From positions 27,697,482 to 27,761,481 of the forward strand of contig NC_088205.1 in NCBI RefSeq assembly GCF_037126465.1: a DNA stretch of 64,000 nt, in the 5' to 3' direction. Made by a program: the position numbers and the translations under genes. The stretch comes from Ornithodoros turicata. Its lineage: Eukaryota; Arthropoda; Arachnida; Ixodida; Argasidae. Shown here piece after piece: positions 1 to 64,000 of the stretch (the first letter of the stretch is position 1; each line of letters starts with the position of its first letter). Under the pieces are notes generated by a model, which searched no databases, was not told the DNA's origin, and saw only the letters and a list, made by a program, of their open reading frames with translations.

Positions 1-2035
1 GCACCCGCGGGCCGACGTCATAGGTGACGTGTGCATGAGAGAGGCGCAGCTTTCGTTGTCTGCTCTTACGGCACGTTTCGACAAATTCCTCGAAAACGAC
101 TTGGTTATTCCGAATGAAACTTTGATGGTTGTATGTGTACAGCACTCGTGAAACTAGTTTTGGCTAAGTTTCGGAATCGCCTCGGCTGTACGAGACCGTC
201 CCTTTAAGCAGCCAGGGGTATTCACATACTGTTGCTTGGCAAGGTTCGATACCTCAGTTTTGGAAATCATAACTTTGTTTTGTATTCGGTGACGGGATGA
301 TTGGTGGGCGTTACGCGTGACAACTGCGAATAAAAACGAGCCTTCCATTTGAGGAGAACATAAAACACGTCCTATCACTTTTTGGATAAATGGTGTCGCA
401 TATTAAAACGGAGTGTTTTGATTAACACGGAGTGACAGAACGCCGAGGAGACACAAACAAGACGCACACGGGAATCATCAGAGTTACTACATAAAGGCTG
501 GGCCTATATTTCGGCTTTAAATCAATCCCAGCATTCCGTCCCGGGATCCCAGGATTAGTCGGGAAAAAGCACGAAATCCCGGGACTGTAAGAGTGGCCCA
601 GGATTTCCAACCCGGTGGCTACTAGATGACTAATTGACAGAGATTTATTAATTACGTCTTAAATTAGGGCTTAAAGTGTGAGACACAATCCCCGTCGAAA
701 GCCGTTCTGTTTTTTAAAATCTCCGAAGCGATCAGGAACGTTGAAATATCCATCTCTGAATATTCCCTTGCAACTGAGCCGAAACCGAAACCGTGCGCGT
801 CAGGAACGCGGGGAGCACAGCTCTCTTTCCATGTCAGAGAGCCACGTGCTTTGGAGCGATGGACATGGAGTTGGTGCTGATCACGGAGAAGTAAGGAAAT
901 AGAACGCGGTTCGGAAATGACGGCCCTAATGCCACAAATCTCTTGCGGGAGCGCAATGGCGCTCGTGTACCCTCGGAGGCTAGATCTCCGAAGATCCCGC
1001 TTTGGCAATGCTATGTTTCACTGTTGAATACTTTACGGTGACGCGCTCAAATGGGGAGTTTATTAAGCAAGCATGCACTCGAAGCATTTAGAAATAAACG
1101 ACTGTTTTTACTGTTGGGTGCGTTTTTTTTAAATACTTTATTCAGTAGTGTTTATCTTTCACTATTAATACCATTCAGAAGCGTAGAAGATCGGGTGACT
1201 AGGCTAGTTGGTAAAAGGTAATCATTGAGTGAGCAGCGCAGTAGGAAAACACAGACGAATATGGAAGACAGACGAGGACGTTCCGCATAAGGATGTCATT
1301 GTCTTTCCTCTTTCCTCGTCAACGTTTTCCTACTGTGCTAGTCAGTCAGTCATTGGATAACACTCCATAAAGTGGCGTAGTCATCCCTCACTCCACAAGT
1401 GGTGGCTCTTTCTACAACTTTTGAAGCAAATACATGCAGATCCAAGAGTGCCAGAAAAAAAAAAAAATATTTTCTGAACCAAAGCATGTTTAGATAAAAA
1501 TGGAAAAGCTGAATTTCCCCTAAGACACAAACATCATGTTTACTGATCCAAATAACTTTAATATAGGTATCGAGCGTATTAGCGGAGATGAAAAAATGCA
1601 TTACCAAGGTGTAAGATCGGAGGAGTTAGTCTATCATGGAACGCGGCCGCTGCGCTTCGTCCGCAAAAGATGCGTGGAATTAAAGCACGCGCTTTCTCAA
1701 CGGCGCGGTGGCGGAGTTCGCCCTCCTTACTTCTCCTCCGTGGTGCTGATCTGTTGGCCTAACCAACGCTTTGCGGCCCAGATAGGCCAACGACGGCCAT
1801 GTCTTACGTATGCCATGTCTTAAACGTGTCTCCACCCAATTTAGACGTAACAAACGAAGACTGCGGCCGCCGGTGTGCCTGTGACGTGTAAATGTTACTT
1901 GTATCACAGACATGCAACTTCAACTCGATCACCCACGAAGATGCGTGCGGATATTGCGAGGCAACGGTCTTTGACCGTTGTGTCGCACGTGCTCCAGTCA
2001 CGTGGTTTGGGATCTGACATTTCGTGGCATGGTGG
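1..2035. other. No supported gene
   Basis: Open frames here are short (under 115 codons), overlap on both strands and show no family motif, splice pattern or repeat structure that I can defend. A 13-nt A run occurs near 1454-1466. A host exon cannot be excluded. Confidence 0.5.
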
Positions 2036-2038
2036 TCT

Positions 2039-2095
2039 GCGCGTCCCACTGATCTCTATGTATAAAGGCTGGATCGCGCATGGGAGAGGGGCTCG
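2039..2095 (+). repeat. Short repeat, inverted relative to 5217-5272
   Basis: About 57 bp (core TATAAAGGCTGGATCGCG) recurs as a diverged reverse complement at 5217-5272. Both copies share the stretch that reads GAGATCAGTGG on the opposite strand. It probably marks an unclassified interspersed repeat. No termini or target duplication were resolved. Confidence 0.5.
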
Positions 2096-2190
2096 TGGGG
2101 GAGAGGCGTGCCTTCGGGCCGCCATGTTGGGAGGCCCTAAAGCGCTGTGTGTGCCCATAGAAAACAATGGGAGGCAACAAAGATTGTGAG

Positions 2191-4465
2191 TATTTATTGC
2201 GCTGCAAGCATTGGTCGTTGTTTGTCATCACACGATTTTGTAAGGTGCCAGTATACTGATGTATCCTAACAGTGTTTCACAGGTGTCCTGCCGTTTGATT
2301 CTTAATTACGTTATGTTTTTCATTCCGAAACTAGACCGTCACTGCAGTGCAGCGCTGGGGATTGTACTACAGCACGTTTCCCCAGCCAATATTTCAATAA
2401 GAAACGACTTGAGGTTAACAACAACCATGTATATAATATCCCGTACTGCGTTCTGGACAAAAATTGTTCCATAAAGAATGGTCCGGGAAAAGATATACTC
2501 GCATGGCAGAAAGAGATCGTTCTGTAGAATCACAGCCGCAATGTTTTAGCCGTGTATGCGTTTAGTATGATTTATACCAAGCATCGCCTTAGAAAGAGTC
2601 TTTCAGTAAACGACAGCGGTGCTTTGCCTCGCACATATGGACACACCGAAGCAGCCCAAATAATTACTTCACGCAATTAGATCACACTCGTTAGGACAGT
2701 TAATCAGGTAGTGATGTAAGCTTAATCAATTAAGTTACTTAGAAAGTGGTAACACCTGCTTGAGACACAGGACTTATCTCTTTTTGAAGTACAGCCCTTT
2801 ATGTTTGTTTGCTTCTTCCTTTATTTGTTCTGATTATTTGCAGGCGCGATTGTGCCAAACTGAATGTCCTTCTCCAGCACTCACGTGCTTTTGTTGAATA
2901 AAACTGCAGCGTGAGAAAAGCTGCTTGGGGACGGGGTCCTGCTATCCAGTGCCGACTTTGTCATGCTTGTTATGTGGAGCATGTTCCAAAAAATGCAGCT
3001 CCACGTATGGTCTTCAAATTGCAACAGGACTATTTGGAGCTCGAAACAGTTGTGATTTTGTCATTTTGGCCCTCGTGTACTCAGTCTGTGAAACGCAAAC
3101 AAAAAAAGTCTAACACGATATGCTTTTGTAATGAAGATCACTGATGATGAGTAAAGAGAATATACGAGTTCAAGTTTATTCAATATTTTATATCATTCAT
3201 TATATTATTCAACATTTTATGTCAAGTTTATACAACATCAAGTTTATTCAAGTTGAAGATTTATTTCTTGCACTTATGCGTTTGAGGATACAATGAACGT
3301 GCAGGGAGGTCGCAAAAGGCTACGTTTATTGTTTTGTGACCTTGCTACAATGGCAATATATACCACAGGAATGACAATGTACACGTACATTATGCAAATT
3401 TGTTGCACCCAATTTTCATACATGCTGAATTTTAAATTTTTGTTTTGCTGCCTATGTGTTCAGTGTATTACAAATTGCTTAATGCAAACAACACTTTGTT
3501 AATTTCAAGCTTTTTGCTCCCATCTAAGATATTCCTATACTGGAGGAACTGCCACTTCGACACCATAAAATATTCAGTAGGTTTCACTCTGGCAGGCCCT
3601 GCCACTGCAAATTTCCTGAATTGAAACCCTTCAAACTGTGTCATAATCTTAAATACGTCAATATTTCTGCAAGTAGTTGACATGCTGGATGACACTCCCC
3701 CTGCAGCTAAGGCAACCACAAAGTGTTCCAAGAGGCCGAAGGTAAACCTACAGCTGCATGAGTGTGATCAACAGTAGGGCATTCTCAATAAATAATTTTC
3801 TTCTTATAGTGTACATGTGCATGCCTATTAACTGGAATAATTATCACTGTTCCCTGACAAGTTTTAATTTCTGAGAGTGTACTGTAGAGGCTGCTTAGAT
3901 CTACAACAGTTCATACAAGGTATTATATACTGTGAATGCCTTTAAAAATCCCATGTGACACATATGCCTTTACTTTCTGGAGGTGCTGTGGAGTTTGTGG
4001 GCATTACGCAGGTTCTGCACCCATTTCTTGAGTATGTCGAGGCAGCTGTGAAGTAACCTGCATTGATGATGATTATTCCAATTTTTATGGTGCATCGACA
4101 ACAAAGGAAATAATACATCAGAACATTGGTTTGGGTGCAACCAGTTAAAAATGAATATGTTGTTTAATAAATGCATTGGACAAATGTTAAAACATCAGTT
4201 TAAAACATGGTTTACAATCCCAGTATCTTCTAAAAATTAAAAAGATTAAAAACTATTCTACAAAGAACATGGGGAACTCTTCTAAAAAGAATTATAATCT
4301 TTAATTATTATATTCCTGGGTGAAGGAGCCTAAAGTGTAAGGTGTGTTTCTGATGTGAACATGTAAGAAAATATGCAAAACTCAGAGAGGCTAACCACAG
4401 TGCGTGCACTGAGGTTGTTCCTTCCTGTAAAGTAGAAACCAGTGGATGAGGAACGTGATACTTAC
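2191..4465. other. No supported gene; AT-rich stretch at 3160-3262
   Basis: No recognisable coding family. The 78-codon frame at 2911-3144 has several cysteines but no known motif. Between 3160 and 3262 the motif AAGTTTATTCAA and close variants recur three or four times with related AT-rich sequence, an imperfect repeat tract. Confidence 0.45.
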
Positions 4466-5163
4466 CTGTACACCCAGCCGTATCACACTGCACAGATTAT
4501 TCACTAGGTAGCCCCCATGACGAAACCTGTATTGAGAGACCACTTTTGCCTTAAAAACTGCTACAAATAGCACGACACGCTACAAATTATTACTATCGTA
4601 ACAAGCTGACGATACAGCTCAGACACAAAGGCGTTATTCAAGTCGCGCCACACCACCGTTACGTAGGATTCTTTGTCACAAATCAAACCAAGGCACAAAA
4701 CAATACCAATAGATGAAAAATTGTGACAATCGTGGTCTCATTATGACGTAATACCGAACTTGTGCGCGAAGGTAATTCAAAGAAATGAATGTGGCACTTG
4801 CCTCCGCAAAGAACACCGTGTACCATGCTAGCAATGCATGCAAAAAAGCGCTCGAGTGCTCGCACATATATTGATGACAACACTACCTGTGTAGTGTAAC
4901 ATGTTCTTTCAAGCATATTATGCACTCAAACTGTATTTGCCGCCGGGTAAAATGCAAGTGTGCTCGATTGAACGTCGGAAGAGCGATCAAGCAACCTGCA
5001 TCCAGTGTTCGTTTTGGGCAAAAAAACACTTCATAATGGTCAAGTAAATATACAGAATGGACGCCTACTTATTCCTTGATAAAGAATTACTCACCTGTAT
5101 AAATTTAGGCCCTGTAACCCTGCCAGTACGGTTGGTACGACCGTAATTGCAAGAAGTTGCCAT
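4466..5163 (-). other. Candidate spliced transcript, two 5' exons
   Basis: Exon 1 would be 5095-5163: an ATG at 5163-5161 opens 23 codons ending in CAG before the donor GTGAGT. Exon 2 would be 4466-4526: a good acceptor (TCTCTCAATACAG) and donor (GTAAGT). Joining them in frame gives a stop after about nine further codons, so the coding potential is doubtful and this may be a leader or a noncoding RNA. The protein is not recognised. The support is splice-site quality plus the adjacent GC-richer, promoter-like segment near 5.2 kb. Confidence 0.3.
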
Positions 5164-5230
5164 GATCGCTGCGGCGACTGTTGTGGGTACAGTAAGATGG
5201 CGGCCGGTTTCTTCACGCTCGCGCTCCCTA
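5164..5230. promoter_or_regulatory. Possible bidirectional promoter with YY1-like motif
   Basis: AAGATGGCGGC at 5194-5204 matches the YY1-type motif often found just downstream of metazoan transcription starts. It lies between the candidate minus-strand exon ending at 5163 and plus-strand open frames beginning at 5197. No TATA box is obvious. The role is inferred from motif and position only. Overlap with a repeat at 5217-5272 is a caution. Confidence 0.3.
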
Positions 5231-5272
5231 TCCGCCATCCAGCCTTTTACAATCGAGATCAGTGGCGCGTCC
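5217..5272 (-). repeat. Second copy of the 2039-2095 repeat
   Basis: Diverged reverse-complement copy of the repeat at 2039-2095, next to the candidate promoter. The CpG-rich, promoter-like look may therefore be repeat-derived. Confidence 0.5.
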
Positions 5273-5374
5273 TTTCACCGCGCGTTGCGTTTTTCGTTAG
5301 CTTTCCACCAATAATTGTGCGACGACGCCATTTACAAACAAGTATATTTTTGCCGTGGCACGAGGAAGATGCAA

Positions 5375-5441
5375 TAGTCCGTATTCACCAGCCGACTTGA
5401 ACCATTGGTTTAGTGACGTTGAGTTTAAATCGATCACGTGA
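5375..5441 (+). repeat. 67-bp repeat with inverted copy at 12,446-12,512
   Basis: The stretch from TAGTCCGTATTCACCA to ATCACGTGA is found again, reverse-complemented and about 85 percent alike by eye, at 12,446-12,512. The end at TAGTCCGTATTCACCA is sharp in both copies, as expected for a transposon terminus. Confidence 0.6.
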
Positions 5442-5513
5442 TCTCTCCGGCTATGAAGAGCGGTTGACCAAAGGGCGAGCACAACGCATGCGCGCTATTG
5501 ACATTGGCACGAG

Positions 5514-6035
5514 ATGGTTGAGGGGAGGGAGAACGTAGCAGACGACAGGATTGTGAAGAGGAAGGCTCCCGTTTGTTTTTTGATTATGATGTTAACGGAA
5601 GAAAAGTTCAGGCGGCGCTGGCGCTGCTGCAGCCTGCAGGTGGTTGCGGATCGGGGTGTCGGTAATCGTCGGTTATGCGTTATACCTACCTCTGTATTTG
5701 TGAATGACAAGCTCTTGATATGGTCGCTAAAAAGAGAGCGTTTGCCATGTTATTTGAAAGGCAGCAGTAGGTATCCTAGCGCAGGTGATCGTTGTGCTTT
5801 TGTCGGTGTTCGGTCGTCGATTGTGGATGCGTATAATAACGTCATCCGCATCGACCATCGCTTTTTTATCGTCTGTTGTGCGGCCTGTGTGGTGAACTGC
5901 AACGATCAAGATAGCCTCTCGATTGATGGGGCATTCCAGCAGAGTCTTTTATACGCTTTCGAGCCTGATATCACGTTCGCAACGTGTGTACAAGTGCTTG
6001 ATCACTGTAGGCTATGTAAACAGAAAGAACACTGA
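5514..6035 (+). CDS. Uncharacterised 173-codon open frame
   Basis: An ATG-initiated frame of 173 codons, one of the longer uninterrupted frames outside the mobile elements. It is rich in Cys, Arg and Val. I see no domain, signal peptide, transmembrane segment or repeat. The GC-richer sequence after the candidate promoter makes a long chance frame more likely than in the AT-rich flanks. It may be part of a first exon, a long noncoding RNA or noise. No function is proposed. Confidence 0.2.
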   Translation: MVEGRENVADDRIVKRKAPVCFLIMMLTEEKFRRRWRCCSLQVVADRGVGNRRLCVIPTSVFVNDKLLIWSLKRERLPCYLKGSSRYPSAGDRCAFVGVRSSIVDAYNNVIRIDHRFFIVCCAACVVNCNDQDSLSIDGAFQQSLLYAFEPDITFATCVQVLDHCRLCKQKEH

Positions 6036-9000
6036 TGCAAGGGTGACGTTATCCTGCAGGTGACTCCCATACGCATAACTCGACGTGGCACTTTCAACGT
6101 GTCACAAATCTGCAACGCGTTAGACCATCTCTTTGCTGGCTGTGTTTCTTTGGAGTGTGACTTCTACGGAAAACGTACTCATGGTGCTGCCTTGTTTACG
6201 TCCTCGTCATGTGTGTGTGTTTTTCTGTTTGTTTAGCGCTGTTTTCGTCAGTTACCCAGGGCGTCCCTGCTTGTGAGCGTGGAAGTTGCCAGTGTCGTGA
6301 CCCCCTGTTAGTGTGGTGCTGTGCTTACCTCTGATCTCCTTTATTTCTGCATTTCACCATATAAGATTATTGTACAAATCATTAAGCACTAAATTGATTG
6401 TTCTGTTCAGCCAACAAAGATACATCATTACGTTGCGACTGTCTCTTGCTCTGATGAAATTTCACACAATGGGAACATACCTAATGTACATATTTGTCCT
6501 TACTTGTCATCTGCAATGATGCAGTTGACATCACAGACGTAATAATTGCAAAAATAAACGGCCACACTTTAATGCCATTACACTGCATCCGAGCCATTCA
6601 GAATTTGTAGTTTATTGAGACTGTGTACACAAAATACAGGTGTTAAAATGAACCAAATACCTCGTAAAGAAGGATATCTTGTACCGGTTTCAATAGTGGT
6701 GTTTCAAAGATGGAGCAAACAGGAAAGGACCAAAGAAACCACACACAACAACAGCTGCAACATCAGCCACAAACAAGCCTGTGCTGCCATTTTGTTCAAT
6801 AATTGTGTTGAGCTTATTTGTTCAAAGCCATATATTATTCAGGAAACACTTTTACACACCTGGTTGGGGACTTATCTATTTTTTCATGCTCATTCTTTAC
6901 AAACTTCTCTCTCGACTCCATACTGGCATTGTAAGCAATTTCACTGGCATTATCGTCGCACCATTACATGCCAAACCATCACCACCACCAATGCCTAAAA
7001 ACTCCCCACAGCTCATGCCATGCTATAATACGGCTGCCAACAGCACATCATGCACTAAACAAGCGTATGAAGGCGGGGTAGTTGGTACGAGTTCATTCCG
7101 CAGCAAGAGACGTGCACAGAAGGACGACGACTGCATCATTCACTACGATCTTTGAAATCACTCCTTATTCAGGCTTTTTTTAAATTTACAAAAGAATTTG
7201 CATAGCAATGCAGTTACAGTTATCACTTCACTCTTACACAGATCACTCAACTTTGACTGTGAAATGACATAAGAGGCCTGTGTGATGCCATGAGAAAGAT
7301 AATCGCCATTGTACAATTGTGTAAACTTATTTAGGGAATTTTTACTTCAGCAGCTCTTCACCGCTTTCTTGACATTTTTTCTAGTTTTCCAGTCATGCAA
7401 TAGTTCTCAGACTATTCCCAGTTTTCCATGCTTTACTGGATTGCAGACATCCTGAAATACAGACGATGATTCAAGCAACTCAGCAACTGGGCGTTTGAGG
7501 CTTACATGTTTGTATCATGCGTATTTGTGGCCTGCTTCGACTAATTTTCGTTTACACAGATGATAAAGCTATGAAAAATTATTGCACAGGCTGCATTTCT
7601 GCACTGTGTGGTTATGCAGTTTGACTGCGCACCTTTGTACTGAGAGATTATGCTATTTCTTGAGAAACAACACAGTGGAATACTACAGCAAGGCACACCT
7701 AGAGATGCTCATTCTAGCATTAAATCTCAGTGCTACAGCAAACAGCAGCACTGATTATTGTCTGCTCGCTTTCTATATTGACCTGTATCATACCGTAAGG
7801 GGAAGTCTGCAGTGGAAAATTGGATGCAATGCAAATAAGCTTATACAAAGAAAGGGATGCAACTTGAAATCATGTGCATCTTAGTTACAATGTGCTGTAT
7901 TACTTTTATTAAAATTTACATGATTGTATATCTTTCTTCTGCAATTTTAGTTACTTTTTTAGCCATATTGGTAGTTGTCACTTTGCAGAAGCCGACATAT
8001 TGATCCAGTTGCGTCAGCACAAATCTATGCAACCGAACAGTTTAATGTAGTGAGCATGGTGTACTGTATCATCAAGGACAAAGCCTGGGAGCAGATTTAT
8101 GGGACACAATGCTGAATTCGTGGTAAAATAATGTAGATGCCTCTGCATGACTAACCACCTAACTTCAGTAATGAGTGGTGGACATGCAGAGTCTTCAGGC
8201 AACTTCTGGTAATTAATACATGTCATATGGGGAATGGTTTGCAAGATACCAGCACCCAAAGCAACAGTTTCACAGATTCTGGCCATATGCATTACGTTGG
8301 CACACAAGAAGAGCATGTAACTACTTCGGTCCACTTTACTGAACTTTAGCACCCCTAAGAGTGCCATAGAAAATGTGGGGGGAGGGGGGGAGTTCTAAAA
8401 AGAAACAGTAGTAGTGTCAATTTCCCATTAAAAAGAAATGAAAAATTCCACACACACAACCACAAGATTTCTGAACCTATGGTGAAGCTAGCTCTTACAC
8501 AGACATGTTTTTTGTGGGGCATGGCATGGTGTGCCTAAGCTAATGCCAGTCACATATTTGAATAGCAATAAATTTGTATAGCAATTATTTTCTTCACATA
8601 TGGCATTGAAGAACGGCTTACCTGAAACAAAATAAATAATCAGGTTTGACACATATACAATCATACGTCACAGGCATTTGGTGCAAGTCATGCAGTGAAA
8701 GCAGTGTGCACGAGACGCCACATATTCTCCTGGTGATGATGTGAAGGCTTTCCAACAGTAAATGTATGTATGTGGTATCTTGTATTGCAACAGCATTCAG
8801 GCACTGTTTCGAATGACAGGTCCATAGATGTTAGAATCATTTGTCATGATGCCGATAACACATTCTTAGTTACACCAGAACTTTGTGACCGTAGTATGCC
8901 GATATTCTGTTTATTCTCCACTCACTGCTGTACATTTATGGGTGGAGTGCGAGTCAAGGAAGAGGAGAGCTGGTGTGAAATGAGAGTACCAATGTACAGG

Positions 9001-9363
9001 ACATGTCATACAGCAAAAACCGTGGACACTTAGCATGCACCTGAGCTGGCGCAAGGAGAACAAGTTGTAACATAATTGAAGGTAAAGTGATGTACTACAC
9101 ATATGGGCATATTAGCAGGATTTGGTTTGGTTCACTATTTTGTAACTCAGCTATTCAGAACACGTTGAAGACATGCACGACACAGCCAAATTAGAGGGTA
9201 GTGTTTCGGGTGTGTAGTATGTTGTGTGTTGTTACCGTTAATAAATTTTCTTATTACAATTAGAGGTATTGTGGCATTTGCGAAGAATAGGAGCAAAATT
9301 GGAATGTGGATGCAGGTGGATAAATCATGTGGCATGATTCCATAGGAATGTGTTGTTCGATTC
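6036..9363. other. No supported gene
   Basis: Several frames of 100-127 codons occur (6615-6998 and 6781-7155 plus, 7582-7884 plus, 8014-8367 minus). None has a family motif, and those at 6.6-7.2 kb overlap in different frames. An AATAAA at 6553 could serve a plus-strand transcript, but no coding exon feeding it was identified. Confidence 0.45.
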
Positions 9364-9577
9364 TTAAGATTTACCTCAACAGGATCAACGTGGCTCCAAC
9401 CACAGTTAGCTCGAAAGAGGGGTCCCGACGTTTCGGAGCCGAACCGGCTCCTTCTTCAGGGGTGACGAACTAACAGGGCTAACTTTGGTTGGAGCCACGT
9501 TGATCGTGTTCAGTTTCTACCCAACCAGGCACACCTGTGTCAAACATGTTCATGTTTAAGATTTACCTCTACAGGAT
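9364..9577 (-). mobile_element. Short insertion with hammerhead-like motif and ~20-bp direct repeats
   Basis: Nearly identical ~20-bp direct repeats (TTAAGATTTACCTC, then A or T, then ACAGGAT) occur at 9364-9385 and 9557-9577 and look like a target-site duplication. Inside, 9383-9401 (GATCAACGTGGCTCCAACC) is a perfect inverted repeat of 9487-9505, extendable to about 28 bp with one mismatch. On the minus strand the loop carries CTGAAGA, a GGAGCC/GGCTCC hairpin, GAAA and then CGTC, in the order of a hammerhead ribozyme core. Penelope-like retroelements are known to carry such motifs; attribution to that class is inference. Confidence 0.55.
9427..9468 (-). ncRNA. Candidate hammerhead ribozyme core
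   Basis: Read on the minus strand: CTGAAGA (9459-9453, fits CUGANGA), stem II GGAGCC with loop GGTTC and GGCTCC (9452-9436), GAAA (9434-9431), then CGTC (9430-9427). Stem III would be the self-complementary ACGT, so the motif may act only as a dimer. Stem I could start with CCC (9462-9460) pairing GGG (9426-9424). Activity is unproven. Confidence 0.5.
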
Positions 9578-11298
9578 ATGAGGCTACACAAAAGGAGTGC
9601 ACAGATCACACTAGTGCAAAGCTGCAGTGCGTCGAGTAATTTGCAACAGTCCTGCTCACAAAATGATGCAGAACAGCATGCATACATTTTTGCTTGAAAG
9701 AAAAGCCTTGAGCTTCAGGAGACACAAAAGGTACACCATTTTTTGTTTAGCGCTGTATTCACACTGAACAGGTGAGCACATGGATAAACTCTGTGGCCAT
9801 ATGACAGCTATCAACGATGTAAAAGGAGGAGAGCTAGTGTAACATGGGTGCTTGTTTACCCTGCTTTACTACTGTCGTCTATATCCACACTGAACACATG
9901 AGCATAGAAATAAACCATGCGACCATACGGCAGCTGTCAGTAACGTAAAAGAACGATAGCTACTGTTAACATGAGTGCATGTTCTTCCATGTGCTCGTGT
10001 GCTCAGTGTGGATATAAACGGCTGCAGTGGTTGGACAAATCTGTACCCATGTCAACGCAAGCTAACTTTCTTTTAAGTAGTTGACAACTGTCATGTGGCC
10101 ATGTACAATTTATCCATGCGCTCATGCTGCAGTATGGAGGAACGACATTTCCGTTTTGATGTTGCATGAACCAGCTGACTCCTATCATAATTGTCAATAC
10201 TATCTATTGATGAGTCTGTAGCCTATGTTTTGTTATATTCATCTGGAAGGTGCTATATGCAGTAATTGCAGTTGATCTAATTTTCAAATTTAAGTGCAGT
10301 TCAATGGGTGCAAGAGAGCTTCAAAGTTTCTGTACACATTGCCCTTTATTCCTGTGCAATTCAAACGTACTGCAGTACGACACCTCAGATATATTGGTGG
10401 AGTCAGCATGTGGAATGTAGCAAGGATTTTTTTTTCCTTGTGCGCCATTGCTCACTTATGTTCTCATGTGACCTTGACAACTGATTGAGCAGGATATGCA
10501 GATTGCACGCTTCTATGAAAAAAGTCATCCTTGTGGAACTACGTAGTAGCCTTTATTGTCTGAATATAAACAAAAAGCTCACGAATACAAAGTTGTTGTG
10601 ATGAATGAGTCCATAGCAGAAATTTTCAAGAGAGGATCTCCAGAATATATGTGCTTATACAATGCAGAAAAGCTGTCAGTGATTGGTCATGGTTATGTAC
10701 CTACAATAGTAATCACGCTTCCAAAAGGTTTGCAGCCTCTTTTAGCACAGTGCTGTGTAGTGTCTTTTGCAGAAGCAGCCCTACAAAAGCACATCTACTG
10801 TTACCAAATGATAAAGCAATATAGAAGTAAGCAGCTGTCCCTTTGAATGTTTTCTAATGTAGCAGTGGCAACACGATACTAGAATAACATATTTTTATTG
10901 GTCTGTTCTGCTGTGGCATGCTGAAATAATTAAAACACACATTTCAGTTTCATCTATGCTTGCATGTGAATCCAGGGGAAATGGGGACCTCCTTAGCTTT
11001 TGCTCCGGTATTTTCATAATCGGGGAACGTAAAATCTGCTCAGATTTCGTGTTCAGTGTAGTGCAACAACATGCAATATCTCCATGCCTTGATAGTACCC
11101 ACACAACAGCCGCAAGACGCTAATGCACTTTATGATCAGTCCTATCAGTGATAAGTCTCTGGAGATTAGACACGCTGCGAAGGGATAGATACTGGTTGAA
11201 TGATAGATACTGGGATGGTTGATAAGCATGCCAGTGGATAACGCCCCCAATTTCTCCATCGGGGCTCGCAACAAACATCTAGCACGTTATTGCTCTTA
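9578..11298. other. No supported gene
   Basis: Open frames are short. A 96-codon frame at 10,556-10,846 (plus) starts at TTG and has no known motif. Nothing else was resolved. Confidence 0.45.
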
Positions 11299-11640
11299 GG
11301 GCCAGTTCTCACTTGGCGACGCCCGACGCGGCGTCGTGAGCGGGCGGCGGAAGTAGAGGCGCATTTCCGCCGCCCCGCCAACGCGCACGATTTTCATGTT
11401 CCCACCACAGTGGCATTCCGTCGTCCAAAGCAGACGAAAAATCAGGAGGCGTGGCCTTTCTGTGTCACCTAATTGGTCGCCAGCTGTCGTTCTCGGCAGC
11501 TCTCGCCGACGTCGTGAAAGAAGGTCGGCATGGCAGTTTTTTGGCTCGACGTCTCTCTTCTCCCGACTCCGGAAATGCGCGTCTATTTCCGCCGCCCGCT
11601 CACGACGCCACGTCGGGCGTCCCCAAGTGAGAACTGGCCC
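11299..11640. mobile_element. PIF/Harbinger-type MITE, 342 bp
   Basis: Inverted repeats of about 75 bp begin GGGCCAGTTCTCACTTGG and end with the matching CCAAGTGAGAACTGGCCC. The element is flanked by TTA at 11,296-11,298 and 11,641-11,643, the 3-bp TWA-type target duplication typical of PIF/Harbinger elements. It has no coding capacity; the open frame that runs out of it at 11,396-11,986 crosses the element boundary and is not a gene. The arms are close to identical, suggesting fairly recent activity. Confidence 0.85.
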
Positions 11641-11643
11641 TTA

Positions 11644-12445
11644 CTGTACAATGACAGGGGTGCTTACAGCGTGTATCACAGGAGATGACGCTCATAATAA
11701 GCGCCAGCACTACTTATGCTTTGTTTTTGAAGATGCACATAGACGTTCGGCCATCCGCACGCTCTCTCGGTCCCTTGGATTGGTATATGGATTTTGTCCA
11801 GTGGCACATGTCGATATCACTCTCTTTGACCACACTTTGACGGTGCTTTTTACGTTTGTCATGCAAAAGTTCGCAATAGCGCCTTCTAAAAACAACAGCC
11901 GCTTTCGTACCCCCGGTCAAGCGTTACGCCGTTTTTGTTTACTAACCGTGCATTTAAAACGATTCTGCTTAATTTTTACCAGTTAACTTCGAATTAGTGC
12001 AACATCACCTACCGCAACCAATCTACGATAGTTTTTTCAACACACACGTCCACAGTAGTTGCAACGTATACTTAGACCGATGTTAAACTAGCCCCTCCCC
12101 TAGTTTAAAATACGTCCCATTCAAATGCATGGGGCTTAAACCACCAGTTTAAGTAGCTTGGGTGGATGATCGAAATGGAACATTTGAGGCAAATATTCGT
12201 CCCATTGTGATCAAATCTGTCTCCTGGGCGCTTCTAGTAAGTATATTAATCGAAACTTACCCAAGATTTGATGAAAAATTCTTCGTGAACCGGGGATTAG
12301 GCCTACCGGCTACCATCGCTTCTGGCAGACTCTGGTGAAATACGCATGCGCTGTGCAGGAAGACTTGCTATGTGCGCCGCCATAGGCTTCACAGCAGCAG
12401 GTGGTAGAGCATGGGGTGGTGATCCAGGATTGGCGAATGAAAGTC
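11644..12445. other. No gene; internal repeat motif
   Basis: A motif like CCACCAGTTTAAGTAGCTTGG near 12,140 resembles CCAATAGTTTAAGTAAGTTGG near 12,478, suggesting a diverged direct repeat or an internal part of the repeat that ends at 12,512. Confidence 0.35.
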
Positions 12446-12512
12446 TCACGTGATTGATTTAAACGCGACGTCACTAAACCAATAGTTTAAGTAAGTTGGT
12501 GAATACGGACTA
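12446..12512 (-). repeat. Inverted partner of the 5375-5441 repeat
   Basis: Reverse-complement copy of 5375-5441, ending sharply at the complement of TAGTCCGTATTCACCA. It lies immediately upstream of the candidate exon at 12,499-12,620. Confidence 0.6.
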
Positions 12513-13046
12513 ATGACTACGACGACAGCCGGGAATATACCGTGGAGGAAAGCATCAGACAAGTCAAGTGCGTATACTGCTCCCACGGACCGGCAGCCCA
12601 CAACAAGATAAGCGACATTGGTAAGTGCATGCTGCTGTGTTTCTTCTCTCGAAGGCTCAATGTAATTTTCCAGAGCTATAACATGTTCAGGGGAGCTAGG
12701 ACATGTCTCTGCTTCTTGGAACAAGTTGGGGCGCGGCGTATTTGGTGTTTCTCTCTGCTCGTAGCTTCACGCTTTGTTCTTCTTTTTTTTTTTTTTTTGG
12801 CTTTGCTGTATTCCAGTTGTGAACGGTATCGTGTGTTTCCCATAAGACTTCCGACGCGCGACCAACGACACATTTAGCTTCTCGGACATTTGTTTTTACC
12901 ACATTTGGCTTTACCGACGGACTTGTTTCGCGGTTGTTTGTGACTTACTCTTCCTGGGTTTTCCCCAGATCAACGTCACGAGACTTTCAAGCAAAGCGAA
13001 CCTGCGATACAGTCTGATGTTGAGACCGGTCTCCAGATTTCACAAG
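12499..13046 (+). other. Candidate pair of host exons
   Basis: Exon A (about 12,499-12,620) ends at a strong donor, ATTG then GTAAGT. Exon B (12,969-13,046) follows the acceptor TTTTCCCCAG and ends at CAAG then GTATTT. Splicing joins them in one open frame (phase 1 to phase 1) rich in Glu, Gln and Ser with a Cys-x2-Cys in exon A. No in-frame ATG lies upstream of exon A before a stop, so the start is unknown or lost. No family is recognised. An AATAAA at 13,547 lies downstream on the same strand. Confidence 0.3.
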
Positions 13047-13546
13047 GTATTTTCCGTACCACCTATATGTAATGAAACAATCCATGCTTTTTATGACGAG
13101 ACATATCGCGTCACAAATCGTGTTTGATTCGTGCGATCGTTATAGGTTTCCCATTACTGTTTCCAGCATGCACTATCCTCTCAGGGGATTCCGAATGGGC
13201 GCATCCCGAGTGCAGAACAGAAGGAAGCCAACTGTTAGGCACAAAATTTGTCTTTTGAGCCAGAATAGAGGACTGTGATGCCATGGACTATAATTTTGAT
13301 TGTGCTTGCAATGCAGTCAAGCCCTTTTTTTGCATCTCTAGTGCACGCGAGGTGTTCCAGTATACGTGTCGTGTTGTCTGCTTTCTGTTCCGTGTCTCTG
13401 GTTTTATCGTCGTTTTACAATGTACCAGCTCGCCTGCACCCTTGCTCTTCTACCATTCCAGTTCATATCTATTCAGACTGTGAAAGTCACGATGTCTGTG
13501 ACTTCTATAGTATGTTTTCTGTATCAGTCCTTCAAACAACAAAATC

Positions 13547-13552
13547 AATAAA
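13547..13552 (+). terminator. Possible polyadenylation signal
   Basis: AATAAA followed within about 20 nt by a TCTGGTGCTC stretch, a plausible 3' end for the transcript carrying the candidate exons at 12.5-13.05 kb. The link is inferred. Confidence 0.3.
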
Positions 13553-13639
13553 GCATTTAAATATTCTGGTGCTCTCTATTTCGTTTCAGTCTTTTTTTTT
13601 TTTCAATACCACAAGTGAAAAGCTGCTGGTTTCCTTCGC

Positions 13640-14453
13640 TGTACGAAGTGCGGTTAAGCCCCTTTTAGAGTCATTGAGGAGTCCATGGCTGGCACAGTAG
13701 CGACATACTTAAGGACGTGTAGAATTGCATATAATTCTGCTGCGGTGGCCGATGTTGGATGGACAAGCGAACGGAGTGTTGTATGCCACAGCTTGGAATG
13801 CAGAAAGCGAAGGTTGACCCAGTTGGGGTTGTCGACGCGTCAGCAAATATGTGTTTGACTTCTCTGTAGTTCTCTAGAGTTTGACTTCAAGGGTAAGTTG
13901 TCGCACGACTTGAGGAGCAGTGACTTTCTTAGATGTTAGGCCTGGTATTTCCACGCACACAATTAGTTGTCTCTGGGTTCATGGTGGGGCAGTCCGGCAT
14001 GGACTATGGACGGAATTTCGCGCCTGAGAGGCATAACTTGCTGATGGACACCCGAATGAGAACGCCGACGGACTGCGTATACTAGCGGGTGCCTCCTGTG
14101 ACGTGTTTCGAGACTAGTGAAATGTCGAAGCGCTTCTATCATGTGGAGGGTCGGTACGTTCGATTCCCGTGCTTCAGCCAAGGCCGGCAGGTTCGGCGTA
14201 GCGCTTGGTACACCGAGGTAAATCTTCACGCTCTTTGTCCGGACACGCTGTAGGTAAGTTTTTTTAAGATGTCGCAGGGAGACCATGAAGAACGGGTAAG
14301 TGGTACAACTTCTGTGGAATGACAGACGCGTGAAGCCCAAGCATAGAGTGGCATATGGCTCCCCATTGTGTCCCAGAAAGGTAATGGAGAACGTTCATCC
14401 TATAGCGTCAGCTCGATCTTATAATTCTAGGATAATCTACAGTCAAGCATAAT
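13640..14453 (-). pseudogene. LINE ORF2 remnant: end of RT and RNase H
   Basis: Minus-strand frames give the C-terminal part of a non-LTR retrotransposon polymerase. About 13,963-14,448 covers the thumb region (a YLGVP motif and downstream helical repeats). About 13,660-13,935 holds an RNase H domain with FADAS in the place of the usual TDGS and TAAELYAIL carrying the Glu residue. Frames shift at least twice, so it is dead. The upstream half of the RT, with YVDDI, is at 24,431-24,735 and is separated from this piece only by the BEL/Pao insertion. RNase H stops near 13,640 without its last motif. Confidence 0.75.
14449..14453. repeat. Target-site duplication of the BEL/Pao element, left copy
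   Basis: ATAAT directly before the LTR, matching ATAAT at 24,426-24,430. Five-bp duplications are usual for LTR retrotransposons of this group. Confidence 0.85.
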
Positions 14454-14587
14454 TGTAGAGGAAGAGCCAGGCGAGCGGAGCCAGAGCAAAACGTTTACTG
14501 AGCAAAACCCAAAAGAATAATAATAAACGCCCTCTTAGCTCGGGGATTAGCACGAGCCCAGCTGTTCACCCACCATCTTCCTTAACA
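14454..14587 (-). repeat. 3' LTR of the BEL/Pao element
   Basis: 134 bp, TGTAGAGG...TTAACA on the plus strand, about 93-95 percent identical by eye to 24,293-24,425. A purine-rich tract (GGACGGGGGAG, minus strand, 14,598-14,588) sits immediately before it as a polypurine tract should. Confidence 0.85.
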
Positions 14588-14921
14588 CTCCCCCGTCCGA
14601 TGAGTCCCAGTTGCTGTCTTGAGCGTGCACGATCGTACAAGTCGATCACGTCCAGTTTGAAGCTCCTGCACTCTTGCTAGCTTCCAGAACATCCTTGGTT
14701 GCCGCTGATCTGCCAGTAGTACGAGTTGATGCAATTGAACGCTGTTGGAGGTTGCATGTCGACTCAGGTTTGCAGATCTAAGCTGTAGCAAGTAGTCCTT
14801 GCCCAACTGCTTCCAGTATGCAGTGAGGAGCCTTTCCTTCGCTTGAAGCACTTCCAATGGTTCGGCGTCTACGCTGTCTGACGTCTCTTAATTGGCGGCG
14901 ACGCCGTGAGTCGCTTCCCCA
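14588..14921 (-). pseudogene. BEL/Pao integrase C-terminal domain (DUF5641-like)
   Basis: Minus-strand sequence around 14,590-14,870 encodes the C-terminal module of BEL/Pao integrases: a helix with LLTAYWKQLGKDYL, a strand region and a PRMFWKLARVQEL segment. Upstream toward 14,921 a GKRLTA motif appears in another frame, showing at least one frameshift. The coding sequence resumes on the far side of the DNA transposon at 19,882 with the WWGGFWERMV region. In a working element this module helps bind the cDNA and target. Confidence 0.8.
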
Positions 14922-15045
14922 CACTCTAAGAAAAAAAGGAGTAAAACGGGGAGTAATTGCAGCTTCTACTCCCCTAGTCTGCAATTACTCCCCATTTTAG
15001 TCCCCTAACCCAACATTTAGTCCCGACATTTACTCCCCAGGACTG
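14922..15045. repeat. Left terminal/subterminal repeat region of the ISL2EU-like element
   Basis: The terminal 18 bp matches the right end. It is followed by several copies, in both orientations, of a short GGGGAGTAA/TTACTCCCC motif, likely transposase binding sites by analogy with other DNA transposons. Confidence 0.7.
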
Positions 15046-15375
15046 CAAATTGTCACTACACTTCGCGAATGGTCTCCTGAATGCAACAGTCTACGTAAGT
15101 ATGTGCCCTTGGTCAATTTGAACGACATAAGGCTGTATAACTCAGACAACGTAGCAATTTTCCAGCCACACAGAATAAGAAAGAGTTGGCTCATCTTTCT
15201 TCGCAAATTGTGCCCTAGTATGGCGCAAGATTTTATATCACTCGATATATCACCGTTGACGGTTTGCTTCAAAGTATCTTCATGCATGCGCACCAATAGG
15301 TGAATGTAGAGTTTCGAAATCTGTAGGCAACCCTGTGCTCCACCGCTTCCGGTTCGAAATTCTCACCGCCGCCGC

Positions 15376-17456
15376 ATGGCTATGGCTGCAGGAAGGTGAG
15401 TAATCTTTAAAAAAAAGAATAATAAAGAAAAGAACGATGTTTAAATGGCGCACGGGACAGTCAACAGCGGAAATTTATAACTGCTCCCAGTAAAAGTGGC
15501 AGCACCGCAGCTTTTTTGGGCACAGCACTGCAGTCGTGAACGGCTGTGTGTGCTTGGGCGTAGCGTGAACGCAGTTATTTGACTGATGTATGTGTGTATA
15601 AGCGATCAAGAGGGACATGACTAGTTCGTTTGCAGTGATATAATAGCCACCCAGCCATGTTCGCACATTCAATGCGGTTGAGCTCGGCTGAAAGCGTCCC
15701 GATGCGCACATCGGTGTTTTGTGTAACAGTTGGTTCAAGTTTACCGCTTTTCTGCGCAGCTTTTTGCAAGTGGTGAAGTACAAGGAGTTATCCTACACAG
15801 ACTGTGCAGACCTGTGGCCACGGATAACATACGACGACATTAATGAATATTTCATTAATAAGCTTGGCCACGATAAGAGGAAGATGGAGGCCTACAAGTC
15901 AATGGAAGCGTACCACTATGTTAAAAGCGGCGAGTGCTACTTCTTAGCGTTTCCAGGTTTCTGGGAAGAGTGGATATTAATAAGGTTGCTAACCAACAGG
16001 TAAAGTACACAACATCACCATAGCCACTGTCAACAACAAAGTAGTGCTGAGAGGGGTTGTCAGCCCCTCACAACGATCGGGCATGGTGTACACATGCTGG
16101 GTTGCTGCAGAACATGATGGGGAGATTGTGGATGCATCTTGCTCTTGTATGGCTGGGTAAGCTGGTGTAACACAGTATAGCAAGCGTTTCTTTATTAATC
16201 ATGTTGTTACATAAAATATCCTGTATACTTTCAGGTTGGGTGAAGTGTGCAGCCACTGTGCTGCGATATGCTTCACTGTTGAGGCAACACACAGAGAGAA
16301 CTCGCAGCTGCCAGCACCTACAGATCTCCCATGCCAGTGGCTGGCACCACGCCTGAAACAGGTATTGACATTAACTTAAACAGGTTGCACATCCTACAGT
16401 GATTTTTACTCAACTAGATTCCACCTCAGCAAGCGCGGCAGCTAGACTATAGGCGACCTCGATGGTGGTCAGCAAAACGAAACCGTAATGCTACTGAAGA
16501 TTCCACCATAGAATTTCCAGACGATAAGTTCGAAGCTTTTGTGTCACAAATACGAACAGTAAGTGACCAAATTTCTGAGCCCACCCTATTTTTGGTCTAA
16601 TAACTGCCTCAACGTTTAGGTCGCACCAGAGGCACGGCTGTTCACACTCATTGATATCAACCAAGCAGCCGCTACGCAACCAAGCACGCAGACTCAGGCC
16701 AGTGGCGATTTCATCATTTCGCCTACAAGTCCCTTGAGCTCACTCAACATATGCGTCGAGCTAGACAATATTAAAATATCAAGAAGAGATGCGGAAGAAA
16801 TAGAAAAACTCACGAGACTACAGCGGAAGAGTCCAGCCTGGTTTGCACACAGAAAAGGCAGGATAACAGCATCAATATTCAAGGACGTATGTGCATCCAA
16901 ACAGGTCAAAGTGTCATCGCTGCTGCAAAAAAATTTTTGTTCCCAAAACATTAGAAGTCCTGCCATTTATTATGGTATTGAAAACGAAGCAAGGGCAAAA
17001 GACTCCCTATTTGCTCTGTTGTCACAGCATCATGCCAATGGAAGGATAGAAGATTGTGGGCTCATGATCAGCCCGAGGTACCCTTATTTGGGATGCAGCC
17101 CAGACGGAGTATACTACTGCGACTGCCACGAACCAGCACTGGTTGAAGTAAAGTGCCTATACACAATGAGAGACGCTGACCCAACAACACTCGCTGAAAA
17201 TGGACAGAACCAAAAGGATTTTTGCCTAACAAGGGATGGAACCCTAAAGCAAAGTCACAGATACTACTACCAGGTACAAGCCCAACTGCACTTGAACCTT
17301 GTGGACAGCAAGCGTTGCTACTTTTTCCTTTTTGTGGAACGTGGTGGACACCTTGTGGAGGTTGAGCGCGACGAAGAGTTTATGATGTGCCATGAAAGCA
17401 GTGTGAGAGCTTTCTTCACCGACATTGTGCTCCCACGACTAGTTAGTGGGTTTTAA
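15376..17456 (+). CDS. SWIM zinc finger plus YqaJ-type nuclease protein of the transposon
   Basis: Gene model of six exons: 15,376-15,395; 15,760-15,956; 16,000-16,156; 16,235-16,361; 16,418-16,558; 16,620-17,456. Phases agree and give 492 codons plus stop. The start ATG follows GCCGCC. Residues about 119-131 form a SWIM finger (CSC, seven residues, CSH) split by an intron. The C-terminal half is a YqaJ/exonuclease-like PD-(D/E)xK fold: SPAWFAHRKGRITAS, then SPDG (Asp about 376), VEVKC (Glu 390, Lys 392) and a downstream YYYQVQAQL. Such proteins are the second product of ISL2EU elements; the nuclease may process ends or gaps during transposition, but the exact job is not established. The 43-nt intron 2 has an ordinary acceptor and a weak GTTTCT donor, the least certain junction. 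It ends 135 bp from the oppositely oriented transposase gene. Confidence 0.8.
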
Positions 17457-17591
17457 GTCATAGTAAAACAGTGTACAGCCAAATCATTTCACTGCTAATC
17501 ATTTACTTGCAAGATCTTACCTGTAACTTGCCTGCTTATTTGCTTACCTGCATTCTTGATCCACACAGAGATGGTCACCTGTAACGACAAC

Positions 17592-19594
17592 CTAATTTGC
17601 TCTTATCAGTGGCCGTGTGAGGTTGGTTAACCCTGCCACAACAGTAAGGATACTGTCGAAATATGGAACAAGTGTGTGTGGGACATGGCCTGTCATGATA
17701 CGCCACTTCTTCAAATTTCCAATAGCTCGTTCCACAATAATCCTACAGGAGGATATCCTTCTGGATGTTGTGACCTCGTGATGTGGTAACTGCTCTTTGT
17801 TCCTTGTTGATGCAGGTGTGATTAGGCGAGCTCCTCTTTGAAAAAATGCCTCGTGGAGCTGGAAGCCCCTGTCAGCAAGGACTTGATCGCCCTCTCTGAT
17901 TACATCAAGTAGTCCTGTAAAAAGTAGAACCATTGTTTACCAGAGTAAAACCCACCGTGGGTGTCACAGTGACATCGAGGCTATGTCAGGGAAAAATTGT
18001 TTACCACTGTCTAGAGTTAGCTGCCTGTCTGATATCCGTCCCCCGTAAACTTTGGAAATGAGTGTTACTGCTCCGTGAGGGTTGACGCACACTAGAAATT
18101 TCAGTGTGCTGGTCTGTTTATAATTACTCCAGACCTCTTGTTGAGTTTTCATATTTAGTGGCCTACAAAGAAAGCCAACCATCAGAGTTTATCAACATTA
18201 CTTCGCATGATGCCCAATAATATCAGCTCCAATAACACAAGTATACACCAAAATTGTGTAAACAAATTTTTAAAAATTGGTAAAGAATGATACCCTGTTC
18301 ACTCACCTGGAAACAGGAATCTCTGAGCAGTCAATTATGGCTCTTAGGTTTGGAAAATGTTCACGTTCCTTTTCTGTCAACCAGCTCTGTGCAACACGTG
18401 GCTCAGGGAAAACAATGAGCCGTTTACAGAGGGAAGCCACTGTTCTGAGCCAACATTTAAACATACTGCTAGCAGTGTGCTCGGATACTCCAAACCTGAA
18501 CGCGAGGTCTTTGAATGTCGTCCCTATACGGAGCTTTATAAGAAATAAAAGAAGCTGCTGAGAGTGCGTCAGGCATTTTGAGCTGTCACGAATTACAGGT
18601 GAGACGGTGGTAAGTACAGCAAAGAAGACCGGTTTCGATAGACCTGAAAAGTTGCAGAGGGATTTCTTTTTACTGTGCTACACCTGTCTTGCATAAGTGG
18701 CACGTACCTGTGTAGAACAATGCTTGATCATCATTCATGTGCTCTACATCAAACTGTGCATTCAATTTCCTAGTTAGAGTTGCAACTCTCTCCTGTAGAG
18801 TACTGACTGTCCCCCGCAGTACCTCGTTCTCTTCTTGCAAGCAGGAACAACTTGCACACAAGGCGAGTGCGTCTGTCTGGACAGCTGATGACAAAAAAAG
18901 AAAGAAAAAAACTGTCGCGATCAAACAGGTGGAAACTTCGCTGTCGTTTAACAGGTTGAAGGCCCAAACCTTTAGCCTGAGTCAATGCGATGTCGCCCAT
19001 GTTATCGTCGATACTGGTATCGTCGGTACATGCAGTATTGCCATAATCAGTGCCCAGAATCCCTACTTCGGCTTCCCCATCGAGCCTGGGATGCTGCTGA
19101 GCAGCTGCAGCTTCTCGCTTATGCATTATGCGCATGTGGCGTTCATAACTGTACAACAAGACATGACACTGCATAAAGTGGACTACACAGAACAGATGAA
19201 AAAGTTACCATTAAGCTTACCGCTTAGCTTTTCGTTCAGCCCGGGTCTCGGACTCTCTATCGTGTCGGAACACTGATGGCACGTAATCCACATGCGACGG
19301 ATCATCGCTTCGCATCCCTGCATAATAACGGAAGATTTCACGCTTTACTTGCGTGCATCACACCCAATGCGCTCCGATTTAAAGTGCTTCAAAAATTGAG
19401 AAAAACCTACTTGTCACGAAGTGCATCTCACAGATGCGCGCGCCTACACCAGGCATCCACAGACGGCCGCCGGCTTTTTTTCGGTTTATGGCTACAGCCC
19501 AGCGCATTCGTCTTGCTTTCTCCCATGGAACCCGAAACATTTTATGTCCCTTGACAGACGAGTTAGAGCACCCGTATGCAGAACATCCGACCAT
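17592..19594 (-). CDS. THAP-domain DDE transposase (DDE_Tnp_4 type)
   Basis: Seven exons (minus): 19,411-19,594; 19,221-19,317; 18,970-19,148; 18,708-18,884; 18,307-18,643; 18,005-18,162; 17,592-17,914. All have GT-AG borders and consistent phases, summing to 1,455 nt, or 484 aa plus stop. Residues 1 to about 82 are a C2CH THAP finger (GCSAYGC, RW, ICEMHF), the DNA-binding module. A leucine-rich coiled coil (LQEENEVLRGTVSTLQERV) lies near 165-195. The DDE_Tnp_4 catalytic domain has Asp in IIDCSEI (about 317), WSNYKQ and YGGRISD, Asp in VLADRGF (about 390) and Glu in IVERAIGNLKKW. All three acidic residues are present. It should cut and join the element ends in the nucleus. Length and domain order fit THAP-carrying Harbinger-superfamily transposases. 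Exon 3-4 splicing is the least certain. Confidence 0.85.
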
Positions 19595-19737
19595 AGTGAG
19601 ACAAGGGAACGAGATGAACACAGACGCGATACATGCGCATTGCCAAATCTCGAACCGGAAGTACTGAGTCACGTGGGATGAACTGGCTCGCTACGTCACT
19701 GCCGGCGAAAACGACATCCACCTATTTTGTACCCGGG

Positions 19738-19881
19738 ACTCTTACAACAGCGCGTGAAATGCGGTCTTCACTCTGTGGCATTCATTTACTTCCGTGCATT
19801 TACTCCCGAAAGGGACTATTTTTTGTGGCAATGCAATTACTCCCCAAAAGGAGTAAAAGTACCCCTTTTTTTCTTAGAGTG
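19738..19881. repeat. Right terminal/subterminal repeat region of the ISL2EU-like element
   Basis: Reverse complement starts CACTCTAAGAAAAAAAGG like the left end and then carries GGAGTAA repeats near 19,780-19,860. The ATG of the transposase is about 290 bp inside this end, so the promoter should lie here. Confidence 0.7.
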
Positions 19882-20103
19882 CAGTATTAGATGCGACGGA
19901 GACAAAGCTTGGGTGTCGCCAGGACATTTTTGTCAATGGCCGTGAGTTGACGATCGCTTCGACCTCTGTTAACACGGTCAGCAACTGTTGAAAGTCTAGC
20001 TGACTTCGACGGAGTGTTCTTCTGAGAGCATCTTTAACTGAGCGTACCATACGCTCCCAGAAACCTCCCCACCAGGCGGCACGTTCGGCAATAAACTCCC
20101 ATG
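19882..20103 (-). pseudogene. BEL/Pao integrase, post-catalytic part
   Basis: In one open minus frame: WEFIAERAAWWGGFWERMV (the hallmark after the integrase core), then LRRTLRRSQLDFQQLLTVL and EAIVNSRPLT. The frame is cut by the DNA transposon at 19,881. Immediately upstream the expected catalytic core is missing. Confidence 0.85.
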
Positions 20104-20487
20104 TTATTCGTGCTTATGTCGCATACCCCCGTACCGCTTGGAACTGATTCAACAGCAAGGCAGGAAGCTCTCGAGTGGCTGAGCGGCTCTAGTCGCAGTA
20201 GTCCATCGTTATCCTGGTAATTGCGAAAATTCTCGAGATGCGAGGACCTTACTGTAAGGAGCTTTGTCTGAGTAGCCTTGATCCAGTACCGCTCTGATGA
20301 CACCATTTCTTCAGTAGAGAGAGGACCAGTTTTCTTGACGTTTGACCGCTTCGAGTTGTGTACGTAGCGCAGTATCCATGCGGTGACTTTAAGAAGTCGA
20401 GCGGCACTACTGAAACGTTCGGGTGAAAGCAAATGTGCTGTGCAGCTGACCAAAGCCACATGAGCGTCCAAACATTCCTCGCCTCCT
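20104..20487 (-). pseudogene. BEL/Pao pol, RNase H to integrase junction with core deletion
   Basis: Minus frames encode SAARLLKVTAWILR and a GPLSTEE...YWIKATQ segment that normally precedes the integrase zinc finger, then a short EGL/RLE-like stretch. The sequence then passes directly to the WEFIAER motif. The H2C2 finger and most of the DDE core (about 200 residues in intact relatives) are absent, so this copy cannot integrate itself. Confidence 0.75.
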
Positions 20488-21040
20488 TCAGTATGATCTG
20501 GAACTGCAGTGTGCGGCCATAACTCTGGCTCGCTCAGCCATCGTGGGCCTTTCCATCAAACTCAGCCCACGCAGCTCATGCCCCTTAATCCCTCTCGTGA
20601 GAAAATCTGCCGGATTCTCTTCACCAGGACAATGACGCCATTTTTCAGGAGAAGTCAGCTCATGTATCTGGTGCACCCGGTTTGCCACGTAGGTCTTCCA
20701 TCTGGATGCCGATCCCTTGGTCCAATGCAAGGTGAAAGGAATCTGTCCGGCATACATAATCGAACTCTGTCTGCAAAGCAGTGGATACAAAGCGATATAA
20801 TCTGGCAGCAAGAAGAGCTGCTGTGAGTTCAAGCCTCGGAAGTGTCTGGCGCTTGAGTGATGAGGCTCTGCTTTTGCTAAGTAGAAATGTCATGCCTTGA
20901 GAACCGTTGTCTGAAAAATGCTCGAGGTAGACTACCGCACCATATGCCCTTGGGCTGGCGTCTGCGAAAATATGCAACTTCCGCAGCCTGTCAGCGAATG
21001 AGTGGTTCGCTACCACCCTAGAAACAGATATATGTTGCAA
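20488..21040 (-). pseudogene. BEL/Pao RNase H region
   Basis: LHIFADASPRAYGAVVYLE opens the RNase H-like domain, with FLLSKSR, LPRLELTAALLAARL, and later WTKGSASRWKTYVANRV and WRHCPGEENPADFLTRGI. These are typical of BEL/Pao pol. The frame changes near 20,700, so the product would be truncated. Confidence 0.85.
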
Positions 21041-21385
21041 CTCCGCGACTCCTTTGCACCACCCTCCCCACTCTGCATCGATGTCTGAAGGTAACGGATC
21101 ATTCCATTGCAGTCCTGCCTCTCAAATCTTCTGGAGCATGATCTTGCCAGAAATAGTGAAGGGTCCTAACAGGCCAAATGGGTCATAAATCCTGGAAATG
21201 GTCTGCAGTACATGTCTCTTGACGCTCTCCTTTTCCGTCATGGAGTTAAGGACAGAAGCAACTGAACATCGTAACTGATCATGTTGAAGATCCCATATGA
21301 CCCCCAGAACCTTCTTCGTCTGATTCTGTGTAGTCTCCGTTGTAGAGTTCCCATTTCAAACATCTCTCGTAGAAGTGCCTTGTCG
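21041..21385 (-). pseudogene. BEL/Pao pol between RT and RNase H
   Basis: Degenerate minus frames encode SISRIYDPFGLLGPFTISGKIMLQ-like sequence (the conserved DPLGL region of BEL pol) and an EWGGW segment. In-frame stops occur, for example near 21,120. Confidence 0.7.
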
Positions 21386-22289
21386 TTAGTGACCCAACTT
21401 TATCTTCATGCCGGCCGCTTCGAATATGCTCAGGGTTTCCTCATGAAGTGTCCTGGCATTTTCTGATGTGCTGACACTGACCACTAAATCGTCCACGTAA
21501 AAGGATTGCTCCAAGAGCGTAGCAGTCTGCAGGTAATCCTCCTCTGCTTGCTGTAAATGATGCTGAATGGTCGCGGACAGCAGGAACGGACTAGATCGTA
21601 CTCCGAAGGGCACTCGTGTCATGCGCCATGTCTCAATAGACGATAAAGGCTGTCCTGCGATCGGCGTCGAAGTGTACCATAGGAAGCGCAGAGCGTCTGT
21701 ATCCTGTTTGTGAAGTGCAATCTGCAAGAAAGCTTTCTCGATGTCTGCCACCATGCCTATGCGATGCATTCGAAACCTTAAGAGCAGAGAAAGTTTGGAC
21801 CGGCGTGCAGAACCTGGTTCAGGGATAGAAAACCCGGAGCACTCAATCGATGAGGCGTCCGAATACAATTCTAAATTTCGTAGTTTCTCTCTCGCGTCTG
21901 ATAACTGCATGATGTGGCATGTAATACTCCGGGAGAGCAACAGGTGATGGTGATGCAGCATCAATACCGCCGGCATGACTGTTAATGATATACTGTCGTA
22001 TCACCTAATCGTATTCGTTCATGTCCTCTTGATCTCTCAAAAGAGTACGGGTGGCGCTGCGTAAACGCTGCTCCGCTACAGCCTTGTTTCCCAGTCGTGA
22101 GACGAGGTCTTCATTCAACAACAGGCGCACTGTATAACGACCATCTTCAAATCTGGTTGTGTCCCGAAACCTCTGGAAAACTTCATGCTTCTTGCCATCC
22201 GACTCTTCACTGTCAACAATACCAAGGTGCTCTAACTCCCAGAAACGCAGTGGAGACATCGTCGTGGTCAACGCTGGACAGTTGCACAT
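21386..22289 (-). pseudogene. BEL/Pao reverse transcriptase
   Basis: Upstream FWELEHLGIVDSEESD and a YTVRLL segment lead into the RT. The domain includes RMHRIGMVADIEKAFLQIAL with its catalytic Asp, RVPFGVRSSPFLLSATI, and the active-site SFYVDDLVV about residue 160 of the local frame. Frames break near 21,980-22,010. The catalytic Asp residues are present, but the polyprotein is not continuous. Confidence 0.88.
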
Positions 22290-23226
22290 GTAGGGCGTTA
22301 GCCTCGTAACCTAATTGCTTTCCCGTAGGTCCTTGTAGCGTCCATCTGAAAGTGGTTTCCATGCCGGTGAGATTGTCACGAACTCGTACTTGTCTCCCTG
22401 TGACAACGGACCCATAGAAATCTGCTCCTACTAGTATCAGGATTTCAGGTGACGCTTCAGCGAACGTAGCTTCATCTGCTAAAGACATTCCCTCGGACTT
22501 CAGCTGTGCAAGACATTTCCGGTCAATATTAGGAAGGTTGCCGATGCAGATTTCTGGTATCTCAGCTTCAATACAAACTTCCTCGGAAGTATACTGCGAC
22601 CGAAGCCTGACTTTCACCCTACGATGCAACGATTCGGTTCCAGCCTTGCCTACCGTATTGATTACCAAATGCTCTTTCCCAACCGTCGGTAATGGCAACT
22701 TCCTACACAGTGCTCGCTTAACGAAACTTCTTTGACTTCCCCCATCTATGAGGATCCGGACGTACTCCTTTCCTCCGGCCGCGCAAACGATTACTTGTGC
22801 AGTCTGCAGCAGGACTATGTCCTGTCGCAAACCTGTACGTTGCTGCGTGCCACTTGCGAGTACCGTCCCTCCAGACCTTGGTACTGTACTCTTCTGCTTG
22901 CACAGCACAGTTAAGTGTCGTCCATTACATTTTCTGCATTTGAGGCTACGAAATGATCGGCGAACCTTTGCTGTATGATACTGCTTGCCGCAGCGGAAGC
23001 ATCTGTGGCTGCTACGAAGCCTTTCTTCTAACTCTGCCACATTTGCTTGTAAGTTGCAATTCAGCATCTCGTGATCATTCCTGCAAAAGAAACAGGGCTC
23101 CGTCTTGTCACGAGTGGTAGTCGCTTTTCTGGCTTCGACGCCAAGAGCCGGACGACAGTCTTTCAGAAGAAGTTTGCCGTAACTTCCTCTGGTTCGTCGG
23201 AATATGCCTCCTCGTGTCGTAGACAC
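22290..23226 (-). pseudogene. BEL/Pao zinc knuckles and aspartic protease
   Basis: A long open minus frame has CFFCRNDHEMLNC (CCHC knuckle) and CFRCGKQYHT, whose last Cys appears to be replaced. The retropepsin-like DUF1758 domain follows with ILIDGGSQRSFV, where the usual D-S/T-G-S reads D-G-G-S, a change likely to impair activity. Then come GVQ-type strands and ILVGADFYGSVV, the second conserved protease region. It is the longest intact frame of the retroelement. Confidence 0.85.
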
Positions 23227-24292
23227 TGTCTCCTGTAGCCGGTGGAAGTTGCTCCCTGCACTCAGCTTCCATCTTGATAAAGTCTAGCAACTTCGTGAGA
23301 AGTATCTCATACCGATCTTCTGCCGATGTAGTTCCAAGCGATTGTTCGTCGCCGTGAACCTTCCTCTGGAAGCTGAGAATCATATCTTGCAGAACCGCTT
23401 GTTATAGAACAGGAAACAGTAGAGAGCAAGACGACTTTGAGGTAGTACCCAGCGCTTCTAAACTCCTCATATGAGCCCTCACTGCGTCGTGGAGGCGTCT
23501 CAGTTCGAGAACATTGCGGGAGGAGCGTACTGGCTGAAGTCCTGCAACCGCTTCAGGTACCAGCGTGTTTGGATTTCGAAATCTTTCCTTAATCATCTTG
23601 ACCGCAGTGTCCCCTTATTGAAGCTGCAGCCTCGCCAGTAAGAACCGATGTCAGGTAGGACATCTTCTCGTTCGACAAGGAAGCATTGCTGTCTACCAGG
23701 GACTCGAACCTTATCCAAAATTCCTGCCAGTGCTCTTGACTGCCATTATATTTGAGGAGTTCCAACTTCGGTAACTGCGGTCTGTGACGGCCATCTCCTA
23801 CAGTTCGATGTTGACTTGGGTGACCCGGACTACGTTCTCCAATGGGAAGCGTCAGCTCACCCGGGTTTCTGGACTCCAGTATGGAACCAGCTCTCGAAGA
23901 CTGCGCGACGATATGTTTCTTCAGTAAGCAGGTGATGGTGGTTACCCGGTCTTGATAGTCGATCATTTCTCCAGTTCCGCTTCAACCTCCTCGACCGTAA
24001 ACATAGGCTCCAACTTTCTGTCCACGCCATCCAGGCTGGCGGAGAATTTGACGATGCGCTCAAGCAGTACCTCACAACGAGTGGTGTCATCCTGAGAGCT
24101 TTCAACGACCTGCATAGCTTGCTCGGCTTCATTCAGTACAGTGGTCTATTTCTGCCGAAATGACTTCCTCTTTCGCAGGAGAAAAAACCCTCGAAGTCGA
24201 TTCCTGTGACGCCTCCGTCATCGTGCTGGCCTGTGAACGTTCTCCGCTCTTCAGTCCCTAGCAGGGGTTCCCAGGTTTCAGCACCCAATATG
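23227..24292 (-). pseudogene. BEL/Pao gag (DUF1759-like), frameshifted
   Basis: Pieces in different minus frames: an acidic helical N-terminus (about 23,970-24,140), the DUF1759 hallmark LPKLELLKYNGSQEHWQEFW and LTGEAAASIRG (23,589-23,800), then IKERFRNPNTLVPE and LHDAVRAHMRSLEALG (23,402-23,596) and a C-terminal helical part. At least three frameshifts separate them. The primer-binding-site candidate TTGGGTGCTGAAACC lies 4 nt inside the 5' LTR; tRNA identity was not assigned. Confidence 0.8.
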
Positions 24293-24425
24293 TGTAGAGG
24301 AAGAGCCAGACGAGCGGAGCCAGAGCAAAACGTTTACTGAACAAAACCCAAAAGAATAATAATGCACGCCCTCTTAGCTCGGGGATTAGCACGAGCCCAG
24401 CTGTTCATCCACATCTTCCTTAACA
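24293..24425 (-). repeat. 5' LTR of the BEL/Pao element
   Basis: 133 bp matching 14,454-14,587, with TGTT...TACA on the minus strand. It should contain promoter and poly(A) signals, but none is obvious. Confidence 0.85.
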
Positions 24426-24430
24426 ATAAT
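24426..24430. repeat. Target-site duplication of the BEL/Pao element, right copy
   Basis: ATAAT, matching 14,449-14,453. Confidence 0.85.
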
Positions 24431-24735
24431 TCTTGGTTTGATAAGTTGGTTCCATTCATCTCATGGTGAACTTGGTGAATTTTGTGAGGCGTTTCCTGGT
24501 GAAGGGAAGGATCAGTCCTTTCCTTAGAGACGTCCACCCCTCGTTCTGTAATGTATTGTGCTACATTATTAAGTGCACACTGCAACCTGGTTTGCAGCGC
24601 CGGCCATTGTTTACTGGACGTCCAAATGCGTATATCGTCAACATACATGCTGAGATGCACACCCCGCGGCAGAACCTTAGGGGAGATTTTGATTTCGGCT
24701 CATCTGCATAGCAATATTCAGCGACGGATATTTTA
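24431..24735 (-). pseudogene. LINE reverse transcriptase fragment
   Basis: Minus frame encodes VHLSMYVDDIRIWTSS, the catalytic motif of a non-LTR reverse transcriptase, followed by LQTRLQCALNNVAQYITERG and a Ser-rich helix. The frame runs into the BEL/Pao target site and resumes at 14,453 with the RT thumb. A frameshift near 24,680 and the abrupt 5' end at the GA repeat show it is an old fragment. Confidence 0.8.
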
Positions 24736-24756
24736 ATGCACGAAGCTCGTTTCGCT

Positions 24757-24795
24757 GAGAGAGAGTGCGAGAGAGAGAGAGAGAGAGAGAGAGAA
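24757..24795. repeat. (GA)n microsatellite
   Basis: Near-perfect GA dinucleotide run at the edge of the LINE fragment. Confidence 0.9.
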
Positions 24796-25080
24796 AAGAA
24801 TGACTTTCAACGAGGCTTGTCTACACTATATCTCCGGTGGCCGATCGGAGGAGCTACTATATCCCCATCAGTTACGACGTACCCGTGTGTCTCATTTGGA
24901 TGTGTCATGTGCGTGTGTGTATGCCTCATCTTTTTCATCGCCATTGCACTCATGTATTATCCCGCATACACCTCATCCCATCGTCATTCATGTAGTTGTT
25001 GTTGTCGTGACACAGTGAAACAGTTCCAACTGATAAAATTGAAAGGGTTCAAAATAGATAAGTTTACATAAGTATAGGCT
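24796..25080. other. No gene seen
   Basis: Short frames only; contains a CATC/GTTGTTGTTG-rich stretch near 24,980-25,010. Confidence 0.4.
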
Positions 25081-25082
25081 TA

Positions 25083-25301
25083 TACAGGGTGTCTGTGCTA
25101 ACGTGTCCAGAAATTGTATTCAAGCGTGCGATAAAAGAGAAACGAGCGCTACTTTTCAGCTACTTGACTAAGAAACAGGTTCTACTAGTGAAGCAGTACC
25201 TGTTTCTTACTCAAGTAGCAGAAAAGTACCACTTGCTTTTCTTTTATCGCTCGCTTTAGATATAATTTCTGGACACGTTAGAACAGAACAAACACCCTGT
25301 A
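25083..25301. mobile_element. TACAGGGTGT-ended foldback MITE, copy 1
   Basis: 219 bp with ends TACAGGGTGT and ACACCCTGTA and arms of about 90 bp folding to a hairpin around 25,190. TA flanks both sides. A close relative is at 55,616-55,815. Confidence 0.85.
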
Positions 25302-25303
25302 TA

Positions 25304-28300
25304 AATAATAGATAAGGCTAGATAAGTGTCTAACTGCATGGGATCCGATGTGAATGTTTCCTAACAAAAGACACGTTTACGATGTGTGAGGAGGAAGACG
25401 AAAGGGTGAAAGGTGTAGATGGAACCAATCGCGCGTTGAAAGACCTGATACCCCTTCTCTGTCTTCTTAACTCAATAAAGATTCAAGAATATGACTTACG
25501 AAATGACAGATACCTATTTACTGAGCTGATGAACGATACGTACAATGAAAGACATGAACAAATAGATTACCTATCAATTTGGGCATTGATGGGCCGACTT
25601 AGCTGATAGAAAGGTTGTGAACACCGTTTTTTCGTAGATGCCGCCACATTGAAAGCGCAGCGCCGTCTAGCCAGGGGAGCACGTTGAAAACTGTTTACAG
25701 CCCAAGCCAGAGAGAAGGAAAGCACACGTGCCGTGTACTTCCTCCCTGCTATCGCTTTCCTCCTTTCTGGCTTGTGCTGACTGCAAAAGGGATGGGTGTG
25801 AGGCTGGCTGGAAAACGGTGTATAAACTACTATAAGCGGGTGGCACACGCTTATATACGTATCCTGCACTGTCGCCACTGCTCACTGATAATAAATGCGA
25901 TGAGACTCAACATGCAGTTTGGCGATCACAGATTGGACAAATCGCCTTTTCGTAACTAAAAATTAAATTGCTTGAACGGATCAGAAGATACAACCTTATT
26001 TGTGTAGGACAGACTTTTTCATGTGCTCTTTCTTTCCGCAAGCCGCAAAAGAATGGAACCGTGCTGGGTGCTTGTCTAGAAATACATTTCGATCTGTTTC
26101 TTTCTCGTTACACCTCATTCAATATGTCACGTCTGTTATGTACATAACAGGTAAGGAATAACTGTTTTGCTTGTATCATTTCCTTTTTTCGCATATCCGC
26201 GCTGCTGTAACGCCACTGGCAATGTAGCGTATGAGTATAAATAAATAAATAATGCCAGAACCATTCTCTGCGCATTTTGCATATTCTGAAGAGACACAAC
26301 ACTGTCACTGTCAATCGGATTCATGTTGGTCACCAGTGGAAGCGACAATGTTAATGACATTTCGATCCAGAATCTCGGCGCAGATGTCAATGTTGACGTA
26401 CTCCGGAACTGTGGTACTGTACTCTTTTTTTTTTTTTTTTCTGTCTCACATAGCTTTTGCATTAGAGAACGCATCTCTGCAAGTAAACAGCTTTCAGTAC
26501 TCAGTGGATTATATATGTAGTGGACTCTTCAATGTGCGTCACGTAGATAGAACGGGAAAGGGGGTAATTCCTCAAGGCTGTCTCCCCGTGCTTGACGAAG
26601 CCACGGTCTTTCAATAGCACATAGCACTTTGTTGTAACTTGAGCAGAGACAAAATTACGAGGTAATTCTATTTTAGCGCAGACAGGTAAGACTTCAGAAG
26701 AAGTACCTATAGAAATCCTGTATTTTCATCATCTAAAATTATCTCTGGCGGTATGAGAGCCGGAGGATACACCTGCGATAAATCGTATGGCTCGATCATT
26801 TTCGCTGAGGAAATATTGTTTTTTGATGTGGTGCAGTGCCATGCACGAGGTGACAATAACTGATCTATACTATTAACGTATTGTAGATAGCAATCTTTAC
26901 ACACTTTGGGAAGAGATGATGGGAAAACTGGTTGTGAGAGATCACAACAAAAATGAGCAGGCACAATGACTGGTGCCTTCTGAATGTACCTCCAAAATAG
27001 TTTGGACGAATACTCTGTAATTACGGAGGAAACGATATTTTCCTTTGCCGATTCCAACACGATTCAAGCCGGGTTATTAAATTAACGCGATAGAATTTCC
27101 TCTTACTGAAGTGTGGCCTGATAGCGTTTTCCAACTACATAATTTGGCTGACAAGATCCATATGTCAAATTCAACATGCGACATTATCATCGCGTTGTAG
27201 ATAGCCTCGGCGTATCAGTCAGATCAGTTCCAGGACATTTCACTGAACAAACTATATAAAATGGTGGAATGGCGTTTTATTTGGGAGGTCAGAAGGGAAT
27301 TTTGGGATTGCCCAAAAACTACATTTACGAGGACAGCACGGTGGTATCTGGCAACAAATAAATAAGAATCGGCAAGAGATAAGCAAGGGGAAGGGGAGAA
27401 AATTTCTTGAGTTAGCCTTTCTCATGAAATTCAGGATGAAGACAAGGAAACTATATATTTTTAGCACTGTACACGGCTATGAATGAGCTCTAGAGTCTGT
27501 TGTTCATGGTCCGCAGAATCTTTTGACGCATTGCAGAAGCATTTTAGAAAGAAAAAAGAAAAATCAATAGATAAAAAGAGAGAAATATCACCCCTCCCTC
27601 ACCCTGCTTTTGGTTCAGCAAAAACTAATAGGTATGTCCGCACTTCGTTTACTAAGCCGACTTGTCATTACATCTTCCCCGCAAGTTGTAGACGTGCTAT
27701 TGTATAGATATCATGTTGAAAGATATATCATTGAAAATTTTACGGTTCTTAGTGTTTGATGCTACACATGCCACACAGTGATCCAGTTCAAGGAGCTCAA
27801 CAAATCACGCTCATCGCAGTACATCTCCAATAAGGCTATTAGCGAATGTTTTCTGTTTGTTCACGTAGACCAAGTCATCACTGTTTTTAAACAAAGAAAA
27901 AATACTTTCATTCAGTCCTCGTCAAGTTAAGGTTCCCGTTGACATGAAGAACATATAGTCATCGCGAAATGCTGCACGCTCGAATCAGGCGAAGTCTTCT
28001 TTATCTGTGTAGATCATTCTTACATGCGAACAAAGTGCAAATATTGCAATAAACTTCACGGATACTTAAAAAAGAACCTCTGCTTACGCACGCAAAACGC
28101 AAGCACAAAAGAACAAAAAGTGTACACTTCGAAACACCCACAGGAACACTGTGCAAGGCATACGCGATGGCACCGGCGGACAGGAAAGTTTCCCCCCAAA
28201 CGATCGCCGCGCCACCACGCGCCGCTCGGCCGCCGAAATGAAGTTCTCGCGTGAGTTTTTCCTGACCAGAAAGAGTATTGAGTGACCGTGACGAAGCGTA

Positions 28301-28319
28301 GTTCGCATACTGTGTTCGA
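25304..28319. other. No supported gene
   Basis: The best frame is 117 codons at 26,707-27,060 (minus) with a CxxC and no family match that I know. A T run lies at 26,427-26,440. Lysine-rich frames near 27.5 kb look like AT-rich noise. Confidence 0.45.
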
Positions 28320-28868
28320 CTCAACAGACCTCTCCCTGTTTGTAAACAACTGACGCCATAGGGTTCGATATCGCCACCAATAGACGATTTAAGAAAATCC
28401 CAGTGCTCCTTGCGCACGCGTTGCATCCTGGGCGCTTACTGAGTGGGGGAACAAAGAATAATCCTTCACGTTTTGCTTTCGCTGACCTTCACGCGTCGTG
28501 GACAATGGACCAATAGGGGAGAAATCGAAACAGTTTGAAGGCCACCCGTTTCTTTGGTATTAGTGAGCTCCCACAGTTCAAAGTGGCGTTAAGCAATCTG
28601 GGATTTTCTCAAGTCGTCTGTTTGGTAGAGTTGAACAACGCTGCAAGCTAGAGGGCGGACAAGGTCGCGCACGAAAGCCACAGTCTTGAGGGAACTACGG
28701 TGGTCCCTGAAAGGATCGCGACCTTCGGTCCTACTTTTCTTTCAATAGGAGGCAGCCAACAAGTGCCCATTCGTGGAACCCAGCCCTCCCCTTCCGATTT
28801 GTTTCGGTACTTTGTCTACCAACGTCACGATGACGTTTCTCGGGTAGTGGGCTATTGCCCAAAAACTG
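28320..28868 (+). repeat. Interspersed repeat R1, copy 1
   Basis: Starts at AGACCTCTCCCTGTTTGTAA and ends near TTTCTCGGGTAGTGG. It is homologous to 51,325-51,605 (plus) and to the reverse complement of 48,700-49,016. This copy carries a MITE insertion at 28,382-28,619. R1 has no coding capacity; the minus-strand copy ends near an AATAAAATG motif, suggesting a retroposed unit. Confidence 0.75.
28382..28619. mobile_element. MITE nested in R1
   Basis: Inverted ends AGACGATTTAAGAAAATCCC and the complement of GGGATTTTCTCAAGTCGTCT (22 bp, two mismatches). The other two R1 copies lack the insert, giving an empty-site comparison. Confidence 0.75.
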
Positions 28869-28892
28869 AACTCACACAACACACACACACAT

Positions 28893-29300
28893 AAATGGGA
28901 TGATGATGTGGTAGGTCATTCTCCACCGTTATGGCGGTACACTGCCTCATTGCGCTTGTGGAGGGGATGAGAAAGTGATGATGATGAAAAGGTGTCCTAT
29001 TACAGTTCGTCCATTAGTCCAGTGCTGGAGAGGAACTCAGCAACAGCTCGTAGGCCTTGCATCAGATGTGAGGGGCTCGACCATGGCCCGAGAATTTTGG
29101 CTAAGTCGAACTGGCGTTGATCGACGCGATGGAGGGCAGTTCTCATGACGGCTCGCTCGCGATCCTACTGTCCCCAGACCAGGAGGACGTGATGGAGGTC
29201 ACCGCGCACACCACACGTGTAACAGAGGCTGGACGCGCCGACACCGAGGAGGTGTTGCAAACCGGTGTAAAAGCCACATTAAGTCCACACGACACATAGA
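28893..29300 (-). pseudogene. LINE 3' end with ORF2 C-terminus
   Basis: Minus frame ends ...KILGPWSSPSHLMQGLRAVAEF and STGLMDEL before a stop at 29,002-29,000, the usual tail of arthropod LINE ORF2. Upstream is a damaged C2HC finger (CYTCG, HH, with the last Cys read as Trp). A 3' UTR with repeated CATCATCATC and a CA/GT tract extends to 28,893 and recurs at 49,360-49,440. Confidence 0.65.
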
Positions 29301-29406
29301 AATGTCCCGTACAGTGCGAAGTTCATAAGTGGTGGCAGTGACTACGACATCCGTTGGTCACCTTCCGTTGGTCACCGTTTGACTTATTTTGTTATTTCCC
29401 TTGCTG

Positions 29407-29740
29407 TCAAAGGACTCCTAGGAGGGCACTCTCCTTCATAAAGGCTAGTACTTGCCTTTGTGTCGTCGTGTCGACATTGGTCCAGTGGGGTAAATGAGTG
29501 ATTGCAGTCAAGGAGCTGGGTGGCCCAAGTTTTTCATTTTTTCTTTTTCCATGAGGCGTCTTCTCTGGTGTTTATATTTTGTGCAACGAAGCATCAGGGC
29601 GTGTTCTATAATTTCTTCGACATCACAGGAGTTGCACGATACATCTATACTTCGTCCTGTGAGGTGGAGGACATCCTTTGTTTTGGCGCTTCGAGTTCTT
29701 TCGTTTCGGGTATTGAATAATAGAGGGAGGTGGAGCACAA
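29407..29740 (-). pseudogene. Second LINE ORF2 C-terminal fragment
   Basis: Minus frame has a zinc finger CNSCDVEEIIEHALMLRCTKY followed, after a frameshift, by RQVLAFMKESALLGVL and a stop at 29,409-29,407. The finger plus terminal AF-KES-LL motif is typical of non-LTR ORF2 ends. It is a different copy or family from the one at 28,893-29,300. Confidence 0.65.
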
Positions 29741-29799
29741 GCACCGATGGCGGCGGCATCGCGCGGCCTGAGTAGTAGTGCGGAACACCGAGCGCCATG

Positions 29800-32773
29800 T
29801 GATTCAGGTTTACGATGCTCGACTGGGCAGATGTAAAAAACGTTTTGCTCTAAGACCTTCCGGAACTTATTGATTATAGCTCGGCAACTCTATACAAACT
29901 ATGTTTTGTGCAATGCACAATGATGAATCCTTATTTCTTTGGAGTCCCAAAGCTCTAAAGTGAACTTTTTCAAAAACTGCCTAATGTGACTACAAAGTAG
30001 TTCTGTGGGTTGTAAAGCCTGAAGCAGTAAGGTATTCTCGCTGGTTGGGTATTTCACTTCACGCTACCCTTTTTCTTGTCCGTGTGCTTCAAAATAGAAT
30101 CAAGAGGCAATCGGGCTCCGTAGATTGCAATTGGCTCGTAGATTCGATTTGCATCCGCGAAAAACACGGTCGAGAAAAGTGGTAGTGCGAAATGAATGAG
30201 CCTATGTGAGCAGCACGTGCGATGTCTTCCACAACCTCCTCATTCACCTTACCTTTGCCACGAATGAGTGCTTCAGATACGCATTGCAGCTCCGTATCTC
30301 CTTCTAAATGATTATCCGGTTTCCTTGGCTCTCTTCACACGAGGCGCCGTTTACCTTTACCGTTGACGGACATTGGCATATATGAATTTCCCATTATGTA
30401 TATGTGTAGTTGCAGTTATTCTGTATTTGCTTCCAGTACACGTGTGAACATGCCCCATGCCCTGCATGTGCCCCTGCTGAGCGTATATTTTTTATGTGCA
30501 TCGGCAGGGAAGCGGGTGATGAAATTCGCAGATGCGTTATAAGCAGGTGCCGAAAACCTTTTGCTGTATCGCTGAGATCCCGGCAATGTATCCTCTTTCG
30601 TGAGATTCATGAAGATGTTTAAGCTCGTGTTGCCAGCTGGACCAGCTATGTGAAAGCGTGTGGTGGACGTGTCTTGTTTGATTAAACTCGTCCGGGATAC
30701 GATGAGGTAACAACTGCCATATACATACTTGTGTGTCTTTCTTTGCTAGCATGTCGCATGTACTTCTATGAGCACGTGACGCAAGCCTCAATCGTAGTAA
30801 ATAACACCAGGGAAAAGACCCATCCGAGTGTACGACTTCCGAAGCCAAATGCAAACTTTGGGAACTGTTTATTCGCTAAATACTTTCTCTAAGATCTTTT
30901 CTTCTTTGTCGAGGGAGGCTAAGTAGCGGAACAAAAATTGATAACTAGCCTGCACCTCAAAAACAAACCACACAACACGGTCAATAAATCAGTGCACAGT
31001 GATGATGGCGTTATGTCTTCTGATTCGACAAGAAAGCGAGCATGTATGGTTTTCTGTGATGATTTACATACATGCAAGATGTCACAAAGTAACGCCACCT
31101 ATTTTCAACAAACCCGCAGCGGGAACGGTATTATTTGAAATGACGGACGAGGGTACTAGTGTGGCGGAGGTCTATTCTTGGACTGATCTCATTGAAACGA
31201 TTTCATTGTGTTTCAGAAAAGCCAGCAGGAAAATCCCACGTGCCAACGGTGGCAAGAAAACATGAGGACATGCACAGGCGTTACCTTTTTCGTCCGTCCC
31301 TCACTTCCAGACGACGACACAAACTGAGAGAGATCATAATCCGATGGCATTTCTAAATTATAACTTTTATTGGCAACCAAAAATTTCGAAGCAATACACT
31401 GTATTTACATGAATTCGCGTGCCATACACACTTCATAAAAAAAAATGAAACAAGTGCTTTACACTATAGTCAGATCTTAGCAATTTAGGCCTCAAAACGT
31501 TTTTGTGTTCCAGTTCGAGAGGATCAAAAAGAGAGGTTATCAGATTCACAGGAGAGGTTCATTACGATAATTACTAGCAAAGCCGTAGGAATTTCGGCAT
31601 TTCAATGAAACAATATTTCTAGAACAAAGAAGCGGAGATACATAAAGCAATGTCTTCGTGCAACAGGACGGTCGCGAAGTTGAAATCAAGCGTTTGCATG
31701 CTAACGTTACGTCGTCTTTCTGCTTCCTACAGTTTTTCTTTTAGTTTTTGTTAGATTTTTCTTCTATTTGACGGTATCATGCTGGAGCTCATATTGGCCC
31801 ACTACACACACACAACCATTTCGCACGTTACGATCATATTGGTCAGGTGAGGATCGTGTCCTTAGTAATTAAGCCTTCACTGGAGAGGGGGAGGGGGATA
31901 ACGGTAGAGGAGTACGTTGAGTTTGAATCCACTGTTGAATTCGTAGTAACTAAACTTCTAGTCTCGAAACAGTCGATGATGTTCAGAACTTGATTGATTG
32001 TCGCGTTGGAACGAGTGGTACCCATAATTAGACACCGAAAAATCTGGGATCGTTTGCGTAAAAGAACAATCGCAGCAAAAATAACTTCGGTCTCACATTT
32101 CTCCCAACAGAGACGTTTCTGGCGTGGGACAGGCGTTCCTATCAGGAGAGGGTGTGTCGGAGTACGGTCAGACCCGCTGATTCTATGAATGTAAGATTTT
32201 CACACGGAGCGTATGACTCGGGGTGAACAAAGAAACGTAGGAAGGAGAAACAGTCGTTGTTGCAGCAATGACGAAGAAAATAGGAGGGAGGGAGTTTCGC
32301 TTCGGCTGGTTGGCTCTGGTGGGAGGACCCAAATTCACCTGGGAACAAAAGAAAAGAGAGGAGGTTTAACACTTGACGTCATCAGTGCAATTTCGGTTAC
32401 ATGCTCGATCAGAGAACCAGTGCTCCAATGGAAGCTTTTCTTTCTTTTCTTTTTTTTTTGCCCGCGAAAAGCTTAGCCGTCACCACCCGGTGACCCGGGT
32501 ACCCCTAGTATTTGAATAAAAAGTCGATGATATCATTCAACAGATTGCGTGTTGGTTATACTGTTCCCTCATGCTGTCCAGAGTTGTTTGTTTGTGGTGA
32601 TCATATGAGCTTTCATTTCCTAACCGACTTACACACCACCATTACCATCATAATCAACATCAATATCACCAGGTTAAGTCAGGTAATAGAAAAGCGAGCA
32701 AAATGACTCTCACTGGCAACTAACACGACGTCTGAGGTTTTGTTTTTAGAGTGTACTCGCCTCTCCAACTACC
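29800..32773. other. No supported gene
   Basis: Only short frames. The end of a CACTCT-type MITE may survive near 32,742-32,756 (TTTTTAGAGTGTA). Confidence 0.45.
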
Positions 32774-32775
32774 TA

Positions 32776-33060
32776 CACTCTAAGAAACAAGGGTGTGAAA
32801 AGGTGGTAACTTCTACAGTTAGCACCTATGTCAACATATCGTCTGATAAAGAGAAGAGTGTAAAAGTTTGGTAAAATAAATTATCATATACATCCAAATT
32901 GCTACAAGAAGGCGTACGCCCCCCTCGCTCACCGAATCAGGAGCGGTAACCCTATCATTCGTAGGTAGCAAGTAGAACTTTGCAACCTTTTAGGCACAAC
33001 ATATGCGACAACTATTACCTCCTAAAAGGTATAACTGCTCCACCCTTTTCTCTGAGATTG
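32776..33060. mobile_element. ISL2EU-type non-autonomous element, diverged
   Basis: Left end CACTCTAAGAAACAAGGGTG; the right end, complemented, reads CAATCTCAGAGAAAAGGGTG. TA flanks both sides (32,774-32,775; 33,061-33,062). The left terminus matches the autonomous element at 14,922 over CACTCTAAGAAA. Arms are diverged, so it is older. Confidence 0.6.
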
Positions 33061-33159
33061 TATAGAGGCGCTCGCGTCGTCGTCAAGATGGCGCAGAAAA
33101 GAATGATTGCAGATTAATCAACCTGCTTCTTCACGCCTTCTTCCACGATACACGTTTAA

Positions 33160-34141
33160 AGGGGCCGTAAACAGGTACAAAAGGTGCACATTTCTTTGTG
33201 TTGTATTATTGGAACTTAGGCCGTGAAAACTCCTTGCAATTACTAACGCTCAAAAACAAAAGGCGCTTGCATACGGATGAAATATTCACTGCACTCTTTC
33301 GCATTTTAGCTCCGCCCCGCGCTCTAACTTTACGTCATTTTGACGTAGCGCTTTCCCCACCAATTACGATTGAGTGTTCCACATACGATTTTATTTCAAA
33401 TGCGGAATTGGACTAGATGAACGTGAATCCTCTTCTATTCAAAATCTAAACAGTTACAGCCTCAAACTAAGAAAGAAATGCGTTTAATTTAGGTATCATA
33501 CGCGCACTACGTTTTCTGGGCAGTAGCACGCAGCACACCACGAGCGCGAATGAATATCCTGGACTACAGTTCCGGAATCTTAGGTAGGTGCGCTATGGAA
33601 CATCTTCGTCATCTTCGAATGGTTCCGACAACTGGGCTGCCGTACTTTGGTTTGAGCCACGCGGCATCACCAGCTCGCGTGGTACAGTGGATAGCGTGCC
33701 GGCCATGTCACGTCGTGACTGGGAGGAACCCGGGTTCGAATCGCGTCATGTGATAGCAGCCCAGCTGTTGACGTTTGCGCCAGCCGGATGTGTTGAAGAT
33801 GTCATGACGTTGAATTTTGGAACCACGGAACGCAAAACGTCGTTTCACACAAACAAACTGAGCGCTCCGACTCACAGCTGATAACGAAGTATGTTTATTG
33901 GCTGGTAATTTGAAACGTCATGTGTGCAGCTCGGCCCCCCGATTGGACGGCAAAACGCTACGTAGCCATGTGACGTATGCGTTGTGGAGAGAGGCTCGCT
34001 GATTACTCATCTTTGAAAGCAGTTATACGGGTCAATGAGCTGACACGAGCCGAACGAAATGTATATTTGGGTATTATGAGCTGCGTTCTTTCATGGGGTA
34101 TCATTATTTCAGAAATGTTTGGTGGCCTGTTTACGGCCCCT
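33160..34141. mobile_element. TTAA-flanked element, AGGGGCCGTAAACAGG ends
   Basis: 982 bp with inverted ends AGGGGCCGTAAACAGG and CCTGTTTACGGCCCCT, flanked on both sides by TTAA (33,156-33,159; 34,142-34,145). TTAA duplication is the mark of piggyBac-type insertion, but no transposase is present. A tRNA-like SINE head lies inside at 33,678-33,760. Related ends occur at 41,937-46,387 and 57,519-58,400. Confidence 0.8.
33678..33760 (+). mobile_element. tRNA-derived SINE head
   Basis: A-box-like TGGTACAGTGGATAGCG and B-box GGTTCGAATCG about 43 nt apart, like an RNA polymerase III promoter of tRNA origin. It does not fold to a proper tRNA (acceptor ends do not pair), so it is called a SINE and not a tRNA gene. 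Confidence 0.55.
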
Positions 34142-34145
34142 TTAA

Positions 34146-35722
34146 AGAATTGTACAAATAACGTAACTCGTTTGTCATGTCCCGCTGTCTTCGTTGTTTT
34201 CTTTCACGCCTCTCCTGGAAAGCTATCCTTTTCCTCTATGCCTTCTCGGCATCGAATATTCTTATTCGCAGTATTTGAGTATTGCGGAACTGGGGAGTGC
34301 TGTTTGAGCTCTGTAACTCGGGAAGCTCCATCGCATACGAAGGGAAGTTACGGTATCTTTTCGGGTCACCGCGAAACAGGCCGGCTGGCTGCTGTTACTG
34401 TTATTCATTCGTTATACATGTATACCATTCGTTGTATATGAAAAGCAGCATGCGTACGCATCGTTATCGCATCTAATGAGTTATGAGTTGAAATGTTGAA
34501 ACACTTTGGAAACTAAAGTGAATTCCATCCGTCTCTTCAAAACAAACGCAATGATGCTATCGTGTAAAGCTGTTTAATATGTCAAAAGAGACTGCGCAAG
34601 ACCAGAGTGCATTCTTGCCACATGAAATCTATATCCTCCAGGCAAAGACTGGTCTATTGTATTAATACATTGTGTAGCCGACTTAGTTCCAGTTATTTTG
34701 TCCAACCATTGTTCGTGTTACAATGTGAAAGGAATCGATTCATACGAAGGATTGAGGAACTGAGACACTAAAAAATGACAAGATGTCATTCTACATACGC
34801 CTTCGTGCAAGTTCGTCAAATGATTCGGAAGCTTTGCGGAAGGATGGCACATCTGACATTTTCGTTTCCAACTAATTTTGATGCAAACCAGCAGATTCTT
34901 TCTTCTGGAAAGTGGGACATTTAGTTTTTCATAACGAGTCTAGATTCCAGAAATAATTACAATAGTCCTTATTGTAGTCCCACTGAACTATTCATGCGCT
35001 TGTAGTCATTGCTAAGTAACGTCGTCGTAACTAAATAATACTTATTCCGTCATGCCGCGGGATCGTTGACATTAAAAAGAAAACACACACACACACACAA
35101 AACGGAAACATGATCTCACAGTCTCAGCTACGGCTTACAAATTTGAGAAAACAGGTCACCAAAGCCGGGAAGCCGACATGAGAGGGTGCAGACACGGCGG
35201 CGACATGATCAAAGCCGACATGATCGGGGTGCATAGTCGCCTGTGAAAGTGCTCAACCAAAATCTCTAAAACGTTTTTTTGTCACAGTCACGGCTGATCC
35301 AGTTTTTCGTTGCCTGCCTGAACGTGGTCGACTACGGCAAGCAGTTCTATCACCACCACCACCAACAACAACAACTACAAGGTATTGGCCCTTTAAAATG
35401 CCCTCGTTGCCTGTCTGGAATACTACTATACTGACTGTGTGTCATGGGCCAACTTCATAGGAAATGGTACCGATGTTTGACTTAAAGCATCAAAGGAAGC
35501 AGCAAAGGAAAACTCAGGCAAAAAAAAAAAAAAAACCAGGTGGCACAACCGATACGGGGATATCCTGGGTGATTCCTTATGGTGCAGGTACATTCGACTG
35601 GTTGCTACTGGTCGCTCTAGAGCGCCCTGGTGCGACGTTCCATCTTCGACTGGTAGAAACAGGGCACTCTCAGTGCATTCGATTGGTTCATTTGGAGCGC
35701 TTTCCTCCAACTCGAAGGGCTC
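34146..35722. other. No supported gene
   Basis: Contains a (CA)n run near 35,086-35,098 and a CACCACCAACAACAAC tract near 35,352. Open frames are short or extend out of neighbouring elements. Confidence 0.45.
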
Positions 35723-35724
35723 TA

Positions 35725-35974
35725 CACTCTTAGAAATGAACTTCAAGGCAGAGCACGCTCTTAGCCAACCATCATGTCGAATGATATCGTTATCTGCCCT
35801 AATTTGTTGAAAACGGGGGGCGTACGCCATTTTTGTGACACTTATGCTGTTCATAATTGTCACAAAAAAAGGCGTACGCCTCCCGTTTTCAACAAATTAG
35901 GGCAGATAACGATATCATTCGACATGATGGTTGGCTAAGAGCGTGCTCTGCGGTGAAGTTCATTTTTAAGAGTG
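35725..35974. mobile_element. CACTCT-type MITE, copy 1
   Basis: 250-bp near-perfect palindrome: CACTCTTAGAAATGAACTTC to the matching GAGTG end, inner arm GGCGTACGCC on both sides of a short loop, TA on both flanks. Frames read through it are artefacts of the palindrome. Confidence 0.9.
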
Positions 35975-35976
35975 TA

Positions 35977-38900
35977 GAGTGTTCTCACCAACGCCGTCAG
36001 AGCGGCTGTCAAATCGGGTTGGGTTCCGGTCACGTGACTGCGACAGCTTCCGCTGAATAGTGTTTCTGTTCCGCCATGTCTGCCATGTTCTGCATTTTGC
36101 GTCATCGTCCTTTTGACTACGAGGGAAATACCGGAAATCACGTGAATGAACATTACCCTCTGTGCTCGAACCTGCTGCGTTCAGCTTCTGCACGATTCCT
36201 CCGGCTCGGAGCTGGAGTGAGATGCTGTCTGACCCGCTCCAGCTCGGAGTATCGGAACGACACATCGAAGACACCAGTAGTCTGTGTGCGCAACGTGAGC
36301 TGGTCTGTTCACTGTAGGTGACCTTAACTACGTACGAAAAAGAATATAAGCTGCAAGGAAACAGCCATTGTGGCACTTGCAGAAAGTACTTCTCAGCGAG
36401 GCAAATTGGTTACTGAACACGAGACGACATTCTCCGTGTTGTGCACAGTACATTATTATTATTATTATTTTCTCAAGTAACGAGTGGTATGCTCGCCCGC
36501 ATACCGCTTGTCACTTGGCTTGTGATAAAATAACAATATATATAATTAATAATAACTAGTATCAAAAAGCAGCATTCCAGAAAGAATTACCACCCGCGAC
36601 CACGTAAAGGGTCCGGAGACCCGCACGGGGTCTGTAACCCGTGACGCTACCATGCGTACTTCCCAGAACTCTCAGGGGTATATTTTATGAGCCGAATAAA
36701 CGCCTATTGAATTCTCTCACAGAGGAGATAAGGAAACAATCAACATAGGACGCTATGGGAGACGTTACTATGCATATCCCTTCCCCCTTTTTTTCTTTTT
36801 TTGCCATGAAACATATCTCACCAATTTGCCATAATATTAGAAGGAAATTGAACACAGGATAAACGTAAAAGTAGACGAAAGTAGGATAGCGGGAAAGTTA
36901 AAATTAATACTTCGTGGCTTTACGTCGCGAGACAACTACGATCATATGAGCGACCCCACACTGGTCGGTCTCTGGATTCACTTTGCCCACCTGAAGGTCA
37001 GCAGGACAGTGCAGAAAGGGCAGAAAGGTCACACACTCAAGGTGAGAACACAGTCACTTATCAAGGGAAATGTGAACAGTGAACACAGACACAGACACAG
37101 AGTCAGTCAGAACCTGTCGACCGCCCTGATCGCTTGCATGCATATTAGCAGAAAGGTTATTAGGTAGGCGCATCAACACTTTCACCGCTTCTCAACAGAA
37201 TTCGTGGTTACTGCTAAAGACGTCGTATGCAACCACCTCCACACTCCACTCCCTCGCTTTGCTCTATACTACTGGCATGCAGTACCAGCGGGAAGACGTC
37301 AGGTTAAGCTAAGACGTTCCTTACAGCGCGTCCACGTAGAAACGTGGCGCTTCATCTTTTACACGAAAGCCGGTGTAACTTAGGGAAAGTTACCCACGTT
37401 AAGCACGCGCCCGAATATACTTATGTAAATAGCCTTATGCAAACGAACTGTCTCGCTCAGATCGTATATGCATACTGATAGCTACAAACGGTCATTTCGT
37501 ATGCGCCTCATGACAACGCTTTCGGATAAGACAGTTTATGAATGTATGCCTTTTCTGAGGTATTCCTCGTACTTTCTTAAATGCTAATCGTATTTTCCTA
37601 CATGTACCTGTTGCTGGGTCCCTATTCCTGACATGCGACTCGAGTTTTGCGCGAATTTTAATAGATGGAGACGCGCGTTACGCTCAAACGCTGTGCACGG
37701 AGCAGCGGGACGGAATAATGTATTACTTTTTTACTGCTCTGCGAGCTATACGTGTTTCTTTTTAGTTTCCACCTGGATGCTATGAAATTGCAGCTTCGCA
37801 GGTACGCCCCCCCTAACGACTCGGTTTATGTTACGCTTTTGTAATCTAGCGCATTTCAAGAGCTGCCGTTACGCTTCTGGCACGAACGAAAACGGTTGTG
37901 GCGATTCGGAATGGTGATTATGAAAGCAACATAAAAAAAGAAGAATGAAGACGCAACAGATATGTACACTTTCAGTAGTATTTCGTAGTATTATTTCGTA
38001 ACCCATTCTGGTACATGTGTAAACTTATTAAGATGCCACGGAAGACTAAAAAATTAGTTTGATTGCACATTTCAAAACTGCCCTCAACTCAAGCACTCAG
38101 CACGCAAACTACAAATGCCGTGAGTGAACATTACGCGCTTCTACGAATTTTCGAAAGCACCTGCAAAACTTGATAGTTTCGGATTCTCCAAGAGTTGATG
38201 ACGACATCGGGAGCTCTGTCGTCCGCCTTCTATAGCAACAGCGCGCTTCTCCGCTCTCCACGTCACGCAGGAAAGCTGCCCGCCGGTGGTACCGCAGGCA
38301 GCTGCGGTAATCTTCCACGGATAAGATGGCGGTAGGCCAAAGGCGACTCTCATTTTTCTTATGCCTTGAAAGCCTGGTTATCGTTCTTTCTCTTCTGAAC
38401 AAATTGCTAAAAATACTACAAATATTATATTCTACATTCTCCCCCTTTCCCATGTAAAATAGGCGACTATCGCAGAATCTGACGATAGATGTGGTGGAGC
38501 ACCCGGCACGGAAGGCCCACTTCCTGAGTTGCAGGACAGTTGTGCTGCCTATGTGCTACCCCCATGCAATTTATCTTGTGCAAAGTATATTATTGATCTC
38601 CCCAACCAGCTCTCTCGCGTGTATGGCTCGTTTTATTATTCTTATTCTTATTTGATGAATTATTCAGTTCCCAATAGAATCTACTCAACCAACCTTTTGT
38701 CAGGAGACAATGCGGCCTACGGATACTACTGCTTGATTGAACCCGGACATCCTTCATTATGTTAAACAGCACGCATAATTCGAGATTCCGAACGAACTGC
38801 CCCCAGGCTTGCCCTGACTCTTTGCCTACTGACATCGTCTTCCGGTAAATAGACGACATCTGATATTCTGGACGTGCTCTCTCAGCAACAAAAGTTTTAG

Positions 38901-39617
38901 GCATTGATAAACAGGGTTGAAGGAATCAAGCTTTAAGACGGCGCAATATCTTCCTGAATCTGATGGGTGGGCTTCGCTTTGAGTCTAAAAGAAATATTAC
39001 ATTCTTAAAGACTGCTTCCTGACCTTAGTTATGGGAGTTCCGCCACAAAATACGCGTACTCAAGGACAGCAAGTTCGTGAAAAAGGACAAGGTTGCGCCG
39101 GCAACCGTTTGGTTTCGAGACTGTGCAAGGACATCAACAACAACTGCAAATGGCGCAACTGAATTATCAACATTATCCCTAGCTAGTACCTGAACGTGCA
39201 CCTAAACCTGCTAACCTATAGCCTAAACCGCAAACGTGCAACAACGGCGGTAACATTCTAGGTGCAGTGTCACGGCATAAATGGGAAACGTTTCCACCAC
39301 TTGTTCATGAAAGCTCGGCGACAGGCAGGAAGTTGATAAGTGTTCATTTCCTTTTACTTGATTTCTGTTGCAACGGGCGCTTCCGAGTCATACCACCATT
39401 GAGGCTTCTTGTACAAATTTCCTTTAGCTCTTTTCCCGCGAATGGGCTTCCGCAGTCGAGCTGTTCATTGACCGCACCACTCTTTCATGTACCGCTAGTT
39501 ATCGGCCTTCGTATACCTCAGAAGGGAAGAAAATAAGGAAAAAGAGAAACAGTTCGACATCTTTCGTGACCCAAGCCGTCTCACTTTCGATGACCCGATG
39601 TTCTTGAACTACCGCTC
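35977..39617. other. No supported gene
   Basis: Short frames only; ATT trinucleotide runs near 36,452-36,470 and TTATTC-type runs near 38,632-38,652. A 114-codon minus frame at 38,109-38,453 has no known motif. Confidence 0.45.
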
Positions 39618-39619
39618 TA

Positions 39620-39966
39620 CACTCTAAAAACAGAGCTTCGTCACATAGCACTCTCCTAGCCAACCATCATCACGAATGACAGCGTTCTCTTCCATGATTT
39701 GAAGAAAACGGGAGGCGTACTCGTTATTTCATTCCCCGCATCACCACCAGCAATGGGATAGAGTATCGCACCTGGCGGTGAGATTCCCCATCCATCATCT
39801 CACAATAAAGTTGTTGATGTAGCAATTATGAAATGCATAATGCAAAAAAAAAAAAAAAAAAAGGCGTACGCCTCTCATGTTCAACAAATCATGGGAAAGT
39901 ACGGTGTCACTCGGGATGATGGTTGGCTAGGAGAGTGCTATGTGGTGAAGCTCATTTCTAAGAGTG
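39620..39966. mobile_element. CACTCT-type MITE, copy 2, with internal insertion
   Basis: Left end CACTCTAAAAACAGAGCTTC, right end AAGAGTG, TA flanks. About 85 bp near 39,738-39,822 interrupts the centre and resembles the ATAGAG...AATAAAGTTGTTG tail seen at 49,680-49,750, so a retroposed 3' tail seems to have landed inside the MITE. Confidence 0.8.
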
Positions 39967-40200
39967 TACCAGCGGTTAGTTGGCGACGTGTTATTGACGA
40001 GCTGTTTGCCTGCCGGTGTGGCGGCATGCTGCTCGGGTGTACCTTGCGTCCTGGGCCGACTTCACAAGGAACTATGCCGACATTTACTTTACAGCGTCTG
40101 AGGAAAACCCAGGGAAAACACCCAGGTAGCACAGCCGTTGTCGGCATTCGAACACGCGCCACCTCCCACTATCGGCGCTCTACCAGTGAACTTCAAGTTG

Positions 40201-40453
40201 CACATTTTTAAAAGCGAACTTCGCCTCATAGCACCTTCCTCTAGCCAACCATCACCCTGAATGACATCGTTCTCGCCCCTGATTTGTTGAAAACGAAGGC
40301 GTACGCCTATTTGTACCAAGTAGGTACTGCATAAGCGGTACAAAAAAGGCGTACGCCTCCGTTTTTCAACAAATCAGGAACGAGAACCACATCATTCGGG
40401 AATATGGTTGGCTATAGGAGCGTGCTACGAGGTGAAGTTCGTTTTTAAGAGTG
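40201..40453. mobile_element. CACTCT-type MITE, copy 3
   Basis: Diverged left end (CACATTTTTAAAAGCGAAC) and good right end AAGAGTG at 40,453; arms with GGCGTACGCC. The left flank reads TG and the right TA, so the target duplication has decayed or the left end is mutated. Confidence 0.8.
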
Positions 40454-40455
40454 TA

Positions 40456-40703
40456 CACTCTTAAAAATGAACTTCACCGCATAGCACGGTCCTAGCAAAC
40501 GACCATCTCGAATGGTATCGTTATCTGCCCTGATTTGTTGAAAACGGGAGGCGCACGCCTTTTTGCGACACTTATGCTGTTCATAATTGTCACAAAAAAG
40601 GCGTACGCTCCCCGTTTTCAACAAATCAGGGAAGGTACCAATATCATTCGAGATGATGGTTGGCTAGGAGCGTTCTATGCGGTGAAGTTCATTTTTAAGA
40701 GTG
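40456..40703. mobile_element. CACTCT-type MITE, copy 4
   Basis: Starts two bases after copy 3, separated only by TA, and is followed by TA. 248 bp, arms nearly identical. Confidence 0.9.
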
Positions 40704-40705
40704 TA

Positions 40706-41249
40706 CGTGCAGGAATTGTCCTTTTGTGCCAAGAATGGTGCTTAGTTGCATGCTGGGAATTCTGCGGGACGTAGACGCTTTTTCCGAAGAAAATGCAAAG
40801 TCGTACCATGGATTGAGTCAAGTTCCAGGTATTGCATTGTTTTTTGTAAAGGCGTCGCCAGACTTAAAGGGGTTGGGACACTTTCATAGATGTGATTCAT
40901 TACATTATGAACGCATTGTATACTGCACGCCAGAATACAGAGGAAAAAAGAATTATTCTTCTACGTGTCGCACTTAGCGAGATACAGTCCATCGAACACA
41001 CTTCTGAGCAAAGCGCAGACATCACAGAGATCCCCATCCCCATTCCCATTGGGAGCACGTGACGTAAGCACGTGACTTCTCGTGAGCTGCCTAATTGGCG
41101 GCGGCAAGGGCTGTGATGTCAGAGCCGCGTGAGTTTCATGTGTTCGCTGTGCCAATTTCCTCCACTTCTATTACCCCCATCGCTGTGAAACTTTCAATGC
41201 AGTTCAAATCTGTGTAAGGAACTGTCTTTTACTTTTATCTGGAATAACG
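40706..41249. other. No gene seen
   Basis: Spacer between MITEs; short frames without motifs. Confidence 0.4.
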
Positions 41250-41251
41250 TG

Positions 41252-41501
41252 CACTCTTAAAAATGAACTTCACCGCATAGCACGCTCCAAGCCAACCATC
41301 AACTTTAATGATATCGTTTCCTGCCCTGATTTGTTGAAAACGGGAGGCGTACGCCTTTTCTGTGACAATTATGAACAGCATAAGTGTCACCAAAAAGGCG
41401 TACGCCTCCCGTTTTCTAACAAATCAGGGCAGATAACGATATCATTAAAGTTGATGGTTGGCTAGGGGCGTGCAATGCGGTGAAGTTCATTTTTAAGAGT
41501 G
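41252..41501. mobile_element. CACTCT-type MITE, copy 5 (TG target)
   Basis: 250-bp palindrome with ends CACTCTTAAAAATGAACTTC and AAGAGTG, flanked by TG on both sides, so the 2-bp duplication need not be TA. Confidence 0.9.
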
Positions 41502-41592
41502 TGGGATGACCTGTCATAACCCCTGTAACTGTAACGCGAGAACGCGTGGCACGCGAAGACGCCATGCAGCGTCGCCTTTCGTTGCCCTCGTG

Positions 41593-41844
41593 CACTCTTA
41601 AAAATCAACTTCACCACATAGCACCCTCCTAGCCAACTATCATCCCGTGTGACATAGTTCTTTCCCCTGATTTGCTGAAAATAATAATAATAATTTATTT
41701 CATAGAACAACATACATACGTCTACAACAGGATGGGTTACGCGGGGGAGTTACGCCGTTTTTGTGGTATTATGCAGTTCATAATGGCCACAAAAATGGTA
41801 TACGTTATGAGCGTGCTATGCGGTGAGGCTCTGTTTTTAGAGTG
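41593..41844. mobile_element. CACTCT-type MITE, copy 6 (TG target), diverged
   Basis: Ends CACTCTTAAAAATCAACTTC and TAGAGTG with TG on both flanks. The middle has an AATAATAAT run and a foreign-looking ~60-bp piece; the right arm is shortened. Confidence 0.75.
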
Positions 41845-42228
41845 TGAGGGAGCGCTTGTGCGCAGATACCCAGTGTCTCGAACCCGGCACTTCGCAGTTC
41901 AGAACTCTGTCCCCGAATGAATGAAAGCGGGGTTAAAGGGACCGAAAAGTGAATATAAACCTATCGAAACTTTATGTTCAGCGAAAAGCTTGAACCTTCA
42001 GAAGTTCAAATATCAAAGAACTCCGCTGAAATCGCTGTAGTTTTTCTGTAATCGAATTTTCCATAATTGCATGTCCAGGGACCTAGTAGGAAACCGAGCA
42101 GTCTGTCAACAATTGCATGACCCCGCGCCATCTGTCGAGGACGCACGTAATACCCGCACTTCCGGGCGCTTATCCGGCGAAAACGAAAATGGCAGTGGGC
42201 ATTTGTGACCACTTTCTACGTCGAGAAT

Positions 42229-42760
42229 GTCGAGCCTCTTGGACATGAGTGCGCTGGAATTCCGCATTCGAGAACTGTCGCTCACACAGAACTGTTGTTC
42301 GTGCGTTAGCGTGCTGGAAAGTGTGTTCTTGGCAGCAGAAGATTCCTCGTCCAGAGATTAATCTGAGTCACATTCGTCCTCAGCAGTAGCTCACCGTGCC
42401 GTGAACATGAACTGCTTTGTGAAATTTCCATGGATCAGGGAGAGGCACTTGTGTAAGCCGAAACAAGTGCTGTTTTTTCGTCGTGCAGGTGTTCATGTGT
42501 GAAATGCAAACCGACGGATACTACGGATGGATACTACGGTTTTTGCTGCCGAGGGGTAGAGAATGCGTGTGAAAAGCAGACAGACGATTGCATCAGAACT
42601 AACGCATATTTCGAAATACTGTGCCTTGACACCGAAGTACTGCAAGTTCTTGACACCGAAGTACATAAGTGTCTTTCACATACATCCGAGAAACCGACGA
42701 GCATGGCAACATACACGGCAGCGCCGTGTGGTCTTTACGCGCTACTTGAACGGAAAACCC
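42229..42760 (+). pseudogene. P2X7-like zinc-binding domain protein, fragment
   Basis: A first exon candidate begins at ATG 42,229 (MSSLLDMSALEFRIRELSL). After an acceptor TTTTTTCGTCGTGCAG at 42,488 a frame reads CSCVKCKPT, then FCCRGVENACEK, DDCI and FEILCLDTEVLQV. This spacing of CxCxxC, CC and later Cys resembles the intracellular zinc-binding domain at the C-terminus of P2X7 receptors, which also occurs in many transposon-derived arthropod proteins. A frame change near 42,650 leads to an RRAWQHTRQRRVVF segment that fits the next part. The gene is interrupted by the LINE at 42,770. There is no channel part, so it is not a receptor. Confidence 0.5.
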
Positions 42761-42769
42761 TTATTTCTT
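42758..42769. repeat. LINE target-site duplication, left
   Basis: CCCTTATTTCTT, repeated at 43,766-43,777. Confidence 0.75.
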
Positions 42770-43765
42770 TGACGCGGCTGCGAGACGCGCCGCGCTTGAT
42801 GCGGCCACGCCGGTGCCCCTACTACCGCTCCCGGTGTCTGCGTGCCGCCTGCTTATACGGCGTCTCTGCGGCGACGGCACCCGCCAGTTTCTTGTAGACG
42901 CTATCCGACCTAATGCGTTCCTGCAGTCCATCGACCCCTCACTGGAGTTTGTCATCGGCTGCCGCTGTACCCGCGAGGAGGAGACCCTTCTACATCGTCT
43001 CCGGCTGAACGTTGCCCTCACCCGTTCACTCCTGTTCAAAATGGGCCGCGTGTCATCTCCCACTTGCCCCTGCTGCGGTGTAGAAGACGATATTTCTCAT
43101 CAGCTCCTCCACTGTCAGCGTCACCACCATCATCGGGCCGTGCTCTGGCAACATCTCTCAGAGCTTGGGTGCACGGACGGACGGACAGACGTTTCCCTCG
43201 CAACACTCCTTGGCCCTGTGCAGCGAGCTAACCAGTGGAGAGTCACAAAAGCGGTGCTCCGCTTTCTGCGTAACACGGGTCTCCTGGGCTCCCTGTGAGC
43301 CCTGTGTGTTTCTCCCTCGGCCCAGTGGGCAGTCGCCACAGCGCTCCTCCTTCGAACCTTGTCAACGCCTTGTGATTGTGTGACTGTGTGTGCGACTTTT
43401 CAGTTTTAGTTTTGTGTTTTAGTTTGGTGTTTCTTTTTCTTTCTTCTTTTCCTTTTCTTTTCTTCTTTTTCTTTCTTCTTTTCCTTTTCTTTTCTTCTTT
43501 TTCTTTCTTCTTTTCCTTTTCGTTTCTTCTTTTTCTTTCTTCTTTTCATTTCTTCTCCTTTCCTTTTCCTTTGCTTTCTTCTTCTCCTTTTCTTACCTTT
43601 CCTTTCTTCCCCTTTTCTCCTTCTTTCTTCCCCTTTTCTTTTCTTATTTTTCTTTTCGTCCCCTTTTCTTTCCTTCCCCTTCCCTTGCCTTTTTTGTTTG
43701 GAATAGCAAGCCGACCTTCGTCTGGCTGACCTTTCCTTTCTTTTTCTTAATAAACATATTCCCCC
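42770..43765 (+). mobile_element. 5'-truncated LINE insertion
   Basis: A 996-bp insertion flanked by a 12-bp direct repeat. It encodes the last ~175 codons of ORF2 (ending at 43,298) with an RLRLNVALTRSLLFKMGR segment, a CPCCGVEDDISHQLLHC finger and a final RFLRNTGLLGSL, then a 3' UTR that is almost entirely pyrimidine and an AATAAA at 43,749. The finger and tail match arthropod non-LTR elements. 5' truncation is the usual result of incomplete reverse transcription. Confidence 0.8.
43390..43735 (+). repeat. Long CT-rich tract in the LINE 3' UTR
   Basis: About 345 bp of almost uninterrupted pyrimidines built from TTTCTTTTCC-like units. The apparent Phe/Ser/Leu-rich frame over it is low complexity, not a protein. 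Confidence 0.85.
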
Positions 43766-43777
43766 CCCTTATTTCTT
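43766..43777. repeat. LINE target-site duplication, right
   Basis: CCCTTATTTCTT, matching 42,758-42,769. Confidence 0.75.
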
Positions 43778-45761
43778 CAGGAACAGTATATTATAATTAC
43801 TAGTTTGTTCCTGGAGGGTTAAGTAACCTATGGGCATAGATGTATTTGTAGGGTATACTCATGTCTCAATTGAGTCTCATGTGGGGAGTAAGTCAGATAA
43901 TTTTCATCAGTGTCATTCGCTTGAACTGTTTTCATAACCTTTTAGTATACTTCTTAGTGACCACGTTTCCAAATGCCAACCAATAATTGAACCAAGATTG
44001 GGATGTAACACTTAATTAACTCTGTTTTGCTAAACGGAGTAGTACTTGTAACTGATTCATTATCACGTCACCCATTAGACGTCACCAACTAACATTTGTG
44101 AAGGAGGACTTGAGGGCTGACTTCAAGTATTATTAACCCTTGATCTGGTTTCAAAGTTAACCATGCACCATTGGTGTGCATAGTACTCCAAAATGGCTAA
44201 ATAATGTATTGCATAAGTTCTCTGTTACTGTAATTGAGATGTACTTTTGTAAAGTACTTTTGACAGCCCGGCAAATTGAAACTGGCTTCAGTGTACACTA
44301 CAAATGCATCGTAACATTTAATTGAAATATAATATAAGAGCAGAAGCAACATATTGTCACAACTCAAACTATATCTTTCTTTTTTATTGTCCAGGGATTT
44401 AGGAAACAGAGTAGGACTTCCTGCCCTCTGATGTTTTGACGTACTTGATAGAGTTGTAAAACCTGCAACAAAATAAACAAGAGACGTATAAACAGTTTCG
44501 TCTTTCCCTTTTGAATTTAACAAGCTAGTTATATTTTACCATTTGTTCACTTTTGTATTCTCTGTTGGTGAAAAGATTACAGGAACAATGATGCTGCAGA
44601 TCGAACAATGACCTGTCATCTTGATGAAGATCAGAACATTTCTTCAGGCATGCTAAGTGAGACAAAAGAAATGTACAATGAAGGTTGTACAAAAACAGCA
44701 AATCTCCGTTGATTAAAACTTTATATATGTAGATGTTACCACATTGTGTAGTTTCCATCCAAAAGTAGGACTAAGCAAGGTTGTTTGGTAGGCTGTTGGC
44801 ATGTCGATGTGCTATACCGTTACATCACATCAATATAGATGAGGGGCAAACACAGTAGACAGCGTGATGGCTCTCAAACTGAAGTAAAGATTTATTCAAC
44901 AGAACAAGAAATCAAAAGCATGAGTATAGAGAAAGGCAGTACCCATGCAGTGTATGGTGAACCACATTCATCTCTGAGAAGGAAGGATCGGAAGAGCAAT
45001 AAAGAGAAATGACAGTTGCGTCCGAGATAAGGGAACTCTGCAAATTTAGGACCAATATGATGTGGTAACCTTGCATGGCTCACTGCAGCTCTGACACACA
45101 TTGAACAATTCCAGTAGTGGGACTTCAAAGCAACGAACGTTTGCTGTTTCACTGGGCATTCAAGTGTAGAGGATGCATCTCTAAAAAAATCAATTAGCGT
45201 TCCTTTAGTCATAAAGTCACAACTACATCTCAACAGGAAGTATTCTTGTACCCTTCAAACAAGCTAGTAGTTCTCACCAGTTTCTTCTCCCCTTGTTGAC
45301 GTCATACGAATGTTCTGCACCTGTCCAAAGACTAAAAAAAATGTCACAAAGTCTGGAACACATAACAAATCTAGTGCTTCCATCTGTGGACTCTGCATAC
45401 CTGTTTTCAGCTATTTCTGTCATGTCAGTGCCTGGATCACACACACACACGAAACAGCTTTGCGCCACTTCAGCACTGGAAGGCCCCTAAAATTAAATTT
45501 GTTGATGTTGACAATGTTGAGTACGGGACAAGTAGGATAACATAAGTTAAATGGAATACGTCGTCGCTATATTATAATTTATACATGCGTGACGCCTGTA
45601 CATACCTGAGACGTTGTGTTGAACTCGTCATTTCGGTGAAGCAAAATCACTGGTTACTGAACGGCAGTTTCCTTCGGACGTCTTCCCGATTCGCCTTCTA
45701 CGGCATCTTCTTAGTCATCGGCAGCAAAATGAGCTCAGCACACACGACACGACTGCTACGT
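43778..45761. other. Interior of the TTAA element, possible minus-strand exons
   Basis: Minus-strand segments with splice-like borders occur (acceptor TTGTTTATTTTGTTGCAG near 44,462-44,479; acceptor AAATTTAATTTTAG near 45,490), and AATAAA appears downstream near 44,387. No domain is recognised in them. They could be exons of the gene starting with the THAP-like remnant at 45,895. Confidence 0.3.
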
Positions 45762-45895
45762 CTAATAACCGAGTGTTTCGAACCACATTCGTTTTCGCGC
45801 ACTCTCCTCTTGAATCTTGTGGTAGAAAACGCCCGCCGCCGATGGTGAACGAACATGACTTTTGCATCCCCGAACACCAAAACTACACCAGGCAT
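45762..45895 (-). pseudogene. THAP-like N-terminal remnant
   Basis: One minus frame reads WCSFGVRGCKSH...VFYHKI and ARKRMWFETLGY, similar to the first half of THAP fingers (Cys-x-Cys region, F-HK, RRxW). The C-terminal C-x2-H half is not clear and a stop follows, so it looks broken. Its position 0.5 kb inside the right end of the TTAA element suggests a transposon protein. Confidence 0.35.
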
Positions 45896-46391
45896 ATTTA
45901 GGCCTCTCGAATAATTGACACAACAACCACGAACATGTCATTCACTTCTCTTCGCGCGACAAACACGACCACCGACGACGTAAACAATAAACGCGATAAC
46001 ACAGACGGCCTTGCAGATGGCGCGGCGGATCGTAGCTCGTAGCGGCGAAGTAGCTGAATGCTTTATTAACGTAAAAGCTATGGAAGTGAGCGTCATTTTT
46101 AAAATGGTGTTTAGCTGTAAAATAATGTGCGTCAGCTTTGTTCTCTACAAAATTAACTCTCACGTGGTAAGGGTTGACCAATCCCTGGGAGCCCTGGACC
46201 TGAAACCGAAGTTGTTCTTTTTCGCCGTTCGCTGGCAGCACCGTCCATGTTTCGGCAATCTTCAAAATATTTATACGTAAAAAATATGGGGAATTGAGAA
46301 GTAATGCTTTCTGTATCTTATCAAACAACGATGTTGTGCACGACAGTGGGCAAAAATATGGGGGTTATTTTTCACTTTTCGGTCCCTTTAA

Positions 46392-47110
46392 ATGCGACAT
46401 TTTGTCATCGCTTTGCTTCGGTTTACGCTTCGCTGTCCATAAACATCATGTTTAGGCTATCGATCAAAGCTGTCTTTCAAACTTCCAGCTTCAGGTAAAA
46501 CGTATCACAGTTTTCGTTGTCTATGTATGTTTCGTAAGCGCTAAAGCGGCCGGAACGACACGTGTTTTCTTGGATGTTCAGGAGGGTTTTCCGTCGTTGT
46601 TTGTTATTGTTCCGTCCGGACTACAAGTTTATGCGCTTCTGAGGAAAAATAGCTCAGGTTGAAGAGGCTACAGCAGAATAACATTATCGTTGATCGGACG
46701 AAGGACGAGCTTTTATATAGTGTAAGTGCTTGTGACACAGAAGAACCAGGAGTTGAGCACGTACACATTTCATCATATAGCTGGCAGACAAATTTTGTAT
46801 AAACATTTCGATACATCGAGGCGGAGAGTGGGGTGATGTCGATATTGGCTCGCTGTTATGAGCTGCACGTGAGTGGATACATCAATAATGCTTTGGCCCT
46901 AAAAAACACAGATTGCAGCAAAGGGAGTATAGATGATGAAGACGAAATCCAGGAACTTGAAGTGGGGTAACTTTGGGCTTCGAGCTGCTGCTGAACTTAA
47001 ACGGCTGCTGAGCGATTTTTTTCTTCTTCTATAGCTATAGCTGTAACAACAACAACAAATTTATTTCATGCTGATTATTGGGAAGTTTCATAGTTAGCAT
47101 GCTAGCTAAC
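46392..47110. other. No gene seen
   Basis: Short frames only; CAACAACAACAA run near 47,047-47,058. Confidence 0.4.
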
Positions 47111-47112
47111 TA

Positions 47113-47361
47113 CACTCTTAAAAATGAACTTCACCGCATTGCATGCTGCTAGCCAACCATTATCTCGAATGATATCGTTATCTGCCCTGATTTGTTGAAA
47201 ACGGGGGGCGTACGCCATTTCTGTGACACTTATGCTGTTCATAATTGTCACAGAAAAGGCGTACGCCCCGTGTTTTCAACAAATCAGGGCAGATAACGAT
47301 ATCATTCGAGACAATGGATGGCTAGGAGCGTGCTATGCGGTGAAGTTCATTTTTAAGAGTG
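47113..47361. mobile_element. CACTCT-type MITE, copy 7
   Basis: 249-bp palindrome, TA flanks. Its right TA is also the left flank of the foldback element that starts at 47,364. Confidence 0.9.
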
Positions 47362-47363
47362 TA

Positions 47364-48393
47364 TACAGGGTGTTTCACCTAAAGTGATAAAAAATTATAA
47401 TTTGCAAGGTACTCGCCAGAGGACTGATGGGACTTTCGGCAATTACCTTCTGGAAACTTTTGCCACCATGGACAATTTTCAATTGTGGGAATTTATTTTT
47501 GTCAATTGAACTTTGAAAATTGCCAAGCGAACCTCACTTTTTTTTGTAAGAGAAATATGAAGTCCTCCACGAATAACCGCACACCCAACAAAAACTATGC
47601 ATAGTATCGCAGCAGAAATAGTCGAAAAAAATATTAAAAACTATGCTTTAGCCCCGCTTGCTTGATTTTTGCAAAGAAACGCGCGTGAAATGTGCGTCTA
47701 GAGGAGGAAGTGTCCCCGCCTTCATTTGTTTTGTGATACACTCTTAAAAATGAACTTCACCGCATAGCACGCTCCTAGCCAACCATCGTCTCGAATGATA
47801 TCGTTATCTGGCCTGATTTGTTGAAAACGGGAGGCGTACACCTTTTTTGTGACAATTATGAACAGCATAAGTGTCACAAAAAGGCGTACGCCTCCTGTTT
47901 TCAACAAATCAGGGCAGATAACGATATCATTCGAGATGATGGTTGGTTATGAGCATGCTATGCGGTGAAGTTCATTTTTAAGAGTGTAAGACGGTTGTTT
48001 TGTTTTCTTTGTCATAAGACGGTTGACACCAAGCAGGGGAAAGAAAGGCAAAGCAAGACTCATTTCCCGTGCGCTCTTGTTTGCGACAATCAAGCAGGCG
48101 GGGCTGAAGCGGAATTTTTCCTAGGTTTTTAGACTATTTCTGTTGCGATACTGTGCATAGTTTTTGCTGGGTCTGTGGTTATCTGTCGAGGACATAATAT
48201 TTCTGTAAAAAAAGTGAGGTTCCCTTGGCAACTTTCAAAGTTCAACTGAAAAAAATAAATTTCCCTCAATTCAAAAATGTCCAAAGCCTCCCTAAATGAC
48301 GGCAAAAGTTTCCACAAGTTAGTTGCCGAAAGTCCCACAATCCTCCGGCGAGTACGTCGCCAGATAGAATCACGTTAGGTGAAACACCCTGTA
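47364..48393. mobile_element. TACAGGGTGTTTCACC-ended foldback with nested MITE
   Basis: Ends TACAGGGTGTTTCACCTAA and TTAGGTGAAACACCCTGTA, long diverged arms of 250-350 bp on each side, TA flanks. A CACTCT-type MITE (47,739-47,986) sits in the centre. No coding capacity. Confidence 0.85.
47739..47986. mobile_element. CACTCT-type MITE, copy 8, nested
   Basis: 248-bp palindrome with TA flanks inside the foldback at 47,364-48,393, so it inserted after that foldback. Confidence 0.9.
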
Positions 48394-48402
48394 TACGTAT
48401 AA

Positions 48403-49255
48403 CCAGAGTTCGAGGTAACTCGTTACAAGTAACTCGTTACTGTAACTAAGTTCCTTTTTTCGGTAACTTGTAACTTAACTCGGTACTTTTGCGGCGTGGT
48501 AACTTTCAGACGAACACGTTCCTTTTTCAGGTAACTCGCTTTTCACTCACGTCCACATATTTTCTTGCTTTCTCTCTGGTTCCTTCATGGCATTTTATGC
48601 CATAAAACGTGATAATCAATCAATGACAGCATTTTATTGAGAAGATAAGAACCGCTGCCATTGAAATGAAGCTGAACCATTGTGCGCCCACAGGGAGTAA
48701 GGTGCAAAGAGTTCGAATAGAACTCTACCAGAGAAACGTCATCATGACATTGGTAGACAGACAGACTGAAACCGAAACAGATCGGAAGGAGAGGGCTGGG
48801 TTCCACGAACGGGCACTTGTTCGCTACCTCCCACTGAAAGAAAAGTAGGACCGAGGGTCGCGTCCCTTTAAGGGACCAAATCGTAACCCCTCAAGACCGT
48901 GGCTTTCGGGCGCGACCTTGTTCAACTCTAGCTTCGACCGTAGTTCAATTCTACCACATTATGGCTCTGTCGAACACTATGACGTCATTTGGTTACAAAC
49001 AGAAAGAGGTCTGTTGTTGGACATAAACGGAAACGATCTAAGCGTGTTGCACTCCTCCGCAGGCAACTCAAGGTCTAACTCAACTGCTCTCGCGCGCTGC
49101 ACCTGCGTAATGCTGTTTTTTAAGTAACACAGCATTTTAAGTAAGTTTTTTAAGTAACTCAGTAACTGCGAGTTACATTTCAGGCTGAAGAACTTGGTTA
49201 TTAACTTAGTTACATTTTGCACACGGTAACTGAACTTGTAACGAGTTCTTTTTGA
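48403..49255. repeat. GTAACT-rich inverted repeat hosting an R1 copy
   Basis: Left part has AACTCGTTACAAGTAACTCG and further GTAACT units; the right part ends with AACTTGTAACGAGTT. Together they form a loose inverted repeat that encloses R1 copy 2 (48,700-49,016, minus). Confidence 0.6.
48700..49016 (-). repeat. Interspersed repeat R1, copy 2
   Basis: Reverse complement is homologous to 28,320-28,868 (without its MITE) and to 51,325-51,605. Continuing on the minus strand it reaches an AATAAAATGCTGTC motif near 48,632 and a TTGATTGATTATC end near 48,610. Confidence 0.75.
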
Positions 49256-49314
49256 CGGGTATCTTCTCAATCTATGCGTATAACTATATATATACATTTT
49301 TTCTATAGCCATAG

Positions 49315-49440
49315 CTAAGCTTCGAGCTGAACCAATGGGTGAACTCTTATAGGATACCTTTCCATCATCAATGGGGCAGTGTACCGCCATAACGGCGGAG
49401 AATGACCCACCACATCATCATCCCATTTATATGTGTGTGT
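49315..49440 (+). repeat. LINE 3' UTR fragment
   Basis: Matches the 3' UTR of the LINE end at 28,893-29,010 (reverse complement), including the CATCATCATCCCATTTATA and GTGTGTGT tail. Confidence 0.6.
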
Positions 49441-49750
49441 ATCGACGCCGAGACCGGGAGGCGACCCGGGTTCGAATCCCGGCACCGGCCGTGCAATGAT
49501 TCAATACAATTTCCCGGATTTTCCTCAGACGGTGTGAGGCAAATGTTGGCACAGTTCCCTACGAAGTCGGCCCAGTGCACGAAGTCCGCCTGAGCAACAT
49601 GCTGCCGTGTCGGCAGATCGATCGACAGTAAAACGGCGCCAACCAACCAAGAAAAAATTGATATAAAAAATAATAAAAATACGGGATAGAGCATTGCCCC
49701 TGGAGATGAAACTCCTCAATCATCATCATGAAATAAAGTTGTTGTTGTTG
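49441..49750 (+). mobile_element. SINE or SINE-like composite
   Basis: B-box GGGTTCGAATCCCGGCACCG at 49,469-49,488 with no clear A-box (5' truncated), a body with a conserved AAACGGCGCCAACCAACC segment, and a terminal segment ending AATAAAGTTGTTGTTGTTG. The last part also appears inside the MITE at 39,620-39,966. Confidence 0.55.
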
Positions 49751-49755
49751 TGGTC

Positions 49756-51324
49756 AAAAAAACGTGGAAACGCCTTTGTTGACATTATGATTCAGCTTTG
49801 TTTAATGGCTCATTTTCTTAATTGAGAACTAGCTTTCGTTGGATATTCGTCCCTGCATGCAAACGTATTGACAGTGTTTGTCAGTGTATGCGTCGTTTAT
49901 GGAGCGGGTTGAGACGCAATTCAACGGAGAGGAATAACAGGAAAGGATACCCAAAAAGGATTGGGACACGTGATCGAAACCACCAACACAAAAAGGTCAA
50001 AAGAGAGGTGCATCAGCTCCCCAGATGCAGCATTAGCCGTAAAACAAGAACTGATCCACCAAGGCCGCTGGTTCGTGTAACCGACGAAGGAATTCAAGGA
50101 GGTCGGGACGTGAGAGAGAGGGAGAGAGAGAGAAAGAGTGGCAAAGGAGCGGGGGAAGAACTGCCTTTTTTGAGGATTCATTTTCGTGTCTTGTGATCAT
50201 TTAAAGGTTGAAAGAGGAAGCATTTGCAACTACTGTGCTAAAGGCGCTGCGTAAAGTCTTATTACTTTGAAGATAGGATTGACGAGAGAGAGGGAGTTCC
50301 AATCAAAACGCTATGGTATGAACGTTCAGCCTGATCAACGTATGGTCCATATATGTTTTAAAATATCTTGAAAACATTTCAGATACGTAGTTTTTACAAA
50401 GTTCTATAGAGCACTTTTTCATTATCACGTCTTCCGTTCCTTTTATTCATTTAAAACGCCGATTTACGAACCCCTCGGCTTATGAACCATGTTCGAGAAA
50501 TTCCTTCTGTCTTTGTATGTGTCGAAGGTTGGCTATACATCCTCTCTAGCTCTCTTCACAGTCCTAAAATGCATCGCTATATCATCCTCTCCTCCACGAA
50601 CAGAGTTTTACTCCGTGGGTCTGTCGGTAGCAAAAGCCGTGCGCATGCGAATGCTTTATGGCTGTTCGCTTTAACGAAGCCATCAAACACGATCATCCAT
50701 AGTTCGTCTACGCCTACATGCGGTTTCCATTTTGCTCATCAGCGATTACTCGGCACCAGAGAGAGACACGCTTCTGGGATGAGTTGCTTCGAAGCGCAGA
50801 AAATCTTTCAACTGAAATGTCTCGCCTCTTAGTAGCGTAACGCGAAAGTGTTGACGCGGTCGGAGCACGCGAACGCCGAATTAAATGTGGGTAAGGCCAT
50901 TATTTTCGATAGCAGATTTGCACTTGGCGCAAAACGACAAGAGCGACATTCAACGGAACGAGCGTCTAGACGACGTATGGTGTCAAAATATCGAAATGTG
51001 TTAGACTACAGCTCTACGACAGGGGATTTTTTGTAACGGAGTGCAATCCTGCGTTGGAGGTGCTGTTGATGTTCGTGCTGATGTATACAATTCCGGTTTT
51101 ATTAACCGCCATAAATTCCCAACCCCTAGAGAAAGCCATTTCGCGGCATTCCGCAAGCCCTCCCATTCCGAGACACGCTTTTCCAGCATTTGAACGACAA
51201 TAATTGAATAATACTAGTGGGTTCGAATCCCTCTGCTGGTGCCTTTTCTTCAACTGCCATTATTCCTTCAAGTAACTCAGCGTCGTGAGGCTTGTGTTGT
51301 GTTCGTCTTTCTTTGTTTAATAGA
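49756..51324. other. No supported gene; B-box-like motif at 51,219
   Basis: Frames are short. GA-rich run near 50,112-50,135. GGGTTCGAATCCCTCTGCTGG at 51,218-51,238 looks like a SINE B-box without an A-box. Confidence 0.45.
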
Positions 51325-51605
51325 CCTCTCCCTGTTTGTAAACAAATGACGTCATATGTGTTCGACAGCGCCACCAATTTGGTAGAGTTCAACTACGCTA
51401 GAAGCTAGAGGCGAACAAGATGGCGCCCGAAAGCCACGGCCTTGAGGGGACTACGATGATCCCTGAAAGGGACGCTACCTTCGGTCCTACTTTTCTTTCA
51501 ATAGGAGGCAGCGAACAAGTGCCCATTTGTGGAACCCAGCCCTCCCCGTCTGGTTTGTTTCGGTCTGTCTACCAACGTCATGATGACGTTTCTCGGGTAG
51601 AGGTT
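51325..51605 (+). repeat. Interspersed repeat R1, copy 3
   Basis: Shortest, uninterrupted copy of R1; it joins GCCACCAAT directly to TTGGTAGAG, showing the empty site of the MITE in copy 1. Confidence 0.75.
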
Positions 51606-51629
51606 TATTGCCTCATCTATTATTACGTT

Positions 51630-53560
51630 AAACTTTTAGAAGCCCGGAGACCAAAGTACCTCTAATAGTGTGGGATGCTGAGGAACGCTGGGGAACGCGG
51701 TAATAGCGAAAAGCTTGAGTATGAGTGATGTGTGAATACTGAATCTCTGAAGCGTGAAACGGTGCGGAAAATTGCCTGAGAGTCAAGTGTTATACGAGAA
51801 AGTACCACGTGCCAACCATAACCACTAGTCAATCAGCCATAGCCATAATGGCCTGGTAGCTCAAGCTTGTTATTCTGTTCACCCAGAGATATTGACATAG
51901 CACCTGCCAGCCACACCCGTGCACATGGGCTTCCAATACTTAGTGCAACCTGTGAAAGTGCGGAGACTTCTGCCTGTTTGCGGGCTGTTTCTTCTCGAAT
52001 CCCTGTATCTCCAAATTTAAGCAATTAGCGTACACACTCTGCCTGCCCCATGCTTTAACTACAGAACTGTCATTCGTTACAGGCCAGCAGGAACACGAGC
52101 GGTCGTGGGAACATTCGGGCCAGTCTAAAAACCTCGAGTAAAAAATAATAAATATCTATCAACACTAAGGATTACCGAATTATTCACCGGTATATGGTAC
52201 CGCCTTTTAATGTTTTGTGAAAGGTTAAACTTTTTGCATCGGTAGTGAGGTAATTTAAGCGTTCCGCACACACAGTCCGGCGACCACCTGGTAGTGGCAT
52301 GCGGCATGTCACGTGGACCTATCCAGCCACGGACAGATCTACACGGTGGTGATGCCACATAAAGCTGTAGCTTTAAAAGAGGTATACGACTAGGTTCACT
52401 AAATTGTCGTTCTGTTTGCGCCATTCAACGTCGGTATTGCGGAAAATGAGGCGAAGTGCTGGCCGCCTTATCCACTTCAGTCCCTGTATCGAGAGGTAAT
52501 CCTCGTATCAGATTGTTATCTCCAGCAGGATACTCTCACAGTAGCAACGCGACATTACATTCCACAATTTTTGCCGCATACTGTGAATCCATCGTTCGTT
52601 CGAGCAGCTGCGAGCATTTGTGGACTTTCACCAGTCAATGAGGTACAACAAACCTTTGCTGCATTTGCTGTGGGCAAGGCGACCTACATAAAATCCTCAA
52701 ACTCTGCAAGCGCTAACGCCTAAAGAGCGAGAGCTTCTTCAAAGAACTATACGAATTGCCTAGGGACCACTGTTGCCAAAATTCTCGGGCATTTGTCCAA
52801 ACCACAAAGGTACCTCACTTTGGCCTCCTGGGACAAAACAGCCTCGCGACCACCGCGACCGTGCTTTAACGTAAGGCAACTCATCTGACCACCTCTTCTA
52901 ATGCAGAGGCACAGAGGGCAATAGACCCGCATTAGGGTTGGCACCTGTACGGGTTTCACACGAACAGTTCGGAAATTCAAGGCTTGCGTTCGGTGTCCGG
53001 GTGAAGGCGTAATCCGGACATAAATGTTCGGGAATTGGACAAGTCGAAGTAAAACCCTTACGACTTCGAGATTTTCGTTTGCGTCATCGTCACCAAAGAT
53101 TGAGTGATAGCTAAACTGAGCAATCAAAGCTACGTTGATCCAAATGAAGATACTGTAGATAACTTATTATTAGAATCCTTTGTGCCCAGTGTCAGCTTTC
53201 AAAACTCAAGAATTTGATACGGTCCTTCACAATCCATTGCGTTCAATCCAAGACGAGGCAAAAAATGGAGGTCGGCGTGGCAGTAACAGCTCCCCGTAGA
53301 ACACATAGTTTGAGATAGTTCACACAACACTGGGCATAATGCAAATGAAATTGACAGGACCAATAAAAATACAACGTTATGCATTCCAGCCAACCAATCA
53401 GGGGCCGTCCAGCTTGTCCCGCCTTTCAGCGCGACAGGGCTGCCATCGACTTCTACTGGTCTTCCGCCTGACGCTGTTATTTGTAGTCTGAGATAACCAA
53501 GGCAACGTTTGGCACAAAAAAAAAAAAGACAAACACTTTCATACATCGTGGACACAGGTC
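51630..53560. other. No supported gene
   Basis: Minus frames of 126 codons (52,747-53,127) and 118 codons (53,199-53,555) have no known motif; the second runs from a poly(A/T) tract. Confidence 0.45.
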
Positions 53561-53562
53561 TA

Positions 53563-53811
53563 CACTCTTAAAAATGAACTTCACCCCATAGCACGCTCCT
53601 AGCCAACCATAATCTCGAATGATATAGTTATCTGCCTTGATTTGTTGAAAACGGGAGGCGTACGCCTTTTTTGTGACACTTATGCTGTTCATAATTGTCA
53701 CAGAATAGGCGAACGCCTCCCGTTTTCAACCAATCAGGGCAGATAACGATATCATTCGCAGTGATGGTTGGCAAGGAGCGTGCTATGCGGTGAAGTTAAT
53801 TTTTAAGAGCG
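53563..53811. mobile_element. CACTCT-type MITE, copy 9
   Basis: 249 bp, TA flanks, end mutated to AAGAGCG on the right. Arms otherwise nearly perfect. Confidence 0.9.
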
Positions 53812-53819
53812 TACGTACA

Positions 53820-55110
53820 CAAAGCCCACTGCGTTGCGCTTACACCCCCCCCCTCCCCCGGTGTTCGGTGTTGGGCGGCGGAAAAGGTGGCAACCCTACC
53901 CACATTGTCATCATCTTTGTAGTACCAGTAGTAGCTGTAGTATTGCCAGTACCTCACTGTTGGGTCAAGGGCCGTGGTTGGGTAACTTGCAAGAGCTATA
54001 TTGACAGCGAAATAAACATTCGTTGCTTTAGAAGTCGACCGAAGACGCAAATTCCTCCAGGGCGTCAGTCGTGACGTTGCCCATCTCTGTGAGGCCGTCA
54101 ACGTCGAGCTCTTTCACCACCATCACCACCAAGATCTCGCGGAGCTCTCCTTTTCTATTTACCGTTATAAACACACCCAGTTGTGTATCTAATATCTGCC
54201 ACGAACATGAAAGACAATAAATACAGGATTTGAAGCCCAAGGAAGCGGAGAGTTTCACAACTAATGGAATCTTCGTCCGTGTTGCATTTGAGTCTCATGT
54301 TTGTACCCCAACGAATATGCCGGAAACAGAGCAGAAACGACTGAACGCGGTTTGGGAACATTCCACGGATTAAGCGCTTAAGTATACGGGCTGCTGCATG
54401 CATTGCGGAGATTACAGAATGTTTTGTGCGCTTTCCGAGTTGCAGATTTCACGCTAGGTCCTTCGTGCACTTCCTTTATTTGAAACACATTCTGACAGAA
54501 GAATGAGAATGTCGCATTATTTTGAATACGACTAATTAGTAACGCTGAATGCTTCGTGATTGTTCGTGATCCTTTGTTGCGGGTGAATAGCCTGTTACCG
54601 AAGTTGTGTCAGGGAAACAACATTATTTCCGTGTCGCCGGCCAAGTAGACCTCACATCGGAAGAAGTTTGAAAATAGTAACATGTATTGAGACGGTAGCA
54701 GTACACTCGTGATTTTCTACTCAGGACGTCGTCAACTTCTCTATCTTCATTATACTTTGATCCAGCGTATGCCCTTTCTTTAAAGGGACTGTCGCATTCG
54801 TCCCGATCGATTCCGGAGCTATGGTTCCGTTGTATACTCCTCGTTCCTCACAGACAATCGTGAGTCTTAGTGCATCGTACGCTGTTGCCTTTGCGTGCGT
54901 AAGGGATAGCGTGGTGGTTCTGCGCACTGCGTGAAGCTGCCTTTGTTTTGCGTGCGCGCAGAACTACCAACACTATCTCTTATGTCCGCAAAGGCGATAG
55001 CCTACGATGCACTAGAACTCACTAATAACGCCGAACATCCGCGGCAAATTAGTCAAGTATAATTTCTGTGCAATTTGATGTAATGTATGGGATGCTGTTG
55101 AGAGTATACC
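53820..55110. other. No supported gene
   Basis: Short frames. An inverted pair near 54,885-54,990 (TTTGCGTGCGTAAGGGATAG versus a complement-like GCGCAGAACTACCAACACTATC) suggests a small foldback, and 54,788 has TTTAAAGGGACTGTC, possibly one end of another TTAA element. Confidence 0.35.
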
Positions 55111-55111
55111 A

Positions 55112-55245
55112 CACTCTTAGAAATGAACTTCACCACATAGCACGCTCCTAGCCAACCATCATCTCAAATGATATCATTATCTGCCCTGACTTGTTGAAGA
55201 CGGGAGGCGTACGCCTCCCGTTCCCACAAATCCGGGCAGATAACC
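55112..55245. mobile_element. CACTCT-type MITE, copy 10, truncated
   Basis: Left arm complete (CACTCTTAGAAATGAAC) and centre collapsed to GGGAGGCGTACGCCTCCCG; the right arm ends at GCAGATAACC, leaving about half. Confidence 0.8.
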
Positions 55246-55615
55246 ATGCGGATGAACACGAAATTGACAGCGGGATAACTGATCCAAAGTGCGCATTGGT
55301 ACACTGCTCCGCGCAAGAAATATGTAAACCGAAAGCGATTAATTACTCGGAAAAATCACTAAGTGTCGACGCGTTTTTTTTTCTTGCAATATTTTTCGCT
55401 GGAAGTCCCGATGCGTGAAACAGAAATTCCGTATGCGTGCGAAGTAAAATTTAAAAGTTAGGATGTTTATTTAATTAGTGAGCGTATGCAAATGAGCCGC
55501 TCATTACTCAGTTCATAGCCGATGTCCCAAGGATCTTTACCAAAAAGAAATTTCTTCGATGGCGCGACCTGTTCACGAATTATCCAGCAGGGGGATTTCG
55601 GTGGGACACCCGGTA

Positions 55616-55815
55616 TACAGGGTGTTTGCTCTAACGTGTCCAGAAATTATATTTAAAGCGAGCGATAAAAGAAAAGCAAGTGGTACTTTTCTGCTACTTG
55701 AGTAAGAAACTAGTAGCGCCTGTTTCTTAGTCAAGTAGCTGAAAATTAGCGCTCGTTTCTCTTTTATCGCTCGCTTTAAGTAAAATTTTGGACACGTTAG
55801 AGCAAACACCCTGTA
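55616..55815. mobile_element. TACAGGGTGT-ended foldback MITE, copy 2
   Basis: 200 bp closely related to 25,083-25,301, same ends, TA flank. It abuts the next foldback with a shared TA. Confidence 0.85.
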
Positions 55816-56699
55816 TACAGGGGGTCCCAGAAAACGTGCCATTGAATTATAAGAAAAAACTACACCTTCTAGAATCATGCGGTCAACGGCATTTGTTCTT
55901 ACTAGCTTTTTGCCACCTCCTGCTGTGAATGTCGTGTAGCGTAAGTTTAATTATGTAAATCTTCGCGAAATGAAGTCGGAAATTTGCCAAGTAAAAGTCC
56001 CTTTTTTACCCCACCAATGGGAAGAGCGCGCCGATTTTACTCGAATTCATGATAATTGACAGGGATATTCAGGAGCTATCCCATCGGAAAAAATAGCTGA
56101 ACATCATGATCTACGGAGCTCCCAGATGACAGCGGGCGACGAATTTTTCAGCGTTTTTTTTTTTTAATTTTTCAGTCCCGCGAAAGGAGGTCGGAAACCC
56201 AGCCCACACCGCTATCGCAGAAAGATATAACACAGGCATGGCTTATCGCGTCCGGCTTTCGCTGCGATCGTGCTTTCCCTCTCCCAATTTCAGGAACTGT
56301 TTTTCTACTATCACTCTGTGGGCTGGGTTTGGAACCTCCTTTCGTCGGACTGCGAGCGATTGCGCTCAAAAAGTCGTCGCGTGTTATGGTCCGGTGCTCC
56401 GAAAAGCATGATGTTCGGCTATTTGTTCCGATGGGATAGCTCGTGAATATCACCTCAATTATCATGAATTTAAGTGAATTCGGCACGCTCTTCATATTGG
56501 TCGGGTAAAAAAGTGACCTTCACATGGCAACTTTCCTAGTTCAGTTCACAAATATTTACGCAATTAAACTTATGTTACAAGACATTCACATCAGGAGGTG
56601 GCAAAAACCCAGTAAGACCAAATGCCGTTGACCGCATGATTCTAGGTGACGTAATTTTTTTATTATAATTCAATGACACGTTTTGTGGGACACCCTGTA
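55816..56699. mobile_element. 884-bp foldback, TACAGGG-ended
   Basis: Ends TACAGGGGGTCCCAGAAAACG and CGTTTTGTGGGACACCCTGTA with arms of at least 300 bp (shared GGCGCTC..., GCGGTCAACGGCATTTG). TA flanks. No coding capacity; the 107-codon minus frame inside is arm sequence. Confidence 0.85.
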
Positions 56700-56904
56700 T
56701 AGTATACTGTCTCAGTTAAATCCCCGGGCTAAATAATTCGCGAACGGGTGCACCAATCCAAGAACTTTATTTTTTAGAAGTACTTGTCCCATACCATCAA
56801 CAAGCTGCGTACGTGTGAATGAGTGGGAGGCGCTCATTATTTAAATAAAAATTCAAATGAGTTTCGTGAAAAAACATTATTTCTAAAGCAGGGCGCCGTT
56901 GGCA

Positions 56905-57255
56905 TTAAACAGTTACTACCCCTTCTAGGACCTTCAGTGGACACCTTTTCGAGAAAAATCTGCCACTGAAGCGAGTCAAGTGATTAATTGGTTTCGGTTT
57001 AGATACTTTTGTCGCCCCTGGTCGCGGTGAAGCGCAAAACGACGCTCTTCCATTCTCTTATCCACCAATGAATTACGTTTTTACACCAATGAATTGCACC
57101 AATTAATTACGTTCTTTTGCGCTTAGCCGCGACCAGCCGCGACAAAAATTTGTAATCCAAAATCAATTACTGCAACAAATGACTCGCTTCGGTGGCAATT
57201 TTTTCTCTAAAAGGTGTCCACTGAAGGTCCGAAAAGGGGTAGTACCCATTTTAGT
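56905..57255. repeat. Inverted repeat pair
   Basis: CCTTCAGTGGACACCTTTT near 56,931 is inverted at about 57,210 (AAAAGGTGTCCACTGAAGG); arms of about 100 bp surround a centre with paired GTCGCGGC-like segments. Probably a foldback element whose outer ends are eroded. Confidence 0.7.
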
Positions 57256-57399
57256 AGTATACCTTTAGTATCGAATGTTGCCAGAGACTTTACACCCCCA
57301 GAACAGCGAAAATGAATCGATGAATAGCATCCAAAGAGCAGCTCATATGAGAAGTCGCGTCCTCAACTTCTTTTCTTCCTTTACCCACTTTATGTCATT

Positions 57400-57510
57400 A
57401 TCACTTCTGATGTGAGCAGGGAGCGAGGCGCACGCCATTTTGTAACATCATCGTGTCACAACAATGAACTATGCCTGTGGTTTGCAGCAAATCAAGGCAC
57501 ACTTACAACA
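57400..57510. repeat. Eroded CACTCT-type MITE core
   Basis: GAGGCGCACGCCATTTTGT followed by a reduced loop and AAATCAAGGCAC matches the centre of the family; ends are lost. Confidence 0.4.
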
Positions 57511-57518
57511 TAACTTAA

Positions 57519-58400
57519 AGGGGCACTAAAATGCAAAAACAAGTTCACTTCAAATTACGTCACACGTTATGTTAATTTCGAACTTCTTATCATAATTCAA
57601 AACTTTGATTCCGTTGAGCTACAATCGAAATTATACCAAACTCTTTCTTGCTTCGGCGCTAAGCAGTGAACGTCGTTTCAGCTCGTGCGTCGGTGATTTT
57701 AGTCCATAGTGCGCGTGCACACGCGTGCCACGCCATGCAGCAGTCCCTGTGAAAAACATAGTGCGCGTTGCGAAGCGGACTGGCGTCGCTGTTCGAAGGA
57801 CGTGAAGATAAATGTCGTCAGTGTAACATTCGCGAGAACTATTGTAGGCTACAATTCAGTGAATCGGTATTGAAAAATGCAGCAGTGCGCATTATGCCGC
57901 GCATATACGGAACACTACACTGTTAAAACAGAACTTCACCACATAGCACGCTCCTAGCCAACCATCATTCCAAATGATATCATTATGCGCATTGATTTGT
58001 TGAAAATGAGAGGAGGCGCCTATCTGGGACAGATTATCTTGTCCCAGATAGGCGCCTCCCCCCTGTTTTGAACAAATCATGACACAGAATGATATCATTT
58101 GGTATGATGGTTGGTTAGGAGCGTGCTATGTGGTGAAGTTCTGTTTTAATAGTGTACGATCGGACCCGTTCCAAATCCACGTGCCCACGATAGGTATTGG
58201 CGCGCTTCTCCTGCTGTCTCATTGGATGCCGCCAATCTATGCCTCCTGGGGGTATCATTCGTAACCGCCAAAGACGGCTCTCTTTTCATTGCGTTTTCTT
58301 GTAAACGGTAGTGCTGCGTTAGCAAATTTTGCTTGCATTACACTAATTGAAACAAGGACTTTCATTTGAGAGCAAGCTGTTTTTGCATTTTAGTGCCCCT
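57519..58400. mobile_element. TTAA-flanked element with nested MITE
   Basis: 882 bp, ends AGGGGCACTAAAATGCAAAA and its complement, TTAA at 57,515-57,518 and 58,401-58,404. A CACTCT-type MITE (57,918-58,154) is nested. Same terminal style as 33,160-34,141. Confidence 0.85.
57918..58154. mobile_element. CACTCT-family MITE, variant, copy 11
   Basis: 237 bp, ends CACTGTTAAAACAGAACTTC and AATAGTG, TA flanks. Inner hairpin GGCGCCTATCTGGGACA differs from the main subfamily, so it is a distinct subfamily. Confidence 0.85.
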
Positions 58401-58404
58401 TTAA

Positions 58405-58560
58405 CGGCCCCTCGCCAACCATCATACCGAAGACATCGTTCTCTTCCGATATTTGTTAAACATGGGAAACGCACGCCTTCTTATGACAATTATGCACTTG
58501 TGGCAATGGTTACAAAAAGATGTACGCCACGCGCTGTCAAGATATCATTAGCGAACAACC
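58405..58560. repeat. Eroded CACTCT-type MITE
   Basis: GCCAACCATCATACCGAA and later AGATGTACGCCACGC keep the family order, but ends are lost. Confidence 0.5.
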
Positions 58561-60197
58561 TGCCGCCAATCTAAGAATGCAGATTGATCGAATGCACGAC
58601 ATGCACCCCCCCCCCCCTTACACCCTCTCTGGTAGGTTTACTGCCTGACGTGCAGTTATCACAAAAAAAAAAAAAGAAAAAAAAGCAGAGTTGCAGAGCT
58701 ACAACTGCAGGCTTGTTTGCGTGCTCTATACACATCGCAACCGGATATGTCGAAGTCATTGTGTCACCAACTCAAAGGATTGACGGGAGTCAAAGCAGGC
58801 GGAGTGTTTTTTTTTTTTTTTAACTAACTGCGGCTAAATGGTCGTGCGTAGCCAGTCTGACTTTGTCGTTACTTAATTCCCCATTTGTTTCTTCTTCTAC
58901 CACATCACATGATCACGGAGTGCCCATTCCTGTCCCTGAGTGTCGCATTCTCTGCTCGGCACCCCGTGTTCAAGTGTTGCTGCGTAATCACGTCTGGAGG
59001 CACCAATTGGATATCCGATCCTATCATTGCCAGAAGGTAATAGCTACACACACTGATGTAAGGAAGAGGATAAAAGACGAGACTATGCGGGGAACATAAT
59101 AGGGGTTCCTTACGAAAACTCTCTCAGACACTTTATTATCCTTGGTAATTTAAGTTCGTGGTTTAGTGTTCTGTAGCCGTTCCTTTTCTTTTCTTTTTTT
59201 TTCGTACGTAACATAGCTGGCTCTTGAAATAGTCAATTTATCAATTGTTCTTCATGTTTTCTTTTTTTCCGGCTCCTATTCGGTTACAGTGTTCGTAATG
59301 TGTTACGTAAGGTTCTGTGATGAACGTTTTCTCTAAGCTTGATGGTGAAATTTCTCGAAATATTTTCTTAGAAATGACAGGTTTCGGATCAACGAGTGTC
59401 CAATCAATCTAAACATCATCGACCAACCAACCCATACTGCGTGAGGTTGTTAATAATAACGTGAGATTAAGTATAGCCAGATGTACATATGTCATTACGG
59501 AAGGTTGTGAGGTCAAACTCATTTGCCCAAGGCCAAACCTTACACTTATTTCTTATAATGTCCTGGAGAGTATATAAGATGTTGCAGTCATTACAACCAC
59601 TAGGTAAAGCATAGCAGCAGCATGCGAGCTAGCTTGTGCAATCGCGACAACGGTAGCACCTCCTTGAGCATGAGGAGCTCTGAAGCACGGATGGAATGGT
59701 TGAGGAAACAGTGAAGAACGGGACGTCATGTTCTTCGCAGTTTTCTCGTGAATTTCGCCTTTATGAGGAGTTCCGGAGCAAGGATAAAAAATAGGTCAGG
59801 AAACAGCGATGAATAGGATGTCCTGGTCTACTCTAACTCAAGAACATGCTACCGTCCAACGAACCCTGCGGTATTTTCATACGCCGAGCTGCTGTTGTAA
59901 TTTTGCCCACAATTAAACTTCGTTACGAGTTGCAGGCCGCCCTTATTGGTTAACGCGAGTAACGTAAGAAATTGGTAAATCACGGAATGTGTCGTACGTT
60001 CAACACTCGGTGAATATGTAATAGAAACTATGGACAATTTCTGCAAATTCGGTTGGCTTGCGTAAACAGTTCAATTTAAGCGATGCACATTACGATTTTC
60101 CCTTCTAACTGTATCACCGTGTGGTCATGCATGTAGCTGTTGTTATAATAGCTGCAGCCCTTAAAACTACATAGTGGAGATACACAAGCGGACCCCT
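58561..60197. other. No supported gene
   Basis: Homopolymer runs (C run near 58,606; A runs near 58,664-58,684; T run near 58,806-58,820). Short frames only. Confidence 0.45.
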
Positions 60198-60290
60198 CAT
60201 TCTAAAGACAGGACTTCACTGCATAAGACGCTTCTCGTCAACCATTACTCCGAATGACATCCCCTCCCCTCCTGTTCCGTCCCCTGATGC
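60198..60290. repeat. Left-arm fragment of a CACTCT-type MITE
   Basis: CATTCTAAAGACAGGACTTC then TCAACCATTACTCCGAATGAC, the left-arm order of the family; right arm absent. Confidence 0.5.
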
Positions 60291-60712
60291 GACACGTTGG
60301 GTATAAATTCCATGCTGGAGTGTAGAAGGGACACACAGATCAAAAGAGACAAACTTACGCAGACAAGCACTCACTTCCAACAAGTTTATTTCACACCGGT
60401 ACACCTTTTCATACACTTGATAACGCCACCAACCCTTTAGTTGCTTTCTTGTCAAATCTATTTCTTTTTTGGAGGGCGTTATAGATTCCGTGCTGATACA
60501 CATGTTGTTGCTCTTGATCAAGACCGCATGTATCATTTCCCTTTTAATCGTTTCCCTCGATCTATGGAGCACCTGACATTGCCGAAAAAGCGGTTCGCAC
60601 CCACATTCCATGATGTGCAGTTTCAGCGATAGAGGCAGGGAGTTATCTAAGCTCCTTTCGATGCCCTCTCAGGCGAATATTGAGACATCGGCCTGTTTGG
60701 CCGATATGTCAC
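60291..60712 (-). pseudogene. Penelope-like element, GIY-YIG endonuclease C-terminal part
   Basis: Minus frames encode HIGQTGRCLNIRLR, then CGCEPLFRQCQVLHRSRETIKRE and a CISTESI segment, the C-terminal GIY-YIG endonuclease of Penelope-like retroelements. A stop and frameshift near 60,645 separate the two parts. The RT is absent. It faces away from the plus-strand copy that starts at about 60,730. Confidence 0.75.
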
Positions 60713-60729
60713 ATCAAGAGATGTCACAT

Positions 60730-61180
60730 CAACAGTTTCAGAGATCGTGCCACAGGAGTGGTGTATCAGTTCAAGATGACGTGCGCTAAAGTTTACATCG
60801 GCCAAACAGGTCGATGTGTCAATATTCGTCTGAGAAAGCGTCAAAGAAGTTTAGATAAATCTCTACATTTATCGCTAAAACAGCACATCAAGGTGTGTGT
60901 GTGTGTGTGTGTGTGAACCGCTTTTTCGGGAATGTGAAGTGCTCCATAGATAAAGGGAAATGATAGAAGCTGTCTTGATTAAGAGCAACAACATGTGTAT
61001 CAGCACGGAATTCATAAAGCTCTCCAGAAAAGAAATAGATTTGATAAGAAAACAACTATAGGGTTGGTGGCGTTATCAAGTGTATAAAAAGGTGTGTTGG
61101 GGTGAAATCAAGTTATTGGAAGCGAGTGCTTGTCTGCGAGTAGTGTCTTTTGTTCGGTGTGTTTCTTCTGCACTCTAGCG
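60730..61180 (+). pseudogene. Penelope-like element, second GIY-YIG fragment
   Basis: Plus frame has FRDRATGVVYQFKMTCAKVY then IGQTGRCVNIRLRKRQ, carrying the YIG half and the conserved Arg. A (GT)n expansion at 60,892-60,915 inside the coding sequence shifts the frame before CEPLFRECEVLHR. Downstream sequence to about 61,180 matches the 3' flank of the minus copy, so both retain the same 3' region. Confidence 0.75.
60892..60915. repeat. (GT)n microsatellite within the Penelope-like coding region
   Basis: Replaces the GAATGTGGGTGC stretch seen in the paired copy, so the expansion arose after insertion. Confidence 0.8.
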
Positions 61181-61185
61181 TGGGA

Positions 61186-61375
61186 TTCTCTACCCTGATT
61201 TCTTGAAAACGAGAGGCGCACGCCAGTTTGTGACACTTATGCTGTCGCGTTAATTGTCACGAAAAGGCGTACCCTACACTCTTTCCACAAATCAGGAGTG
61301 ATGATGGCATTATCCTGCGCAATGATTGTCCTTGAGCGCTTCATGTGGGTCAAGTTCTGTTTTAAGAGTGCAATA
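61186..61375. repeat. CACTCT-type MITE, left-truncated
   Basis: ACCCTGATTTCTTGAAAACG, GAGGCGCACGCC and the right arm to TTAAGAGTG. The left ~60 bp is missing. Confidence 0.7.
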
Positions 61376-61679
61376 CGAGGTGCGCCCCCGTCCAGAGTGT
61401 CCACAGTGTTGACATGACCAAGAGATGGCGCTTTCTCAATGAAATTTAACGATGTCAGAGTCATTGAAGGAATAGACGATACGAGTTTATTCTGTCGGCG
61501 TACGACAGACAGCGTAATTCAAGCGCAATCAAAGTATCTTACATTGCGTGGCTTCAACCCCAGTAGCCGCTGAGTCCATTCCAGTGGTTGTCCGCGGGAG
61601 CTGCCCTCGCCCGGATACCATGCGATCTGTCGTCGTCTCCTGCGGCTCTCAACCAGAGTGCCTGTCCCAATGGGCCTCC

Positions 61680-61800
61680 GAGGGCTTCGTAAGGGCTCGC
61701 TGCGCGCTTGCCCCACATACCAGACAGCCGATTCCAGTCGTTCGCAGCTCGTTTGCCCCACATACCAGACAAGGAGTTCCAGTCGTCCCGACCCTGCACA
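61680..61800. repeat. Tandem duplication, unit ~48 bp
   Basis: TTGCCCCACATACCAGACA occurs at about 61,709 and 61,758, each followed by GATTCCAGTCGT or a GTTCCAGTCGT variant. Confidence 0.7.
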
Positions 61801-61920
61801 GAGGAAAAATGTCTGTTAACACTCCTGGAAGCATCTTCTCATTCAGAAGTGAAACTTACACCGGAGGCGGGTCGCTAATTTTGAATTTATACAGGAAACG
61901 CCCGATGCATGCCCCAGCCT

Positions 61921-61941
61921 TGGATGGATGGATGGATGGAT
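61921..61941. repeat. (GGAT)n microsatellite
   Basis: Five GGAT units in a row. Confidence 0.85.
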
Positions 61942-61949
61942 GTATAGTA

Positions 61950-63530
61950 TATACCGATGAATTTGTAGATGGAAGCTCCGGCAATAGGTGTGGATCAGAC
62001 ATGACTGTGACTGTTCGTCCTATTTTCTCTTTATGCCCTGGATCGTTCTACAGGGTGGGTGAAGATAAGGTAGCCCCTCAACACCATACGTGAATTAATG
62101 CGGAGCATTTTCTGTTTTTCTCCTTTATCACATCACATAACATATCTGCACCCACCCTGTATATCTCTCTGTCACTGTGTCTTTATCACTTTCAAACCAG
62201 GGGTGGGGTGCCGAAATAGCTTTCCATTGTTGGCTGCACACGAGCGGGCATCGTCACGACTATACAAAAAAAAAAGGGGGTGGGTGGGTGGGTGAAGAAG
62301 AGAGTTGAAAGATTCAATGTGGGGTATAGGCAGGATGAACCAGTGCCGTGTATGCCAAGGGGAGTCTGGCTATTAATGGGACCTAATGGGACACCCACTT
62401 TTTCAGGTATCTAGCCAATCACAGGTAGAAATACAGTTGTCTATTATTACATCCATCCAGTACTTATACCTCACCGTTATTTACTGGGTGCCACCAATTT
62501 GGAGAAACTCCATTGATTCGGATTGAAACGGATATCACTGGAGACAGGCCAAAACGACGGATTTCGCTCCCACTTTTATCAACGCCATCTGCATGGAGAG
62601 AGGCATGTTGGGAAGTCTCAGAATTGCAGAAATGGTTTCTGGCAGAAGTGATTGGCCAGGAGAGCGGTACAAACGCTTCTTCGTAGCAGACGACTGCTGG
62701 TATGAAGTTTGAAATCACGTAATGTAAGTAGATCGAACCAAAAATGAACAAAGATGTATGTATAAATAAAATGCAATTATATAATGCAAAATCCTACGTA
62801 TAAGGGTCGTCCTTCTTGCTGTTTTCTTGGTATCACGGTCTTAACTAGGCCTAACGTTACCGACGAAACAACCCTTTTTCGCGTAAATAATGATCGCGGA
62901 ACGAAAGCTGAAGCTGATTTTGCAGATGCGAACATGAGGATATATACTCACAGTATGAAATTAAAGTAGTCTGTAAAAATTTTTTGTCATGAAATCTCCG
63001 CTTCACCGTTCCAAGCACCATCCTCCATCTTGGAGAAAATTTGGTGTCATGGCGCAGCTCCCATGGAAAACAGTAACCAATAAAATGCGCCTAAGTTTTA
63101 CTGACAGGTCGAGCCTCTTTTTTAGGCTCCTCCTAATGGCCAGACTCCCTTTGGCATACACGGCACTGGGATGAACGATACTGGTGCGACGGAAGTGCAC
63201 TGTGGAGGAGAGGTGCACTACAGGGGTCTTTGCACGAGGCCCGTTTCTTGGAGAAAACACACGAGGTTACGAGTTTTGGTAGTTGGTTCTGCATAAGAAT
63301 CTTCGAGAAATAGGATGTCCGTCACTATGCCAGGCCTGAAGTGTGAAGGATGGGTTTCCCGCATAACACCAGATAACACGCTCATAGCCAACCGTAATCG
63401 TGAGTTATTGATTGATTGATTGAAAAGAAAAATGGAGATGTTAGTCCCCGAATGATTGATTTGATTTTGAAAAAAGTGAAATGGAGATTTTGGCTTCACT
63501 ATAGTGTGACGCCCGCAACTCCACATTACT
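61950..63530. other. No supported gene; one inverted pair
   Basis: CAGTGCCGTGTATGCCA at 62,341-62,357 is found inverted near 63,155-63,171 with a further ~20 bp similar. Poly(A) and GGGT runs near 62,265-62,295. No gene resolved. Confidence 0.4.
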
Positions 63531-63730
63531 TGCACCGGTCATGTTCACCCCGAATGACATCATTCACTCTCCGCTAATTTGTGGAGAAAAGCGGTAAGCG
63601 CTTTTGGACACCCAATGCTAGGTGTCCAAAATAGGCGAATCATCCCATTTGTAACAAATCAGAGAAACGACGTCACTCGAAATGGTGGTTGACTAGGACT
63701 GTGTTATGTAGTGAAGACATGTTTCGACAG
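63531..63730. repeat. Eroded CACTCT-family MITE, variant hairpin
   Basis: Family order is kept (CGAATGACATCATTC, AATTTGT, a TTTTGGACACC hairpin, AACAAATCAG, GGTGGTTGACTAGG), but termini are decayed. The GGACACC hairpin resembles the GGGACA type at 57,918. Confidence 0.55.
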
Positions 63731-64000
63731 GCCATTGTCACAAAAAGACATACATCTCCTTTAAAAAAACAAAAAAAAAAGAAGAAAGAAAGAGATCAAT
63801 GCCATTGCTCTATTTACCTTTTTCGGCTTCCTCTATAAGGAACGGAAATCGCCAAAAGTCTATATGACCCAGAGTTTCCTTGCTCACTGGAATTCTCCCC
63901 AATTCCAGCAGTGACCGGTCTACAGCTTAACTTTCGACCATCATCGTTTCAACATATCATATCATCCCCTGACTACAGTCGTGACGCTGCTCACATGAAT
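63731..64000. other. No gene seen
   Basis: A-rich run near 63,764-63,792; nothing else resolved. Confidence 0.4.

Follow-up and report, generated by a model that had tools for sequence, protein, structure and literature searches.

A probable young ISL2EU-type DNA transposon with two genes, nested in a MITE of Ornithodoros turicata

Results

The window, by which we mean the whole 64-kb stretch of Ornithodoros turicata DNA that was analysed, contains two intron-containing genes in tail-to-tail arrangement, a transposase and a partner with a YqaJ/lambda-exonuclease domain, within an element of 4,426 bp (15298..19723). This extent is common to seven uninterrupted full-length copies, and in all 28 fetched copies of the MITE that surrounds it the site is unoccupied. 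Only two unspliced stop-to-stop frames of at least 220 aa are found in the 64 kb, one of which is partner exon 6, and this scarcity of long open frames suggests that the other large elements of the window are decayed.

The transposase gene, on the minus strand, comprises seven exons that encode 484 aa; an earlier note on this DNA had proposed this model together with the THAP C2CH and DDE residues, and our analysis confirms it. Exon 1 (19411..19594) carries the THAP domain, exon 2 (19221..19317) has an acceptor picked from relatives, and exon 3 (18970..19148) is followed by exon 4 (18708..18884) with a heptad-like stretch, by eye a likely coiled coil. Exon 5 (18307..18643) holds HTH_Tnp_4 and the first D, exon 6 lies at 18005..18162, and exon 7 (17592..17914) provides the second D and the E. 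A 494-aa version that uses the other acceptor was ruled out by relatives, and an automatic splice search for maximum length yielded wrong gene models. Pfam matched DDE_Tnp_4 (1e-40), HTH_Tnp_4 (4e-13) and THAP (5e-8), and C4, C9, C55 and H58 as well as the D, D and E residues are invariant among 14 transposase sequences. A sequence search of solved structures with the transposase gave none at the usual threshold (best value 0.47).

The partner gene, on the plus strand, has the six proposed exons, which encode 483 aa and not the 492 aa put forward before: exon 1 (15376..15395), exon 2 (15760..15929) with a GC donor after it, exon 3 (16000..16156), exon 4 (16235..16361), exon 5 (16418..16558) and exon 6 (16620..17456) with the YqaJ/lambda-exonuclease domain. 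Its translation equals the NCBI Ornithodoros turicata protein LOC135395422 (P0001) letter for letter. Nine residues of the 492-aa version, within ECYFLAFPG, are intron, and most relatives have VKSGKVH or similar there; one NCBI model (P0005) also has extra residues at the exon 2/3 junction. Intron 2 is of the GC-AG kind, which can lead gene models astray. Of the SWIM finger described earlier, the CxCx7CxH motif is present, with the first two Cys in exon 3 and the remaining Cys and His in exon 4, while the Pfam SWIM model misses the window protein and matches two of the 36 members of a partner alignment. The PD-(D/E)xK residues of the YqaJ domain (Pfam E 6e-13) are present, as claimed, and near-invariant across the same 36 sequences; zinc-ligand and catalytic residues are kept among relatives. 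A model of the partner matches LHK-Exo, lambda exonuclease and herpesvirus alkaline nucleases, and NCBIfam gave a lambda-exonuclease family match under its cut-off. With the partner, a search of solved structures found none at the usual threshold (best value 0.035), and Pfam had no Myb/SANT match at E up to 0.1. The first Pfam, structure, NCBIfam and relatives searches used earlier models of both proteins (partner 492 aa, transposase 494 aa).

The element is bounded by terminal inverted repeats of 10 bp, AGGTGAATGT on the left (15298..15307, plus strand) and AGGTGGATGT on the right (19714..19723, minus strand), which match at nine of ten positions; the remaining full-length copies start with AGGTGAATG and finish with CATCCACCT. 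It is flanked by AT on both sides (15296..15297 and 19724..19725), as expected for a duplication within A|AT|T, since the empty MITE sites read AATT (28 of 28 fetched) and the filled site reads AAT...ATT, as do the flanks of seven full-length copies. Beyond ends that were found by pattern, AA stands at eight of nine 5' ends (TA at L008) and TT at all twelve 3' ends, these outer bases alone being informative because a T ahead of AGGTG and an A behind CCACCT were already part of the search patterns. Further inside, CTTCCGGTTCGAAATT (15346..15361, plus strand) and CTTCCGGTTCGAGATT (19646..19661, minus strand) represent a subterminal motif common to both ends in inverted order, a candidate transposase site; of 396 randomly drawn window segments compared with the left end, one had a higher score.

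The element ends that had been placed at 14922 and 19881 belong to another element. The sequence CACTCTAAGAAAAAAAGG at these positions borders a 532-bp non-autonomous element (MITE), whose left part (14922..15297) and right part (19726..19881) are flanked by a CA target duplication (14920..14921 and 19882..19883). At least 28 MITE loci exist, 40 having been scored among 2,299 candidates, and there are more; the ISL2EU element is absent from all 28 that were fetched. The MITE in turn splits a retrotransposon piece with DUF5641 (14582..14887, minus strand, E 2.3e-14), which we take to be of BEL/Pao type, and a weak integrase-like piece on the other side (19874..20113, minus strand, rve_3 E 0.0059, under the Pfam cut-off) is probably part of the same retrotransposon.

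Discussion

The sequence very probably represents a young cut-and-paste DNA transposon of the ISL2EU type in O. turicata, which inserted into a MITE that had itself inserted into a BEL/Pao-type retrotransposon; our confidence refers to identity and anatomy. The THAP, HTH and DDE domains of the transposase, the YqaJ exonuclease as second gene and the A|AT|T site support the earlier view of a two-gene, ISL2EU-like element, whose anatomy, target site, minimum copy number and near-identity of copies can be read directly from the genome. It is a new family member of an already known transposon type. No tick ISL2EU family is described in the titles and abstract openings of the ISL2EU papers found by search, and none of the titles on the O. 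turicata genome assembly, among the matches listed, is about such a family.

The window copy is not singular: at least eight full-length copies, including this one, are present in the genome, one of them split by insertions, and the seven others diverge from it by 0.11-1.3%. The near-identical copies that the note proposed to look for thus do exist, sharing the ends given here and not those at 14922 and 19881. With these copies and two private substitutions, the window copy is indeed young, and the near-identity reflects recent transposition: the family has moved recently. It may still be autonomous, as suggested before, both genes being open in five of the eight full-length copies, of which the other four differ from the window copy by 0.11-0.50%. 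The alternative proposal that the copy is maintained by selection found no clear sign in crude dN/dS, which for transposase and partner is 1.0 and 0.7 against L029, 1.4 and 0.7 against L007 and 1.5 and 0.6 against L006, and 0.7 against L030 (transposase); for the intact L002-L005, with 1 to 8 changes each, it lies near 0.3, is zero or is undefined.

Alternatively, the family could have died recently or could be moved in trans by another ISL2EU, the frames being open and the protein pair non-working here. We regard this as somewhat unlikely. One of the private substitutions changes Ile to Asn at partner residue 310, where 14 other aligned relatives have Ile or Met; at least one gene is broken in three of the eight full-length copies (the status of L008 rests on first gene models only), and further ISL2EU-like genes reside in the same genome. 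Against this stand the five near-identical copies with both genes open, and the 13 loci seen at 90% identity or more, which include a single internally deleted derivative with both ends (L030) and no burst of non-autonomous copies.

How might the two proteins of a mobile ISL2EU element cooperate? The THAP domain, aided by the HTH and the coiled coil, would bind the element ends, where the repeated CTTCCGGTTCGARATT is a candidate binding site, and the DDE domain would cut the element out and join it at AATT. The partner would act as a metal-dependent, lambda-type exonuclease that is held on DNA by its SWIM-like finger and resects the 5' strands at excision ends, so that templated repair could close the gap and preserve the donor copy. 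This role of the partner is the least certain part of our model and a tentative suggestion; that the family is both mobile in present-day O. turicata and dependent on this lambda-exonuclease-like partner appears doubtful. A 2015 survey of the group calls the role of the YqaJ protein of ISL2EU unknown (PMC4482050). If the proposal is true, the element would be a natural two-component system with a phage-type recombination nuclease in eukaryotic cut-and-paste transposition. The five near-identical copies with both genes open offer a fair start for testing the need for the nuclease. The partner could instead serve mainly as a DNA-binding or nuclear-import helper with an accessory nuclease, similar to the Harbinger Myb-like second protein, which is reported to interact with the transposase and is linked to its nuclear entry (PMC9179366); this, too, seems somewhat unlikely, as the near-invariant PD-(D/E)xK residues speak for catalysis.

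A Spy-like insertion without duplication, which would place TAGG...CCTA between AA and TT, fits the empty AATT and the filled AAT...ATT equally well. It is nonetheless improbable, because Spy has one gene without YqaJ, and ISL2EU elements with YqaJ are described as inserting at A|AT|T (PMC4482050). Domestication of both genes as host genes, for which the NCBI annotation of the partner as locus LOC135395422 might be cited, is very improbable given the mobile ends, the target site and near-identical copies elsewhere with different flanks. The reading of 14922..19881 as one transposon of 4,960 bp that has CACTCTAAG... as its ends is already refuted. Matched repeats do flank both genes, and the whole query finds a match at the window locus itself; in the other six uninterrupted full-length copies, however, the match is confined to query positions 372-374 to 4805-4806, and the outer query parts occur with nothing between them at 28 loci. 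A nested MITE can thus give a transposon convincing yet false ends.

Comparison with known systems

The closest known system is the ISL2EU group of the PHIS superfamily (Han et al. 2015, PMC4482050), whose members share with the element described here the AT duplication at A|AT|T, the THAP, HTH and DDE transposase, the YqaJ second protein and an animal host, at a similar average length of about 4,840 bp. Their terminal repeats usually begin with GG and span 6-259 bp; the 10-bp repeat of the window element, with nine matches, falls within this range but begins with AGG. The same domains occur in other ISL2EU-like genes of O. turicata, which belong to separate families, with a partner 46% identical (P0002) and a transposase 54% identical (P0038) to those of the window; pieces of both genes lie tail to tail at five related loci (L055, L065, L066, L068 and L069). 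Spy, of the same superfamily, has a related DDE transposase and an AT-rich target; it is described with one gene, without a YqaJ partner, and with an AAATTT target without duplication (PMC4482050), so that the two genes and the empty site CCAATTA exclude the window element from Spy. Native Spy transposases are reported to be active (PMC11304231), and since Spy has a transposase alone, the core reaction does not require a nuclease in this relative. PIF/Harbinger elements, with a 3-bp TWA duplication and a Myb/SANT partner, do not fit the AATT site and the YqaJ partner either. In its C-terminal half, the partner resembles lambda exonuclease, LHK-Exo and herpesvirus alkaline nuclease in predicted fold and metal-binding motif; unlike this group, it has an additional N-terminal half that carries a SWIM-like motif, and it belongs to a transposon.

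Extent of the element and its surroundings

The earlier note was right to recognise an ISL2EU-like transposon with two genes, but its interval, 14922-19881, is wrong in extent. We searched the window's own assembly (1.07 Gb, 379 contigs) with these 4,960 bases and scored 40 of 2,299 candidates. The full-length match was the window locus itself; six more long matches were limited to query 372-374 to 4805-4806, and one long match spans 518-4714. At least 28 loci match query 1-376 and then directly 4798-4960, with nothing between. Since the outer parts occur without the middle, and the middle without the outer parts, the interval comprises two elements: an ISL2EU element at 15298-19723 (4,426 bp) and a separate 532-bp MITE. 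Near-identical copies exist elsewhere in the genome, and they do not share the ends first proposed. With 40 of 2,299 candidates scored, the MITE outer sequence is probably far commoner than these loci.

The MITE (14922-15297 and 19726-19881; TIR CACTCTAAGAAAAAAAGG) is flanked by TA, TG or CA. Among the 26 of 28 fetched copies readable at both ends by script (L022 and L035 left out), the 2-bp flanks are identical in 25 (16 TA, 6 TG, 3 CA) and differ in one; those of the window copy are CA. It sits inside and interrupts a retrotransposon of BEL/Pao type, so named from its domain order. The pieces detected are a DUF5641 domain at 14582-14887 (E 2.3e-14) and, probably from the same retrotransposon, a weak match to an integrase at 19874-20113, whose E of 0.0059 falls short of the curated threshold; two more frames searched for domains gave no match. 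A minus-strand open frame of 356 aa at 22213-23283, with zinc-knuckle-like cysteines, looks by eye like a retrotransposon gag/protease region and had no match in a Pfam search.

Ends and target site

All seven uninterrupted copies read AAT-AGGTGAATG...CATCCACCT-ATT. The unoccupied site, CATGCGCACCAATTA, is present in all 28 MITE loci listed by the genome search, where the window reads CACCAAT-[element]-ATTTTG. This comparison of empty and filled sites indicates A|AT|T as the target, with AT duplicated. The 28 loci share one ancestral sequence and therefore represent one target site seen repeatedly, not 28 insertions. Placement of TAGG...CCTA between AA and TT with zero duplication would yield the identical sequence; we consider this improbable and prefer AT duplication at A|AT|T, which PMC4482050 describes for ISL2EU. 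The terminal inverted repeats are 10 bp long and agree at 9 positions. A second motif common to the two ends, CTTCCGGTTCGA(A/G)ATT, lies 49-78 bp inward, its two occurrences inverted relative to each other. It is a candidate signal and suggestive only, because in a control with 396 random segments of the window one gave a higher score against the left end.

Gene products

The transposase gene has seven exons with GT-AG introns throughout and encodes 484 aa, as originally predicted. A model 10 aa longer was rejected: its extra residues are absent from relatives and are removed by a nearer acceptor. Pfam identifies DDE_Tnp_4 (1e-40), HTH_Tnp_4 (4e-13) and THAP (5e-8), and the anticipated C2CH and DDE residues (C4, C9, C55, H58; D317, D392, E439, or D327, D402, E449 in the longer numbering) are invariant across 14 aligned sequences. 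None of the best 120 of 303 matches is an NCBI protein near this family's transposase (top 54%).

The partner gene has six exons and encodes 483 aa, not 492. Its intron 2 (15930-15999) is GC-AG, starting GCGAGT and ending AACAG, and the translation is identical to NCBI's independently modelled O. turicata protein LOC135395422. The GC donor is present in all eight family copies examined; by eye, a related family member (L061) has GT at this place. YqaJ and Viral_alk_exo domains both score about 6e-13, and D367, E381 and K383 are conserved at ≥90% in a 36-sequence alignment. An AlphaFold2 model (mean pLDDT 77.6, pTM 0.57; nuclease half mostly >90, N-terminal half lower) resembles LHK-Exo at E 7.8e-9 and lambda exonuclease at 5e-8; herpesvirus alkaline nucleases follow at 5e-7 or weaker. 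The putative SWIM finger is a sequence motif of C111, C113, C121 and H123, two invariant and two at ≥90% in a 16-row alignment; none of the four is listed as conserved in the 36-row alignment, where many rows are fragments. The Pfam SWIM model matches two of its 36 members, the window partner not among them.

Recent amplification

A second search with 15298-19723 alone (40 of 40 candidates scored; counts are lower bounds) found at least seven uninterrupted full-length copies, the window's included, together with at least five loci, older or incomplete, whose identity is 90-96% (C6 51.80 Mb; C3 57.31 Mb; C38 1.68 Mb; C38 93-103 kb, matched as separate blocks; C1 118.7 Mb). Matches at 64-77% are members of other families. 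Two later insertions have divided an eighth full-length copy, L008 (C4:45958529-45971943), into blocks 1-149, 142-4338 and 4332-4426; the joins show repeats of 8 and 7 bases. L030 (C3:57313475-57316942) is a 2,482-bp derivative that has lost internal sequence but keeps both ends and the flanks AAT...ATT.

Substitutions relative to the window copy amount to 0.11% (L002), 0.16% (L003), 0.36% (L004), 0.50% (L005), 0.66% (L006), 0.72% (L008) and 1.30% (L007). Both genes are open in five of the eight full-length copies (window, L002-L005). The partner is broken in the other three; the transposase has an open frame with an altered first THAP zinc ligand (C4F) in L006, a 15-base in-frame deletion in L007, and is broken in L008. 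The window copy carries two private substitutions among the seven uninterrupted copies, one giving Asn at partner residue 310, which is Ile in L002-L004, Phe in L005 and Ile or Met in 14 other aligned relatives. Crude dN/dS against the window copy gave no clear sign of selection: for transposase and partner in turn, 1.0 and 0.7 (L029), 0.7 (L030, transposase), 1.4 and 0.7 (L007), 1.5 and 0.6 (L006). For L002-L005, with 1 to 8 changes each, the ratio was near 0.3, zero or undefined. The near-identity of the copies points to a recently amplified family with several intact members.

Comparison with related elements

The closest partner relatives are tick proteins, among them another from O. turicata (46%) and named proteins of hard ticks (38-47% over aligned parts); two molluscs and a beetle are more distant (~29-33%). 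Among the best 120 of 303 transposase matches, identity is 54% in O. turicata, 48-49% in Ixodes and roughly 31-39% in fish, molluscs and amphioxus. Eleven related O. turicata loci, representing ten places since L055 and L062 overlap, were compared: five (L055, L065, L066, L068, L069) hold tail-to-tail pieces of both genes, and six hold one gene only within the DNA compared. The window transposon is ordinary in kind and favourable in its state, and it touches on the question of the nuclease partner's role.
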